Part shown: in pieces, positions 1-64,000 of the stretch
Position numbering within the stretch: position 1 is the stretch's first letter
Layout of the letters: the number at the start of each line of letters is the position of its first letter
Assembly: GCF_001748225.1 (NCBI RefSeq)
Contig: NZ_BDFE01000006.1
Location: 1 to 64,000, forward strand
DNA: 64,000 bases
DNA from: Desulfoplanes formicivorans
Lineage (GTDB): Bacteria; Desulfobacterota; Desulfovibrionia; Desulfovibrionales; Desulfomicrobiaceae
Direction of reading: 5' to 3'
Position numbers and translations under genes: made by a program
The notes under the pieces: generated by a model
Seen by the model: the letters and a program-made list of their open reading frames with translations, nothing else
What the model was told of the DNA's origin: nothing
The model's database searches: none

Positions 1-333
1 ATTTGAGATCCTTGTTTTTTGTTTTCTATTGTGTGGCAACAACAGAAATACTAAATTACAAGGATCTCTTCAAGTAAAAATTCAATCATTTCAGTACGTT
101 TATTTTGCTTTGAAAAGCAAGAGCAACCCCGAAAGTCGAGTGATTAATATCCCAAACGATATTCGAAACAGCTATGAAAAATGCTGGACCATGAGTCAAT
201 CTCTGGGGGGGTGAGGCCCTTCTACTGTAAATAGCTGAGGTGTTATTTTGATTTTTGTCATAAATATCAGCATGACCTATCAGACCGGACAAGTTTGAAA
301 CGTTTTACGGAAAAGCTTGCCGCGAAACATTAA
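1..333. other. AT-rich left edge, no recognised gene
   Basis: This stretch is visibly richer in A and T than the rest of the window. It holds only short open frames (about 61 codons) that match nothing I recognise and have no convincing ribosome binding site. A perfect 11-bp inverted repeat lies at 5-68. Together with the recombinase and hipA fragments that follow, it looks like the edge of an eroded island. Confidence 0.4.
5..68. repeat. 11-bp inverted repeat with long spacer
   Basis: GAGATCCTTGT at 5-15 is repeated exactly in inverted orientation (ACAAGGATCTC) at 58-68, with a 42-nt AT-rich spacer. It could be a recombinase-binding site or the arms of a transcript hairpin. Its position just before an integrase fragment is suggestive only. 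Confidence 0.4.
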
Positions 334-732
334 CCAGTCAATTTGATACGGCAGGCGTCTCATGCCGTTTCGATTTTTTATAAACGTTGCCAAGTCGCTC
401 GGGTGACAGAAAATCGGTCTGATTTGTCGGCATCCTCGTTTTCTTTACAAACAGGTCGCTCACCAAGATCAACCAGATCTGTTGGTATTCCCCATTCCTT
501 CTTGTCCGAAGTTTCCAACGATCCCAATTTTCATGCTGTTGCCTCATCTGAAAAGGATAATATTGCTGAAGACCAGGTTGCCAATGCTGATTGGACACCG
601 ATTTTCAATGGTTTGAAGCATGAGACCTCAATCCGCTACTATTCTCCCAAAACATTGCGGTCTTACTTCAATTGGCTCGCCAGCTGCCCCCTGTGTCAGG
701 GACGCTGTCTGCCCATTCTGAAATCCACCTGA
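334..732 (+). pseudogene. Tyrosine recombinase (integrase) N-terminal fragment
   Basis: The frame opens after a TAA at 331 and stops at 732. The translation ends with W-x-P-I-F-N-G-L-K-H-E followed by I-R-Y-Y-S-P-K-T-L-R-S-Y-x-x-W, the signature of the SAM-like core-binding domain of tyrosine recombinases (usual form RxRHYSxxTxxxYxxW). Upstream, a frame with R-Q-A-S-H-A-V fits the N-terminal region of long integrases. There is no start with a good ribosome binding site. The sequence leaves the family right after that motif, before the catalytic domain with its R-H-R-Y residues, so the gene is broken at both ends. The break lies close to the end of a truncated hipA on the other strand. Confidence 0.6.
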
Positions 733-804
733 GGGGCCAGAAGGAGACGGCAGTGGATATTCTACATAAATCCAGACAAAAGCCTCTTGGTTTTTAGAAG
801 TCAT
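628..804 (-). pseudogene. Truncated hipA toxin gene, first codons only
   Basis: The frame starts at an ATG at 804 that overlaps the end of the HipB-like gene, the normal hipB-hipA arrangement. Its first residues, M-T-S-K-N-Q-E-A-F-V-W-I-Y-V, resemble the start of HipA-family kinases (xAxVWxWLPG). After about 14 residues the sequence turns into a Pro/Gly/Gln-rich run with no family features, and it stops at 628. No kinase domain is present. The toxin gene therefore appears cut off by a deletion or insertion that also joined the integrase fragment here. Confidence 0.5.
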
Positions 805-1132
805 CTTTTGCCTCGGCGTCATGTTTGTCTATCCGTTTGGGAAGCAGGGCCAGTTTGTCTTCCACCCGTTCCGTAAGCAGTCCCATGGGGATGGGGTCAA
901 CTTCAAAGAGTTTGACGCCCACAAGAACTGCGGCTTCAAAGACGAGTCCGATCTCGCATTTCAGGTCTCCTTGTTCGATCTTGCGAAGGGTGCCCACGGA
1001 GATGCCGGCGCGTTGGGCAAGTTCGGCCTGGGTCATCCTGCGTTCCTTGCGCCCGAGACGAATGAGGTTGCCCAGGAGCTGTCCTGCTTCACGAGTAGAC
1101 CGCGAATAGGTTCGGCTGATTTGTTTTCGCAT
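794..1132 (-). CDS. HipB-like XRE-family transcriptional regulator
   Basis: The product is 112 residues and has a Cro/C1-type helix-turn-helix at about residues 22-75 (R-M-T-Q-A-E-L-A-Q-R-A-G-I-S-V-G-T-L-R-K-I-E-Q-G). The layout and the downstream overlap with a hipA start codon mark it as the antitoxin/repressor of a HipBA-type type II toxin-antitoxin pair, which normally binds the toxin and represses its own promoter. Here the toxin is truncated, so the protein is an orphan antitoxin or simple repressor. Two CATTATAATR boxes lie 47-90 bp upstream and are good candidates for its operator. The start at 1132 is the only ATG that includes the full helical N-terminus. Confidence 0.75.
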   Translation of the reverse strand: MRKQISRTYSRSTREAGQLLGNLIRLGRKERRMTQAELAQRAGISVGTLRKIEQGDLKCEIGLVFEAAVLVGVKLFEVDPIPMGLLTERVEDKLALLPKRIDKHDAEAKDDF

Positions 1133-1178
1133 GCGTTGATCCGTAAGCTGAATTGTCCGTTGAAAGGAACTAAAAAAA

Positions 1179-1221
1179 CATTATAATGAGTTTTATTGCG
1201 GACTAAAACCATTATAATAAG
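1179..1221 (-). promoter_or_regulatory. Probable operator/promoter of the HipB-like gene
   Basis: CATTATAATG at 1179-1188 is a perfect 10-bp palindrome, and CATTATAATA at 1210-1219 is a nine-in-ten copy; the matches extend to CATTATAATGAG and CATTATAATAAG. Centre-to-centre distance is 31 bp, about three helical turns, so two repressor dimers could sit on one face of the DNA. The boxes also contain TATAAT, so operator and -10 element probably overlap. They lie directly upstream of the HipB-like start. Confidence 0.5.
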
Positions 1222-1644
1222 CTTTTTGACGGAAGTCGAGGTGGATTGTTCATTTTTCCGGTGAGATTTTCGTCCTCGCGGGGTTCGTTTTTCCGGGAAA
1301 GAACACCATGATCTGTTTGCTCTTCCCGAATTTGATTCGGGATCTTGCCGCGCTTGATTTTTTGCATCAAGAAACGACCGGTAACAGGGCCGGGAGTTCA
1401 GCCAAGGGCTGCGCCGGTTTGCGTGTTTCGCGTCATGGTATGATGATGGAAAGGGAAGAGGAATGGAGGGAGAAAACTGACTGTTCCCATTTGTCTTTTT
1501 GAAATGGATGATCCTGCAACAGTTTCGTGGAGACCCAGTCAGGCCAGGGTTGAATATGGAGAGTGCTTTTGGCTCCCTGGTCCTGGATATCAATCATGGG
1601 CTGACTGAGCTCTGATTGCAGTCCAGGTGGGATGGGGTGGATTA
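1222..1644. other. Intergenic region, nothing recognised
   Basis: About 420 bp between the HipB-like gene and the TspO gene. Short frames on both strands have no ribosome binding site and no recognisable product. I see no hairpin with a T tract and no RNA gene. Confidence 0.4.
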
Positions 1645-2142
1645 TCATCCCAGGATGGTGGGGTTGAGTTGCCACAGGGCGTAATTGAGGAAGGCGGCAA
1701 ACCCGACCCACAGCAGATAGGGAATGAGTAACGCTCCGGCAAGGGGACGCACGCGCCAGAACAGGACAAGGGTGACGGCGATGAGCAACCAGAGCAACAC
1801 GATATCGGCAAAGGCCAGCAAACCGAGATGCCAGGTAAAAAAGATCCAGCTCCACAGTGCATTGGGCAGGAGTTGTCCCAGAAAAAACCAGAGGGCAACG
1901 CCCTGGACGCTAAATCCTCCGGAGCACCAGACCATCCATGCAGCAAGGGCCATCAATGCGTACAAAACAGTCCAGACCGGCCCGAAAAGCCATGAAGGCG
2001 GTGCCCACGCCGGTTGGATGAGTGGCGTGTAAAACGATCCGGCCTGCATGGTTGCCCATGCGCCGATTGCCGAAGCGGCAAAGCATACAGCGAGCCAGCC
2101 CACAAGTCCTATGAGTTGTTTTGTCCTGGAGGCTGGCTTCAT
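1645..2142 (-). CDS. tspO: TspO/MBR family tryptophan-rich sensory protein
   Basis: The 165-residue integral membrane protein has five hydrophobic segments, the usual TspO number and size. Family motifs are clear: P-A-W-A-P-P-S-W-L-F-G-P-V-W-T near residue 45 and a closing W-V-x-F-A-A-x-L-N-x-A-L-W-x-L-N. TspO proteins bind porphyrins and related ligands in the membrane and modulate stress or photosynthetic gene expression; in an anaerobe a role in tetrapyrrole or redox stress is inference. AAGGAG seven bases before the ATG supports the start. It lies 139 bp downstream of the ketopantoate-reductase-like gene on the same strand. Confidence 0.92.
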   Translation of the reverse strand: MKPASRTKQLIGLVGWLAVCFAASAIGAWATMQAGSFYTPLIQPAWAPPSWLFGPVWTVLYALMALAAWMVWCSGGFSVQGVALWFFLGQLLPNALWSWIFFTWHLGLLAFADIVLLWLLIAVTLVLFWRVRPLAGALLIPYLLWVGFAAFLNYALWQLNPTILG

Positions 2143-2281
2143 GATGTATCTCCTTTTATGGGTTTGAAATATTGATCAATTTCATTGGCTGCCAGGTGTC
2201 ATATATCGTATTGATGGCTGTTGTCTTGCCCTGTGCGGTTTTCTTGGCAGGCAACACCTTTGCCGGTCACAACATACTGTT

Positions 2282-3235
2282 TTATGAGCCAAATGGCGGT
2301 TGCTGGTAGATCCGGGCATTGAGCAGGGTGAGTTGGCGGTACAGGGTTTGGGTGCGCACAAGGTGAACCCCGTTACGCATGGCCGTGCGCACGGGTTCCC
2401 CATAGATGGATTCCACTTCCATGGCCCTGTTGTGACGCGCGTCAAGCATCATGCTGGGCATGTAGGAGACCATGGCGTCGGTAAAGGTCATCATCTCGTC
2501 AATATATTCGTCTGAAATATCCCTGCCCTGGGAGGCGGCTCCGGCCTGGACTTCCTGCATCAGATCAAAGGCCAGTTGTCTGGATTGGGGGCAGCCCATG
2601 ATCTTGTCCGTGGGCGCATCCAGCAGGGCACAGGTGCCATTGAAGGGGATGTTCCACATCAGCTTTTTCCATCTGGCCAGAACCAGGTCTGGGGAAAGCT
2701 CAATGGGAATACCTGCCTTTTGCAAGGGGGCGGCAATGGCATGCATGGTCGGGGTGATGCCTGCCGGCTGGTCGTTCCTGTCATATTCGGCCAAAAGGAT
2801 CTTGCCGTATTCCAGGTGGGTGATGTGGCCAGGGCCCAGCTTGTTGCAGCATACCAGGCACAGTCCGCCCAGGATGTGTTCGGCCCGGGTCTGTTCGGCC
2901 AGGAGACGTTCGCCGCCAAGACCGTTTTGCAGGAGAACAATGGCGGTATGGGGACCGACAACCGGATCAAGAAGGCTGGGCAACACGTGGTTCTGGGTGC
3001 TTTTGAGGGCTACCAGTACCACATCGCAGACGGGCATGTCCCGGGCCTGCCCATAGGCATTGACCTTTGGAAAAAACATATCTCCGTCCACGGAATCAAC
3101 GCGCAGACCGTTTTTTTGTACGTGTTCGAAATCGCTGTGGAACAGAAAATGAACGTCATTTCCGGCCTGGATGAGTTTGGCTCCATAAAAGCATCCAATG
3201 GCACCGGATCCAATAATCCCGTATCGTATTCCCAT
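2282..3235 (-). CDS. Ketopantoate reductase family (PanE/ApbA-like) oxidoreductase
   Basis: The 317-residue protein starts with a Rossmann fold (G-I-I-G-S-G-A-I-G at residues 6-14) followed by the family A-L-K-S-T-Q region and the N-G-L-G loop. The C-terminal helical domain carries K-K-L-M-W-N-I-P-F-N-G, the conserved Lys/Asn stretch of 2-dehydropantoate 2-reductases. It likely reduces a 2-keto acid with NADPH; whether that is ketopantoate (pantothenate/CoA pathway) cannot be settled, because many genomes hold several paralogues. A longer open frame runs upstream, but GGAG just ahead of the ATG at 3235 and the Rossmann start fix this one. A perfect hairpin sits immediately upstream (3251-3280). 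Confidence 0.85.
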   Translation of the reverse strand: MGIRYGIIGSGAIGCFYGAKLIQAGNDVHFLFHSDFEHVQKNGLRVDSVDGDMFFPKVNAYGQARDMPVCDVVLVALKSTQNHVLPSLLDPVVGPHTAIVLLQNGLGGERLLAEQTRAEHILGGLCLVCCNKLGPGHITHLEYGKILLAEYDRNDQPAGITPTMHAIAAPLQKAGIPIELSPDLVLARWKKLMWNIPFNGTCALLDAPTDKIMGCPQSRQLAFDLMQEVQAGAASQGRDISDEYIDEMMTFTDAMVSYMPSMMLDARHNRAMEVESIYGEPVRTAMRNGVHLVRTQTLYRQLTLLNARIYQQPPFGS

Positions 3236-3250
3236 GGTTTTTTTCTCCTT

Positions 3251-3280
3251 GTTTCGTATATGCAAAAGCATATACGAAAC
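3251..3280 (-). promoter_or_regulatory. Perfect inverted repeat upstream of the PanE-like gene
   Basis: GTTTCGTATATGC at 3251-3263 is repeated exactly in inverted orientation at 3268-3280, separated by AAAA. The repeat ends about 15 bp before the start codon of the PanE-like gene and a few bases before its ribosome binding site. It may be an operator for a dimeric regulator or a 5'-leader hairpin affecting translation. It has no T tract, so a terminator is unlikely. Confidence 0.6.
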
Positions 3281-3529
3281 TGGCGGATAAGGGCAAGGGA
3301 GCGGAAATCCGGGGACTGGCACGTATTCCGGCTGGTTGGGACGTTTGCAGCAGCAGGAAGAATGTTTCTTGCTTTTTCTTGCTCGTGCGGCGGGTTTTCG
3401 AGCTGAGACAGTGGGCCGCAGTTGCACAGGTCCCATAAAGGAACCTGCCGGGAGCAGGCAGGGCATGATGCTGTTGCAGGCAGGAGACGCCAATATCCGG
3501 AGCAGGAGCCCGAGGCAGTGACCGAGGAG

Positions 3530-4366
3530 TTACACCGCAATTCCCCAGAACGAGCAGGCATTCTCCCGGATGAGTCTGGCATGTATGTCTGCGCTAATGC
3601 CGGGAAGAAAGGACATGGCAGTTTGATACAAGGGATCTGTTTTCAGTGCGGCATCGCTGTTGAGCATGATCCGGTGGGCAAGTTGCGGGTAGCGGTCAAG
3701 GATGTCTGCAAGTTTTTCGGGCGTCATCTTGCCTTGCTGCATGGTCATACCCATCATAAGACCTGTTTCCATGACCATTTCCAGATTTTCTTCATTCACG
3801 TGATCAATGACGATGCGTGGTTGAAGGGTCGGCACCTCTGCCACCAGTTTCAGAATCTGTCGGGTCATCCGAGCCTTGTCCTTGCGGGGGGTGTGGATAC
3901 CGATCCTCTTGTCCTGGGGCAGCAAGGAGCTGGCCCAGCTGAGTTGTTCCTTCAACACGGCAACCTCGCCATCACTCCCTGTTTCAAGACCCAATTCCCC
4001 GAGCCCGAGACAGGAAGGACCAAGCACATGGGATTCAAGGCTCGACCAGAATGCATTGTCCATCCATCCTCTGGTTGGTGAGGGCAGTGAACGGGGATGC
4101 ACTCCCACCAGGTAGTAGAGGCAGAATCCCTTGATTCCCGGGTTGCTGCACAGTTTTTCCAGAGAGTCAAAATACGGGGGAAAGCTCTCCCAGCCATCGG
4201 GTTCATACACAAATGACCAGGATATCCCGGCACCTGTCCCGGCATACGCGGCAAAATCCTTCGGACACACGTGATGCAGAATATCCGCATGTAGATGGGC
4301 GTCTACCAGGCTGACGTGCGCAGGGTTGATCTGTGAAGTTTGCATGGGTTTCATGTAGCAATGCAT
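3530..4366 (-). CDS. TatD-family metal-dependent hydrolase
   Basis: The 278-residue product has the amidohydrolase pattern of TatD-like proteins: D-A-H-L-H-A near residue 25 (first metal ligands), G-L-G-E-L-G-L-E near 122 (bridging Glu), I-D-H-V near 190 and N-S-D-A near 238 (late Asp). Family members act as Mg2+-dependent 3'-5' DNases or related phosphodiesterases; the substrate here is not evident. The sequence between motifs is divergent, so this may be a separate subfamily. Two in-frame ATGs (4366 and 4354) are possible starts, and neither has an ideal ribosome binding site. Confidence 0.75.
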   Translation of the reverse strand: MHCYMKPMQTSQINPAHVSLVDAHLHADILHHVCPKDFAAYAGTGAGISWSFVYEPDGWESFPPYFDSLEKLCSNPGIKGFCLYYLVGVHPRSLPSPTRGWMDNAFWSSLESHVLGPSCLGLGELGLETGSDGEVAVLKEQLSWASSLLPQDKRIGIHTPRKDKARMTRQILKLVAEVPTLQPRIVIDHVNEENLEMVMETGLMMGMTMQQGKMTPEKLADILDRYPQLAHRIMLNSDAALKTDPLYQTAMSFLPGISADIHARLIRENACSFWGIAV

Positions 4367-4828
4367 TCACGTGCCCGCAACCCAAACTCCTGGTGCGGGA
4401 TGGATTGCAGGTGTTGTACCTTGATCAAGTCATGAGTCCATCGGCACTGTTTGTTCCTGATTTTTTTGTTGGACCCGGTGTGGCGAGGCTGCGAATCCGT
4501 TGAAGCCTGGTACGCACCGCATTTTTGAACCGACTGGAAAGAGATTGCCCTTGCCAGAGCCGGGGAAGTTTGAATAGGTATTACAGCCGTGGTCTTGCGT
4601 CGTTCTGCAATCCCTGGCTTGCGGTTGAGAACAGGGGGGATTGACAGGAGCTGTATCCCGGCAGGAAAGGACAGATCTTTCTGGTTTGTTTTTTCCGAAA
4701 TATCAGAGTGTTATCCGTTTGATTTTGTATCGGATCGTCCAGGGTGCAGAGAGTTCGAGCCATGGGAACATTTGGACCACCAATGGTCAGGGAGTCCGTA
4801 GATTCTGCACAACAGCAAGGGGTGGGTG
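4367..4828. other. Intergenic region between divergent genes
   Basis: About 460 bp separate the leftward TatD-like gene from the rightward chemoreceptor gene and should hold promoters for both. I could not pick out a convincing -35/-10 pair, and no RNA or small protein gene is visible. Confidence 0.4.
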
Positions 4829-6631
4829 GTGAAAAACCTGAGTATTCGCTGGAAAATTATTGTGTTGGTTGTTCTGGGCATGTTTGCCATGGCCATCATT
4901 ATGGGTGGCCTGCGTGTCAGTGACATCAAAAAAGGCGCGGTTGAGGGCATGGTCCGCAAAAGTCAGGCCATTGTGCTCATGGCCGAGGCCGGTCGCAATC
5001 AAATGGCCCATAAGCTTCAGGAGGGGGTTATCCGCCCCCTGGACGAGATTCCGACGGACAAGCTGCTGGAAGCCGTTCCCGTGGTTACGGCCATGCAGAT
5101 GGCAGCTGAAAACGCGGCCAAGGCCGGATACCGGTTCAAGGCTCCCAAGATCAGCCCCCGTAATCCCGCCAACAAACCCACTGCTTTTGAGCGTACTGTT
5201 CTTGAAGAGCTGAAATCCGGAAAAATAAAGGAAAAGATCGTTGTTGAGGATGACAGGGTCCGCTATTTCAAACCGGTTCAGCTGACCCAGGACTGTCTGT
5301 TCTGTCATGGAGATCCCAAGGGAGGCAAAGACCCCCTGGGCGGTACCAAGGAAGGCTGGAAGGCCGGAGAGATCCACGGAGCCTTTGAAATCATCACCTC
5401 CCTGGAGCAGACCAACAAGGAGGTTTTTAACGCGGCCATAGGAGTCGGTCTGTGGTCGCTTCTGCTTTTTGTCGTGGTTATCGGGATTATTTATCTGTTC
5501 ATGAATCAGGCCCTTTTCACTCCCCTTGCCCGGATCAAGGAGTATGCTCTGGCTGTTGCCGGCGGGGATCTGCAGGCAAGGCCTGACGGGGCATTTCATG
5601 CCGAACTGGCAGACGTTGAGCATTCCATCTCCACCATGGTGGGCAATCTCAAGGGCAAGATGCTGGAGGCCGAGGAAAAGAGCCAGGAGGCTGAAGCCCA
5701 GAAGCAAAGGGCCCAGGAGGCCCTTGAAGAGGCCAAGGTTCAGGAGGCCAAGGTTGTTCAGCTGCTGGACAAGATGACCCATGTGGCCACAGAGGCTGCG
5801 GATATTTCCGAACAGCTGGCCTCTGCTTCCGGCGAACTGGCCGCTCAAGTGGATGAAGTCAGTTCCGGAGCTGAAGTTCAGGATCAGCGCAGCACTGAAA
5901 CGGCCACGGCCATGGAAGAAATGAACGCTGCGGTACTCGAAGTGGCCCGCAATTCCGGTTCGGCTGCCAACAGCGCCGACAACACCAGGGAAAAGGCCGC
6001 CATAGGGGCCGATATTGTGCAGCGTTCCGTGCAGGCCAATGACAGGGTCATGGCCCAGGCCCGGTCCCTCAAGAACAAGATGTCCACCCTTGGGGAAGAG
6101 GCCAGGGATATCGGGCGTATTCTGGATGTTATCAGTGATATTGCCGATCAGACCAATCTTCTTGCCCTGAATGCGGCCATAGAGGCCGCACGGGCCGGGG
6201 AGGCCGGCCGCGGGTTTGCCGTGGTGGCCGATGAGGTGCGCAAGCTGGCGGAAAAGACCATGCAGGCCACCAAGGAAGTCGGGGGGGCCATTAACGAGAT
6301 CCAGACCGGCGCCAGTGAAAATATCCAGGTCGTTGATGGGGCTGTTGCAGCCGTACAGGAGGCCAATACCCTGGCCAAGGAATCCGGGGATGCCCTGAAA
6401 CGGATTGTCCAGATGGCTGTTGAGACCTCGGATGAGGTGCGTTCCATTGCCACGGCAGCCGAGGAACAGAGCACGGTGAGTGAAGAGATCAACCGGGCCG
6501 TGGAGGAGATCAGTCGGATCACGGCCGAGACATCCTCCGGGATGCAACAGGCCGCCCAGGCGGTTAACGAACTGGCGCAGCTGGCCGAAAAGTTGCGCAG
6601 CCTGATCAACATGATGACGGAAAGCAAGTAG
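4829..6631 (+). CDS. Methyl-accepting chemotaxis protein with c-type haem sensor domain
   Basis: The roughly 600-residue receptor has a first membrane helix at 8-28, a periplasmic domain to about 200, a second helix at 205-227, HAMP, and a long cytoplasmic signalling domain. The hairpin tip carries [19 protein letters not shown]. The periplasmic part resembles the Tll0287-like/DUF3365 fold and contains C-L-F-C-H near residue 156, a CxxCH site for covalent haem c. It probably reports redox state, oxygen or NO to CheA, like the haem-containing DcrA receptor of Desulfovibrio vulgaris; that function is inference. Start: tandem GTG codons at 4826/4829, with AAGGGG best placed for 4829. A strong terminator follows. 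Its last 72 bp recur downstream at 9285. Confidence 0.9.
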
Positions 6632-6640
6632 TCTTATTGA
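6569..6640 (+). repeat. 72-bp direct repeat, copy 1 (3' end of first MCP gene)
   Basis: These 72 bp encode the last 20 residues and stop codon of the first chemoreceptor plus flanking bases. They are identical to 9285-9356. Weaker similarity continues through both terminators. Confidence 0.9.
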
Positions 6641-6651
6641 AGGGATTCACG

Positions 6652-6690
6652 CCCAAAAGCCCGGCTGGATTTTCCAGCCGGGCTTTTGGG
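6652..6690 (+). terminator. Rho-independent terminator after first MCP gene
   Basis: A perfect 17-bp stem (CCCAAAAGCCCGGCTGG and its complement) with a five-base loop sits 20 bp after the stop codon. The descending arm contains CTTTT. It is a strong intrinsic terminator. Confidence 0.88.
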
Positions 6691-7095
6691 AAGCCATTGT
6701 CTTACTCGTATGCCTTGTGAGTCCAATGTTGTATAACAAAACATTTCATGTCCCAATCGTTTATGTCAACTTAAGATGCACCACGATACGAGGTCGCAGA
6801 AACTTTTGGAAGATACGGAAGGCGTGGTTCTGAAGCGTTTTTCGGGGCAAACGTATCACCTGTTTTTCGTATAAAAAAGATTGACGGCGCTAATAATATT
6901 TATAATCATTACTAATAAGGGTCGCTAAGATTGATCGTCAGACAACGTGGGCGGTGTGCTATCCGAGATAATTCCTGATGGAACTGGAGTGATGAAATGG
7001 TTTGTCGCTCAAGATGTCGGTCCCGGAGGAATCAGAGCGATCCGAAACATTCGGGTCAGCACATTTCACCTCCAAAGGAAAGGAAAAGATATGAT
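6691..7095. other. AT-rich intergenic region upstream of second MCP gene
   Basis: About 400 bp with no gene. An AT-rich patch at 6870-6920 contains TTGACG at 6881 and TATAAT at 6901, but their 14-bp spacing is too short for a normal sigma-70 promoter. The true promoter of the second receptor probably lies in this patch. Confidence 0.4.
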
Positions 7096-9195
7096 ATGAG
7101 GACATTGCAAAAACTCGTCGTCTCCATCAAGGGGCGGATAATTCTCCTGGTGGTATTCATGGGAATCTTTGGTGGAGTTATTTTTGCGGGTATGTTGTAT
7201 ACAACCCAGGAAATTAAACAGATCGGTCTGGACGAGGTGCAAGCAGCCGTTCGCGTGGGGGAGAAATTAGAGCTCAAATCCGTGGTCCATTCCACAGCCA
7301 TGGTCCTGGGGACGCTGCTTCGAGGCAAATCACGACAGGAACATGTCCAGCTTCTTAAGCAAGCCCTTGATCCCTTGCGGTTTGGTCCCGGCAATGAAGG
7401 GTATTTCTATGTTTATGACCTTTCCGGGATCAACGTGGCCCATCCCATGAAACCGGATCTGGTGGGCAAGAATCTTTGGGGGTTCAAGGACAAGGTCGGT
7501 ACGCTCCTTATTCAGGATTCCATTCGTGTGGCTAAACAGGGCGGCGGTTTTGTGGAGTTTTTTTGGGACAAACCTGGCACGGACGTTTTGGCCAAAAAGC
7601 TTTCTTACGCCGAATCCATCCCTGGTACGGATTTATGGATCGGAACCGGCATTTATCTGGATGCCGAGGCCAGCACGGTTCAAGGGATGTCCGATCGCGT
7701 CGACCAAAGCTCTACCCGCAGCATCATGATCATTACCCTTTTGATCGCTGCTTTTTTTCTGTTTGTTGTTTTGCCCCTTGCCATTTTTATCTTCCGCTCC
7801 ATAGCGCGTCCCCTGACCATCATGACGGAGCAGGTGGAGGCTGTTGCCGGAGGCGATCTCAACGTGCGTTTTGATCTTTCGGGCAGGGATGAATTGGCTG
7901 TGATGCGCCGTTCCGTGGCCCGCATGGTGGACATCCTCAAGGAGCGAATCGCTTTTTCCGATGGTGTCCTCGATGCCATTACCATGCCCTGTGCTGTTTA
8001 TAACAAGGATAACCGGGTGATGTTTGCCAATGAGGCGGTTTGTCAGGCCATCGGTGTCACAGGGTCCGCTGAGAGTCAGATCGGGAAGACTTCCGGGGAG
8101 TTCATCTATGGAGATGCCTCGAAAAAAACGATCTCCGCAGAACCCTTGCGCACAGGTTTCCAGATTCATCAGGAAGTTTCTTTTGTGACCAGGCAGGGAG
8201 AAAAAAGAATTTTGGATGTTACGTCTACTCCCCTTGTAAACGAAAAAGGAGAAATCATCGCGGCTGTGGCCCTGTGGTTCGATCTGACCACCATAAGGGA
8301 ACAGCAGAGTCTTATACAAAAAACAAACGAAGCCATTATTGCGGGTACGACCAAGGCCGCAGAGATATCCGACCGGGTCGCTTCCGCATCTGAGGAACTT
8401 TCAGCACAAATCGAACAATCCAGTCAGGGTGCCAAGGAGCAGCGAAACCGCTCTGCAGAGTCTGCTACAGCCATGGAAGAGATGAATGCCAGCATGATTG
8501 AGGTGGCTTCCAATGCTTCCAATGCTGCTCAACTGGCCGAGGAAACTCGGGATGCCGCTCAGCAGGGTATGGGAGTTGTGGACGAGGTCATTCAGGGAAT
8601 CAAAAAAATAAGCAGCGATTTCAAAGAGGTAAACATTGCTTTTCAGGGACTCCATAAACAATCCGAGGCGATTACCCATATTGTCCAGGTGATCGATGAC
8701 ATAGCTGATCAGACTAATCTTTTGGCCCTGAACGCGGCCATTGAGGCTGCGCGTGCCGGCGATGCAGGAAGGGGGTTTGCCGTGGTAGCCGATGAGGTCC
8801 GCAAGTTGGCTGAAAAGACCATGGGTGCCACCAAGGAGGTAACCAGCTCCATCTCCGGGATGCAATCCATTGTTTCCAAGACGACTGAGGGCATGGCCCA
8901 TGTGGAACCTCTCATTGAATCGGTTATTGTCCAATCGGGCACAGCGGACAAGACCCTTCACGGAATTGTTGGCAAGGTGGATCAAACATCCCAGCAGGTT
9001 GTGTCCATTGCCACTGCCAGCGAAGAACAGTCTGCAGTCAGCGAGCAAATCAATCACTCCGTTGAGGAAGTTAATCGGATCGCTGCGGAAACCGCTGATG
9101 CCATGGATCAATCGGCTCAGGCGGTGGCCGAGCTGGCCGAGCTGGCCCAGGACCTCAACCGGGTGATGGCTTCCATGCGTGAGGAGATTGGATGA
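7096..9195 (+). CDS. Methyl-accepting chemotaxis protein with Cache and PAS domains
   Basis: The 699-residue receptor has a membrane helix at about 12-36, a single-Cache (sCache_2) domain at 45-190 with G-Y-F-Y-V-Y-D near 105, a second helix at 205-228, HAMP, a cytoplasmic PAS domain (about 300-410) and a signalling domain with [16 protein letters not shown] at the tip. Cache domains usually bind small organic acids or amines outside the membrane, while PAS may add a cytoplasmic redox or energy input. The start at 7096 is chosen because AGGAAAAG precedes it and the first helix follows at once; an upstream in-frame extension to 6997 is not receptor-like. Behind the stop lies a duplicate of the 3' end of the first receptor. 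Confidence 0.92.
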
Positions 9196-9284
9196 TTAGC
9201 CTTTATGCAAACGATGACCTTTCAGATCATGGCAGCATGACTTTGGTATTCCGGTTCATCATTGACTTGGATCTGTTCTAAGGT

Positions 9285-9371
9285 GAACTGGCGCAGCTGG
9301 CCGAAAAGTTGCGCAGCCTGATCAACATGATGACGGAAAGCAAGTAGTCTTATTGAGAGGGACTCACGCAC
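9285..9371 (+). pseudogene. Orphan 3' end of an MCP gene (repeat copy 2)
   Basis: 9285-9356 is identical over 72 bp to 6569-6640, the 3' end of the first receptor gene, and still encodes [20 protein letters not shown] plus a TAG stop at 9344-9346. It is not joined to any receptor frame: the second receptor stops 89 bp earlier and its own end is different. The piece is a relic of tandem duplication or recombination among chemoreceptor genes. Confidence 0.85.
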
Positions 9372-9406
9372 AAAAGCCCGGCTGGATTGTTCCTGTCGGG
9401 TTTTTG
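9372..9406 (+). terminator. Decayed copy of the MCP terminator
   Basis: AAAAGCCCGGC is followed by a weakened complementary arm (GTCGGGTTTTT). This is the counterpart of the terminator at 6652-6690 with several changes in the right arm. A hairpin with a T tract is still possible, so it may end transcripts of the second receptor. Confidence 0.6.
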
Positions 9407-9553
9407 GTTTGGGGGAAGAACCAAAAAAATGAACGCTGGCATGGTTGGGGCGGCATCCCCTGCTGCCCTGTGTTCTAACCGCTCAGGGAGATGTGGGCTG
9501 GTGCTCAACAGGGTATGTCTCTGGGTTTGGAAGAGGCCCCTGGGCATACGAAT

Positions 9554-10072
9554 TCATTGGGCCAAAGCCTCGAGGATTGTTCGCATGAAGGCGGGCAGAT
9601 CATCGGGCTTGCGGCTGGTGATCAGGTTGCCGTCCCTGACAACCGGTTCATCCGTCCAATGGGCTCCGGCATGGATCAGATCGTCCTTGATGGCGAAAAA
9701 AGAGGTAACCCGTCGGTTGGCAAGGATGTTGGCCGAAGCGAGCATCCATCCGGCATGGCAGATGGCCGCCACGATTTTGCCGGCATCATGGGCGTCCCGG
9801 ACCAATTGAACCATGGCGGGGTGGCGACGCATGATATCCGGTGCATAGCCTCCCGGAATGACCACGCCGTCAAAATCGGCCATTTTCAGGTTGTTCACCT
9901 CTTCATCGGGTGTTACCGGTATGCCGAATTTGCTGGTGTACCGGGACTCTCCTGCGCCGACGACAACCACCTGGACTCCGGCTTCCTGCAGCCGGTAATA
10001 CGGATACCAGAATTCGAATTCATTATACATGTTTTCAATCAGGATGATGATTCTTTTGCCCTTGAGTTCCAT
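9554..10072 (-). CDS. DJ-1/PfpI family protein
   Basis: The 172-residue protein has the class I glutamine-amidotransferase-like fold of PfpI proteins. The nucleophile elbow A-A-I-C-H-A-G lies near residue 110, D-G-V-V-I-P-G-G near 70 and an early Glu near residue 17, the three positions used by PfpI/YhbO/DJ-1 enzymes. Family members are reported as cysteine peptidases, glyoxalases or deglycases that protect against carbonyl stress. GGAGG eight bases ahead of the ATG supports the start. The gene stands alone. Confidence 0.9.
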   Translation of the reverse strand: MELKGKRIIILIENMYNEFEFWYPYYRLQEAGVQVVVVGAGESRYTSKFGIPVTPDEEVNNLKMADFDGVVIPGGYAPDIMRRHPAMVQLVRDAHDAGKIVAAICHAGWMLASANILANRRVTSFFAIKDDLIHAGAHWTDEPVVRDGNLITSRKPDDLPAFMRTILEALAQ

Positions 10073-10616
10073 GGTGTCCTCCCTGTCTGGTTTGCGTGGT
10101 CATCTGTGCAATTGAAACACAATCCGCTCCGATTTTGACCCTGGCGGACGGATTGCCGTACATCTCACGGATCAATTTGTGGCCTTTTAGCACGATGTTT
10201 CGGTCATGACCAGTGAGCACGTCGTTGGTGTTGCTCATCCGGTGAGGTGGGATGGTAGCCATTCAACGGTGTTTGTTGGCAAAGCAGGAGGGTAGGGAAG
10301 GATGCGCAATCGGCCTACACCAGCGTCAATTCAGTCTTCAGGAGTCTCTGCTCATTTGAATCGACCTGGTTGATTGTCAGGATAGTGGCTTAACTCCGAC
10401 TCCTCAAGTCTGTAGCAGGATCACGTTGTTTGAAATGTGCTCTGGTCCTGTTATCGACTTGATGCGTGACGCCAGGTTGGAAAAGGACTAACATGATGCA
10501 ATTTCAAGTGCTCGGACAGGGAAAAATGCGGATGTGCGCCCTGTTCCGGAGATTCTCGAACCCGGGCTTCATGCATCAGTCCCTTGTATCCACCCCAAAC
10601 CATATTCGTGAGCATC
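10073..10616. other. Intergenic region, no supported gene
   Basis: About 540 bp between divergent genes. A 75-codon frame on the minus strand (10035-10262) runs into the PfpI gene but lacks a ribosome binding site and any recognisable motif. No terminator or RNA gene is evident. Confidence 0.35.
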
Positions 10617-11147
10617 ATGAAAACCAACACTATGGAAAAAGAAATCCACGAACCAGGGCATGATCTGTATCTGGGACACGAAGATCCCACCATCCGGCTG
10701 CTGCACAAAATCATACGCCTTGCGGTCAAGATGCTTGCTGTCCTGATGGTTTTTGTTATTGTCTGGGGCATCGGCGACGTCATCTATGTGCTCTATCAGC
10801 GTCTCACATCCCCGCCGTTTCTCCTGCTCCAGATCAATGACATCCTGGCAACCTTTGGAGCATTTCTGGCGGTGCTCATCGCCATTGAGATCTTTATCAA
10901 CATCAGCATGTATCTGAGCGCCCATGTCATTCCGGTGCGTTTGGTCATTGCCACGGCATTGATGGCCATTGCCCGGAAGGTGATCATCTTTGATTTTGAA
11001 AGCATATCACCCCCGTACCTTTACGGGACAGCAGGTGTCATTCTGGCTCTGGGCATCACCTACTGGTTGATTACCAGGAAGACGACACCCGAACTGTGTG
11101 TCCGGACTGATCAGCGGTCTTCACAGGAAAAAGGCCCTGCAGGATGA
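10617..11147 (+). CDS. PsiE family membrane protein
   Basis: The product of about 176 residues has four hydrophobic helices (about 30-55, 68-92, 102-120, 130-150) and a short charged N-terminus, as in the phosphate-starvation-inducible PsiE family. The stretch A-R-K-V-I-I-F-D-F near residue 120 is typical. The molecular function of PsiE is not known. An upstream in-frame ATG at 10584 would add 11 residues; the ATG at 10617 gives the usual family start, but no strong ribosome binding site decides. Confidence 0.8.
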   Translation: MKTNTMEKEIHEPGHDLYLGHEDPTIRLLHKIIRLAVKMLAVLMVFVIVWGIGDVIYVLYQRLTSPPFLLLQINDILATFGAFLAVLIAIEIFINISMYLSAHVIPVRLVIATALMAIARKVIIFDFESISPPYLYGTAGVILALGITYWLITRKTTPELCVRTDQRSSQEKGPAG

Positions 11148-11341
11148 GTTGAAAAGGAACACGGCTCATCGTATCGCGTATCGAACCACCTGCTGGTTCA
11201 ATCTTCATGAATACGGCCCAGCCCCGCGTCCTTTCCCCTCCCCGGGAGCTGACTTTTTGTATGACAGCCCGGTCCCCCTCTTGACGTTTCATGGGTTCAC
11301 GGGTAGCCGTTCAGATTCTGAACAAACACTGGATTTGCACT

Positions 11342-11686
11342 ATGAACGATGCCACAAACTACAAAATCTACAAAATCCTTGAAGCCAATCCTGAAATCAG
11401 CCAGCGGGAACTGGCCCGCAAACTTGATGTTTCCCTGGGCAAGGCCAACTATTGCCTCAAGGGGTTGGTGGAAAAGGGGCTGATCAAGGTGAGCAGGTTC
11501 TCCAATGCCAAGAACAAGCTGGTCTACCTCTATTTGTTGACCCCCAAAGGCATTGAGCACAAGGCCAAAGTGACCCTGCGGTACCTCAAACGGCGCATGC
11601 AGGAGTATGATGAGCTCAAGGAAGAGATTGCCAGGCTGAGGGAAGAGGTTGCCTGTGAACCCGGTGAAATACGGAAAAAAGACTAG
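11342..11686 (+). CDS. MarR family EPS-associated transcriptional regulator
   Basis: The 114-residue protein has a winged helix (about 5-75) with the family string N-P-E-I-S-Q-R-E-L-A and V-S-L-G-K-A-N-Y-C-L-K, and a coiled-coil tail rich in Glu, Leu and Arg. This is the short MarR-type family found beside exopolysaccharide gene clusters. Here no polysaccharide cluster is adjacent; the nearest glycosyltransferases are 9 kb away. ATG at 11342 gives the standard N-terminus, and an in-frame ATG at 11291 would add 17 unrelated residues. Confidence 0.88.
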   Translation: MNDATNYKIYKILEANPEISQRELARKLDVSLGKANYCLKGLVEKGLIKVSRFSNAKNKLVYLYLLTPKGIEHKAKVTLRYLKRRMQEYDELKEEIARLREEVACEPGEIRKKD

Positions 11687-12029
11687 GATTGGGAATGGTT
11701 GAGATTGAAGGACCTTGGTGTTCGATCGCAACACATTTTCCTTGGTGGGTACGTTTTATGTTGTAGAGCATTATCCATCCGGATCGTTTGAACGGTCTGC
11801 GCATGGTTTGGCCAAGACAGATGTCTCCCTTTTGAGCTTGTCCGTATCTTCCCGGATGATCTTGTCGTGCTGGAGCTGTTCGGGATGCGGGGTTCATGGG
11901 GCTGCCTGATTTTCAACGGTTATTTTCTGCTGGTCTTCCATCGGACATAGGGATAGATGGCCGGTCTTTGAACGGCTGAGCCATGGCTGTTCTGCCTTTG
12001 TATTCCCACAATCTGTTCCGAGGAAGTCT
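11687..12029. other. Intergenic region, nothing recognised
   Basis: About 340 bp between two rightward genes. Open frames here are short, lack ribosome binding sites and match nothing known to me. I see no strong hairpin. Confidence 0.35.
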
Positions 12030-12998
12030 ATGCGCATGTCTCTTTCCCTTGCCCGACGTTGTGTGCAGGCGGGGTTTGTCCTGTTTTGTCTTTGGGTCGG
12101 CTGGCGGTTTTACGGGTTTTATCTCTGGCTCACCGGGGCGTTGGCCGTGATGGTTCCCAGACCCCCGTCAGTGGAGGCCTTTTTGCCCATCAGCGGGCTT
12201 CTGGGATTCAAGTCTTTTGTCCTGACGGGCGAGTTTGATCCCATCCATCCTGCGGGTCTTGTCATTCTTCTTGCTGCCGTGGGTTCTGCCCTTGTTTTTC
12301 GCCGGGCCTTTTGCGGATACGTCTGCCCCATTGGATGTCTGTTTGATGCGGTGCATCGTTTGTCTTCACGCTTTCTTCCCTGTCCGACCCTTCCTTCATG
12401 GCTGGATCTTGGGCTTCGCGGTCTCAAGTATCTTGTGCTGCTGTTTTTCCTGGGCACGATTTTCGGAGCCATGAGCCTGCAGGCGGTGCAGGGATTTCTC
12501 CATTCTCCTTACAACATGCTGGCCGATGTCAACATGCTGGAATTTTTTCTTGATCCCAGTTCCCTTTTCCTTGTGGTTCTGGGCATTCTGGTTGTGGCGT
12601 CCATGTTCATCCCCAGGTTCTGGTGCCGGTATCTCTGTCCCTACGGGGCCCTTGTGGAAGGGGTATCCTGGGCAAGCCCCCTGGCCGTGCACCGCAGGCC
12701 TGATCAATGCGTGCATTGCGGCCAATGCTCCCGGGTCTGTCCCGAGGCCATCAGGGTTGATATCAAGGAGCGGGTCTCTTCTCCCGCCTGCATGCTGTGC
12801 ATGCGCTGTGTGGAGAGCTGTCCGGCACCAAACGCCCTGGATATTCGGGCCGTGTCTCGGTGGCGGGTGAGCGGTTACTGGATTCCCTTAGGCATGGTTG
12901 CGGTGTTTCTCCTTGCCTGGATCACTGCCCTGGCAAGCGGCCACTGGCATACTCAGGTGAGCCCTGACATGGTGCGCATGTTGGTGGAAAAAGGGTGA
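12030..12998 (+). CDS. NapH-like membrane polyferredoxin (4Fe-4S)
   Basis: The 322-residue protein has four or five membrane helices and two cytoplasmic C-x3-C-P motifs (F-C-G-Y-V-C-P-I-G-C near 95 and W-C-R-Y-L-C-P-Y-G-A near 200). Two 4Fe-4S sites follow: C-V-H-C-G-Q-C-S-R-V-C-P near 230 and C-M-L-C-M-R-C-V-E-S-C-P near 255. A last helix closes the protein. This is the NapH/NosR/MauN-type architecture that passes electrons between the quinol pool and periplasmic or cytoplasmic redox partners. No nap, nos or mau gene is next to it, so its partner is unknown. GAGGAAG precedes the ATG at 12030; a second ATG two codons later is possible. Confidence 0.85.
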   Translation: MRMSLSLARRCVQAGFVLFCLWVGWRFYGFYLWLTGALAVMVPRPPSVEAFLPISGLLGFKSFVLTGEFDPIHPAGLVILLAAVGSALVFRRAFCGYVCPIGCLFDAVHRLSSRFLPCPTLPSWLDLGLRGLKYLVLLFFLGTIFGAMSLQAVQGFLHSPYNMLADVNMLEFFLDPSSLFLVVLGILVVASMFIPRFWCRYLCPYGALVEGVSWASPLAVHRRPDQCVHCGQCSRVCPEAIRVDIKERVSSPACMLCMRCVESCPAPNALDIRAVSRWRVSGYWIPLGMVAVFLLAWITALASGHWHTQVSPDMVRMLVEKG

Positions 12999-13140
12999 TT
13001 GCGGGTATCTTTCCTGGCGTGTTACCGGATACACCAGCAGGAGTGCTGCAGGGTTGCGGTTGACCAAGACCGGTCCGGTGTCCGCTCTGATGCTGTCTCG
13101 CAACTCGACAGTTTGTATGGAAAAACAGGGAATTAATTCT

Positions 13141-14193
13141 ATGTCGTTTATTGATCCTGACTCGCATCTGGCCATGATTCGTCACGGGGTGAAGACCGGG
13201 CTGGCTGCCGTGCTGGCCTGCACCATTGCATGGCTTTGTCATTTGGAATTCTCTTATTGGGCAGGCCTTTCGGCCGTGATTGTCATGCAGGTCAATGTGG
13301 CCGATTCCATCCGCATGTGTCTGTACCGCTTTTCCGGCACTGCCGTGGGGGCTTTTATCGGGATGGTGGCCATTGTACTTTTTCCGGAAAACCGGGTGAT
13401 GACCATGGCGGCCCTGTTCTGCTCCGTGGGCTTTTGCGCGTACATGACCCGGTACAGTGCCAGGTATCGTATGGCGGCCATTACCGTGTGCATTGTGGTG
13501 CTGGCCAGTATTGGAGAGGAAAGCCGCCTTGTCTTTGGTATGCTTCGGGTGGTGGAGATCGGTGTGGGAGTTGTTGCCGCCTTTGTGGTGAGCGTCCTGC
13601 TGTGGCCGGTGCGCGCGGGCAATGCCCTTCGGGCACGGCTCAGGAATCGTTTCAACGAGTGCGCTGATGCCTATAAACAGCTGGTGAATGCATTTTTGTC
13701 CCTGCAGACCGAAGTGGATCCCCACCTGTTTGACGGGTTTCTCAGGGATGTTCGCCAGGATCGCAGCCTGTACCAGTCAATGGTCCGTCACGAACGGTGG
13801 ATGTATCATGAAGATGTGGATGTGCTGGGACTCAGGGTGCGCACTCTGGAAACCTGCGGGACCCATCTGCAGACCATGCTCCATGCCCTCAACAGTGTGG
13901 AAGGACAGGGGTATGAGATTATCATGGAACAGGAGCTCCGGGATTTGGTGGCTGCCACCCTGGCCGTCATGGAGTCCATGGGCGCGGGCCATGTGCCTGA
14001 TATGGACGACCTTGCCCGGGCCTTTGACCGGGCCGAAGCTCGCTTGCTGGAATTACGCGAAGGCGGTGCCACCCGGCGATTCCATTTGCAAAAGCTCATT
14101 CAGTTTTTTGCCTTTTACCACGGTACCCGGGCCATAGCCAAAACCATCCTCAATCATGGACGGGAGTTTTCAAGGCTTTCCGCTGCCCAATGA
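13141..14193 (+). CDS. FUSC/aromatic acid exporter family membrane protein
   Basis: The 350-residue product has an N-terminal block of about six closely packed helices (20-165) followed by a long soluble helical region. The pattern F-S-Y-W-A-G-L-S-A-V-I-V-M-Q near residue 38 is characteristic of the FUSC/ArAE (YccS/AaeB-like) exporters, of which this is a short, half-size form. A role in export of aromatic or other toxic acids is inference. ATG at 13141 is preceded by AGGGAA; the frame continues upstream to 13054 without family similarity. Confidence 0.82.
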   Translation: MSFIDPDSHLAMIRHGVKTGLAAVLACTIAWLCHLEFSYWAGLSAVIVMQVNVADSIRMCLYRFSGTAVGAFIGMVAIVLFPENRVMTMAALFCSVGFCAYMTRYSARYRMAAITVCIVVLASIGEESRLVFGMLRVVEIGVGVVAAFVVSVLLWPVRAGNALRARLRNRFNECADAYKQLVNAFLSLQTEVDPHLFDGFLRDVRQDRSLYQSMVRHERWMYHEDVDVLGLRVRTLETCGTHLQTMLHALNSVEGQGYEIIMEQELRDLVAATLAVMESMGAGHVPDMDDLARAFDRAEARLLELREGGATRRFHLQKLIQFFAFYHGTRAIAKTILNHGREFSRLSAAQ

Positions 14194-14329
14194 TGGGTAT
14201 CTGTCTGAAATGCCCCTGGGTGTACCCGGGAAAACAAAGTGGATGGCGGCACAAGGGCATCTTGGAATTATTCTTGCTTTTCCTCACTGATTTGCCTATG
14301 AGTTTGGCGCGTGACTGGAAAGGTTCAGG

Positions 14330-14362
14330 AACGGTTCAGCATGGCTGTTGAGCCGTTTTTTT
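14330..14362 (+). terminator. Probable intrinsic terminator downstream of FUSC gene
   Basis: AACGGTTCA at 14330-14338 pairs with TGAGCCGTT at 14349-14357 (one G-T wobble), and the stem is followed at once by a run of T. It lies 137 bp after the FUSC stop codon and 100 bp before typA. Confidence 0.6.
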
Positions 14363-14461
14363 ATTGGAACCGTTGCGTCACAACGGCCAACAGCATGAAC
14401 AGCCGTGCAAGCGTATCTCTGCAAGTGCGCAGAGTTCACATACAATCAAGGATAGTAGACA

Positions 14462-16309
14462 ATGAATACTTTGAAACAGAATCAGCATATCCGCAATATC
14501 GCCATTATTGCCCATGTTGATCATGGCAAGACCACCCTGGTGGACAACATGTTCAAGCAAAGCGGTGTGTTCCGCGAGGGCCAGGACGTGGACGAACGGG
14601 TCATGGATTCCATGGATCTTGAGCGGGAACGGGGGATCACCATTGCGGCCAAGAACTGTGCGGTCCTGCACGACGGGGTCAAGATCAACATCATCGACAC
14701 CCCTGGCCATGCCGACTTCGGTGGCGAGGTGGAGCGCTCCCTGTCCATGGCCGAGGGCGCCATCCTGTTGGTGGATGCGTCCGAAGGTCCCTTGCCCCAG
14801 ACCCGATTTGTGCTGAAAAAAGCCTTGGAGGCCGGCCTGGCCATTATCGTGTGCATCAACAAGATCGACCGCAAGGACGCCCGGCCAAGCGAAGTTCTTG
14901 ACGAGGTCTATGATCTGCTCATTGATCTGGATGCCTCGGAGGACCAGCTGGATTTTCCCCTTCTTTACACCATCGGCAAGCTCGGGGTGTCCAAGGCTGC
15001 ACCCGAGGATGCCGACGGCGACTTGAGCCTGCTGTTCAAGACCATTGTCAAGGAAGTACCCCCGCCGAGTTATGACGAGCAGGAACCTTTTCAGATGCTG
15101 GTTTCAGATCTTGGCTATTCGGATTATCTGGGTCGCCTGGCCGTGGGCAAGGTGTTCAACGGGGTGGTCAAGTCCAATGAATCCCTGGTCTGCCTGAACG
15201 ATGCCGGAGAGGCTGTTCCCCTGAAGGTTTCCAAACTTCAGGTATACGAAGGCATGGGGTATCAGGAGGTCAAAGAGGTTGGTCCCGGTGATATTGTCGT
15301 GCTTTCGGGGATTGAGGATGTGAAGATCGGCGATACCATCTGCACCAAAGAGCATCCCAAACCGCTGCCCAGGATCACCGTGGACGAGCCCACGGTTTCC
15401 ATGCGTTTTGGCATCAATACCTCGCCCTTTGCCGGACGGGAAGGCAAGCTGGTGCAATCACGGGTTATCCGGGACCGTCTGCTCAAGGAAACCCTGCTCA
15501 ATGTGGCCATCAAGGTGGAGGAGACCGAGGAAAAAGACTCCTTTGTGGTCAAGGGCCGGGGGGAATTTCAGATGGCCATTCTCATCGAGACCATGCGCCG
15601 GGAAGGATTTGAGCTGACCATTGGTCGGCCCGAGGTCATTTTCAAGACCAAGGACGGCAAGCGACAGGAACCCATGGAAAAGGTGTTCATTGACTGCGAG
15701 GAAACCTTCATGGGCGTGGTCACGGAAAAACTGTCCATGCGCAAGGGCAAAATGCTCAACCTGGTCAACAACGGCAAGGGGCGCGTCAGAATGGAGTTTT
15801 CCATTCCTTCCCGAGGCCTTATCGGGTACAGGGATGAGTTTTTGACCGACACCAAGGGGACCGGGATCATGAATTCCCTGTATGCAGGATATGGAGACTA
15901 TTGCGGTGATATTCCGGGACGGTTTTCCGGCGCTCTTGTGGCCGACAGGCAGGGTGTTGCTGTTGCCTATGCCCTGTTCAACCTGGAACCTCGCGGCCGT
16001 CTTTTCTGTGTTCCCGGGGATCCGGTTTATGAAGGAATGATTGTGGGTGAGAACAATCGGGACAACGATATTGACGTGAATCCGTGCAAGACCAAGAAGC
16101 TGACCAATATGCGGGCCTCGGGCAAGGACGATGCCGTGGTACTCACTCCGGTTCTGCCCATGACCCTGGAAAAGGCCATTCATTTCATCAAGGAAGATGA
16201 ATGTGTGGAAGTAACCCCCCAGAGCATCCGCCTGCGCAAGGCCGTGCTCTCGGCTCGGGACAGGCATTCCATGGCCGGGGCGGCCAAGAAAAAGAAGCAG
16301 ATGTCCTGA
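14462..16309 (+). CDS. typA: Translational GTPase TypA/BipA
   Basis: The 615-residue protein has the full translational GTPase set: G1 A-H-V-D-H-G-K-T-T-L near residue 18, switch G-I-T-I near 62, G3 D-T-P-G-H-A-D-F near 80 and G4 N-K-I-D near 135. EF-G-like domains and the TypA-specific C-terminal domain follow. TypA binds the ribosome and supports assembly and growth under stress. AAGGAT before the ATG and the start directly ahead of the G domain fix the start. It faces the PFOR gene, with a terminator between them. Confidence 0.97.
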   Translation: MNTLKQNQHIRNIAIIAHVDHGKTTLVDNMFKQSGVFREGQDVDERVMDSMDLERERGITIAAKNCAVLHDGVKINIIDTPGHADFGGEVERSLSMAEGAILLVDASEGPLPQTRFVLKKALEAGLAIIVCINKIDRKDARPSEVLDEVYDLLIDLDASEDQLDFPLLYTIGKLGVSKAAPEDADGDLSLLFKTIVKEVPPPSYDEQEPFQMLVSDLGYSDYLGRLAVGKVFNGVVKSNESLVCLNDAGEAVPLKVSKLQVYEGMGYQEVKEVGPGDIVVLSGIEDVKIGDTICTKEHPKPLPRITVDEPTVSMRFGINTSPFAGREGKLVQSRVIRDRLLKETLLNVAIKVEETEEKDSFVVKGRGEFQMAILIETMRREGFELTIGRPEVIFKTKDGKRQEPMEKVFIDCEETFMGVVTEKLSMRKGKMLNLVNNGKGRVRMEFSIPSRGLIGYRDEFLTDTKGTGIMNSLYAGYGDYCGDIPGRFSGALVADRQGVAVAYALFNLEPRGRLFCVPGDPVYEGMIVGENNRDNDIDVNPCKTKKLTNMRASGKDDAVVLTPVLPMTLEKAIHFIKEDECVEVTPQSIRLRKAVLSARDRHSMAGAAKKKKQMS

Positions 16310-16383
16310 CAGCAGTTGTGGAAAGCCCCTTTGTTCATCACAGATGGGGCCGGCGGTTCGACAGGACAAGCCATATATGCCAG

Positions 16384-16417
16384 CAAGGGCCGGGGATGTT
16401 CACATCCCCGGCCCTTG
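16384..16417. terminator. Bidirectional terminator between typA and PFOR genes
   Basis: A 15-16-bp perfect stem (CAAGGGCCGGGGATG and its complement) with a tiny loop lies between two converging genes. T-rich bases follow on the plus strand. Confidence 0.85.
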
Positions 16418-16441
16418 TTATTGGTTTATCCGTTGTTCTGG

Positions 16442-20822
<4,381 letters not shown>

Positions 20823-21857
20823 TCAGATCCTGTTTATCCGGTTGAGGATGGCGTCGAGAACCGTGGTCACGTTGATCTCCCGCATGCAGGCAATATCACG
20901 TGAACAGTTTCCCTTGCCGTGCAGCGAACAGGGGGAACAGGGGGTGTTCATGGAGATGACCTTGTCTCTGGGTCCTGACGGATAAAAGCCCCATTGACGA
21001 CAGGTCGGTCCAAACAAGGCCACTACAGGGGTGCCCACTGCCGTACCCAGGTGCATGGGACCGGAATCGCCGGAAACCAGGACCTGGACCTGCTTGAGGA
21101 TGGCCGAGGTCTGGGCGAGATTGGTTTCATTGGTCAGATCCAGATCGGGAAGAGCCGGGGTTGGTTCGCAAGGGTCTGAATCTGGCCGGACAAAGGGAAC
21201 CTCGCTTTGGCCTATGATCAGGGTTTTGATGCCTTTGGCATGCAATCTGGACACAAGCTCGCACCAGTGTTCCCGGGGCCATTGCTTGGCCTTGTGAGTG
21301 GCATACGGGTGAAGGGCAACCAGGGGGTGATCCCCCAGGGGGGCAAGAACCTTCCTGGCCCATGTTTGGTCCTGATCCCGCAAAAAGATGCGTGGGACCA
21401 GCTCCCTGGAGGAGGGAGCTACAGGTTCCCGGGCCAGGCTGTACCGCTGGGGGACATTGATTGCATCCAGTCGTTTTCTGGAAGGTTCATGCCGGAAATA
21501 TTGATACAAACGGCGGGATCCTCGCAGTTTGGGGTATCGGAATACCCGGGATGGCCACATGGCCCCGAGCATGCTCGAACGCAGGGTGCCATGCAGATCA
21601 ATCAGGGGAATGTTGCCGTACCGTTTCCGAAGAAATCCGCAAAAGCGGAGCCATGGCCAGAAAGGCTTTTCCGCCTGGGTCACGGAAATGACATCAATGA
21701 TGGCAGGATGCTCAAGAAGGATGGGCAGCATGGACTGGGTGGTGACAAAGTAAAAGGTCCACCCGTGCTTGCGGTGCCAGTAATCGAGCACACCCGTGGT
21801 CAGGACAATATCGCCGAGATGGCTCAAGCGGATGACAAGAAAAGATGTGTCGGTCAT
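20823..21857 (-). CDS. Glycosyltransferase family 9 (heptosyltransferase-like)
   Basis: The 344-residue protein opens with I-R-L-S-H-L-G-D-I-V-L-T-T-G, the first strand and glycine loop of ADP-heptose:LPS heptosyltransferases. It has V-A-L-H-P-Y-A near 187 and the donor-site signature S-G-D-S-G-P-M-H-L-G-T-A-V-G-T-P near 265, followed by A-L-F-G-P-T. It probably adds a heptose to the lipopolysaccharide core at the inner face of the cytoplasmic membrane. The Cys-rich C-terminus (C-S-P-C-S, then two more Cys) is common in the family. A family 4 glycosyltransferase lies upstream on the same strand. Confidence 0.9.
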   Translation of the reverse strand: MTDTSFLVIRLSHLGDIVLTTGVLDYWHRKHGWTFYFVTTQSMLPILLEHPAIIDVISVTQAEKPFWPWLRFCGFLRKRYGNIPLIDLHGTLRSSMLGAMWPSRVFRYPKLRGSRRLYQYFRHEPSRKRLDAINVPQRYSLAREPVAPSSRELVPRIFLRDQDQTWARKVLAPLGDHPLVALHPYATHKAKQWPREHWCELVSRLHAKGIKTLIIGQSEVPFVRPDSDPCEPTPALPDLDLTNETNLAQTSAILKQVQVLVSGDSGPMHLGTAVGTPVVALFGPTCRQWGFYPSGPRDKVISMNTPCSPCSLHGKGNCSRDIACMREINVTTVLDAILNRINRI

Positions 21858-21995
21858 GGAAGGATGGGTCTATCCGTGGGCTGAAAGGGTTTGTAAGGTT
21901 GGATTGCAGGTGGTTGAATCATAACAATCAGATGACTGCTCGTCGTATCAGGAGATTCAGGAAATAACGAGATCTTTGGTGTCGTGGTGCTGTGT

Positions 21996-23126
21996 TCAGG
22001 GGAGCAGGGAAGTGTAGACGTTCATCATGTTTTTGGCAACCTGGTGCTCATGAAAATGCAAGGCATGCTCATATCCTTTATCCCGCATGGTTGCCGCCAG
22101 GTTGGAATCGTCCAGAACCCGCGCAATGGCCTGGCTGAGTTCATCCACATCGCCCGGAGTGGTGTACAGGCAATGGGGGCCTCCGGCTTCCCGGAAACAG
22201 GAACCCGTGGAGGTAATCACCGGGGTTTTGCTGAACAGGGCTTCCAGGATGGGAATGCCGAAACCTTCAAACAGGGACGGGTACACAAACAGATCGGCCA
22301 TCTGATAGATGCCCGGAAGATCCTTGCCAGGGACCTGGCCCAGCCAGGTGACTTCCTGGTCCAGATGTTCCTGGGCAATGGCCGCATGCAGTCGGGTCAT
22401 GTACCCTCTGTTGCCAGTTCCCACAAGGACCAGGTGTGGTCTGGATTCCCGGGGAATCCGTCCCAGGGCGTGAATCAGGGTGATCACATTCTTGCGTTCG
22501 GCCAGGGAGCCCACATACAGGATGTAGCGCGAGGGCAGGTCGTGTTTTTTTCGGATTGTCTGCCGCGTGTCATCACCAATCCGGTCATAGAATCGCTTGT
22601 CACAGGATTGGTAGACCACCTTGATCTTGTGCTCATCCATGTTGAAAAACTCGATCAGGTCGCGTTTGGTCTGCTGGCTGATGGCGATGATCGTGTCGGA
22701 CCGGGAACAGCTTGACCGGTATTTGGCTGTATACACGGCCACATCAAGCCGGTTGTACAGTTCCGGATGCCTCAGAAAAATGAGATCGTGCATGGTGACC
22801 ACTTTTTTGGTGGTCTGGGGCAGACCATAGGGGATTTCATGGGAAAGCCCGTGAAAAATGTCCAGGGCGTCCCGGGTTGTTTCCCGACCAAGGAGAAAGG
22901 TCCGCCACAAGGGCGCGAGCATCCGGCCTGTGGGAAGCCCTGGAGTGCGCACATGGACATGTTCGCCCGGCTGGAGAATCCCTGAACGGTCCGATGTACG
23001 TGGAGTGTACAGATAGTAGTCGTTTTCCGGAAAATAGGTATGCAAAAGCCGCACGGTGGTCCGGCTGTAATTGCCAAGACCCGTGGCGTTGAGAAAATAT
23101 CGTTTGGCGTCGAATCCGATATGCAT
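21996..23126 (-). CDS. Glycosyltransferase family 4
   Basis: The 376-residue enzyme has the GT-B fold. The N-terminus carries G-L-G-N-Y-S-R near 17; the donor domain contains Y-V-G-S-L-A-E-R-K-N near 208 and the E-x7-E signature in P-S-L-F-E-G-F-G-I-P-I-L-E-A-L near 287. It likely transfers a sugar from a nucleotide donor onto lipopolysaccharide or another surface glycan. The frame is open further upstream, but the conserved family start falls at the ATG at 23126. With the downstream heptosyltransferase-like gene (138 bp away) it forms a small surface-sugar cluster. Confidence 0.9.
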   Translation of the reverse strand: MHIGFDAKRYFLNATGLGNYSRTTVRLLHTYFPENDYYLYTPRTSDRSGILQPGEHVHVRTPGLPTGRMLAPLWRTFLLGRETTRDALDIFHGLSHEIPYGLPQTTKKVVTMHDLIFLRHPELYNRLDVAVYTAKYRSSCSRSDTIIAISQQTKRDLIEFFNMDEHKIKVVYQSCDKRFYDRIGDDTRQTIRKKHDLPSRYILYVGSLAERKNVITLIHALGRIPRESRPHLVLVGTGNRGYMTRLHAAIAQEHLDQEVTWLGQVPGKDLPGIYQMADLFVYPSLFEGFGIPILEALFSKTPVITSTGSCFREAGGPHCLYTTPGDVDELSQAIARVLDDSNLAATMRDKGYEHALHFHEHQVAKNMMNVYTSLLP

Positions 23127-23354
23127 GAGGCGTGATCCATGGGGTGCACCGGGCAGGCCAGGCAATATCCTGTACCTGCACCCGGAGGGGAAGATTCCCT
23201 CTAATAGTTGAAGGGACAAACAGCAAGTCAAAGGCGTAGAGGCGCTTGGAGGAGATGGATCACTCGGATAAGTGCGCTGCGTGAGGGGCCCTGTTGGTTG
23301 AGTCCCTGATTTGGATAGCGAAAATACAAAGAGGATCGAGTTGGACCATCCGGG

Positions 23355-23377
23355 CCGCACCCTGGCACAGGGTGCGG
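23355..23377. terminator. GC-rich hairpin between two leftward genes
   Basis: CCGCACCCTG at 23355-23364 pairs perfectly with CAGGGTGCGG at 23368-23377 around a 3-nt loop. No clear T tract follows on either strand, so it may be a weak terminator or an attenuating structure downstream of the monooxygenase-like gene. Confidence 0.45.
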
Positions 23378-23400
23378 GCCCGGGGGATGGCGAGTCGGTG

Positions 23401-23435
23401 GCCTGGAGGCATCCTGCATCATGATGTCTCCAGGC
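23401..23435 (-). terminator. Hairpin just after the ABM-domain gene
   Basis: GCCTGGAGGCATC and GATGTCTCCAGGC form a 13-bp stem with one G-T wobble and a 9-nt loop. It starts 11 bp past the stop codon of the leftward ABM gene. There is no T tract, so strength is uncertain. Confidence 0.5.
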
Positions 23436-23445
23436 TACGCGGTTG

Positions 23446-23739
23446 TCAGGCGATACGGGTCATTTCGTGAAGCACAAAATCAGCAACAGCTTCTTGGGTT
23501 GCGGCCATGAACTTCTGGAGAGGGGGGCTGTCCATGTGGGCCTGCCAGAGTTCCCGGGATTCCCATATTTCGTAGAAAACGAAGATTTCCGGTTTGTTGT
23601 TGTCCTGGTGGAGGTCGTACTGGACGCATCCTTCCTGGTTGCGGGTGATGTCGATGAGTTGAAGAAGTTGGGATTTGACCAGATCCTCGTGTTCTTTGTT
23701 GGCCTGGATACGTGCGACGATGATCAATGGTGTGCTCAT
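23446..23739 (-). CDS. Antibiotic biosynthesis monooxygenase (ABM) domain protein
   Basis: The 97-residue protein is one ABM/YgiN ferredoxin-like domain: P-L-I-I-V-A-R-I at the first strand, E-G-C-V-Q-Y-D-L-H near 38, F-V-F-Y-E-I-W near 53 and a following helix with L-W-Q-A-H. Such proteins are cofactor-free quinol oxygenases or dimeric small-molecule binders. An AAAGGAAT site before the ATG at 23739 supports the start. It lies 35 bp behind the nitroreductase gene in the same direction, so the two are likely co-transcribed and may act on the same quinone or nitro compound. Confidence 0.85.
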   Translation of the reverse strand: MSTPLIIVARIQANKEHEDLVKSQLLQLIDITRNQEGCVQYDLHQDNNKPEIFVFYEIWESRELWQAHMDSPPLQKFMAATQEAVADFVLHEMTRIA

Positions 23740-23774
23740 GTGGGTATTCCTTTGCAAAGAGATATGATCATTGT

Positions 23775-24326
23775 TTACACAAACCTGACGATTTCATCCA
23801 CGCCTTTTCGGGGCGTTGCCGCGGGATGCTGGCCGTCTTCATAGCCGTAGACAATGAGGGCGGCCACGGTCTCTTCCTCGGGCAGCCCAACGATCTGGGA
23901 GATGGATGCCTCGTCAATGACACCGAAAATGCAGGTTCCCACTCCCTTGGCATGGGCTGCCAGGCAGAATGTTTGGCAGGCTATGCCCGCATCGAATACT
24001 TCCCAGACATTGGCCTTGGAAGTTGCATACTCGTCCTTGTCCACATTGAGCTTGCCGCTTTTCCCCTTGACAAAGCTCAATACGGCAACGCCCTGGGCAT
24101 TCTCAAGGGTCTTGATATTGTACACAAAACCCTTGACCCCGTCTGTTGCCAGTTTTTTGATGATTTCATCAGAGTCCACCAAGGTGTATCGGGCAATCTG
24201 ATAATTTGCCCATGAAGGTGCCCAGCGAGCAATCTCGATAATTTCCTTCATGGTTTCCCTAGCCACTTTTGTAGGCTTGTATTTGCGAACACTTCGACGT
24301 TCCTTGATCATTTCGATTGCATCCAT
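23775..24326 (-). CDS. Nitroreductase family protein
   Basis: The 183-residue flavoprotein shows the nitroreductase pattern: R-R-S-V-R-K-Y near residue 10 (FMN phosphate contacts), A-R-W-A-P-S-W-A-N-Y-Q near 33, and D-A-G-I-A-C-Q-T-F-C-L-A-A-H near 112. A G-x-G-T-C-I-F-G loop and G-L-P-E-E-E-T-V-A-A-L-I-V-Y-G-Y follow near the C-terminus. It should use NAD(P)H via FMN to reduce nitro compounds, quinones or flavins. AAGGGAG ahead of the ATG supports the start. It is transcribed away from a LysR gene, the usual sign of direct control by that regulator. Confidence 0.9.
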   Translation of the reverse strand: MDAIEMIKERRSVRKYKPTKVARETMKEIIEIARWAPSWANYQIARYTLVDSDEIIKKLATDGVKGFVYNIKTLENAQGVAVLSFVKGKSGKLNVDKDEYATSKANVWEVFDAGIACQTFCLAAHAKGVGTCIFGVIDEASISQIVGLPEEETVAALIVYGYEDGQHPAATPRKGVDEIVRFV

Positions 24327-24589
24327 TGTACATACTCCCTTGTTTAGCGTTATGGTATGGTTTGATCATTCCAGGTTCGGGCCACCCTGCATCTCCCGAG
24401 AGAGATCGAGGCGTGGTGTCCAGGCAGTCACGTAAGGTTTGATCAGCGATGAGTACAACGAGTAATTGGAATCGAAACTATGAGCAAAACAAATTGATTA
24501 TTGTTTCATCAAGCTCGATCAACATGTCGGGCATTGTTCTTTCTAGCAGACATAAACGGTTTCGTACAATAAAAATACAAAGAGGAGCC

Positions 24590-25516
24590 ATGAGCATGAC
24601 CAATCGATCACCGTTCAAGCTGGACACAGACCTGATAACCCTTCGTTCCCTTGTGGCGGTGGTCGAGGAAGGGGGATTTTCCGCTGCCACAAAGCGCGTG
24701 CATCGCACGCAGTCCGCCATCAGTCTACAGATGGCCAAGCTGGAGGAACGGCTGCATGTCAAACTTCTGGACCGTACCAGCCGAAGCGTGTCGCTGACCC
24801 CTTCCGGAGAGACGTTTGTCAGCTATGCCCGGCGGATTCTCGAACTGGCCGACGAAGCCGTTTTGGCAGTCACCGCACCCGATGAACAAGAGCTCCTGCG
24901 GGTGGGATTTGCGGAATATCTTGCTCCCCAGCATCTGCATTCCCTGCTGGCCAGATTCCGCAGGTCCCATCCCCATTGTGATCTGAGCCTGGTTCTCGGA
25001 TCGGGAACCGCCATGATCAAGGCGCTGGAACACGGAGAACTCGACATGGTCTTTGCCGGTCCCGAAGGGGAAAACGGACAACTTCTCTGGGAAGAACCCC
25101 TGGTCTGGACCGGGATGAAGGAATCCGTGGATCATGATGGAGCACCCCTTGAGCTTGTCCTGATGCCTCCTCCCTGCTGGTATCGTCAAAAGACCTTTGA
25201 TGCACTGGCCAGGGCGTCCAGACCATGGAAACTTTCTGTGGAAGCCAATTCCGTACAGGCGGTTCAGTCTGCCGTTCGTGCCGGTCTTGGGGTGAGTGTC
25301 CTGCCCCTTTCAGCAGTGCAAAGCGACATGTTGCTTGCTTCAGACAGTCTGCCGGCATTACCCGACACTTCGGTCATGATCTATGTTCAACAGGATTCAT
25401 ATCAACCTTATGCCAGAAGGCTCATTGATTTTCTTCTTGCGGGAATCGAAGAGAACCTTGAAAACCGCACGGTCATGCTCATGCAGGCCACAAGCACCAG
25501 GGTACATGGGAATTGA
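24590..25516 (+). CDS. LysR family transcriptional regulator
   Basis: The 308-residue protein has an N-terminal helix-turn-helix (residues 15-75; L-R-S-L-V-A-V-V-E-E-G-G-F-S-A-A and T-Q-S-A-I-S-L-Q-M-A-K-L-E) and a periplasmic-binding-like effector domain from about 95. AGAGGAG stands five bases before the ATG at 24590; the open frame extends 47 codons further up without similarity. It is divergent from the nitroreductase/ABM pair, and the 263-bp gap between them should carry its binding sites. Confidence 0.92.
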   Translation: MSMTNRSPFKLDTDLITLRSLVAVVEEGGFSAATKRVHRTQSAISLQMAKLEERLHVKLLDRTSRSVSLTPSGETFVSYARRILELADEAVLAVTAPDEQELLRVGFAEYLAPQHLHSLLARFRRSHPHCDLSLVLGSGTAMIKALEHGELDMVFAGPEGENGQLLWEEPLVWTGMKESVDHDGAPLELVLMPPPCWYRQKTFDALARASRPWKLSVEANSVQAVQSAVRAGLGVSVLPLSAVQSDMLLASDSLPALPDTSVMIYVQQDSYQPYARRLIDFLLAGIEENLENRTVMLMQATSTRVHGN

Positions 25517-25704
25517 TCCCCGGGTTCATGGTTGGGTCTGTTTGTGTTCCGGACGGGTTGTTGGCGAAAACGAGGGATAGTGGGCGTGAGGTGGCGGGCA
25601 AAAAGGGCGGTGAGTCTCATGTTGTGTCACAGGCCCAGTGGGAAGCGTCCCGAGAAAGGGTCGGGATAAACCTTGCAAGCCCTGTTGTCGTTTTTGGGTA
25701 AGAA
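25517..25704. other. Intergenic region
   Basis: This 188-bp gap between converging genes contains no clear terminator hairpin. Confidence 0.3.
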
Positions 25705-26019
25705 TCACTGTTCTCTGGAGGGGGGTGGGGGAGAGGGTTCCCTGGGGCAAGCAGGAGGCAGAAAGCGGTTTTTGAACAGGATGGCAGCCACAAGGGCCGT
25801 GGAAATCCAGGCAGAACAACGCAGCAGCACGTGGAGGTCGTGGCCGAAAAGGGTTATCTGGGCGGCCCAGATGCGGCAGAAAAAGGAGAGGGCCAGGAGG
25901 GAAAAGGTCAGGGAAGCAAACAAATGGTGTGTTTTCCTTTGTTTGCAATACAAAAAGGAAAACACGAGAAAATGCGTTATGAAAATGGCCAGCAGGGTTT
26001 TGAGCCAGAAAAGAGACAT
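25705..26019 (-). CDS. Small membrane protein, function unknown
   Basis: The 104-residue product is mostly hydrophobic, with three predicted helices (about 4-23, 33-54, 65-82) and a proline-rich tail. I do not recognise the family. GAGG eight bases before the ATG and the clean helix pattern argue that it is real. It is the last gene of a leftward set with a cytochrome b (102 bp upstream) and a Tat-exported ferredoxin, so it may be an accessory membrane subunit of that redox module; this is inference from position. Confidence 0.6.
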   Translation of the reverse strand: MSLFWLKTLLAIFITHFLVFSFLYCKQRKTHHLFASLTFSLLALSFFCRIWAAQITLFGHDLHVLLRCSAWISTALVAAILFKNRFLPPACPREPSPPPPSREQ

Positions 26020-26121
26020 GAAGGGTCCTCAAGACAGGGGTCAGGGAAGAGGGGACAACTCGCCCGGCCATGCAGGCTTGCCGGCGTATTGGTGAAAGGG
26101 CTCGGGAGTTGATTTGTCCGG

Positions 26122-26586
26122 TCAGGATCGGGGAATCAGAATTTTCCTGCGGCCAAGGGCCATGATTCCGCTGACCATGCCCAGGACAAGAACAAGTCCG
26201 AGATGGAGCCAGTCCACCCACATGGTTGTTGTGGGGCTGAAGTGCATGCCTGGCTGGTTTTTCATCACCCGCATGATCCCGGTCACAACAATGCCCGACC
26301 AGAGTCCCAGACTGAACAGGCCGCAGCGGGTGATTTGCCAGCGCGAGCGCCACACCGTGGCATAGACAATGATCACATAGGTGAAAAAGGCCAGAAGCAG
26401 GGCGGCCAGCAGGTAATGGATCCGGTGATTCAGGTAGTAATCAGCGGTCCAGGCAAATCCCGGGACATCAGCCAGATAGTAGCGCTTGAAAATGGGCATC
26501 TGGGCAAATCCCGTAAACGCAAGGCCGAACACCACCAGGTGATACATGTGCCTCACCATCCGTGCAGGGCGATCACTTCTTGGCAT
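26122..26586 (-). CDS. Membrane cytochrome b subunit
   Basis: The 154-residue protein has four membrane helices (about 9-25, 48-70, 82-98, 115-140) with histidines placed in or near them (V-R-H-M-Y-H-L-V, N-H-R-I-H-Y-L-L, W-L-H-L-G). This resembles the di-haem cytochrome b subunits of formate dehydrogenases, NiFe hydrogenases and related quinone-linked complexes. The start at 26586 is chosen because AAGGGGG lies six bases ahead; it overlaps the end of the ferredoxin gene by 14 bp, implying coupled translation. It probably passes electrons between the periplasmic ferredoxin subunit and menaquinone. Confidence 0.8.
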   Translation of the reverse strand: MPRSDRPARMVRHMYHLVVFGLAFTGFAQMPIFKRYYLADVPGFAWTADYYLNHRIHYLLAALLLAFFTYVIIVYATVWRSRWQITRCGLFSLGLWSGIVVTGIMRVMKNQPGMHFSPTTTMWVDWLHLGLVLVLGMVSGIMALGRRKILIPRS

Positions 26587-27541
26587 GGTCATCCCCCTTG
26601 TGATCATCCTGTTGCAGGGCCCGAACCGTATGCAGAATGCCGGCAGCCACCCCGGCTGCCGGGGCAAAGATCAACGCACGCAACAGCTTGTCCTCCGGGG
26701 CCATGGCATTATCCACCGGCTGGAATCCCGGTCTGCCAGGCCCCTTGTCAATGACCTTGTCAATCTCTTCAAAGGGCACCGGAGAGACATACAAGGTGTT
26801 GGTGCCGCCGTTTTCGGTTTCTCCGTAAATGAAACCGTTGGTTTTTTCCGCCAGTTCATGGGCCATGGCAAGGATCTCGGACCGCGGACCAATGGTCTGG
26901 ACGTTTTCCGGGCAGGCCGTGATGCACGCCGGCACTTCCCCCTTGTTGATCCGGTCATAGCACCGGTCGCATTTGTACATGACCCCGTTTCCGGCAAAGG
27001 ACGGGGCCAGCTGGAGATACAGACCCACGCCGGTTTGGCGCTCCGGAATATGCCAGGGGCAGACCGATTTGCATTTGGAACCGCCCAGACAGATTGTGTC
27101 GTTGATTCTGACGATGCCGTTGTCCTGTTTCAGGGCTGCCCCCCAGGGGCACAGGTTGGCGCAGGGCGGGTTGGTGCAATGCAGGCACCTGCGGGGAATG
27201 GTCAGCTCGTACTCCCGGCCCTGCCATGTGACATCGGCGTACTGGATGTACAGCCAGTTGTACGGGGTGAGCCGGTCATCGACATCCTGCCTTTCCGACC
27301 AGTCGGCAACCTTGACCCGATCCGGATACATTTTGGGAAAGGGCTTCTGGGGGTTGGGATATTTGTGCTGGTTGGCCTCGCGACAGGCGGCCACGCACTC
27401 CCCGCATCCAATGCACTTGCCAATGTCGAGAAGCGTAGCCAGTTCTTCGCCCCGGGCCACGGCACCGGCCGTGGAGGGAAGAACCGAACCCAGTCCGGTG
27501 AGGGCAAGACTCTGGAGAAAACGGCGTCGGGAAATGGACAT
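26573..27541 (-). CDS. Tat-exported 4Fe-4S ferredoxin subunit (HybA/FdnH-like)
   Basis: The 322-residue protein opens with the twin-arginine signal S-R-R-R-F-L-Q and a hydrophobic run, so it is exported folded to the periplasm. Sixteen cysteines fit four 4Fe-4S clusters: C-I-G-C-G-E-C-V-A-A-C near 48, C-L-H-C-T-N-P-P-C-A-N-L-C near 122, a C-x4-C-x3-C set near 150, and C-D-R-C with C-I-T-A-C near 190-210. A hydrophobic segment at about 290-312 looks like a C-terminal membrane anchor. This is the electron-transfer subunit type of formate dehydrogenase-N, hydrogenase-2 and related complexes. No catalytic subunit is next to it. AGGAG before the ATG fixes the start. Confidence 0.9.
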   Translation of the reverse strand: MSISRRRFLQSLALTGLGSVLPSTAGAVARGEELATLLDIGKCIGCGECVAACREANQHKYPNPQKPFPKMYPDRVKVADWSERQDVDDRLTPYNWLYIQYADVTWQGREYELTIPRRCLHCTNPPCANLCPWGAALKQDNGIVRINDTICLGGSKCKSVCPWHIPERQTGVGLYLQLAPSFAGNGVMYKCDRCYDRINKGEVPACITACPENVQTIGPRSEILAMAHELAEKTNGFIYGETENGGTNTLYVSPVPFEEIDKVIDKGPGRPGFQPVDNAMAPEDKLLRALIFAPAAGVAAGILHTVRALQQDDHKGDDHAKK

Positions 27542-27703
27542 GCGTACTCCTGCAGGTTGGCAACTGGAAGATCGATGGCAGAAGGAACGTGTGTCGTCAA
27601 GTTGGTGCACGTTGTTTACAGGGATGACGCGGACATCCGGGCAGCCACCCGGACCCGCGGGCGGGCGATGGAGACAGCCCCGGATGCCCGCCTGACATGG
27701 GGC

Positions 27704-28066
27704 CTAGCCGCGGATTTTGGCGTTGGTCTTTTCGTTGTTCTTTGCCAGATGAATGTATCGATTGACTGCAGCCTGGGCGAACCGTTCAAGAACCCTGTCC
27801 AGGTCGGAATCGTTCATGGCATGGGCAAAGGCGGGTTGCGAGGTCAATGCTTCCGCAATGTGCAGACACGGAGTCTCTCCGGGAGCGAGCACGATGTGTT
27901 CCCTTTCAAAGTTGATTTCATCGCCGAATATTTTGTCGAAGAGATCACGCAGGGTCTGGAAAAAGAATTTTTTGACGTCCTCGGTGGATTCGGCCTTGCC
28001 GAGTTTCATTCTGAACGTGGGGAATGCCTGGTTTTCAAATCGGGTGAATGAAGTCTGTTCGCTCAT
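27704..28066 (-). CDS. Hypothetical protein, first gene of the redox module
   Basis: The 120-residue protein is soluble and mixed alpha/beta by eye, with no signal peptide or metal motif. I do not recognise its family. CAGGAG eight bases before the second of two ATGs supports a start at 28066. It lies 162 bp upstream of the Tat ferredoxin gene in the same direction, so it may be a dedicated assembly factor or regulator of that complex, much as TorD/HyaE-like chaperones are; this is only inference. Confidence 0.65.
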   Translation of the reverse strand: MSEQTSFTRFENQAFPTFRMKLGKAESTEDVKKFFFQTLRDLFDKIFGDEINFEREHIVLAPGETPCLHIAEALTSQPAFAHAMNDSDLDRVLERFAQAAVNRYIHLAKNNEKTNAKIRG

Positions 28067-28290
28067 GGCCATGTCTCCTGCTGGGTTGGTGATCTGATTG
28101 GCGTATGGTTACGCCCCTGGATCGTGGGGGAAAGAGACTTGTCGCCTTGCATAGGATGTTTTCCCAAAAAAGGCAACGACACGCGAAATTCTACGTGGTG
28201 ATTGCACTTTTTTACGGGTTCGGCCCGTTTTCTGACGATTGCGGTTCGTTGCGACCTGTCGTAGGCAGACAGGAAGTCAAGGAGCACGTT

Positions 28291-29313
28291 TTGAAACATG
28301 GACACAATCTCAAGAACCGTTACGATGTTGTCATTGTGGGGGCTGGCCCGGCCGGATTGGCCTGTGGCATGGGGTTGCGGGATACTAGGCTCTCGGTCCT
28401 CATTCTCGAGCGCAAGGATGTCATCGGTCCCAAGACCTGTGCCGGCGGATTGACCCATTTGGCCCAGAGCTTTCCCGTATCCCTGCAACAGGCACGGACG
28501 TTTCCCCTGCAACGGATCGTGGCGGGAAGACACCGTTTTTTCCTCCGGCTGGCCCACCCCCTCAAGACCATGACCCGGGAAGACCTGGCCGCGGCCCAGC
28601 TGAAAGAGCTCCGAAACCGGTCAAACATCCACATCCGAACCGGGGTCAGGGCTGTTGGCATGGATGGCGACAGACTGCGAACTTCCCATGGGGATGTCAG
28701 CTATCGCTATCTTGTGGGCGCTGACGGGGCCACCTCCTTTATCCGCAAGGAGCTTGGGCTGTCGTCACGCATCTGCATGGGGCAGTGCTACACCTCGCCG
28801 CGCATCACGGATCATCCCGTCTGGCATCTGGATCCCGACAACCTGCCCCTGGGGTATGTTTGGGAATTCCCCCATCGTGATCATACCAATGTCGGTGTGT
28901 ACTATGATCCTCAATGCATATCGTCCGGTCGGGCCCGGTCGTATCTCGAACGATATATCGAACAACAGGGAATGGAGATCGACAAGGGGTCGTTTCAGGC
29001 AGGTGTGGTGAATCATGGCTACACGGGACACATGTTCGGCAACCGTTTCCTGGTGGGTGATGCGGCCGGCCTGGCTTCCCGGGCAACAGGAGAGGGGATT
29101 TCGTTTGCCATGACCAGCGGTCTGGAGACCGCTCGCAAGATTCTCGATCCGGCCTACCCCATGCCCGAACTCCGCCGCCTTGTCCGCCACAAGCGTATTC
29201 AGGAATCCTTTTTACAGGTCATGGATGTGTGTCCCTGGGTCAAACGACCGTTGTTCGCCCTTTTCATGCGTATGATCCGCTACCCCTGGGTACAAGAAAC
29301 CGTTTTTGGATGA
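28291..29313 (+). CDS. FAD-dependent oxidoreductase, geranylgeranyl-reductase-like
   Basis: The 340-residue flavoprotein starts with Y-D-V-V-I-V-G-A-G-P-A-G-L-A, the dinucleotide-binding loop, then K-T-C-A-G-G-L near 50. It has V-G-A-D-G-A near 150 and the second FAD motif F-L-V-G-D-A-A-G-L near 250, the order seen in the GGR/FixC-like group. Members saturate isoprenoid chains or pass electrons to quinones. The open frame begins at 28105 but the first 60 codons are unlike the family; a TTG at 28291, with AAGGAG six bases ahead, is the most likely start. It is divergent from the redox module, and the CDF gene follows after three bases. Confidence 0.82.
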   Translation: MKHGHNLKNRYDVVIVGAGPAGLACGMGLRDTRLSVLILERKDVIGPKTCAGGLTHLAQSFPVSLQQARTFPLQRIVAGRHRFFLRLAHPLKTMTREDLAAAQLKELRNRSNIHIRTGVRAVGMDGDRLRTSHGDVSYRYLVGADGATSFIRKELGLSSRICMGQCYTSPRITDHPVWHLDPDNLPLGYVWEFPHRDHTNVGVYYDPQCISSGRARSYLERYIEQQGMEIDKGSFQAGVVNHGYTGHMFGNRFLVGDAAGLASRATGEGISFAMTSGLETARKILDPAYPMPELRRLVRHKRIQESFLQVMDVCPWVKRPLFALFMRMIRYPWVQETVFG

Positions 29314-29316
29314 GCC

Positions 29317-30240
29317 GTGGAATATACTGACGCCATGCGTAGTTATCAGGTCCGTCGGGTTACCTGGGCGGGTCTGGTCGTCAACCTGGGACTGGCCCTG
29401 TTCAAGGGCCTTGCCGGATATTTTGGGGCCAGTCAGGCTGTCCTGGCCGACGGCGTGCACAGCCTGTCCGACTGTGTGACCGACATTGCCGTTCTCATCG
29501 GCTCCCATTACTGGTCCAGGCCGCCTGATGCCGAACACCCCTATGGACACGGGCGGTTTGAAACCGTGGTGACCATCATCATCGGGCTGGCCCTGTTCGG
29601 AGCGGCCCTGGGTATTGGCTGGGAGGCCGTGCAGGTCATCAAGGCGCCTACCCACACGATTCCCGGCTGGATAGCGGTGCTGGCGGCTGCGGTTTCCGTG
29701 TTCGTCAACGAGGCCCTGTACCGCTGGTCAGCGTACTGGGGACGGGAAGTCAAGAGTACTGCGGTGCTGGCCAATGCCTGGCATCACCGCCTGGATGCCA
29801 TCAGTTCCATCCCGGCCTTCCTGGCCGTTGCCGGGGCCATTCTCATCCCTTCCTGGACCATGCTGGACAAGCTCGGAGCCCTGCTTGTGGCCCTGCTCAT
29901 CGTCCAGGCCGCCTTGAGGATCATCTGGCCCGCCCTCAAGGAACTCATGGACTGGGGGGCTCCTCTGGAAATTTGCGACAAAATTCTCGAGGTGGCCCAG
30001 GGTCATCCCGAAATCATTGATGTCCACAGGATCAGAACCCGCTACCAGAGCGGGTCCATTTTCGCGGACATGCATATCGTGGTCGACGGGAGCATACCGG
30101 TGAATGACGGCCATATCATTGCCGAGTATGTGCGCAAGACCGTGATCCGGGAGATTCCCGAGGTGGTTGACGTGATAGTCCATGTGGATCCCCATCAGGC
30201 CTCGTCAATGCCCATTGAAGAGCCCTGTGCCAGAAAGTGA
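29317..30240 (+). CDS. Cation diffusion facilitator (CDF) metal exporter
   Basis: The 307-residue membrane protein has the CDF metal-site pattern: D-G-V-H-S-L-S-D near residue 45 in helix 2, then H-P-Y-G-H-G-R-F-E, and a second H-x3-D site (W-H-H-R-L-D-A) in helix 5 near 150. A cytoplasmic C-terminal domain of about 90 residues follows. The H-x3-D forms of both sites suggest Zn2+, Fe2+ or Mn2+ export by proton antiport. It starts with GTG at 29317, three bases after the flavoprotein stop, so both are probably one transcript. It converges on pcm with a 14-bp gap. Confidence 0.9.
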   Translation: MEYTDAMRSYQVRRVTWAGLVVNLGLALFKGLAGYFGASQAVLADGVHSLSDCVTDIAVLIGSHYWSRPPDAEHPYGHGRFETVVTIIIGLALFGAALGIGWEAVQVIKAPTHTIPGWIAVLAAAVSVFVNEALYRWSAYWGREVKSTAVLANAWHHRLDAISSIPAFLAVAGAILIPSWTMLDKLGALLVALLIVQAALRIIWPALKELMDWGAPLEICDKILEVAQGHPEIIDVHRIRTRYQSGSIFADMHIVVDGSIPVNDGHIIAEYVRKTVIREIPEVVDVIVHVDPHQASSMPIEEPCARK

Positions 30241-30254
30241 CAACTCTTTTTTGA

Positions 30255-30932
30255 TTATCCTTTCCTGTCTGCTCGCCATCCATATTCGCCGATCAGGGGC
30301 ACAAAGGCCACGCCAAGGAGCTGATCCGTCCTGAATGTTTCGCGGGAGATGCGGGTCTGGCGGACAATGCGCTGTCCCTGTCCACGACTCCCCACCGGCA
30401 TGACCAAGGTTCCGTGAAGCCCCAGTTGGGATGACAGGGGCGCTGGAATCCGTGGCCCAGAAGCGGTCACCATAATGGCGTCAAAAGGGCTCTTTTCCTC
30501 CCATCCCAGGCTGCCGTCCCCCTCACGGACTTGGATGTTGGTGATCCCCAGCTCGTCAAGCGTGGCCATGGCCTTGCGGGCCAGTTGGGGAATGCGCTCC
30601 ACCGTATAGACCCGGGCGGCGATTCGGCTCAAAATGGCGGCCTGATATCCACTGCCGCATCCTATCTCCAGAACAGTCTCCTGACCATGAAGTCCCAATG
30701 CCTGGGTCATGTAGGCAACAATGTACGGCTGGGAAATGGTCTGCTCCCACCCGATGGGCAGGGGCGTGTCATCATGGGCCCTTTTCTGCATATCTCCGGG
30801 AACGAACAGGTGTCGGGGGACCTCTCGCATGGCCTTTACAACCAGCGGGTCACGGATTCCCCTGGATTCGATCTGGCTGGCAACCATGGCCAGCCGATCG
30901 GCGCGGGTCGCAGGCGTATCTCTGTCCTTCAT
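30255..30932 (-). CDS. pcm: Protein-L-isoaspartate O-methyltransferase
   Basis: The 225-residue enzyme methylates isoaspartyl residues in damaged proteins using S-adenosylmethionine. Family marks are V-P-R-H-L-F-V-P near 38, the substrate loop Q-T-I-S-Q-P-Y-I-V-A near 66, SAM motif I L-E-I-G-C-G-S-G-Y-Q-A near 88, and Y-T-V-E-R near 107. The ATG at 30932 follows AAAGGGGG by eight bases; ATGs up to six codons upstream are possible. Confidence 0.93.
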   Translation of the reverse strand: MKDRDTPATRADRLAMVASQIESRGIRDPLVVKAMREVPRHLFVPGDMQKRAHDDTPLPIGWEQTISQPYIVAYMTQALGLHGQETVLEIGCGSGYQAAILSRIAARVYTVERIPQLARKAMATLDELGITNIQVREGDGSLGWEEKSPFDAIMVTASGPRIPAPLSSQLGLHGTLVMPVGSRGQGQRIVRQTRISRETFRTDQLLGVAFVPLIGEYGWRADRKG

Positions 30933-31048
30933 GACCATTCCCCCTTTCAATCTCTTGATTTTCAGGATAGCATTTTAGTATGTTTGCAGGTACCCCTTTT
31001 CGTCTCTTTCAGGATACATCAGACGCAACTCTTTTCCAAGGAGGATCG

Positions 31049-31579
31049 ATGAAAACAGAACAAGGCGCATGGAATCCGTATGTGGCTGGAGCTTTGAGCG
31101 GGCTCCTTGGGGTGTTTTCCGTTGTTGTTGCTGGCAAGTTCATGGGAGCCTCGACCACCTTTGTGCGGGCATCCGGGATGATTGAAAAGATGTTTGTACC
31201 GGAAACAGTCGCCAACACGGCCTACTACATGTCCAAGGGGCTTCAGTTCGATTGGCAGTTTCTTTTTGTCATCGGTATCTGTATCGGTTCCCTGATCGCT
31301 TCCCTGACATCGAAAACCTTTGTCTGGCAGGCCGTGCCAACGATGTGGGAGAACAGGCATGGCGGGAGTGTGGCTCGGCGGGGAGTGGTCGCTTTTGTGG
31401 GAGGCATGGTGGCCATGTACGGGGCGCGACTGGCAGGAGGGTGCCCCAGCGGTCACGGTCTGAGCGGCCTGACCCAGCTTTCGGTGAGCGGGTTCATTGC
31501 AGCGGCCTGTTTTTTTGCAGGAGGCATGCTCATGGCTGCCCTGGTTTTTCCCCGGAGCCGTCAAGAAAGACATGGCTGA
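31049..31579 (+). CDS. YeeE/YedE family transporter, first half
   Basis: The 176-residue membrane protein has four or five helices and the YeeE/YedE cysteine motif in L-A-G-G-C-P-S-G-H-G-L-S-G near 132. YeeE-family proteins import thiosulfate (or related sulfur) by relay along conserved cysteines. The usual protein is about 350 residues; here it is split into two genes, and this is the half with the G-G-C-P-S-G motif. AAGGAGG before the ATG fixes the start. The second half follows 68 bp later. Substrate (thiosulfate, sulfide or another sulfur species) is inference. Confidence 0.88.
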   Translation: MKTEQGAWNPYVAGALSGLLGVFSVVVAGKFMGASTTFVRASGMIEKMFVPETVANTAYYMSKGLQFDWQFLFVIGICIGSLIASLTSKTFVWQAVPTMWENRHGGSVARRGVVAFVGGMVAMYGARLAGGCPSGHGLSGLTQLSVSGFIAAACFFAGGMLMAALVFPRSRQERHG

Positions 31580-31647
31580 TTGATGAAGGATTGGGAGAAT
31601 CACACAACCGGATCAAGGATATCCCACAGCATGACAAGGAGACTGGC

Positions 31648-32172
31648 ATGGCGCTTATTTATGGATTGATAACAGGGATCGTGTTCGGCTTTCTGCTCCA
31701 GAAGGCTCGTGTCATCAGGTACGACAAGCAACTCGGAGCCTTGCGGCTCAAGGATATGACCATTGTCAAATTCATGCTTTCGAACATCATCGTGGGCATG
31801 GTCGGCATCTATATTCTGAACGATATGGGTATGGTCAGGCTTTCGGTCAAGGCGACATCCATTGGGGCCAATGCCCTTGGAGGGATTGTGTTCGGTCTTG
31901 GCTGGGGCCTTCTGGGCTATTGTCCGGGGACCGCGGCCGGGGCCCTGGGAGAGGGCCGCTGGGACGCGTTGTGGGGGATTGGCGGAATGCTTGTGGGGGC
32001 TTCGCTCTTTGCCCACACCTATCCGGTGCTCAAGTCCACCGTGTACACATGGGGAAATCTGGGAAAGATAACCCTGCCCCAGATGCTGGGCATCAGTCAC
32101 TGGCCCGTGATCATCGGTCTGGTGATTCTCTATGTACTGGTGCTGGGGTGGTTCGAGAAGAAAGGACTGTGA
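31648..32172 (+). CDS. YeeE/YedE family transporter, second half
   Basis: The 174-residue protein has about five helices and the complementary family motif G-Y-C-P-G-T-A-A-G-A-L-G-E-G near 91. It pairs with the preceding gene to give the two-fold symmetric YeeE-like transporter, an arrangement known from PmpA/PmpB-type pairs in proteobacteria. AAGGAG eight bases before the ATG fixes the start. A strong hairpin at 32236 ends the operon. Confidence 0.88.
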   Translation: MALIYGLITGIVFGFLLQKARVIRYDKQLGALRLKDMTIVKFMLSNIIVGMVGIYILNDMGMVRLSVKATSIGANALGGIVFGLGWGLLGYCPGTAAGALGEGRWDALWGIGGMLVGASLFAHTYPVLKSTVYTWGNLGKITLPQMLGISHWPVIIGLVILYVLVLGWFEKKGL

Positions 32173-32235
32173 TAGGGCAGGGGTAACTGCCTGGACATGG
32201 ATTGCAAGGGGGAAAATCCTTAACGTACAACGTTA

Positions 32236-32278
32236 CAAGGCGCGACAAGCAGGTTGTTCACTCGCTTGTCGCGCCTTG
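32236..32278. terminator. Bidirectional terminator hairpin
   Basis: CAAGGCGCGACAAGC at 32236-32250 pairs perfectly with GCTTGTCGCGCCTTG at 32264-32278 around a 13-nt loop. It lies between converging genes (YeeE-like pair and rbgA). Confidence 0.78.
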
Positions 32279-32290
32279 AATTCCGGTCTT

Positions 32291-33124
32291 TTATCTTTCC
32301 TGGGGGCGTTCCAGACTGATGTGACCGATGACCCCGTTTTTGAGCTCCCTGAGGAAGAGCTCTGCAGCCTTGTGCAGATCCACCTCTCCCCCACGGACCA
32401 GGCATCCCCGTTTGCGGCCTATGGCCTCGAGCAGGGCCAGACCGTCGGCAGGAAGCTCCTTGAGCTTGTACCGTTGCATGAGCAGATCCGGGTAACGGCC
32501 CAAAAGGTGGTTGCCCGTGTACATGGCCACCTCGGGATAGCTCATGGCCGTATCCCTGATGGCGCCTGACGCGGCCAGCAGGAAGGCGCCGTGTTTGTCC
32601 TGGAGCTTGGGCCACAGGATGCCCGGCGTGTCCGAAAGGACAACCCCGTTTTTCAGATCAATGTGTTTGGGCTTGCGGGTGATGGCCGCCTGGTTGGCCG
32701 CCTTGGTGATTTCCCTGCCCACGATGGTGTTGATGAGGGTGGATTTGCCCACATTGGGAATCCCGGCCATCATCACCCGGACGGGCTTGAACAGATAATC
32801 CCGCTTGGGGGTCATTTTTTTGCAGAGGCCGATGATTTTCATGGCCTCTTTTTTGTTCTTGGCGCACATGGCCAGGGCCTTGACCCCTTTTTCGCGTTGG
32901 AAATACCCAATCCATTCGGTGGTTATCCGGGGATCGGCCATGTCGGCCTTGTTCAGGACGCGGATACACGGTCTGTCCCCCTTGAGTTCATGCAAGAGGG
33001 GGTTCTGACTGGAAAGGGGCAGTCGGGCATCAAGCACCTCCACGACCACGTCAATGGACGGCATGACCCGGGCAATGGCCTGCCTGGCCTTGTGCATATG
33101 TCCTGGGAACCAGTTGATATCCAT
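32291..33124 (-). CDS. rbgA: Ribosome biogenesis GTPase RbgA/YlqF
   Basis: The 277-residue GTPase has circularly permuted motifs, as in YlqF/RbgA: G4 N-K-A-D near 58 comes before G1 G-I-P-N-V-G-K-S-T near 121 and G3 D-T-P-G near 165. The start M-x-I-N-W-F-P-G-H-M-x-K-A is highly conserved. RbgA acts in late assembly of the 50S subunit. It lies 13 bp behind nth in the same direction. Confidence 0.95.
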   Translation of the reverse strand: MDINWFPGHMHKARQAIARVMPSIDVVVEVLDARLPLSSQNPLLHELKGDRPCIRVLNKADMADPRITTEWIGYFQREKGVKALAMCAKNKKEAMKIIGLCKKMTPKRDYLFKPVRVMMAGIPNVGKSTLINTIVGREITKAANQAAITRKPKHIDLKNGVVLSDTPGILWPKLQDKHGAFLLAASGAIRDTAMSYPEVAMYTGNHLLGRYPDLLMQRYKLKELPADGLALLEAIGRKRGCLVRGGEVDLHKAAELFLRELKNGVIGHISLERPQER

Positions 33125-33137
33125 TATGGTTTGTCCT

Positions 33138-33833
33138 TTATTTTTTTGATGACGTATCCTCCGATGGTATTCCGATTCTCGGACAGATATCCGTCAGATC
33201 GCATGCCGTGCACAAGGGACCCCTGGCCTTGCAAACCTTCCGGCCAAACAGCACCAGGCAGTGGTTGATATTCCCCCAATGCTGCCGGGGAACAAGAGGC
33301 ATGAGATCCTTTTCCACCCGGATCGGATTGGTGGATTCGGTCAGCCCAAGACGCAGGGCAATTCTTTTCACATGCGTGTCAACGGCTATGCCCTCATGAA
33401 TGCCAAAGGCGTTGGAAAGGATGATGTTGGCGGTCTTTCGGGCAACTCCTCCCAGGGTGATCAGTTCTGCCATGCTCTGGGGGACCTGGCCAGCGAACGT
33501 GTTCATAATGGTTCGGGCCGCATGAATCAGATTTTTGGCCTTGTTCTTGTAAAATCCCGTGGAATAGATGACTTTTTCAACCTCCCTGGGATCGGCCTGG
33601 GCCATGGATGCAACGTCCGGCCACCGGGCAAAGAGCACAGGGGTGACCATGTTCACCCGTTTGTCCGTGCATTGGGCTGAAAGGGCCGTGGCCACGAGGA
33701 GTTCCCACGGGGTCGACCAGTTCAGGGCAGAAGTGGGCCGGGGATATCGTTTCAAAAGACGATCCAGAACGATTGCCGCCCTGGCCTGTACCTCGGTGGG
33801 TTGTTGATTGTTCTGTTTATGGGACGAGTTCAA
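33138..33833 (-). CDS. nth: Endonuclease III
   Basis: The 231-residue DNA glycosylase/AP lyase excises oxidised pyrimidines. It has the helix-hairpin-helix with catalytic Lys (L-G-G-V-A-R-K-T-A-N-I-I near 138), catalytic Asp in V-D-T-H-V-K-R near 158, and the C-terminal 4Fe-4S pattern C-x6-C-x2-C-x5-C. The open frame runs 70 codons further into the upstream gene, but the protein starts properly only near 33833, where a TTG with GGGGG six bases ahead overlaps the last 17 bp of the UPF0173 gene. The hairpin reads LGGVARK instead of the common LPGVGRK. Confidence 0.92.
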   Translation of the reverse strand: MNSSHKQNNQQPTEVQARAAIVLDRLLKRYPRPTSALNWSTPWELLVATALSAQCTDKRVNMVTPVLFARWPDVASMAQADPREVEKVIYSTGFYKNKAKNLIHAARTIMNTFAGQVPQSMAELITLGGVARKTANIILSNAFGIHEGIAVDTHVKRIALRLGLTESTNPIRVEKDLMPLVPRQHWGNINHCLVLFGRKVCKARGPLCTACDLTDICPRIGIPSEDTSSKK

Positions 33834-34515
33834 TCTTTTCCCCCGGTTGCATGATGATCGGGCAGGTGGATGGCGCCAGTTGCCGGATTTGTTGGGAGAA
33901 TTGTTCGGGATCGGCATCCAGGCTGGGAAAGGTCCCCCAGTGCATGGGTACGGCCTGACGACATTTGAGCAGGGAACAGGCCTTGGCGGCCTGGCGGGCG
34001 TCCATGGTAAAGACGCCGCCTGTGGGGAGCATTGCCAGGTCAAGGGAATACAGTTCGCCCCAGATGCTCATGTCTCCAAAGATTCCCGTGTCTCCGGCGT
34101 GATACAGGGTGAACCCGTTGTCCAGCTCGATGATGAATCCTACCGGGGTTCCTGCTTCGCAGGAATGAAAGGCCTGGGTCATGGTGATGCGGGTACCCTG
34201 AACCTCCACGGTTCCCCCGATGTTGTAGCCGATCCCGTTGACAACCAGATCCTGATCCAGCCCCTTTTTGAGCAGGGAGCCTGCCAGTTCCACCTGGGCA
34301 ACAAGCTGGGCCCGGGTGCGCATGCATAGATCAAGGGCGTCGCCCAGATGGTCGTCATGATCATGGGTGAGCAGAACCAGATCGGCCTTGGTCACCTGCT
34401 GGGCGGTCATATCCGCTTTGGGATTGCCGGAAAACCAGGGATCAATGAAAATGGTCTGTTGGGGCGTGGTTATTTCGAAATTCGCATGACCATGCCAGGT
34501 GAGGAAATATGCCAT
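33817..34515 (-). CDS. UPF0173 metal-dependent hydrolase
   Basis: The 232-residue protein has a metallo-beta-lactamase fold of the UPF0173/YtkL type: W-H-G-H-A-N-F near the start, T-H-D-H-D-D-H near 50, a late H-A-G-D-T-G near 142 and a final M-H-W-G near 190. Substrate is unknown for this family. AAGGAGG six bases ahead of the ATG at 34515 fixes the start. It is the first gene of a tight operon with nth and rbgA. Confidence 0.88.
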   Translation of the reverse strand: MAYFLTWHGHANFEITTPQQTIFIDPWFSGNPKADMTAQQVTKADLVLLTHDHDDHLGDALDLCMRTRAQLVAQVELAGSLLKKGLDQDLVVNGIGYNIGGTVEVQGTRITMTQAFHSCEAGTPVGFIIELDNGFTLYHAGDTGIFGDMSIWGELYSLDLAMLPTGGVFTMDARQAAKACSLLKCRQAVPMHWGTFPSLDADPEQFSQQIRQLAPSTCPIIMQPGEKIELVP

Positions 34516-34864
34516 GAACAACCTCCTTGATTGCGGGAGAATTTGAATGCACATCCTTGTTTGCCCTGCATGCCGAATCAACGGTTGCATTCACCGGTTA
34601 TGTAGAAATTTTTATACGGATTGGCAACGGACAAATGAGCACGCATCCACCGTTTACAACCAGCACATGGCTGGTATGGCTTTTCCTGCATTGCACGAAC
34701 GGTCTCCCGCATACCTTCCGAGTGCATGGATGACGAATAATGCCGACAGATGTCGCCTGCCTGCAACATGCAGACAGCTCGTTCATATTCATGAATCTTT
34801 TTTGACATGAGTGTCTGGTCCCTGTACACACCAAACGTTGCTCAAACAGTATGGGGACTGAACA
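34516..34864. other. Intergenic region between divergent genes
   Basis: About 350 bp that must hold promoters for the leftward hydrolase operon and rightward cheX. Small open frames here have no ribosome binding site. No RNA gene or terminator is seen. Confidence 0.35.
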
Positions 34865-35341
34865 ATGAAAGACAAAGTAGGACTGATCATACAAACATTT
34901 ACGGATGCGGTCGTTTCCGTTGTGGAGACCATGGCCGGAGTCAAGACGGAACCGGGCAGGGCTTTCATGAAAAACGCCCCAACAGCCAAGGGAGACATCT
35001 CCGGGGTGATCGGAATGTCCAGCAGCAATGGGTGCGGTCGGGGGTCCATGTCCCTGACATTTACCAATGAGTCGGCTTTGGGTATTGTAGGGAGAATGAT
35101 CGGGGAAGATTTCGTGGAGGTAAACAAGGATGTCGTGGACGCGGTGGGCGAGATGACCAACATGGTCTGCGGCCAGGGCCGCAAGGGTATGGCCGAATTC
35201 GGGATCGTCTATTCGGGAGCCATTCCTACCGTGATTTCCGGGGCCGGGCATACTATCCGCCACGTATCCGCGTCATCGGTTCTGGCCGTTCCTTTCCAGA
35301 CGGAGTTTGGTCCGGTTACCGTGGAGATATGTTTCGGGTAG
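34865..35341 (+). CDS. CheX-like chemotaxis phosphatase
   Basis: The 158-residue protein matches the CheC/CheX/FliY group and shows a single E-x2-N active-site signature (E-M-T-N-M-V-C-G-Q-G-R near 97), the CheX form. CheX removes phosphate from CheY-P to reset the chemotaxis response. No other che or fli gene is adjacent, although two chemoreceptors lie 25 kb upstream. The ATG at 34865 gives the full N-terminal helix. Confidence 0.85.
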   Translation: MKDKVGLIIQTFTDAVVSVVETMAGVKTEPGRAFMKNAPTAKGDISGVIGMSSSNGCGRGSMSLTFTNESALGIVGRMIGEDFVEVNKDVVDAVGEMTNMVCGQGRKGMAEFGIVYSGAIPTVISGAGHTIRHVSASSVLAVPFQTEFGPVTVEICFG

Positions 35342-35398
35342 ATTCCCAAGACCACGTTTCTCGTGAGGGAAGCGTACAAGAGGGTTGTGGAGAATATG

Positions 35399-36544
35399 AT
35401 GCAAAACAGGGTGTACTATATCGAAGGTGACGGCGTAGGGCCTGAAATCTGGTCAGCGGCCCGACCGATCATCAACGCTGCCGTGGAAAAATCATATGCT
35501 GATGGGCGAACCATTGAATGGGTGGAGCTTCTGGCCGGTGAAAAGGCCATGCAGGAGCAAGGGGAATACCTGCCCGAAGCAACCCTGACCGCCCTTGGGC
35601 AGGCCCGTTTTGCCATGAAGGGTCCCTTGACCACCCCGGTGGGGTCGGGGTTCCGCAGCCTGAACGTGACCATGCGGCAGAGTCTTGATCTGTACGCCTG
35701 CATTCGGCCGGTGCGCTACTTCCAGGGCATTGCATCCCCGGTCAAGCATCCCGAACGTGTGGACATGGTCATTTTCCGGGAAAACACCGAGGACGTGTAC
35801 GCTGGAATCGAATGGGAATCCGGCAGTGATGAAGTCAAAAAACTGATCGCATTTTTGCGGGAAACCATGGGCGTGGCCCTGGATGCCACCTGCGGCGTGG
35901 GTATCAAGCCCATGACCCCCAAAGGCTCCAAGCGGCTTGTGCGTCGGGCCATCCGTTTTGCCCTGGATCAGGGAAGAAAGAGTGTCACCCTGGTGCACAA
36001 GGGCAATATCATGAAGTATACCGAAGGAGCCTTTCGCAAATGGGGCTATGAATTGGCCGCAGATGAATTCGGGGATGTGACCTTTGGGGAAGGCGAGGCC
36101 CAGGAAGGCAGGCCCCTGGAAATCAGGGACAGGATCGCCGACGCCATGTTTCAGGAAGTGCTCATGCGCCCGGAGCAGTACGATGTCATTGCCACGACCA
36201 ATCTGAACGGCGACTATCTTTCCGATGCCCTGGCCGCTCAGGTGGGAGGGCTTGGTCTGGCCCCGGGTGTAAACATGGGCGATACCCTGGCCCTGTTCGA
36301 ACCGACCCACGGCACGGCTCCCACCATTGCGGGCAAGGACATGGCCAATCCCGGCAGTCTCATTCTTTCGGGTGCCATGCTTCTGGATCATATGGGGTGG
36401 TACGAGGCGGGTGAACGGATCCGAAAGGCCGTTGAAACGGTCATTACCCAAAAACAGGTCACCGTGGACCTGGCCGGACAGATTCCAGGGGCAACCCGGA
36501 TTTCCTGCTCGGCTTTTGGCGACCTGGTGGGTCAGGCCCTGTAA
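35399..36544 (+). CDS. icd: Isocitrate dehydrogenase
   Basis: The 381-residue enzyme oxidises isocitrate to 2-oxoglutarate. Family marks include R-S-L-N-V-T-M-R-Q near 81 (substrate Ser/Arg loop), [12 protein letters not shown] near 121, H-K-G-N-I-M-K near 199 and N-L-N-G-D-Y-L-S-D near 271. The coenzyme loop reads [10 protein letters not shown], where NADP enzymes of the E. coli type have K-Y and NAD enzymes often D-I, so cofactor preference is open. GGAG favours the second of two adjacent ATGs (35396/35399); a GTG at 35363 is less likely. It is shorter than the E. coli enzyme (416). Confidence 0.93.
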
Positions 36545-36579
36545 CCATCCCCGTGGCCATAACCAAACAAGGATCGTGC

Positions 36580-36918
36580 ATGCAGAACGCAAACATCAAA
36601 GCCATCAAGCCCAAGGCCGAAATTTTCAAGGCCCTGGGGCATCCTGCACGGCTTCTCATGGTGGATGAACTTTCCCATGGGAACAGGTGCGTCTGCGAAT
36701 TGCAACGCCTGGTGGGATCGGATATTTCCACGGTGTCCAAGCATTTACGCATTTTGCGCAATTTGGGAATTGTCAGAACCCACAAACAGGGTACCCAGGT
36801 GATTTACGAGTTGCAATTGAATTGCTTGGGCACCTTCATGCAATGTGTGGAACATTTTCTAGATACCCGTTTCGACCATGAGATTCGCCCCAAATCTCAT
36901 GGTTCTCCCTCCATCTGA
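36580..36918 (+). CDS. ArsR family metal-responsive regulator
   Basis: The 112-residue winged-helix repressor carries A-L-G-H-P-A-R near 18 and the recognition helix L-V-G-S-D-I-S-T-V-S-K-H-L. It has R-C-V-C-E-L near 37, the C-x-C form of the ArsR metal/metalloid site at the start of the DNA-binding helix. AAGGAT before the ATG supports the start. It follows icd by 35 bp and faces the selenium-type operon, so its targets are not clear from position. Confidence 0.88.
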   Translation: MQNANIKAIKPKAEIFKALGHPARLLMVDELSHGNRCVCELQRLVGSDISTVSKHLRILRNLGIVRTHKQGTQVIYELQLNCLGTFMQCVEHFLDTRFDHEIRPKSHGSPSI

Positions 36919-36937
36919 CGGACCTTTTTTTGCCCCC

Positions 36938-37813
36938 TTACTGCCGGGTTGATGATTGTTTGATGGCCATTTCCAAGGCCTTGGGAATGGCGTTGATGAT
37001 TTCAATGACTTGAGTTTCCGGAGTGGGGTGACACACCTGTCCGGCCAGGCGGTTGGTCAGGGCGGCCAGGAAACAGGCCTGGGGCAGGGGATGTTTCGCG
37101 TTGATCAAGGTTGCACAGATGCCGGTGAGGGTGTCACCGGTTCCGCCCATGGCTTCCATGGCCTCGGATGAGGGCGAGTCCAGTTGCCAATGGCATTTTG
37201 TGTTGGTGGCAAACATGTCCGTGTTTCCCTTGACCAGAAGATGGGCAGCCGCATTGTCGTGGGCATAGGCCCGTTGGATCAGGGCGGGAGCGTCGGAATT
37301 GTTGTGCAGGATGAATCCCCGGGTATAAAAGGGATGGGGCGCTGTTTCATCGGCCAGAAAGGCCAGTTCGCCCATGTCCGGGGTAAAGAGATCATAGGAA
37401 GAGGCAAAGCCGCTCATCTTGGCGGCGTACATGAAACCCGCATCTGCAATGAGTTGGGGGCGTGGTCGGCAAAGCTCGTCAATGGCCATGAGTATGCGGT
37501 TGTGCCAGTCCACATCGGGTTGCAGATAATGAAAAACCAGGGTTGCGGGTTCTGGTTCGTGGATGTGTTCCACCAAGTGGGCGTAAAGTTTCCGGCTTCC
37601 ATGTCCCAACCCCTCGTCACCGATCAAAAAGACATGGGGCATGGGATGCCCCAGGGTGCGGGCCGTTTCCACGGCAGCACCAATGAGGGCCGGGGTTCCC
37701 CGGTGCATGGCAAAGGCGTGACCGTCCACAAAAATCTGGTCGTTTCGGCGTTCCACCTGACCGCAAACCAGGGGAAAGTGGGGATCGGGTATGGTTCCGA
37801 TTATGACAAGCAT
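36938..37813 (-). CDS. NAD(P)H-hydrate dehydratase-like ribokinase-fold protein
   Basis: The 291-residue protein has the marks of the YjeF C-terminal (NAD(P)HX dehydratase) family: T-P-D-M-G-E-L near 140, L-V-K-G-N-T-D near 195 and the anion-hole loop G-G-T-G-D-T-L-T-G near 222. The N-terminal third is more divergent. The canonical role is ATP/ADP-dependent repair of hydrated NAD(P)H, but its place as last gene of a YedE/TusA/DUF3343 operon suggests a different, selenium-linked substrate. Its start overlaps the DUF3343 gene by 13 bp, so the two are translationally coupled. Confidence 0.78.
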   Translation of the reverse strand: MLVIIGTIPDPHFPLVCGQVERRNDQIFVDGHAFAMHRGTPALIGAAVETARTLGHPMPHVFLIGDEGLGHGSRKLYAHLVEHIHEPEPATLVFHYLQPDVDWHNRILMAIDELCRPRPQLIADAGFMYAAKMSGFASSYDLFTPDMGELAFLADETAPHPFYTRGFILHNNSDAPALIQRAYAHDNAAAHLLVKGNTDMFATNTKCHWQLDSPSSEAMEAMGGTGDTLTGICATLINAKHPLPQACFLAALTNRLAGQVCHPTPETQVIEIINAIPKALEMAIKQSSTRQ

Positions 37814-38349
37814 TGGCGTGTGAGTTCCTCGTAAGCGAGTTGCAGGGCGTAACCGCACAAGGTGTGTCCTGTTTCGCGGGGGGGGATGGCCTCGGGGAGT
37901 TTCTGTCCGGTGAGCTGTTCGGCCAGATAGGGGACATCCGGACATCCACCTCCGGAAATGTTGACAATGGTCAGGTCCTGTTTGCGCACAGTCATTTTCA
38001 TGTTGGCCGCCCGGACCATGAGATAGTCGCCAAAATCCTTGGTGTGGAAAAGATCTACCGGGGTGAGCAACGGGCTGGTCACGGGAACCACGTCAGTGGG
38101 CGTAACGCCTTCGGCGGCCAGAAGACGCAGGATGTTCATCTGTTCAATCAGGGGAAATTCGATAACCAGGTCGCACCCCTTCTGGATTTCCGCAGGAGGT
38201 CCCATGACCCGGATCTGCCAGCCCGCTTTCCTGATCAGCTCTTCGGCCCAGATGACATCGGATGTGTGGGCAAAAATCATGATTCCCTTGTCCTGTCTTG
38301 ATGGCGGGGCAGGGGATTTTTTTTTGCCAAAGAGGTTTGCAAACAGCAT
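37801..38349 (-). CDS. DUF3343 domain protein of selenium-type operon
   Basis: The 182-residue protein has a DUF3343-like N-terminal half (I-M-I-F-A-H-T-S-D-V near 25 and later I-R-V-M-G-P-P). A C-terminal part carries the striking V-N-I-S-G-G-G-C-P-D-V-P-Y-L near 130-143. DUF3343 proteins are frequent neighbours of YedF/YedE selenium genes and may carry persulfide or selenopersulfide on a cysteine; the Cys in GGGCPDVP is a candidate. GGAG five bases before the ATG fixes the start. It sits 92 bp behind the TusA-like gene and overlaps the kinase-fold gene. Confidence 0.78.
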   Translation of the reverse strand: MLFANLFGKKKSPAPPSRQDKGIMIFAHTSDVIWAEELIRKAGWQIRVMGPPAEIQKGCDLVIEFPLIEQMNILRLLAAEGVTPTDVVPVTSPLLTPVDLFHTKDFGDYLMVRAANMKMTVRKQDLTIVNISGGGCPDVPYLAEQLTGQKLPEAIPPRETGHTLCGYALQLAYEELTRQCLS

Positions 38350-38441
38350 GTGCGCTCCGGTGCTGATGATGTGAGCCGTGAAAAAAGGGTTTGCACCGGC
38401 ACGGACCGCTTACTCGATCCGTGTCGGTGCAGGATCATGGA

Positions 38442-38660
38442 TCATGATTTGGTCAGGGTCAACGAATACTCCCCGTCATTTTCCTCAAGGTTGCTAACCC
38501 TCCAGCCCTTGCCCTGGACGGCTCGGGTCACGTTTTCCTTGGAAGCCTCGGTATCCACGAGCACGGTGATGGTGTTGTCACGGGTGGTCTGGATGGCGGT
38601 CAGGGTATCCAAAACAGGTTGCGGGCAGGAAAGCCCGCGTGCATCAACTGTGGTACTCAT
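38442..38660 (-). CDS. TusA/YedF-like sulfurtransferase domain protein
   Basis: The 72-residue protein is a single TusA (SirA) domain: V-D-A-R-G-L-S-C-P-Q-P-V-L near residue 5, with the sulfur-carrying Cys-Pro pair. It ends in the usual I-E/L-type strand. In selenium-linked YedF proteins a TusA domain is fused to a DsrE-like or DUF3343 domain; here the TusA part is a separate gene next to a DUF3343 gene. AAGGAG before the ATG fixes the start. It probably relays sulfur or selenium as a Cys-bound persulfide from the YedE channel. Confidence 0.88.
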   Translation of the reverse strand: MSTTVDARGLSCPQPVLDTLTAIQTTRDNTITVLVDTEASKENVTRAVQGKGWRVSNLEENDGEYSLTLTKS

Positions 38661-38777
38661 ATATATGCTCCTTGTGAATGATCGTGATCAAGAATGCTTT
38701 TTGCTGAATGCATGGAAACAGGCCCGGTCGAGGTACAAAAGGATTCAGACTGTTTTAATGCTTTCAGTCTTCCTGTG

Positions 38778-39863
38778 TTACGCCCGCTGTTTGCGCATGA
38801 ACCAGCCGATTCCCAGACAGACAATCAGGCCGATGATCACAGCGGCAATACCGTGAGGCCCAACGCCCTTGGGGGAACTGGCCAGTCCGAAATTGTGGGC
38901 AAATCCAGCGCCAACGATCATGCCAAAGACGAACACGGCCGCGTCACCATCGCCTTCACCGGCCAGGAAGAGCTGGCGTCCCGGACACCCGCCGGCCAAG
39001 GCAAAGGCAAGACCCGCCAGGACCATGCCCATGAAGTTCCAGACACCCTGGGTATGGGCAACGGGCTGACCGGCAAAACCGGCGTGGAACTGACCCATGG
39101 CCAGGTTGGCCAGAAATGCGGCCACAATAAGGGCAACAACCCCGCCGAAGAGATGGGTCTGTTTAAACAGAATCAGGTCCCTGAACGCACCCATGGTGCA
39201 AAAGCGGCTCCGCTGGGCCAGAATGCCCACGCCAAGACCAATGGCCAGGGAGATGACAAACGGCGCGTGCATGGCACCGGGGCCCTTGAGGCTGTAAAAG
39301 AGAATATCGTTTTTGGGCTGACCTTCAATCTGGGGATAGATAAGGGCCAGGGCCAGAAATCCGAGCATGATCAGGGAAATGAGCAGGCCGGCGGCAGGAT
39401 GTGTCTTTTTGGCCGGGCCAAGGTTGTAGCCGTTTTTGAGAAACAGGGTTCCCACGTACACCCCGGCGATGAGCCCGAGAAGACCGAAGATGGCGTTCAT
39501 GTCACCCCCGGCAAGGCGGAGCATGGCTCTCCACGGGCACCCCAGAAAGACAAGGGCACCGATCATGGCAAAGATGCCCAACACGAAACGAACAAAGGGT
39601 GCCGAACCCGTACGGGGGCGAAAATCCCTGAAGGCCAGGGCTGCTCCGCACGATCCCAGCACAAACCCCACGATTTCCGGGCGCAGGTACTGGACGACGC
39701 CTGCCCTGTGCAAGCCGAAGGCTCCGGCTATGTCCCGCTCAAAGCAGGCCACGCAGATGCCCATGTTGCCTGGATTGCCAAGTTTCTGGAGCAAAGCCGC
39801 CAGGACTCCGATGGCCGCCCCAACCCCGATGATACCCCATTTGGAAGCGAAATGATTTTTCAT
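38778..39863 (-). CDS. YedE family putative selenium transporter
   Basis: The 361-residue membrane protein has about ten helices and the paired cysteine motifs of the YeeE/YedE family: L-G-C-P-W-R near 92 and G-G-C-P-G-R near 308, plus C-V-A-C-F-E-R near 38. The motifs, length and following TusA-like gene match the YedE type associated with selenium metabolism (TIGR04112-like). It likely imports a selenium or sulfur oxyanion or polysulfide. The ATG at 39863 has GGGAG eleven bases upstream; the frame extends 15 codons further without similarity. It is the first gene of the operon. Confidence 0.88.
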   Translation of the reverse strand: MKNHFASKWGIIGVGAAIGVLAALLQKLGNPGNMGICVACFERDIAGAFGLHRAGVVQYLRPEIVGFVLGSCGAALAFRDFRPRTGSAPFVRFVLGIFAMIGALVFLGCPWRAMLRLAGGDMNAIFGLLGLIAGVYVGTLFLKNGYNLGPAKKTHPAAGLLISLIMLGFLALALIYPQIEGQPKNDILFYSLKGPGAMHAPFVISLAIGLGVGILAQRSRFCTMGAFRDLILFKQTHLFGGVVALIVAAFLANLAMGQFHAGFAGQPVAHTQGVWNFMGMVLAGLAFALAGGCPGRQLFLAGEGDGDAAVFVFGMIVGAGFAHNFGLASSPKGVGPHGIAAVIIGLIVCLGIGWFMRKQRA

Positions 39864-40328
39864 TGTCCGTGATTCTCCCTGGATAGAGGTTGATGAGAAC
39901 GGGGGCATCCTGTTGTGTGTTTCTTACATGTCCCCAAAATATCAACCCATTACTATGACCAGAAATGAAACAATGACAAATACAAAGAGGTGATGAAGTG
40001 ATGTGATACGTATTGATCAAGTCTATGGTTTGCCCGCTTGAGCCAAGGCCTTGCCGAATCCCGGGGAAAGGGACAGGCAGACGACAAAAATTCTGAAGGT
40101 GAAGTCACAGGAGAGCGTCTGATCGGAATCGGGAAAGGGGGCCGAAGATCATTGCCAGGATTTGGCGGTTGAGGCGCCTGCATCAAGGTTTCAGGCTCTC
40201 CGCCTGGCAACCGGTTCAGGCTGGTCCAGCCTGCCTGATCCACGGTGGCCTTTTTTTTCCATATTGCTTTTTCAATCGAGTCAAGTTAGAGGCGTCCAAT
40301 ATTCTTTCATGACTATTCGAGGATGCAC
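39864..40328. other. Intergenic region between divergent yedE and feoA
   Basis: About 465 bp with promoters expected on both sides. I looked for a Fur-type palindrome ahead of feoA and did not find a convincing one. One copy of a 12-base motif found three times in the window (AATACAAAGAGG) is at 39979-39990. No gene or RNA is recognised. Confidence 0.4.
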
Positions 40329-40571
40329 ATGAAAATACCCATGCGCCAACTACGAGTGAACCAGAAGGCCCGTATTGTATCCGTGGCCGCCCGGGGAGAA
40401 CTGGGGCGGCGGATTCGGGATATGGGCCTGGTCCCCGGTACCGAGATAACCATTGTCGGGCAGGCTCCCCTCAAAGACCCCGTGGCCCTCAGACTCAAGG
40501 GATTCACCATGAGTCTGCGCAACAGCGAAGCCGATCATATCGTCGTGGAAACGGACGAACAGGAAGGATGA
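40329..40571 (+). CDS. feoA: Ferrous iron transport protein FeoA
   Basis: The 80-residue protein is a single SH3-like FeoA domain: I-R-D-M-G-L-V-P-G-T-E-I-T-I-V near 31, P-V-A-L-R-L-K-G-F-T-M-S-L-R near 52. FeoA is a small cytoplasmic partner of the FeoB Fe2+ transporter. GAGG six bases before the ATG at 40329 favours it over the ATG at 40323. Its stop overlaps the feoB start. Confidence 0.93.
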   Translation: MKIPMRQLRVNQKARIVSVAARGELGRRIRDMGLVPGTEITIVGQAPLKDPVALRLKGFTMSLRNSEADHIVVETDEQEG

Positions 40572-42739
40572 TGGATCGAACAATACGTGTCGCCCTGGCT
40601 GGCAATCCCAATTGCGGCAAGAGTACCACCTTCAACGCCATTACCGGGTCCAAGGAGCGGGTGGGCAATTATCCCGGCATCACCGTGGAGCGCAAGGAAG
40701 GTTGTTCCTGTGTACACGGAGCCACCTTGCGCATCATTGATCTGCCCGGAACCTATTCTCTGACGGCCTATTCCATGGAAGAACTCGTTGCCAGGCAGGT
40801 GCTGGTGGATGAGAAACCGGAATTGGCCATTGATGTGGTTGATGCCACGGCCCTGGAAAGGAGCCTGTATCTGGCGGTCCAGCTCATGGAACTGGGCGTG
40901 CCTGTTGTTCTGTCCATGAACATGATGGACGAGGTGCGCCAGAAGGGTATCCATATTCATACCCGTGAGCTGTCCGCGCGTTTGGGGGTTCCTGTTGTCG
41001 AGACCGTGGCCAAAAGCGGCAAGGGTATTGGCAAGCTTTTGAAGACCGTGGTTGATTATGCCCAAAGCGAGGCCATCAAGGAGTTTGCGCCCCTGCATAT
41101 TCCCTATGGTCCTGATCTGGATGGCGTCATCCAGCGCATGGTTGACCGGATCGAAGAAGAACAGTTCCTTACCGAGCGGTATCCTGCCCGATTCATTGCG
41201 GTCAAATATCTGGAAAACGATGAAAGCCTGATAAAACGGGGGCGCAGCCAGGGTGAGCTGGGACTGGAACTGGAGGCCATGGCCAAAGAGGCCGAGGCCA
41301 TGTGCGAGCGTGATTCGGAAACCTATCCCGAAGCGGTTATTGCCGACTACAGGTACGCGTTCATCAATGATATCCTCAAGGACGGGGTTCTGGAAATCGA
41401 ACCCACCACCAATGCCCATACCCGTTCGGACAGGATTGATGCGGTTTTGACCCACCAGATCTTGGGGCCCGCTCTCATGCTGGGCATTTTGTATCTCATG
41501 TTCACGGTGACCATCGAATGGGGAGCCTATCCCCAGGAGCTGCTCATTGCCGGGTTCGAGTGGTTCGGGGATGTGTGCACCCGGATTCTCCCCGATGGGC
41601 TGCTGCAGTCCTTGGTTGTGTCGGGCATTGTCGACGGGGTGGGCGGGGTGCTCAGTTTCGTGCCCCTGATACTGATCATGTTCTTCATGCTCACTTTTCT
41701 GGAAGATCTTGGATACATGGCCCGCATGGCCTACATGATGGACCGCGTTTTTCGCTTTTTCGGCCTGCACGGCAGTTCGGTCATGCCCTTTATCATTTCG
41801 GGGGGCATTCCGGGAGGGTGCGCGGTTCCGGGCATCATGTCCGCCAGAACCCTGCGCAGTCCCAAGGAGCGCCTGGCCACGCTGGTGGTCTCGCCGTTCA
41901 TGATGTGCGGTGCCAAATTGCCCCTGTTCATCATGATGACCGCAGCCTTTTTCCCCGGCAGTGCCGCACGGGTCATGCTTCTGTTTTCCCTCGGGGCGTG
42001 GGCCGTGGCCCTACTTACGGCCCGAATCCTTCGCTGGGCTGTCATCAGGGGGGAACCAACTCCCTTTGTCATGGAGCTCCCTCCGTACAGAATGCCCGCC
42101 TTAAGCGGCCTATGGATGCATACCTGGGAAAGAACCTGGCAGTATATCAAGAAGGCCGGCACGGTCATCCTGGCCATTTCCATTCTTATCTGGGCGGCCA
42201 TGACCTTTCCCCGGCTTCCGGCCGAGAAGATTCAGTCCTTTGATGCCCGGGTGGCCGCTGTCATGCAGGATCAGCAGCTTTCTCCGCAAGAACAGGAGAT
42301 GAAGATCAATGTCATTCGCGGAGAACAGGCGGAAATGGCCTTGCGCAATACGGTTGCCGGCCGTATCGGCGATGCCTTGCTGCCCGCGACCTCGCTTGCC
42401 GGCTTCAACTGGAAGATGAACATTGCCGTGCTGGGCGGTTTTGCGGCCAAGGAAGTCATTGTTTCCACCTTGGGGACGGCCTATTCCATGGCCGAAGTTG
42501 ATCCCGAAAATCCCGCAGCCCTGGGGGAACGTCTCAAAAGCGACCCCCACTGGACCATTCCTGCGGTCATCGGATGCATGACCTTTATTCTCCTGTATGC
42601 CCCCTGTTTTGTCACGGTGATTGCCATGGCTCGGGAATCCAGCTGGAAATGGGCTGTTTTTGCGGTTGTTTTCAATACCTTGCTTGCCTACATCCTGGCC
42701 GTGATTATTTATCAGGCCGGATCGGCCATGAGTGGATAA
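40568..42739 (+). CDS. feoB: Ferrous iron transporter FeoB
   Basis: The 723-residue inner-membrane protein has an N-terminal G domain (G-N-P-N-C-G-K-S-T near 12, D-L-P-G-T-Y-S near 59, N-M-M-D near 118) and a helical GDI region. Two Gate domains with core helices follow (G-G-I-P-G-G-C-A-V-P-G near 415 and a later G-A-L/F-A-A-K-E). It imports Fe2+, which an anaerobe in reduced, iron-rich surroundings would use. AGGAAGG precedes two adjacent ATGs (40568 and 40571), and the first overlaps the feoA stop (ATGA). Confidence 0.96.
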   Translation: MMDRTIRVALAGNPNCGKSTTFNAITGSKERVGNYPGITVERKEGCSCVHGATLRIIDLPGTYSLTAYSMEELVARQVLVDEKPELAIDVVDATALERSLYLAVQLMELGVPVVLSMNMMDEVRQKGIHIHTRELSARLGVPVVETVAKSGKGIGKLLKTVVDYAQSEAIKEFAPLHIPYGPDLDGVIQRMVDRIEEEQFLTERYPARFIAVKYLENDESLIKRGRSQGELGLELEAMAKEAEAMCERDSETYPEAVIADYRYAFINDILKDGVLEIEPTTNAHTRSDRIDAVLTHQILGPALMLGILYLMFTVTIEWGAYPQELLIAGFEWFGDVCTRILPDGLLQSLVVSGIVDGVGGVLSFVPLILIMFFMLTFLEDLGYMARMAYMMDRVFRFFGLHGSSVMPFIISGGIPGGCAVPGIMSARTLRSPKERLATLVVSPFMMCGAKLPLFIMMTAAFFPGSAARVMLLFSLGAWAVALLTARILRWAVIRGEPTPFVMELPPYRMPALSGLWMHTWERTWQYIKKAGTVILAISILIWAAMTFPRLPAEKIQSFDARVAAVMQDQQLSPQEQEMKINVIRGEQAEMALRNTVAGRIGDALLPATSLAGFNWKMNIAVLGGFAAKEVIVSTLGTAYSMAEVDPENPAALGERLKSDPHWTIPAVIGCMTFILLYAPCFVTVIAMARESSWKWAVFAVVFNTLLAYILAVIIYQAGSAMSG

Positions 42740-42837
42740 TCCTGGGGCAGACATGATTTTCTTTGACCTCTCAAAAGAAATTCGTTACTCCTAACTTTCA
42801 TCAGGGTGTACTTCATGACCATGGCGGGGTAGGGAAT

Positions 42838-43128
42838 ATGTTTTCAGGCAAACGGTGCAGACGACGGGGAATACGGCGACACGGCAAGTGCTCGGGTTGC
42901 AGTTTGAGGGCCCAATGTCCTCTTTCCAAGCTTCAAAGAGGTGAAAAGCGATTGGTGGCCTGCATGAAATCGAACCGACAGTTGATTGGTCATTTGGCGG
43001 CCATGGGCATCCTGCCTGGAACCGAGATCAATGTAGTCAGCAATAACGACAGCTCGCTGGTCGTTGGAGTCCGGGGCGGACGCGTGACCTTGTCCCGGGA
43101 AATCGCGGACACGATCATGGTTGCCTGA
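42838..43128 (+). CDS. Second FeoA-domain protein with N-terminal cysteine cluster
   Basis: The 96-residue protein has a basic, Cys-rich head (Cys at about 7, 17, 20 and 26, as C-x9-C-x2-C-x5-C) joined to a FeoA domain (H-L-A-A-M-G-I-L-P-G-T-E-I-N-V-V near 56, V-G-V-R-G-G-R-V-T-L-S near 80). The head could bind Zn2+ or an Fe-S cluster and sense iron, like FeoC in other bacteria; that is inference. AGGGA six bases before the ATG at 42838 supports this start; the frame is open to 42763. It follows feoB by 98 bp. Confidence 0.8.
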   Translation: MFSGKRCRRRGIRRHGKCSGCSLRAQCPLSKLQRGEKRLVACMKSNRQLIGHLAAMGILPGTEINVVSNNDSSLVVGVRGGRVTLSREIADTIMVA

Positions 43129-43207
43129 TCATCCGCGTCCAAAAGGGTTCAACGTTCGGGGATTGTTCATGTTGCAGCAATCCCGAGATACAAAGACGAG
43201 GTTGACC

Positions 43208-43426
43208 ATGTCCTGGGACAGTATTTTTGTTTATGTGATCATCATCATCGCCGCCGTGTACATCATCAGTCGGTTCGTGCGCAGGAAAGGACTCGGCTGT
43301 TCGGGCTGCCCGGGAAATTGTTCGGGAACCGAGGACGGCGAGGCCTGCAGAGCCTGTCCCATGGCCCAGCACACCCTCAGGGACAAGGACGAGACGTCTT
43401 CCAGTGACAAGGATGCGTCCTCGTAA
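43208..43426 (+). CDS. FeoB-associated Cys-rich membrane protein
   Basis: The 72-residue protein has one membrane helix (F-V-Y-V-I-I-I-I-A-A-V-Y-I at 6-20) then G-C-S-G-C-P-G-N-C and C-R-A-C-P in the cytoplasmic tail. This is the pattern of the small FeoB-associated Cys-rich family (PF12669-like) encoded at the end of feo operons. It may bind Fe2+ delivered by FeoB. GAGG six bases before the ATG at 43208 supports the start. A 60-bp perfect palindrome follows the stop by 15 bp. Confidence 0.85.
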   Translation: MSWDSIFVYVIIIIAAVYIISRFVRRKGLGCSGCPGNCSGTEDGEACRACPMAQHTLRDKDETSSSDKDASS

Positions 43427-43441
43427 GTGATGGCTGCCTTG

Positions 43442-43501
43442 CCTGTAATCAGAAAAGCACACATGATACGCGCGTATCATGTGTGCTTTTCTGATTACAG
43501 G
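43442..43501. repeat. Perfect 60-bp palindrome after the feo operon
   Basis: Positions 43442-43471 are exactly complementary to 43472-43501, base for base, with no spacer; the centre reads GATACGCGCGTATC. The RNA would fold to a roughly 28-bp hairpin with a tiny loop. It starts 15 bp after the last feo stop codon, so it may act as terminator or 3' stabiliser in both directions, although no T tract follows the stem. Confidence 0.95.
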
Positions 43502-43854
43502 AGCAGATAAAGAGGATAAAACGTATAAAAAATAGCCATGGCAACGCGCGTGGTGTATAAAAATCGACCAGGTGCAACATGGGTCGAAAAACGATAAATT
43601 TTTTTATTGTTATATTAAGTGGTTAGTAATTTCTAAAATATGGTTTGATTTTTGCTTGGGCTTTGTTCCTGGAGCCGGGTACCCCAGGGGCATATGAGGG
43701 TTCCTGACTGCCGTGTCCCGGTGTTGCCAAGGCCGGGTCATTGATTGTATGCAGGATCGTCTTGGCATGTGAGAATTGAACTTTTCCAGCAAGTTGCGTC
43801 ATACCTTTATTTCATCATCGAGTCATCCGGGCTCTTGTTACCTAAGGACCTCTC
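43502..43854. other. AT-rich region upstream of RND operon
   Basis: About 350 bp. An AT-rich stretch at 43515-43625, including two GTATAAAAA runs, should contain the promoter of the efflux operon. No gene or regulator-binding palindrome is clear. Confidence 0.4.
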
Positions 43855-45333
43855 ATGCGGTTGTCGCTTTGTTTGTCATTTGTCATCATTCTGGTTGTCG
43901 TGACGGGTTGTGCTCCCTTTGCACCCCGATCAGCGGACATCGCCCTGCCGGATCTTCCTGCCAGGTATTCGCTGTATGTCGAGAATGCTACCCTGAGCAT
44001 GCCCTGGTGGCAGGAGTTCGGGAGCAGCGAACTGGATCGGTTGATGGATATTGCCCTCAGTCAGGGGTTTTCCATCCGTCAGGCCCGGGCCCGTCTCGAC
44101 CAGGCCCGGGCTTCAGCCCTCAAGGCCGGGGCTTCCCTTGTTCCCTCGGTTTCCCTGGAGGCGGGATCGTCTCATACCCGGCAGAAGTGGAAAAATGGTT
44201 CCAGCAGCGGGCAGACATACACGACCACCAAGGAGCATTCCCTGGGGCTGGCCGCCCAGTATGAACTGGATCTCTGGGACCGGATCGGGTCCACGCGTGA
44301 GGCCGAGCGCCTTGAAGCCCAGGCCACCCAGGAAGATGTGCACACCGCCTTCATGACCCTGTCCGGTCAGATTGTCGAAAACTGGGTCGAGATTCTCCAG
44401 GTGCGCGGGGAGCAGGCCCTGGTCAAGGAGCAGATTCAAACCAATGAGCGGTATCTTGAGGTTCTGGAACTGCGATTCGACAATTCTCTTTCCACCGCAT
44501 TGGATGTTTTGCAGCAACGCGAGGCACTGGCCCGTTCCCGGGCCATGCTTCCCACACTTGAAGCCCGGGAACGGGTGCTCATGCATGAAACTGCGGTCCT
44601 CATGGGCAAATCGCCTGATTTTGATCTCGGTCTGACCGGCCATGGTCTGCCCGAGCCCCTGCCTCTGCCCGGCACAGGCATTCCGGCCGATCTTTTGGCC
44701 AGCCGTCCCGATGTGCGGGCCGCCGGGCTGCGTCTCAAGTCTTCCCAGTGGGAAATCGCCAGTGCCCGGGCTGATCGACTTCCCGCCATCACCATAACGG
44801 GCAGGGCTGAATATTCCAGTGATCAGTTCAACACCCTGTTTGACAATTGGCTGGCCAATCTGGCCGCAGGGCTGACTGGGCCGATTTTTGACGGCAATCG
44901 TCGATCGGCCGAAGTGGACAGAACCCGGGCTGTGGCTCGTGAACGTCTGGCCGCGTATCAGCAGACTGTCATGGAAGCGGTCCGGGACGTGGAAAACGCC
45001 CTGGTGAACATTGACAAGCAGCAGGCCTATCTTGCGGCCACCCAGAAGCAACTGGACATCGCCCGGATGACCTTGCAGCAGGCCAGGCAGCGCTATGAAA
45101 ACGGGGTGGTCACCTATTTGACTGTACTGACCAGCCTCCTGAACGTGCAGTCGTTGGAACGAACCCTGGTCCAGGGCCAGGCCGATCTGCTTTTGTATCA
45201 GGTGGGCCTGCATCGGGCACTGGGGGGAACATGGTATCGCAAGCTGGAAGAGCAGGCGCAGACATCGATCCATGACAAAGCGGTCACGCCGACCATGGAC
45301 ACCACGCATACCAGTGAACAAGGACAATCATGA
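43855..45333 (+). CDS. RND efflux outer membrane lipoprotein (NodT/OprM-type)
   Basis: The 492-residue protein has a lipoprotein signal with lipobox V-T-G-C at 16-19, so it is anchored in the outer membrane after acylation. It shows the two repeated coiled-coil halves of the outer-membrane factor family (P-W-W-Q-E-F near 50; D-L-W-D-R-I near 140; R-P-D-V-R-A-A near 283; G-P-I-F-D-G-N-R near 341). It is the exit duct of the tripartite pump encoded by this operon. Its stop overlaps the adaptor start (ATGA). Confidence 0.93.
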   Translation: MRLSLCLSFVIILVVVTGCAPFAPRSADIALPDLPARYSLYVENATLSMPWWQEFGSSELDRLMDIALSQGFSIRQARARLDQARASALKAGASLVPSVSLEAGSSHTRQKWKNGSSSGQTYTTTKEHSLGLAAQYELDLWDRIGSTREAERLEAQATQEDVHTAFMTLSGQIVENWVEILQVRGEQALVKEQIQTNERYLEVLELRFDNSLSTALDVLQQREALARSRAMLPTLEARERVLMHETAVLMGKSPDFDLGLTGHGLPEPLPLPGTGIPADLLASRPDVRAAGLRLKSSQWEIASARADRLPAITITGRAEYSSDQFNTLFDNWLANLAAGLTGPIFDGNRRSAEVDRTRAVARERLAAYQQTVMEAVRDVENALVNIDKQQAYLAATQKQLDIARMTLQQARQRYENGVVTYLTVLTSLLNVQSLERTLVQGQADLLLYQVGLHRALGGTWYRKLEEQAQTSIHDKAVTPTMDTTHTSEQGQS

Positions 45334-46571
45334 CGGAATCAAACAGCATACGCAGACAGTGGTGCAGGAAGATCTTCGGTTTTCTCCTGCCTGTGGTCAT
45401 TGTCGTTCTGGGGGCCTTGGGAGCCAAGTATTTTCTCGACTCAAGGCCCAAGCCCACGAAAAAGGCCCGGATCACCCTGGCACCCTTGGTGACGGTGCAG
45501 AAGGCCGCCTTCGGCAAGGAACAGGTCGTTATCCAGGCCATGGGAACGGTTGTGCCCGCGCGGGAGACCGTGCTCAGCCCCCAGGTGGCGGGCCGCATTG
45601 TCCATCTGGCCCGGGGATTCGAGCCGGGCGGGATCCTGGCTCAGGGAACCCGTGTGGCGGGCATTGATCCCAAGGATTTTGAGTTGAACGTGCAACAGAA
45701 ACAAATGGCCCTGGTGCAGGCCAAGGCGGCCCTGGCCCTGGAACAGGGGCAGCAGGCCGTGGCCCGGAAAGAGTGGGAGCTGTTGCGTGGGAATCGGAAC
45801 ATGTCGTCGGAAGAGGCGACCCTTGCTCTGCGCAAGCCTCAATTGGAGCAGGCCCAGGCCGATGTGACCAAGGCCCGTCTGGATCTTCAGCAGGCCGAAC
45901 TTGATCTTGCAAGGACATCGGTGGTTGCCCCGTTCAATTGTCTTGTTCTGGAAAAGAACGTTGATCTGGGTGCCCAGGTGTCCACGCAAACAACGATTGC
46001 AACCCTTGTGGGCACGGATGCCTATTGGGTGGAGACCTCCATCCCTCGTGACCGGCTGTCATGGATCAAGGTGCCCAAGGGGGCAGCGGGTACCGGCAGC
46101 ACGGCCCGCATCCGTTCGGCCGTGACAGACAACGCGCGAACCGGTCAGGTCATCCGGCTTCTCGGGGATATCGAATCCCAGGGACGCATGGCCAGGGTGC
46201 TTGTGCGGGTGGATGACCCCCTTTTTCTCAAGGAGAACGATCCTTCCCAGGTGCCCCTTTTGCTGGGAGAATATGTACATGTGGACATTTTGGGCCGGGT
46301 TCTCGAACATGTGGTTGCCATACCCAGGGATGCCCTGCGTGATGGCAATACCATCTGGATAGCCACCCGGAAGAACACCCTGGACATCCGTTCTGTGGAG
46401 ATTGTCTGGCGTGATGCCCATGTGGTCTATCTTGCCGGAGGCGTGCAGGATGGAGAGCAGATCATTCTTTCGGATATCGCCGCTCCGGTTCAGGGCATGG
46501 AAGTACGGATCGCGGATGAGGTATCCGGGGCCGCCACAGGTACCATCAAGGGGAGCGCGAAGAACTCATGA
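45330..46571 (+). CDS. RND efflux periplasmic adaptor (MFP)
   Basis: The 413-residue protein has one N-terminal membrane helix (16-35), a barrel-sandwich hybrid (Q-A-M-G-T-V-V-P near 70, S-P-Q-V-A-G-R-I near 84), a coiled-coil hairpin (about 115-200) and a beta-barrel with V-V-A-P-F-N near 195. It links the pump to the outer-membrane factor. ATGA overlaps join it to both neighbours, indicating coupled translation of the complex. Confidence 0.93.
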   Translation: MTESNSIRRQWCRKIFGFLLPVVIVVLGALGAKYFLDSRPKPTKKARITLAPLVTVQKAAFGKEQVVIQAMGTVVPARETVLSPQVAGRIVHLARGFEPGGILAQGTRVAGIDPKDFELNVQQKQMALVQAKAALALEQGQQAVARKEWELLRGNRNMSSEEATLALRKPQLEQAQADVTKARLDLQQAELDLARTSVVAPFNCLVLEKNVDLGAQVSTQTTIATLVGTDAYWVETSIPRDRLSWIKVPKGAAGTGSTARIRSAVTDNARTGQVIRLLGDIESQGRMARVLVRVDDPLFLKENDPSQVPLLLGEYVHVDILGRVLEHVVAIPRDALRDGNTIWIATRKNTLDIRSVEIVWRDAHVVYLAGGVQDGEQIILSDIAAPVQGMEVRIADEVSGAATGTIKGSAKNS

Positions 46572-49500
46572 GCACGTTTTCCACCTCCTCCAAGGGTCCC
46601 ATTGCATGGATGGCTGGCAATTCCGTTGCCGCCAATCTGATCATGATCGTCTGTCTCATCGGCGGGTTGATCGTAGGCAGTCATATCAAGCAGGAGGTCT
46701 TTCCCGATTTCGATCTGGATATGGTCAGCGTGACCGTTGCCTATCCCGGAGCCAGTCCCGAAGAGGTTGAAAAAGGGATCATCCTGCCCATTGAGGAGGC
46801 CGTTCAGGGCCTCGACGGTGTGGATGACGTCACATCTTCGGCAAGCGAGGGCTCGGGATCGGTTATCGTTGAGATCGTTGAAGGAGAAAATATCCAGCGT
46901 CTTGCCCAGGACATCCAGAGCGAAGTGGACAGGATCACCTCGTTTCCTGATGACGCCGAAGAACCCAGCGTGACCATCGTGTCCCGCAAGCGCGAAGTCG
47001 TGTCCCTTGCCCTGCATGGTGCTCAATCCGACTGGGTGCTGCGGGAAACGGCAGAAGATTTGCGGGACCGCTTGATCCAGGACCCGAACATCACCCAAGT
47101 GGAGCTTCACGGCGTGCGCGATTACGAAATCAGCGTGGAGGTCCCCCAGGAAAACCTGCGCCGGTACAATCTGACCATTGCCGAAGTGGCTGCCCGTATT
47201 GACAAGGCCTCGGTTGACCTTCCCGGTGGCGGGATCAAAACCAGTGGTGGAGAAATTCTTGTCCGGGTCAAGGAACGCAAGGATTACGGACGGGAGTTCG
47301 GCAAAATTCCCATCATCACCGGCAATGACGGAACCAGTGTCCTGCTGGAGGATATCGCCGAGATCAATGACGGGTTTGAGGACAGTGACATCTTTGCCTC
47401 GTTTGACGGGCAGCCGGCCGTCCTCATTGATGTCTATAGAATTGGTGACCAGACACCCATTGATGTGGCCGACGCTGTCAAACGCAATGTCGAGACCTTC
47501 AGGCAGATCCTTCCCCAGGGACTTTCCCTGAACATCTTGAAGGATCGTTCCAATGTCTACAAGCAGCGTCTCGAACTGTTGCTCACCAACGGTTACATGG
47601 GGCTTGGACTGGTGTTTCTGTGCCTGGCCCTGTTTCTCGAGGCCCGCCTTGCGTTCTGGGTAAGCATGGGCATTCCCATCTCCTTTCTGGGCTCGCTGCT
47701 GCTTTTGCCCGGGTTTGGGGTGACCATCAACATGATCTCCCTGTTCGCCTTCATCATTACCCTGGGTATTGTGGTGGACGATGCCATTGTGGTGGGCGAA
47801 AACGTGTACAATTACCACCAGAAGGGCATGTCCTTTCTGGACGCTGCCATCCAGGGGGCCCGGGAAATCGCCATGCCCGTGACTTTCAGCGTGCTGACCA
47901 ATGTGGTGACCTTCATGCCCATGTATTTTGTGCCCGGGGTCATGGGAAAGGTTTTCAGACAGATTCCCCTGGTGGTTGTCAGCGTGTTTGCCGTTTCCCT
48001 GGTGGAAAGTCTGCTCGTGCTTCCGGCCCATCTGGGGCATCAGCGTGACCGGCGCCGCAGCGGGATCACCGGCTGGATGCACGGCATGCAACAGCGCTTC
48101 AGCAAGTGGTTCATTCATGTGGTCAAGACCAAGTACGGTCCGTTTCTGGATCTGACCCTCAAGTACAGGTATCTGACCATGTCGGTGGGCGTGGCCATCC
48201 TGCTGGTGACCGTCGGATACGTGCAAAGCGGTCGCATGGGCTTGACCCTGTTCCCCAAGATCGAGGCCGACTATGCCAAGGTGACTGCCGTGCTTCCCTA
48301 TGGAACGGCCGTGGAAAAGACCAAGGAGATCCAGAAAATCCTGGTGGATGCCGGCAGGGAAGTGGGAGAAGAAAATGGCGGGGACCAATTGGTCACCGGT
48401 ATTTTTGCCCGCATCATGGACGGGGGCTCCACCTCCGAGGTTCGGGTCTATCTCACCGATCCCGAGGTTCGGCCCGTGAGCACGGCCGATTTCACCCGCA
48501 TGTGGCGCGAACGTGTTGGCGATCTGGTGGGTCTGGAATACATTACCTATGAATCGGATTCCGGAGGGCCGGGTTCGGGCAAGTCCCTGACCGTGGAGCT
48601 CAGCCACCGGGACATCAATGTTCTGGAAAAGGCCAGTGCAGAACTGGCCCGTGAGCTGGAAGTCTATCCCAACGTCAAGGACATTGATGACGGATTTTCT
48701 CCGGGCAAACGGCAGTATGATTTCAAAATTCGCGACTCCGCCCGGGGGCTGGGACTTCGGGCCGAAGATGTGGCCAGACAGGTGAGGTATGCCTTTTACG
48801 GGGCCGAGGCCCTGCGCCAGCAGCGGGGCAGAAACGAGGTCAAGGTCATGGTCCGGCTGCCCAAATCCGAACGGGTTCTGGAGCACAATATCGAAGAACT
48901 CATTCTCCGGACGCCTTCGGGAGTGGAGATCCCCCTGCGCGAGGCCGTGACCATGACACCGGGCCGGGCGTATACCACCATTGACAGGCATAACGGGCGA
49001 AGGACCGTGGAGGTGACTGCCAATGTCATTCCCCAGAGCAAGGCCAACGAAATCCTCAATGCCCTGATGGCCGAGAGCCTGCCCTGGCTGGTTGAGAAGT
49101 ATCCCGGCCTTTCCTACGGGTTCGAGGGCAAGCAGGCCGACATGCGCGAGTCCATGTCCAGCCTTGTGGAAGGATTGCTTCTGGCCTTGCTTGTCATCTA
49201 CGGGCTCCTGGCCGTGCCCTTCCGCAGTTATGCCCAGCCGTTGATCATCATGGTCAGCATCCCCTTCGGCATTGTGGGTGCGGTCCTCGGTCATCTGCTC
49301 ATGGGATATTCCCTGAGCCTCATGAGCCTGTTCGGTATTGTTGCCCTGTCCGGGGTGGTGGTCAACGATTCCCTGGTGCTCATCAATTTTGCCAACCGCA
49401 AGCGTCAGGAAAACGGGATGAATGCCCATGATGCGGTCCTTTCTGCCGGTGTTGCCCGGTTTCGGCCGATCATTCTGACTACATTGACCACCTTTGGCGG

Positions 49501-49672
49501 TCTGGCTCCCATGATTTTCGAGACTTCCAGGCAGGCCCGATTTCTCATCCCCATGGCCATCTCCCTGGGATTCGGCATCGTCTTTGCCACCCTGATCACC
49601 CTGGTTCTGGTGCCCTCCCTGTACATGGTCATTGTTGATGCCATTGAGATACTGCGTTGCAGGGGCAAATGA
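46568..49672 (+). CDS. RND family efflux permease
   Basis: The 1034-residue inner-membrane pump has twelve helices and two large periplasmic loops. Marks include F-P-D-F-D-L-D near 43, the proton-relay G-I-V-V-D-D-A-I-V near 400 in helix 4, and a late G-I-V-A-L-S-G-V-V-V-N-D-S. The HAE-type features fit drug, bile salt or solvent export; there is no heavy-metal (CusA-type) Met triad in view. Substrate remains open. It overlaps the adaptor gene and is followed by a strong terminator. No regulator gene is adjacent. Confidence 0.93.
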   Translation: MSTFSTSSKGPIAWMAGNSVAANLIMIVCLIGGLIVGSHIKQEVFPDFDLDMVSVTVAYPGASPEEVEKGIILPIEEAVQGLDGVDDVTSSASEGSGSVIVEIVEGENIQRLAQDIQSEVDRITSFPDDAEEPSVTIVSRKREVVSLALHGAQSDWVLRETAEDLRDRLIQDPNITQVELHGVRDYEISVEVPQENLRRYNLTIAEVAARIDKASVDLPGGGIKTSGGEILVRVKERKDYGREFGKIPIITGNDGTSVLLEDIAEINDGFEDSDIFASFDGQPAVLIDVYRIGDQTPIDVADAVKRNVETFRQILPQGLSLNILKDRSNVYKQRLELLLTNGYMGLGLVFLCLALFLEARLAFWVSMGIPISFLGSLLLLPGFGVTINMISLFAFIITLGIVVDDAIVVGENVYNYHQKGMSFLDAAIQGAREIAMPVTFSVLTNVVTFMPMYFVPGVMGKVFRQIPLVVVSVFAVSLVESLLVLPAHLGHQRDRRRSGITGWMHGMQQRFSKWFIHVVKTKYGPFLDLTLKYRYLTMSVGVAILLVTVGYVQSGRMGLTLFPKIEADYAKVTAVLPYGTAVEKTKEIQKILVDAGREVGEENGGDQLVTGIFARIMDGGSTSEVRVYLTDPEVRPVSTADFTRMWRERVGDLVGLEYITYESDSGGPGSGKSLTVELSHRDINVLEKASAELARELEVYPNVKDIDDGFSPGKRQYDFKIRDSARGLGLRAEDVARQVRYAFYGAEALRQQRGRNEVKVMVRLPKSERVLEHNIEELILRTPSGVEIPLREAVTMTPGRAYTTIDRHNGRRTVEVTANVIPQSKANEILNALMAESLPWLVEKYPGLSYGFEGKQADMRESMSSLVEGLLLALLVIYGLLAVPFRSYAQPLIIMVSIPFGIVGAVLGHLLMGYSLSLMSLFGIVALSGVVVNDSLVLINFANRKRQENGMNAHDAVLSAGVARFRPIILTTLTTFGGLAPMIFETSRQARFLIPMAISLGFGIVFATLITLVLVPSLYMVIVDAIEILRCRGK

Positions 49673-49695
49673 ACACAGCATGAATTCTACCCATA

Positions 49696-49732
49696 CGAAA
49701 AAAGCCGGGAACATTGTTCCCGGCTTTTTTCG
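49696..49732 (+). terminator. Intrinsic terminator of RND operon
   Basis: CGAAAAAAGCCGGGAA at 49696-49711 pairs perfectly with TTCCCGGCTTTTTTCG at 49717-49732 around a 5-nt loop. The T run in the right arm makes it a strong terminator 24 bp after the stop codon. It is symmetric and could work both ways. Confidence 0.92.
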
Positions 49733-50055
49733 TTATAGTGTCAGATTTGATCTGTCCGTCACACCCTTTTGAAGGAGCCAACACGCCTGTTTCTTGTGCT
49801 CAAGTGTTCCCCTTTGCTTGGCAGTACGCACTTTGTAAAGCCGTTTCGTAAAACCGCCTTGGGTTTCAAAATCCTGCGCGAGGTTTGGTTTCTTTGGGAA
49901 AAGGTCAATTGTCCCCTGGAGATGGTTTCAGGAAGATGGCGCCCGAAGATATTCAGCTTGCCCAGCAAGTGGTTTAATCGGGTCTTCACTAAACTGTTGC
50001 AGGATCAGGATCAGAATTTCCCCTCCCCATCTCCGGAAAACAAATCCAAGCGGTC
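49733..50055. other. Region between converging operons, no supported gene
   Basis: About 320 bp. A 101-codon frame on the plus strand (49769-50074) has an AAGGAG nearby but no familiar residues, and it runs into panF. I do not call it. Confidence 0.35.
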
Positions 50056-51531
50056 TTATTGCGATATTTTCTGAAAGAATATTCGGGTAATATGCTTGCG
50101 GGGTTCCCGGGTCTTCATGCTGACCACGACAAAGGCGATGAGGGAGATGGCCAGGGTGGGCACGATGACATGCATGCCCATGAATCGTTTGACCCAGATG
50201 ACCATGGCAAAATAGGTGGCAAGGCCCGCCATCATGGAGCAGAGGGCGCCCTGGGCATTGGCCCGTTTCCAGTACAACCCCAGAACAACGGGCCAGAGAA
50301 AGGTGGCCTGCATCCCTCCAAAGGCAAACAGGTTGATCCACACGATCAGGTCGGGCGGCCGCAACGAGGCCATGAATACGATGATTCCCAAAAGGGCTGT
50401 GCAGTAGAAGCTCAGTTTGTGCAGTCTGGAGTCGTCAGCCGGTTGCTGCATGGGGATGTGTTTGACGGCCAGGTCGCGGATCAGGGTGGCGGACGCCAGA
50501 ATGAGCTGGGAATCAATGGTGGACATGATGGCGGCCAGGGGACCGGCCAGGAAGATTCCGGCCACCACGGGCGGGAGAATGGCCAGGCTCAGGGCGGGCA
50601 TGATCTTGTCGCCCACGGTCAGATCCGGAATGATGGCCCTGCCCAGGGCGCCGCACAAATGCATGCCCAGAACAAGGAAGCCGAGAACAAAGGTGCTGAC
50701 CACGATGGCCGTGTGCATGGACCGGCTGTCCCTGTAGCTGAAACAGCGCACGGCCGTGTGCGGCAGGCCGATGACTCCGAAGCAGACCAGGACCCAGAAG
50801 GAGAGAATGAATGGTTTGGCCAGAAAGGCCTTGGGGCCAAAAGGCGTGATCAGACCGGGATCAATGGCCTGCATCTTCTGGACAATGGCGGTCATGCCGC
50901 CGCCCACGTTCACAATGCCGACAAAAAGGGCTGCCGTACCCAGGAGCATGACAATGCCCTGGACCACATCCGTGAGCACAACCGCCCTGAAGCCCCCAAG
51001 AGTCGTGTACAAAATCACGGTGACGGCAAAGATGGTCAACCCGACATGATAGGGAAGACCCGTGGCTGTCTCGAAAAGCCGGGCCCCGCCAATGAACTGG
51101 GCGACCATGGCGGCGATAAAGAAGATGACCAGACTCAGGGTGGCCAGGATGACCACGGCCCGGTTCTCATAGCGCGCCCACAGAAAGTCGTTGATGGTCA
51201 CCGCGTCGATACGCCGGGCCACAATGGCGAATTTTTTGCCCAGCACTCCCAGGGTCAGCCAGGCCGTGGGCACCTGGATCATGGCCAGGAGCACCCATCC
51301 CAGCCCCATTTTGTAGGCCACGCCCGGGCCGCCCACGAAACTGCTGGCGCTGATATAGGTGGCCACCAGTGTCATGGCCAGCATGATGCCGTTCATGGAC
51401 CGGCTGCCAATGAAGTATTCCTGCAGAAAATTGCCCGAACGGGAAAGTACCCGGTTGGCGTAGACAGCCAGCAGATAGACAAAGATCAGATAGATTCCCA
51501 GGGGGATGAGCACTTCCAGATTGACTGTCAT
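50056..51531 (-). CDS. panF: Sodium/pantothenate symporter
   Basis: The 491-residue protein is a sodium:solute symporter with 13 or so helices. Features include G-S-R-S-M-N-G near 42, F-V-G-G-P-G-V-A-Y near 66, the core A-A-I-M-S-T-I-D-S-Q-L near 332 (Na+ site Ser/Asp region) and I-V-W-I-N-L-F-A-F-G-G near 395. Length and the partner gene upstream (YhdT/DUF997) match PanF, which imports pantothenate with Na+. Its start overlaps the yhdT stop (ATGA). Confidence 0.9.
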   Translation of the reverse strand: MTVNLEVLIPLGIYLIFVYLLAVYANRVLSRSGNFLQEYFIGSRSMNGIMLAMTLVATYISASSFVGGPGVAYKMGLGWVLLAMIQVPTAWLTLGVLGKKFAIVARRIDAVTINDFLWARYENRAVVILATLSLVIFFIAAMVAQFIGGARLFETATGLPYHVGLTIFAVTVILYTTLGGFRAVVLTDVVQGIVMLLGTAALFVGIVNVGGGMTAIVQKMQAIDPGLITPFGPKAFLAKPFILSFWVLVCFGVIGLPHTAVRCFSYRDSRSMHTAIVVSTFVLGFLVLGMHLCGALGRAIIPDLTVGDKIMPALSLAILPPVVAGIFLAGPLAAIMSTIDSQLILASATLIRDLAVKHIPMQQPADDSRLHKLSFYCTALLGIIVFMASLRPPDLIVWINLFAFGGMQATFLWPVVLGLYWKRANAQGALCSMMAGLATYFAMVIWVKRFMGMHVIVPTLAISLIAFVVVSMKTREPRKHITRIFFQKISQ

Positions 51532-51809
51532 TGATGCGTCCTTGGGTCTTCGGAAGATTCGGGATCAAGGGGCATGTCGGTGAAGGCGAATCTGACCATG
51601 ATCCAGGCCAGGATGCCAAACAGGGGAAATCCGGCCACACAGCTCATGAAAAACCAGGCCGGAAGGCCGAGGATGAAGGTGAAGGATTCAGCCGGGCCAC
51701 TGCCCAGTCCATAGGCGAAACCGTACCACCACACGAAGTTGGCCAGGGTCAAAAGGATGCACCAAAGGGCTTCCCTGGATGCGATGCGAAATCGTCGGTC
51801 CTGTTGCAT
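51528..51809 (-). CDS. yhdT: YhdT/DUF997 family small membrane protein
   Basis: The 93-residue protein has two helices (about 14-34 and 44-70) and the family string A-L-W-C-I-L-L-T-L-A-N-F-V-W-W-Y. YhdT is nearly always found just before panF and is taken to be an accessory of that symporter. It overlaps panF by four bases. Confidence 0.88.
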   Translation of the reverse strand: MQQDRRFRIASREALWCILLTLANFVWWYGFAYGLGSGPAESFTFILGLPAWFFMSCVAGFPLFGILAWIMVRFAFTDMPLDPESSEDPRTHQ

Positions 51810-51845
51810 GGAACAATCCTTGGGGTTGGATGAAGGGGCGGATGA

Positions 51846-52172
51846 TCAATCGTTTTGGGTGACCTGATCAATCCATTGCAGATACGTCCTGGAGCCGCCA
51901 ATGACCGGCAGGGCCAGGATCTCCGGAACATCATAGGGGTGAACACGCTGGATGAAGTTTTCCACCCGGGTGTAGAGGGAATTTTTCGTCTTGATCCAGA
52001 CCTGGGTTTCCTGTTCGCTGGTTACCCTGCCCTGCCAGGTGTAGGTGCTGGTAATGGCCGAGCATTGGACGCAGGCTGCCAGCCCGCATTCCACAAGGCC
52101 GGCTGCCAGTTGTTTCGCCTCTTTTGGAGACGGGCAGGTGGTGAGAACAATGATGTGGGTTGGTTCTTTCAT
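51846..52172 (-). CDS. cutA: Divalent-cation tolerance protein CutA
   Basis: The 108-residue protein has the trimeric ferredoxin-like CutA pattern: T-T-C-P-S-P-K-E-A-K-Q-L-A near 11, A-A-C-V-Q near 32, Y-T-W-Q-G near 44 and a C-terminal H-P-Y-D-V-P-E-I-L-A-L-P near 77. It is linked to copper/divalent metal tolerance in E. coli, though its exact role is debated. Start at 52172 after AGGGGA; the frame extends 11 codons upstream into the kinase gene. It is co-directional with the kinase (30 bp gap). Confidence 0.93.
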   Translation of the reverse strand: MKEPTHIIVLTTCPSPKEAKQLAAGLVECGLAACVQCSAITSTYTWQGRVTSEQETQVWIKTKNSLYTRVENFIQRVHPYDVPEILALPVIGGSRTYLQWIDQVTQND

Positions 52173-52201
52173 GGCGGTATCCCCTGGCAAGGGTATGCGG
52201 G

Positions 52202-55200
52202 TCATTCATTGCCCGAGGACGTGAGGGCGTTGGCAATGGTTTGCATGAGTTGATCCGGGGAGTAGGGTTTTTGAATCAGCCAGCCTTTTTCCGTGAGGAG
52301 TGTTGTTTCCCGGAGCTCATTGAAACTGTATCCGCTGCAGAAAATGGTGGGAATGTCCGGGCGTAGTTCGTGGATTTTTTTCCAGGCCTGGTGCCCGGTC
52401 ATCTCGGGCATGATCACGTCCAGAAGAAGCAGATCGATCATATCCTGGTTGCGTTTGAAAAGCTCTACAGCCTCCGCTCCATTGGTGGCCTCCAGAAGGG
52501 TGTACCCGGCATCTGTCAGCACTTCCAGGGTCAGGGATCGGACCATATCGTCATCTTCGGCCACAAGGATAGTGGCGGATCGGATCGCAGAAACGCTGGT
52601 TATCTTGTATTCGGTTGTCTGGTGTTGGTTATTGGCACTGGTGGCAGGCAGGAAGATTTGAAAGGTGGTGCCCTGTCCGGGGTGCGACTTCACGTGGATC
52701 ATGCCATTGTGGCTCTTGACGATGCCGTAGACCGTGGCCAGCCCGAGTCCCGTGCCCTTGCCTGTTTCCTTGGTGGTGAAAAAGGGTTCAAAGATGTGTT
52801 CCCGGGTTTCGGGCTGCATGCCTGTGCCCGAATCACCAACCTCAATGCACACGAAATCGCCCGGTCTGGACCACGGGTGATCCCTGACAAATGCCGCATC
52901 CGGGCTGACGAGGGCGGTTGTGATGTTAATGGTCCCCCCTTGGGGCATGGCATCACGGGCATTGACGCACAGGTTCATGATGATCTGGTGGATCTGGTTC
53001 GTATCGGCCTTGATCAGGGGCACGGATGGTGTCGGGGTAAAGTTGATGGTGATTTGTTCCCCAATGGTTCGTTTGAGCAGACCGAGTACGTCCTGAATGG
53101 TCTTGTTGGCATCAATGGGGTGCCGGGCAATCATTTCCCGCCGGCTGAAAATGAGGAGCTGTTTGATAAGGTGGGCGGCCTTTTGGGATGCATCAGTAAT
53201 TTTTTCCAGCCTGGACCGGTTGTCGGCCACTGTGCCGTGATTATTGATGATTTTGCTCGTATAACCCAAAATGACCTGGAGCAGGTTGTTGAAGTCATGG
53301 GCGATGCCGCCGGCAAGCTGGCCAACAGCTTCCATTTTCTGTGCCTGTCTGAGCTGGACCTCCAGCTTGATCTCCCTGGTAATGTCCCGATGGCTGAAAA
53401 TATAACATGTGGTTTTGCCGTGGGCATCCTTGATGGGCGATGCCTTGACTTCCAGGTCGCATGGGGCGTTGTCCCGGGTGTGCTTGGTGCGTCCCCGCCA
53501 GTGTTTATCCTTGTTCAGGTTGTCCCACATGGGTTCCAAATTGAACAGGGGGGCAATGTCCCGAATGGAGGTGGAACGCACATGTTCCGGGACAACCTGA
53601 TGGAAATCGGCAAAGGTCTGGTTGATGAAGAAAATCATGCCCCGGGTATCGCAGATGGCCATGGCCTCTTCGGATTGTTCCAGGGCGGCCACCAAACGTT
53701 GTTGTGCCTGTTCACCTTTTTTGCGGGGAGTGATATCTCTCAGGGTACCGGTGATCTGGCGTGGTGCACCCGTATGATCCCTGGCCATGATTCTGCCGCG
53801 GACAATGAGCCAGCACCATGTCATGTCTGCCCTACGAACCCTGAATTCTTGCTCATAATAGGGACTTTTTCCCTGGAGATGATTCTTTCTGGTGGTCTCC
53901 AGCAGCGGGATGTCTTCGGGATGAACATGCTGGTGCCACTGTTCAAGGGTGAGGGATCCAAGTTCCCGTGGATACCCGAGAATATCTTTCCAAAAGTATT
54001 TGAAGGCAATGGTGTCGTCCCCAACGTCCCAATGAAACAGTGCCTGTTCCGTTCCCTTGATGGCCAGATCCAGGCGCTGGTTGGTTTCCAAAACCTCCTG
54101 TTGGGCCTTTTTGAGATGCCGCCGGTTCAGGGCAAACAGGACAATGAGCAGGGTTTCAAGGGAGATGAATACAATGGTTATCCATATCCAGACTTTATAG
54201 GTGTCATAAAAGCTGAAAGGTTTGTTGATGATGACGCTGCCTGCGGGAAGTTGGGAAAGATCAATGCCGAAACGTTGCAGGCCATGGTAGTCAAAAATTT
54301 TGGTGTCCAGGGGCATTGCGTGGTCTATGGGTGTCTTCAGGGAATGGTCAAACAGGGAGGCCTTGATGATGTTGCCCAAGGTCTTCCCCTGATGGTAGCC
54401 GCTGATCACATGTCCCCCAACAACACCTGGGACCACGCTGAAATCCGAGACCGTGAAAATGGGCTTGTCAGTAATGGCCTTAATGGCCGCTGCACCCTGT
54501 TTGTAGGAATACCACTTGTTATCTTCGGTCCTGAACAGATGCACGAACAAGATGATGGTATTGAGGGGAAGAGCGGCCAGGCTTTGCTGGATATGGGCGA
54601 TGTTTTTGGTGGGGATGAAGACGAATTCTACTTCGGGGGCATAGGAGGTTGCCAGTTGATGTATTCGGTGGGCTCCGGCCTTTCCCGTGGCGGTTTGGTC
54701 GGCTATGACCGCAACGGTCCTTGTTTGGGGAAAGAGTTTCAGGGCCAGGTCTATAGTTTCCTTGTCCCGCCACTCTTCGTAAATGCCCTGCATGCCCATG
54801 TGGACGGCTTTGCCCATGGTGTGAGCATCATTGATGCCACAAAAGAAAACAGGCGTTCCCGGAAAGAGGTCGTTCTTGTAGCGGAGCAGGAAGTTGACGG
54901 CGTTGTCGTCGCAGGCGGCAATGAGGTCAAAGTGGAGATCGTGATATTTGTGGTAATACAGGGAGCGGAGTTTCTCAAAGTAGATGTCACTGTTATGGTG
55001 CTTGGTGTCCATGTACTCAAGATATATGTTCAGCTTGTCTTCGTTCGGCTCCAGGCTGCTGAAGAGGCCGTCCATGATGCTGTCTGACCATGCGTAGCCG
55101 GGATGATAGGAATTGAGGACCAAAAGTCGTTGTCGGACAGGATGGTCTGCTCCCATGGCATGACAGGGAGTAATGGTAACGAGCAGGATAATCAGGAAGC

Positions 55201-55213
55201 AGAGGTGACGCAC
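52202..55213 (-). CDS. Hybrid sensor histidine kinase with periplasmic binding-protein domain
   Basis: The 1003-residue protein has a signal peptide (1-20) and a periplasmic ABC-substrate-binding-like sensor (about 25-320; [12 protein letters not shown] at the start). One helix follows near 338-360, then two PAS domains (about 375-505 and 515-640) and a His kinase core (phospho-His in [11 protein letters not shown] near 655; ATP site G-T-G-L-G-L-A near 833). A C-terminal receiver domain has D-V-I-M-P-E-M near 930. The sensor type binds small solutes outside the membrane; the ligand is unknown, although panF and cutA follow. No separate output regulator is adjacent. Confidence 0.9.
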
Positions 55214-55264
55214 TTGGTGATCCGTGGTTCTTGAGGTTAGGCTACCTTGACGATCAGCAACCGG

Positions 55265-57414
<2,150 letters not shown>

Positions 57415-57610
57415 TCAAGGGCAGGGAGTACATGGCCCAGGTGCAAGATGGAGTGACTACGCAAACTTTGCCCAACCTTCAAGTGCCGGCAGGTCCTTGA
57501 GGCTGGCCTGGCCCTGCTGTCTTGCCCGGCGGGGTGCCATGATCCCGGCAAAAGAAAGCTGGACCATGGCAGGCGCACCTGGTTGCCGGGATACGTTGTG
57601 TGCTGGGGAA

Positions 57611-58486
57611 TCAATGCCCGTTGGCTGCCGAGAGAATTTCCCATGCCTCGGTGGCTGTTTCCACGTATTGGAAGATGTCCAGATCCTTTTCGGAAATGGT
57701 TCCCGCTTCAACCAATGCCTCGAAATTGATGACCGAGTCCCAGAATTCCCGACCAAACAAAAGGACCGGAAAGGGCTTGATCTTGCCGGTCTGGATGAGG
57801 GTCAGACTTTCAAAGAGCTCGTCCATGGTGCCGAATCCGCCGGGAAAGGCGACCATGCCCCGGGCCCGAATGAGAAAGTGCATCTTCCTGATGGCAAAGT
57901 AGTGGAACTGGAAGGAAAGTTCCGGGGTGATGTACTCGTTGGGCCGCTGTTCAAAGGGGAGGACAATGTTCAGGCCGATGTTCTTGGCCCCCACGTCATG
58001 GGCTCCCCGGTTGGCCGCACCCATGATCCCGTTACCGCCTCCGGTGATGACCACCAGGCTGTTGTCCTCGGTGTTTTGGGAGATGAGCCGGCCCAGCTTT
58101 CTTGATTCATCATAGTACTTCGAATATTTGAGTCCGTTTCGGGCCCGTCTGAGACGCACGGCATACTCGTCTTGGTCGGGATATGATGCACAGAGTTGTT
58201 CCAGGCGTTCGACGTCCTTTTTTGCCTCTTCGGGCTCCTTGAGCCGGGCGCTTCCAAAGATGACAATGGTCGATTGGATGTTGTGTTCCTGGAGCAGGAG
58301 TTCGGTTTTCATCAGTTCCAGCTGCAACCGAACCGGCCTGAGTTCATCGCGGAGGATGAAGTCGTTGTCCTGAAAGGCCAGTCTGTAGGAGGGTGACGTG
58401 CATTGAGGGGTGCCCTTGTGAAGAACAGCAGATTGGGCGTCTTCGTGGGCCGAGGGAAAATGGCTTTTGCGTGAAGGAGTTTTCAT
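57611..58486 (-). CDS. LOG family protein (TIGR00730-like)
   Basis: The 291-residue protein has the LOG/YgdH Rossmann fold: V-I-F-G-S-A-R near 75, I-T-G-G-G-N-G-I-M near 148 and the signature P-G-G-F-G-T-M-D-E near 214. LOG proteins are phosphoribohydrolases that cut nucleoside 5'-monophosphates (cytokinin-type activation or nucleotide turnover). The long N-terminal part (about 70 residues) and the segment Y-A-V-R-L-R-R-A-R-N-G place it in the larger subgroup. The ATG at 58486 is taken because the frame upstream is unlike any family. Confidence 0.85.
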   Translation of the reverse strand: MKTPSRKSHFPSAHEDAQSAVLHKGTPQCTSPSYRLAFQDNDFILRDELRPVRLQLELMKTELLLQEHNIQSTIVIFGSARLKEPEEAKKDVERLEQLCASYPDQDEYAVRLRRARNGLKYSKYYDESRKLGRLISQNTEDNSLVVITGGGNGIMGAANRGAHDVGAKNIGLNIVLPFEQRPNEYITPELSFQFHYFAIRKMHFLIRARGMVAFPGGFGTMDELFESLTLIQTGKIKPFPVLLFGREFWDSVINFEALVEAGTISEKDLDIFQYVETATEAWEILSAANGH

Positions 58487-58866
58487 GTGATTTTCTGCCT
58501 GTTGATGGTTGAAAAGCGCTCTGGGTGTGCACGACAGACATCCCCGTACCCGGGGAGTGGGCGATGCCGCGAACACCTTGCAAGGGCATGGAGGTCGTAA
58601 CACCTTGCAGCAAGATAAAGGAGCCTGCCCCAAGACGCAAGATCTCCGGCAGGATATGCCGACAACAAAGGCGTTTCAGACTGGTTGCGATGTTCCCCGT
58701 GTTCAGGGGCAATCACGCGGCCAGTCGTATTTGCCGCCAAATTCCCATTGGACCGGTGAAGGGAAATGAGGTATTCCGCAACAACCTTGAGGTAACTCCG
58801 AACGGATTTTGCGGGCCGGGCACATGTTTCTGGTCCTGCAGCATGGTATATTGTAAGGATATCAAG
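58487..58866. other. Intergenic region between divergent genes
   Basis: About 380 bp. It should hold two divergent promoters. Open frames here lack ribosome binding sites, and no RNA gene or strong hairpin was seen. Confidence 0.35.
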
Positions 58867-59442
58867 ATGAACATTGCTCGCTACTACATTCTTGGCTCCA
58901 GATCCGCACTGCGCATGGTCGGCAATGGTTTCAAACAGAAAAAACGCACCTTTGTGCGCAAGAACAACGTGACCAACAGCGTTCTGTATGACGACGTGGT
59001 CGCCTGGCAGAAAAAACAGATCGCTTCCATGTCCTTTGAAGACAGCGTTCCGAGCAAATCCGGAGGCGTGATTGACATCGGCAAGATGCGGACTATCCAC
59101 AGAAGGACCCTGCTTGAGGTGGAACACCGCGAGGACGGGATGTGGAAAGTTTCCACGGATACCCTGCAAAAGGGCAAGGGGATCAGCCTGGATCAGGCCA
59201 TTGTTCTCATGCACAGACTCCGGGACGCCGGGTTTCCCGATGATGCCCTGGGGGTTGTTTCCGTGCAGCTCGAACAGCAACGGCACTCCTTTGCCATCAT
59301 CCAATACGCTGAAGACGATTTCTGGATGCTGGACAATGGATATTTTTCCGTGTTCCCGGTCCGGGCGAGCCGGTTTCTGGCCAAGCGGGATGATATTGTC
59401 TATCTGATTGGATTCAATTTTTTTGATGTTTGGACATATTGA
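58867..59442 (+). CDS. Transglutaminase-fold-like protein lacking the catalytic Cys
   Basis: The 191-residue protein is not clearly recognised. The C-terminal half (100-175) resembles bacterial transglutaminase-like cysteine proteinases (C93 type): G-I-S-L-D-Q-A-I-V-L near 108 matches the helix that begins with the nucleophile (Cys-x-Asp-x-Ala). It then has R-H-S-F-A-I-I near 140 (His) and F-W-M-L-D-N-G near 152 (Asp). The nucleophile position holds Ser, so it is either an inactive relative or has changed chemistry. The start at 58867 follows AAGGAT. No signal peptide is visible. The fold call is mine by eye and needs a profile search. Confidence 0.6.
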   Translation: MNIARYYILGSRSALRMVGNGFKQKKRTFVRKNNVTNSVLYDDVVAWQKKQIASMSFEDSVPSKSGGVIDIGKMRTIHRRTLLEVEHREDGMWKVSTDTLQKGKGISLDQAIVLMHRLRDAGFPDDALGVVSVQLEQQRHSFAIIQYAEDDFWMLDNGYFSVFPVRASRFLAKRDDIVYLIGFNFFDVWTY

Positions 59443-59468
59443 ACAAGCACACTCGTGGGCATGAGCAG

Positions 59469-60155
59469 ATGAGCATCACCGAGAATTATCAACGAATCAG
59501 GCAGGAAATACCGGACCATGTCAGGATTGTTCTGGCAGCCAAGACCAGAACCCGGGAAGAGGTCAGGGAAGCCATCATGGCCGGAGCCACGGATATGGGG
59601 GAAAACTATGTCCAGGAAGGTGAGGCCATGCATCAGGAGCTGGGTGAATGGGCCTCAAAGGTGACCTGGCATATGATCGGAGATCTCCAGACCAACAAGA
59701 TCAACAAGGCCCTGCCGGTCTTTGACATGATTCAGACCGTGGATTCCCTCAAAAAGGCCCAGGCCGTGAACCTGCGTGCCCAACGCCTTGACAAGGTCAT
59801 GCCGGTCCTGGTGGAAATCAACATAGGCAGTGAACGGACCAAGTCCGGTCTGCCACCGGAATTGCCCCTGGTGGAGGAGCTCATTGAACAGGCCGCCTCC
59901 CTGTCCCATATCTCCATTCAGGGACTCATGACCATGGGGCCACGGTTCGGCGATCCCGAGGTTTCCCGCCCCTATTTCAGGGCCGCCAGAAAGATTTTTG
60001 ATACCCTGGGGAAACGGAATTATGCCCATGCCCCCATGAAAGAATTGTCCATGGGCATGTCCAACACCTACAAGGTTGCCATTGAAGAGGGAGCAACCAT
60101 GGTCCGGCTGGGCACTTGTGTTTTTGGTCCACGTGAGGCCTGCCGGCGCACCTAG
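59469..60155 (+). CDS. YggS/PLPBP family pyridoxal-phosphate homeostasis protein
   Basis: The 228-residue protein is a PLP-binding TIM barrel. The cofactor Lys lies in I-V-L-A-A-K-T-R near 27, followed by G-E-N-Y-V-Q-E near 49, W-H-M-I-G-D-L-Q-T-N-K near 73 and the phosphate-binding S-M-G-M-S-N-T-Y near 196. It balances free PLP and affects amino acid pools; it has no known enzymatic reaction. The ATG at 59469 gives the family start; an upstream frame begins at 59430. It follows the previous gene by 26 bp. Confidence 0.93.
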   Translation: MSITENYQRIRQEIPDHVRIVLAAKTRTREEVREAIMAGATDMGENYVQEGEAMHQELGEWASKVTWHMIGDLQTNKINKALPVFDMIQTVDSLKKAQAVNLRAQRLDKVMPVLVEINIGSERTKSGLPPELPLVEELIEQAASLSHISIQGLMTMGPRFGDPEVSRPYFRAARKIFDTLGKRNYAHAPMKELSMGMSNTYKVAIEEGATMVRLGTCVFGPREACRRT

Positions 60156-60311
60156 GAGAGGCGGCAGTAAAGGTCCTGTCGGATCCTCTGAATATCCGGG
60201 CCGGGCAGCAGGCGGGTTGTCGGGCGTCTTTGCCTTGTTTCCTGGCGTTTTCATGCACCTTGTGTTGTCCACCCTTTATCCCACATCATTCACCACGGAG
60301 ATTCTCCCGCT

Positions 60312-61370
60312 ATGCTTGAACTGGCCATCGTTGTAGCCCTGGCCACCTTGATTTCGGCATTCTGTTCCGTTGCCGAAGCGGTTTTGTACTCGGTTCCATG
60401 GAGTTTTATCGAGCGGTTGCGCAAGGCCGGCAAGACCTCGGGAATCCTCCTTTCGGAGCTGCGCAAAAAGATCAAGGAACCCATTTCCGCCATCCTGACA
60501 TTGAACACCGTGGCCCATACCGCGGGCGCGGCCATTGCAGGGGCCATTGCCGTGCGGCTGTTTGGGGAGGAGCACCTCGTCTATTTCTCCCTGATTTTCA
60601 CGGTGATCATTCTTATTTTTTCCGAGATTCTGCCCAAAACCATCGGCGTGGTCTACGCCAAGAATCTTGCCGTGCCCCTGGCCAAGCCCTTGGTTGCCTT
60701 GGTCTGGCTGTTCAAGCCGGCCATCTGGCTGACCAACTGGCTGGTTCATTTTGTGGAGCACAAGAAGCCCGGACCGACCAGTTCCGAAGAGGATCTTCTG
60801 GCGGCCATCAGCCTGACGCGTCGGGCCGGGGCCATCAAACCCTATGAAGAACGGTCCATGCATAACATCCTCACCCTGGACAAGAAGATTGTTCGGGATG
60901 TGATGACTCCCCGCACGGTCATTTTTTCCCTGCCCAGCCATCTGACGGTTTCCCAGGCCCGTGAACTGAACACCTCCTGGCCCAACAGCAGGATTCCCGT
61001 GTATGAGGATGATGATCCCGAGGATATCATCGGGCTGGTTTACCGCCGGGATGTCATGGAGGCCCTGGCTGACGACCGTGACGATCTGCCCCTTAACAAG
61101 CTGATGAAACAGGTGCTTTTCGTGGTCGAAACCATGACTCTGGACAAACTGCTGGTCAGATTTCTCGAATCCAGGGTGCATCTTTTCGTGGTTCTGGATG
61201 AATACGGGGGGCTGGCCGGGGTGGTTACCCTGGAGGATGTGCTTGAGGAAATTCTGGGCAATGAAATCGTGGATGAGACCGATCAGGTCGTTGACATGCG
61301 GGAATTTGCAAGGCAACAGCGCGCAGAGCTGATTAACGGGCATACGGCGCGCAACAAGAAGAAGTCCTGA
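60312..61370 (+). CDS. CNNM/CorB-like protein (DUF21 and CBS domains)
   Basis: The 352-residue protein has an N-terminal DUF21 membrane domain (three or four helices, 1-150; F-S-E-I-L-P-K-T near 103) and a CBS pair (about 190-325) with V-M-T-P-R near 198 and V-L-D-E-Y-G-G near 295. Relatives are CNNM/CorB Mg2+ transporters and 'hemolysin' annotated proteins. The usual C-terminal CorC_HlyC domain is absent; a short basic tail ends it. It is followed after 19 bp by ccmE. Confidence 0.88.
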   Translation: MLELAIVVALATLISAFCSVAEAVLYSVPWSFIERLRKAGKTSGILLSELRKKIKEPISAILTLNTVAHTAGAAIAGAIAVRLFGEEHLVYFSLIFTVIILIFSEILPKTIGVVYAKNLAVPLAKPLVALVWLFKPAIWLTNWLVHFVEHKKPGPTSSEEDLLAAISLTRRAGAIKPYEERSMHNILTLDKKIVRDVMTPRTVIFSLPSHLTVSQARELNTSWPNSRIPVYEDDDPEDIIGLVYRRDVMEALADDRDDLPLNKLMKQVLFVVETMTLDKLLVRFLESRVHLFVVLDEYGGLAGVVTLEDVLEEILGNEIVDETDQVVDMREFARQQRAELINGHTARNKKKS

Positions 61371-61389
61371 CCCTAACCTCCCTTGAACC

Positions 61390-61803
61390 ATGACCAAACA
61401 AGCCAATCAGAAATGGATCTACTTGACGGCCTTTGCCTGCCTTTTTGCAGGCATCGGGTATCTTTTGTTCTCGGGCCTTTCCAAGGACTCGGTGTATTTT
61501 TTGAATGTTTCCGAGGCCCTGGCCATGGACAGTTCCCAGCTTTCCCAGGCGAGGCTGTTTGGCAACGTGGCCACCCAGGGCCTTGAGCGATCTTCCGATG
61601 CCATGGAGCTTTCCTTTGTCCTGGTGGACAAGAAGGATGCAACCCAAACACTGCCCGTTCATTACCGGGGCGTTGTTCCCGACACCTTCAAGCCCGGGGT
61701 GGAAGTCATCGTGGAGGGGGGACTGGATCCGGGAACACGGGTCTTCAAGGCCAAGACCTTGATGACCAAATGCCCTTCCAAGTACAAGAAAAAAACGTCC
61801 TGA
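61390..61803 (+). CDS. ccmE: Cytochrome c maturation haem chaperone CcmE, CxxxY type
   Basis: The 137-residue protein has a membrane anchor (9-27) and an OB-fold periplasmic domain (V-Y-F-L-N-V near 36, R-L-F-G-N-V near 55, V-H-Y-R-G-V-V-P-D-T-F near 90, V-I-V-E-G near 107). Standard CcmE binds haem through His in H-x3-Y; here the site is C-P-S-K-Y near 127, i.e. Cys in place of His. This CxxxY form is known from Desulfovibrio and archaea, where the Ccm system lacks CcmG/CcmH. It carries haem from CcmABCD to CcmF. It precedes ccmF by 172 bp. Confidence 0.93.
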   Translation: MTKQANQKWIYLTAFACLFAGIGYLLFSGLSKDSVYFLNVSEALAMDSSQLSQARLFGNVATQGLERSSDAMELSFVLVDKKDATQTLPVHYRGVVPDTFKPGVEVIVEGGLDPGTRVFKAKTLMTKCPSKYKKKTS

Positions 61804-61975
61804 TACCGGCCGGAATACTCGCTGCCTTGGGGTGCCGGGTCGTTCCAACAGGCTGCAATCCTGGCCCGCTACCTTGTGACCCAGTCCGGAAAACAGGCCC
61901 GTGATATGGGACCTGGTTGCGCCCCCGGATATGTCCAATCGTTAACAACCCTTTTCACCAAAGGACCAGTTCCTT
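61804..61975. other. Spacer between ccmE and ccmF
   Basis: This 172-bp gap has no gene or clear hairpin. It may contain a secondary promoter. Confidence 0.3.
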
Positions 61976-63883
61976 ATGCAATCCATTGCTTTTGCGTCCC
62001 TTTTCGTGGCCCTTGTGGCCATTTTGCTTCTTGCCCTCAAAGGGTGTCTTGACCTGGCCAACAAGCGCAACTCGGTGCTGGTCTGGATGGAACGGGGGCA
62101 ATTGGCCACCACCGGCCTTTTGTGCCTGAGCTCGTGGATCCTCACCCTGGCCCTGGTCAATCGGGATTTTTCCTTTTTGTATGTTCAGGAATATACAGAT
62201 ACGTTTTTGCCCACCTTTTATGCGGTCACCGCCTTTTGGGCGGGTCAGGACGGATCCTTTCTCTTCTGGGCCCTCATGCTTGCGATTCTGGGGACCATCA
62301 TGATTTTCACTCCCGGATACCGGCTCATGGAACAGCGAACCAGGATATGGTTCTGGCTGTTTTTTTTCCTGGTCCAGGGCTTTTTCCTGATGCTTTTGAC
62401 CAGTGTGAGCAACCCCTTTGTTCAGCTGGTCAATCCCCCGGCCCAGGGCAACGGCATGAATCCCCTGCTGCAGAATCCCGGCATGATTTTTCATCCACCG
62501 CTTTTGTTCATCGGATACGCCGCATTCACCATCCCCTGTTGTCTGGCCTTTGCCCATTGTCTCACGGGTGCTCCCTTTGCCTGGCTTGATCGCTGCCGCA
62601 ACTGGCTGCTGATCGCCTGGATCTTCCTCACAGCCGGAATCATTCTGGGGGCCTGGTGGTCGTACATGGAACTGGGGTGGGGCGGTTACTGGGCCTGGGA
62701 CCCGGTGGAAAACGCCTCCCTCATTCCCTGGTTTGCCGCCACGGCTCTGCTGCACACGGCGCTCATCGGCCGGACCCGCAAGGGACTTCTGAAAACAAAC
62801 ATTTTTCTGGCCAGTCTGACCCTGCTTTTGTGTTTTTACGGAACCTTCATTGTTCGCAGCGGGTTTATCCAGTCCCTGCATGCCTTTGGGGCCGGCGGGG
62901 TGGGAGTGCCCCTGCTGGTTTTCATGCTCCTGGCCCTTGGGGTCACGCTGACCCTTATCCACGGATGTCGCCACTACCCGAGTCGGGCACTTGATGGCAT
63001 GCTCAGCAAACCCGGTATTCTGCTTGTGGTGGTCTGGTTGCTTCTGGCTCTGGGGGGCATGGTTTTTCTCGGGGTCAACTGGCCCGTGATCAGCGGACTC
63101 TGGAGCGAGAACACCGTGGGTCTTGGGCCTGACTTTTACAACAGGGTGTGTTTGCCTCCCCTGTCCCTGGTGGTGCTTTTGCTGGGATTTTGCCCCTGGC
63201 TGGCCTGGAAATCCGGTTTCAAGAGCCGTCTGGGGCTTGTCCTGACTCTGGGAGCTCTGATTCTCGGTGGCGGCGGGTTGTTTTTGGCCGGAATGGTCAA
63301 ACCCCTGGCCCTTTTTGCCGCCAGTTCTGCCGTGGCCGTGCTGGTATCCATTGCGGCCCTGTTCCTGATCAATCGTTCCCTGCTCAAGCAGATGTGGGCC
63401 TGGGGAGCCTACGGAGTCCATGTGGGCGTTGCCCTTGTTGCCCTGGGCATTGCCTTTTCCGGTCCGTATCAGGTGGATGAAGAGGCCATTTTGCACAAGG
63501 GCGAAGTGCTCAAGGTCGGGGACTACGAATTTCTGTACAAGGGGTTTGCCATCAAGCCCAGTCCGTCCATGACCGCGTACGAGGCCCAGCTCATGGTGGC
63601 CCAAAACGGCAAACCTCTGGGTATTCTCACGCCCCAAAAACGCATGTACGCCAACTTTGATCAATCCTTTGCCGAGGTATCCATAATTCCCTCCCTGGGG
63701 GATGAATTGTACGCCACCCTGCTTGGTTTTGACGAAGACGAGAATATCAGTATCAAGATCAGCATCCATCCTCTGGTCAACTGGTTGTGGATCGGCGGGA
63801 CCCTCATGTGTCTCATGGCCTTTTTTTGTCTGCGACGGCAGCGGGAGTCGATACCCTCTTCTCGTGAGGCTTCGGTGAGTTGA
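61976..63883 (+). CDS. ccmF: Haem lyase subunit CcmF
   Basis: The 635-residue protein has about 15 helices and the haem-handling WWD domain (W-G-G-Y-W-A-W-D-P-V-E-N-A-S near 240), plus W-A-G-Q-D-G-S-F-L-F-W near 89 and periplasmic histidines around it (F-H-P-P near 172). It attaches haem from CcmE to apocytochrome c at the periplasmic side. The large periplasmic loop near the C-terminus (about 500-590) is present. In Desulfovibrio, ccmA-ccmB-ccmC normally follow; here the window ends just after. Confidence 0.95.
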   Translation: MQSIAFASLFVALVAILLLALKGCLDLANKRNSVLVWMERGQLATTGLLCLSSWILTLALVNRDFSFLYVQEYTDTFLPTFYAVTAFWAGQDGSFLFWALMLAILGTIMIFTPGYRLMEQRTRIWFWLFFFLVQGFFLMLLTSVSNPFVQLVNPPAQGNGMNPLLQNPGMIFHPPLLFIGYAAFTIPCCLAFAHCLTGAPFAWLDRCRNWLLIAWIFLTAGIILGAWWSYMELGWGGYWAWDPVENASLIPWFAATALLHTALIGRTRKGLLKTNIFLASLTLLLCFYGTFIVRSGFIQSLHAFGAGGVGVPLLVFMLLALGVTLTLIHGCRHYPSRALDGMLSKPGILLVVVWLLLALGGMVFLGVNWPVISGLWSENTVGLGPDFYNRVCLPPLSLVVLLLGFCPWLAWKSGFKSRLGLVLTLGALILGGGGLFLAGMVKPLALFAASSAVAVLVSIAALFLINRSLLKQMWAWGAYGVHVGVALVALGIAFSGPYQVDEEAILHKGEVLKVGDYEFLYKGFAIKPSPSMTAYEAQLMVAQNGKPLGILTPQKRMYANFDQSFAEVSIIPSLGDELYATLLGFDEDENISIKISIHPLVNWLWIGGTLMCLMAFFCLRRQRESIPSSREASVS

Positions 63884-63888
63884 GACCC

Positions 63889-64000
63889 ATGCACAATTCT
63901 GGCGGAGCATTCGCGCATGTTTACGGATTGCGAACACTACCCATGCAACAGACTTGTTCGGGCGCACCCGGGGATGCACGGGACAACAAGTCCTTGGGCC
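63889..64000 (+). CDS. Partial open frame at right edge, possible next ccm gene
   Basis: An ATG six bases after the ccmF stop opens a frame that is still open at the end of the window (37 codons). The visible residues do not yet show a Walker A motif or any family sign. By gene order in related bacteria ccmA (ABC ATPase of haem export) is expected, and if so its true start may lie further right. Treat as provisional. Confidence 0.3.
   Translation, partial: MHNSGGAFAHVYGLRTLPMQQTCSGAPGDARDNKSLG

Follow-up and report, generated by a model that had tools for sequence, protein, structure and literature searches.

A perfect, spacer-free 60-bp palindrome behind the feo operon of Desulfoplanes formicivorans, best read as an intrinsic terminator at the extreme of the length range

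We analyzed a 64-kb stretch of the Desulfoplanes formicivorans genome (hereafter, the window), in which a feo operon is followed on the same strand by an operon for an RND efflux system. A perfect palindrome lies between them, starting 15 nt past the stop codon of the last feo gene (43426) and ending 353 nt before the start of the next gene. In window positions, the features are as follows.

40323–40571, + strand: feoA (PF04023, 74.5 bits)
40568–42739, + strand: feoB (PF02421, 213.1 bits)
42781–43128, + strand: second FeoA-domain protein, start codon provisional (PF04023, 50.7 bits)
43208–43426, + strand: last feo-operon gene, a small Cys-rich membrane protein (FeoB_associated, 25.9 bits against a cut-off of 27; protein searched from 43211, start 43208 read from the sequence)
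43442–43501, + strand: perfect palindrome of 2 × 30 nt, spacer-free (repeat search), the feo operon's putative intrinsic terminator
43442–43456, + strand: left outer arm CCTGTAATCAGAAAA, whose A tract is complementary to the tail and forms the T tract of the – strand (sequence, repeat search and fold)
43457–43486, + strand: core stem GCACACATGATACGC / GCGTATCATGTGTGC, with the RNA loop GCGC at 43470–43473 (fold)
43487–43501, + strand: T-rich tail TTTTCTGATTACAGG, the right outer arm (tail score 4.54)
43855–45333, + strand: outer-membrane efflux protein (OEP), first gene of the RND efflux operon (Pfam search)
45330–46571, + strand: HlyD-type protein of the RND efflux operon (Pfam search)
46568–49672, + strand: AcrB-type protein of the RND efflux operon (Pfam search)

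Another hairpin of the window (49695–49733; 19-nt arms with 1 base between them and paired A/T tracts) lies 22 nt past the RND operon; it is terminator-like and shares the design of the 60-bp palindrome.

The inverted-repeat search bore out the perfect, spacer-free palindrome reported in a preliminary description of the window: the arms at 43442–43471 and 43472–43501, 30 nt each, are complementary at 30/30 pairs (100%) with a gap of 0 nt. The left arm consists of CCTGTAATCAGAAAA followed by GCACACATGATACGC, and the right arm of GCGTATCATGTGTGC followed by TTTTCTGATTACAGG. None of the window's other nine listed inverted repeats is as long, the next perfect one having arms of 19 nt. For 30 pairs to match by chance at a specified centre has a probability of about 1e-18. 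When 699,503 sampled bases were resampled 10 times under a first-order Markov model, arms of up to 13 nt arose (gap of at most 8), with 0 or 1 of at least 12. The genome search for the 30-nt arm that the preliminary description had proposed placed it at a single site in the 3,000,979-base genome (26 contigs) with up to three mismatches allowed; the central 24 bp likewise had no second copy in the genome at up to three mismatches. A comparison against Rfam gave ten matches at E ≤ 1, all far under their gathering scores (e.g., 34.2 against 211 bits), and an identity as a microRNA precursor was rejected; all ten were to microRNA precursor models, which a perfect hairpin would be expected to attract.

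Folded as RNA, the palindrome forms a 28-bp stem with a 4-nt GCGC loop, and the 104-nt stretch around it (43427–43530) reaches –52.1 kcal/mol (z –9.9), a stability matched by 0 of 200 shuffles. The preliminary description had set the palindrome apart from ordinary terminators as having neither a loop nor a T tract, and neither objection holds. The folded RNA of a spacer-free palindrome has 4 unpaired nucleotides, and hairpins of perfect palindromes are described as keeping 4–5 nt unpaired (PMC8053094). The core stem GCACACAUGAUAC/GUAUCAUGUGUGC around GCGC has the G–C pairs and the short loop of an intrinsic-terminator stem. Immediately 3′ of the 15-nt core arm, the right arm carries TTTTCTGATT (43487–43496; 7/10 T), a modest T tract that was overlooked because the complementary A tract of the left arm makes the tail resemble stem. 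From 43487, TTTTCTGA contains 5 T in 8, the rule of our mechanical terminator scan, and the AAAA at 43453–43456 and TTTT at 43487–43490 are opposed A and T tracts like those of a bidirectional terminator. By symmetry, the tail score is identical on both strands. In the scan of the window, the palindrome's own stem was absent from the list, and four overlapping rows (43469–43486 and its mirror) represented a G–T-rich 7-pair stem inside one arm; the scan requires a T tail after the stem that it extends, and being listed by it is not a defining feature of intrinsic terminators.

The comparison within the genus covered two genomes, D. formicivorans included; the other, G001 (hereafter, the sister), is a draft that is 77% complete. 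Sister contig C304 (locus L033) holds the gene run in the same order around the corresponding site: the end of FeoB is 74% and the OEP 71% identical to those of D. formicivorans, and the second FeoA, FeoB-associated and HlyD-type proteins were recognized by eye in the list of open reading frames. The OEP gene of the sister (L033 1748–3166) lies in two frames with a stop between them, either a draft error or a real break. In this one genome, a terminator-like hairpin stands at the corresponding site: 40 nt past the corresponding stop, at L033 1355–1386, the sequence AAGCGCACATG TTG TATGTGTGCTT, followed by further Ts, forms an 11-pair stem with a 3-nt loop and a T-rich tail and was listed as terminator-like. 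The stem is short and imperfect (G–T allowed), and the sister's 97-nt stretch, taken as a whole, has no outstanding stability: 9 of 200 shuffles fold equally well.

The two hairpins are alike in sequence. In the core of the palindrome, GCACACAT / ATGTGTGC is similar to GCGCACAT / ATGTGTGC in the sister, the sister's T run (nine Ts after the core GTGTGC) follows the same ATGTGTGC, and the exact 12-mer ATGTGTGCTTTT is common to both. Their local alignment scores 29, a value reached by 0 of 5000 shuffles, while the best score against the sister hairpin among the other 47 perfect hairpins of the genome sample was 22; the stem halves match, and most of the central bases are gapped. When the whole intergenic region was aligned with MAFFT, the two hairpins did not come to lie opposite each other, and only the local alignment paired them. 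From that alignment and the matching place in one 77% complete draft, the palindrome probably corresponds to a plain intrinsic terminator, in lengthened or sharpened form, and we take the sister comparison, a likeness of sequence and place, to be the decisive result for the terminator reading.

The sister also bears on how the tail of the palindrome should be judged. The tail score of 4.54 at 43487 is reached by 1.05% of single intergenic places; when it is treated as the highest score among the arm's 25 places, it has p of about 0.11, meaning that about 11% of intergenic places do equally well, and is not significant. The single-place figure is the fairer one because the place is fixed externally, by the sister's T run after the same ATGTGTGC. 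Even by that figure, the T tract of the palindrome is modest, and it is weaker than the nine Ts of the sister. A looser null that takes the best of 10 places anywhere (95% point 4.16) is too lenient for a 30-nt arm; the stricter nulls were arm-specific and drawn from intergenic places.

We then considered the palindrome among the perfect hairpins of its genome. The census took in the window together with 40 further stretches, 41 pieces that sum to 699,503 nt or 23% of the genome, and counted perfect inverted repeats with arms of at least 12 nt and a gap of at most 8, of which 48 were found against 0–1 expected. Arm lengths were 30 (the palindrome, the longest), 27, 21, 20, then four of 19, and shorter; arms of at least 13 are said to be scarce in the E. 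coli genome (PMC6060812), which marks the arm length of the palindrome as unusual. Perfect hairpins were abundant behind gene ends: 44 of the 48 were not deep in called genes, and 32 of these 44 intergenic hairpins lay 3′ of a called gene at a distance of no more than 300 nt, compared with 1448 of 4000 random places (36%), fractions that are rough given weak gene calls, the random-place control using identical calls. The first caller gave 275 genes (56% coding) and the second 456 (71%, before the last threshold), both incomplete; the published coding share of the genome is 86.5% (PMC5460402). Two small genes that had been searched against Pfam were added by hand, one of which puts the palindrome 15 nt past a stop. 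Labels of "inside gene" that crude picking of open reading frames had attached to 20 of the 48 hairpins were rejected, spurious antisense frames being behind at least some of them, the palindrome's included.

By the stricter null, 19 of the 44 had a T tail with p ≤ 0.05 on at least one strand, compared with 195 of 2000 random places, and 8 of the 44 had one on both strands; the looser null raised the first number to 26 of 44. The other 25 lack a significant T tail on both strands, so palindromes of other kinds occur as well, and a perfect palindrome in this genome need not be a terminator. Gaps of 0 to 8 nt were found in 2, 3, 4, 6, 14, 9, 5, 3 and 2 of the 48 hairpins, respectively. If 20 hairpins had 4-nt loops made up at random, one would roughly expect about 15 : 3.75 : 1.25 for gaps of 4, 2 and 0, and the observed 14 : 4 : 2 is close to this, so a missing spacer is about what chance gives among tetraloop hairpins. 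The absent spacer requires no separate explanation; the unusual trait is the length of the arms, which puts the palindrome at the far end of a graded series of perfect hairpins. The second longest hairpin of the census (L079 7279–7335, G000:C9) has arms of 27 nt, a loop of AAA and tail scores of 3.54 and 3.53, under the null's 95% point, and another hairpin, GGCCTGCACA...TGTGCAGGCC, follows directly after it.

Similar palindromes occur outside the genus. In 200,000 sampled bases of G026, a relative of the same order, we found spacer-free palindromes with arms of 24 (L184 10097–10144) and 18 nt (L183 4818–4853). Both are perfect, as here, and the 18-nt one has the form AAAAG...CTTTT, but they are shorter and are known by sequence alone. 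The 69 loci fetched from relatives (534,229 nt, sister contigs included) held 26 perfect hairpins with a longest arm of 20, a count that gives no fair rate because nearly all of these loci are centred on feoB and rich in coding sequence.

Taken together, we consider the palindrome to be the Rho-independent (intrinsic) terminator of the feoA–feoB–feoA2–FeoB-associated operon, with a probability of roughly 0.9. Past the last feo gene, RNA polymerase would read first the left arm and next the core part of the right arm; the core stem, in which 13 bp of the 15-nt arms close around the GCGC loop, would fold and meet the weak TTTTCTGATT stretch, and the transcript would be released upstream of the RND efflux operon. 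An RNA that ran through the whole right arm would form an extra-long stem. That termination takes place here, how efficient it may be and any stabilizing effect it might have are things we infer from the geometry, the setting and the sister. Because pairing is possible between the T tract and the left arm's A tract, both strands of the element read alike; by its paired tracts it has the form of a bidirectional terminator, and termination in both directions would be a prediction. The outer pairs past the tracts are unnecessary for termination, so the perfect match there is left unexplained by terminator function.

Terminators of this form have been described. Intrinsic terminators with paired A and T tracts are named bidirectional in passages of the TransTermHP (PMC1852404) and TERMITe (PMC12207403) papers. 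TransTermHP drops calls in which the two tails hybridize, so its authors had met the paired-tail form; they also name Desulfovibrio desulfuricans G20 as one of the non-Firmicutes in which over 60% of tested genes are followed by a high-confidence terminator (PMC1852404). The TERMITe account gives a median loop of 4 nt for every species examined and notes possible pairing between U tracts and upstream A tracts (PMC12207403), and in E. coli, most inverted repeats after stops (arms of at least 8, spacer of at most 8) are reported to be parts of intrinsic terminators (PMC6060812). With the bidirectional terminators of these papers (PMC1852404, PMC12207403), the palindrome shares the G–C stem, the 4-nt loop, the T tail directly after the core, the opposing A tract and the site after a stop. 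It differs in pairing that continues 11 bp past the AAAA/TTTT tracts, in 30-nt arms with no mismatch, in its modest T tract and in a downstream gene on the same strand; as that gene is co-directional, there is no convergent unit needing the second direction. Of the "special 3′ end" suggested in the preliminary description, the place stands, 15 nt after the last stop of the operon, but not the specialness: the palindrome is best read as an ordinary A-stem-T intrinsic terminator at the extreme of the length range. A perfect palindrome with no spacer that follows an operon can be a normal terminator whose T tract is hidden by symmetry, and a hidden T tract is worth checking ahead of more exotic readings.

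The origin of the symmetry is a separate matter from its function. The terminator reading would hold unchanged if the 30-bp symmetry came from a recent template switch in a quasipalindrome, one arm having been copied off the other, and we regard this origin as plausible, at somewhat less than even odds. The mechanism is established in E. coli: template-switch correction of quasipalindromes, as described in PMC7202029 and PMC8794818, turns imperfect hairpins into perfect ones, which for the palindrome is a suggestion only. The sister's stem is short and imperfect, so the long perfect arms were either gained on the D. formicivorans branch or have disappeared from the sister, and the outer bases are perfectly matched yet superfluous for termination. 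Against this, the ancestral arm could not be identified (the left arm scored against the sister's upstream sequence as highly in 1564 of 2000 shuffles, and the right arm against its downstream sequence in 319 of 2000), the genus comparison consists of two genomes, and stepwise selection for pairing would have the same outcome. The "recombination product" of the preliminary description survives in part: the arm's single place speaks against a repeated element, and a local template-switch origin is possible.

A bolder form of this idea, which we think improbable, is that a single template switch made an ordinary terminator into the 60-bp palindrome and that the palindrome persists as the lineage lacks the SbcCD nuclease, which would otherwise cut it. 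A 60-bp palindrome may be prone to cleavage, as the preliminary description held, and the lower limit for hairpin cleavage by SbcCD in vitro is given as palindromes of 20–36 bp (PMC4245961, 2014). SbcC (TIGR00618) gave no match in the D. formicivorans genome at E ≤ 0.001, the same search detecting 14 of 14 controls (1 over the cut-off); with SbcC undetected, one force against palindromes would be gone. SbcD (TIGR00619) gave a single match below the cut-off (56 against 77.65 bits; 13 of 14 controls detected), and this match is a 421-aa SbcD/Mre11-like phosphoesterase at L127 613–1878. In a survey of 41 genomes that scored 14 candidates per genome, SbcC had some match in 23, a match over the cut-off in 0 and a strong match (E below 1e-40) in 7 (G003, G005, G007, G011, G013, G020 and G030). 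Perfect hairpins with arms of at least 16 numbered 21 in 699,503 nt of D. formicivorans, 1 in 50,163 of the sister, 11 in 800,000 of genomes without a strong SbcC match (G009, G012, G026 and G029) and 4 in 600,000 of genomes with one (G003, G013 and G030); we claim no link between SbcC and hairpin rate because the counts are small and base composition differs (GC 52% in the D. formicivorans sample, 50% in the sister and 58–62% in the seven others). If the idea were true, the terminators of relatives without SbcC would drift to long perfect palindromes, and terminators of that kind would preserve a natural record of quasipalindrome correction.

The remaining alternatives concern what the element is, and all fare far worse. 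Many operators are palindromes, and the perfect dyad symmetry and the transcription unit starting 353 nt downstream would suit an operator at which a dimeric or tetrameric regulator controls the feo genes or else the downstream RND operon. However, the central 24 bp have no second genomic copy at up to three mismatches at which a co-regulated site might be recognized (a lack compatible with a regulator of a single site), and the palindrome sits 15 nt past a stop codon and 353 nt ahead of the next start. Operator half-sites are usually shorter than 30-nt arms, and the sister alignment matches the stem halves while gapping most of the central bases. The protein-binding site put forward in the preliminary description is very unlikely on these grounds and in view of the plain terminator-like hairpin at the sister's site.

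An assembly artefact, with a spacer or mismatches in the true sequence, is slightly less probable still. The genome is a draft from short reads only with gaps closed by software: strain Pf12B was assembled from paired-end Illumina reads (350-bp inserts, 370×) using Velvet with a hash length of 95 and Platanus gap closing (PMC5460402), and gap closing at the palindrome may have been a source of error. Yet the reads reach 370×, and the 60 bp fit within one 95-mer, so single k-mers extend into unique flanks; as a k-mer of odd length is never its own reverse complement, the usual route to palindrome artefacts is closed. Judged from these assembly settings and from the similar hairpin core in the sister, the artefact raised in the preliminary description is unlikely.

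The terminator reading leaves least room for a repeat. REP elements are intergenic palindromes, and the palindrome is a long perfect intergenic inverted repeat in a genome that has another repeated palindromic element, but REP elements are repeated whereas its arm has a single place at up to three mismatches, and the sister has an alignable terminator hairpin and no empty site, so a REP-like palindrome or a mobile-element remnant with abutting ends is the least credible account of all. The other element is a repeat of about 200 bp with full copies at G000:C16:3416–3676, C15:173558–173766, C20:2958–3167 and C16:10990–11192 (loci L211–L214 and L123–L126), three of them 84–90% identical to the query copy, and a partial copy at C9:99284–99377 (78%). 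The exact pattern GCATATTCTTCCGCAT ... ATGCGGAAGAATATGC, a perfect hairpin contained in all four full copies, was found in 0 of the 40 other genomes searched. The repeat could be a small non-coding mobile repeat.
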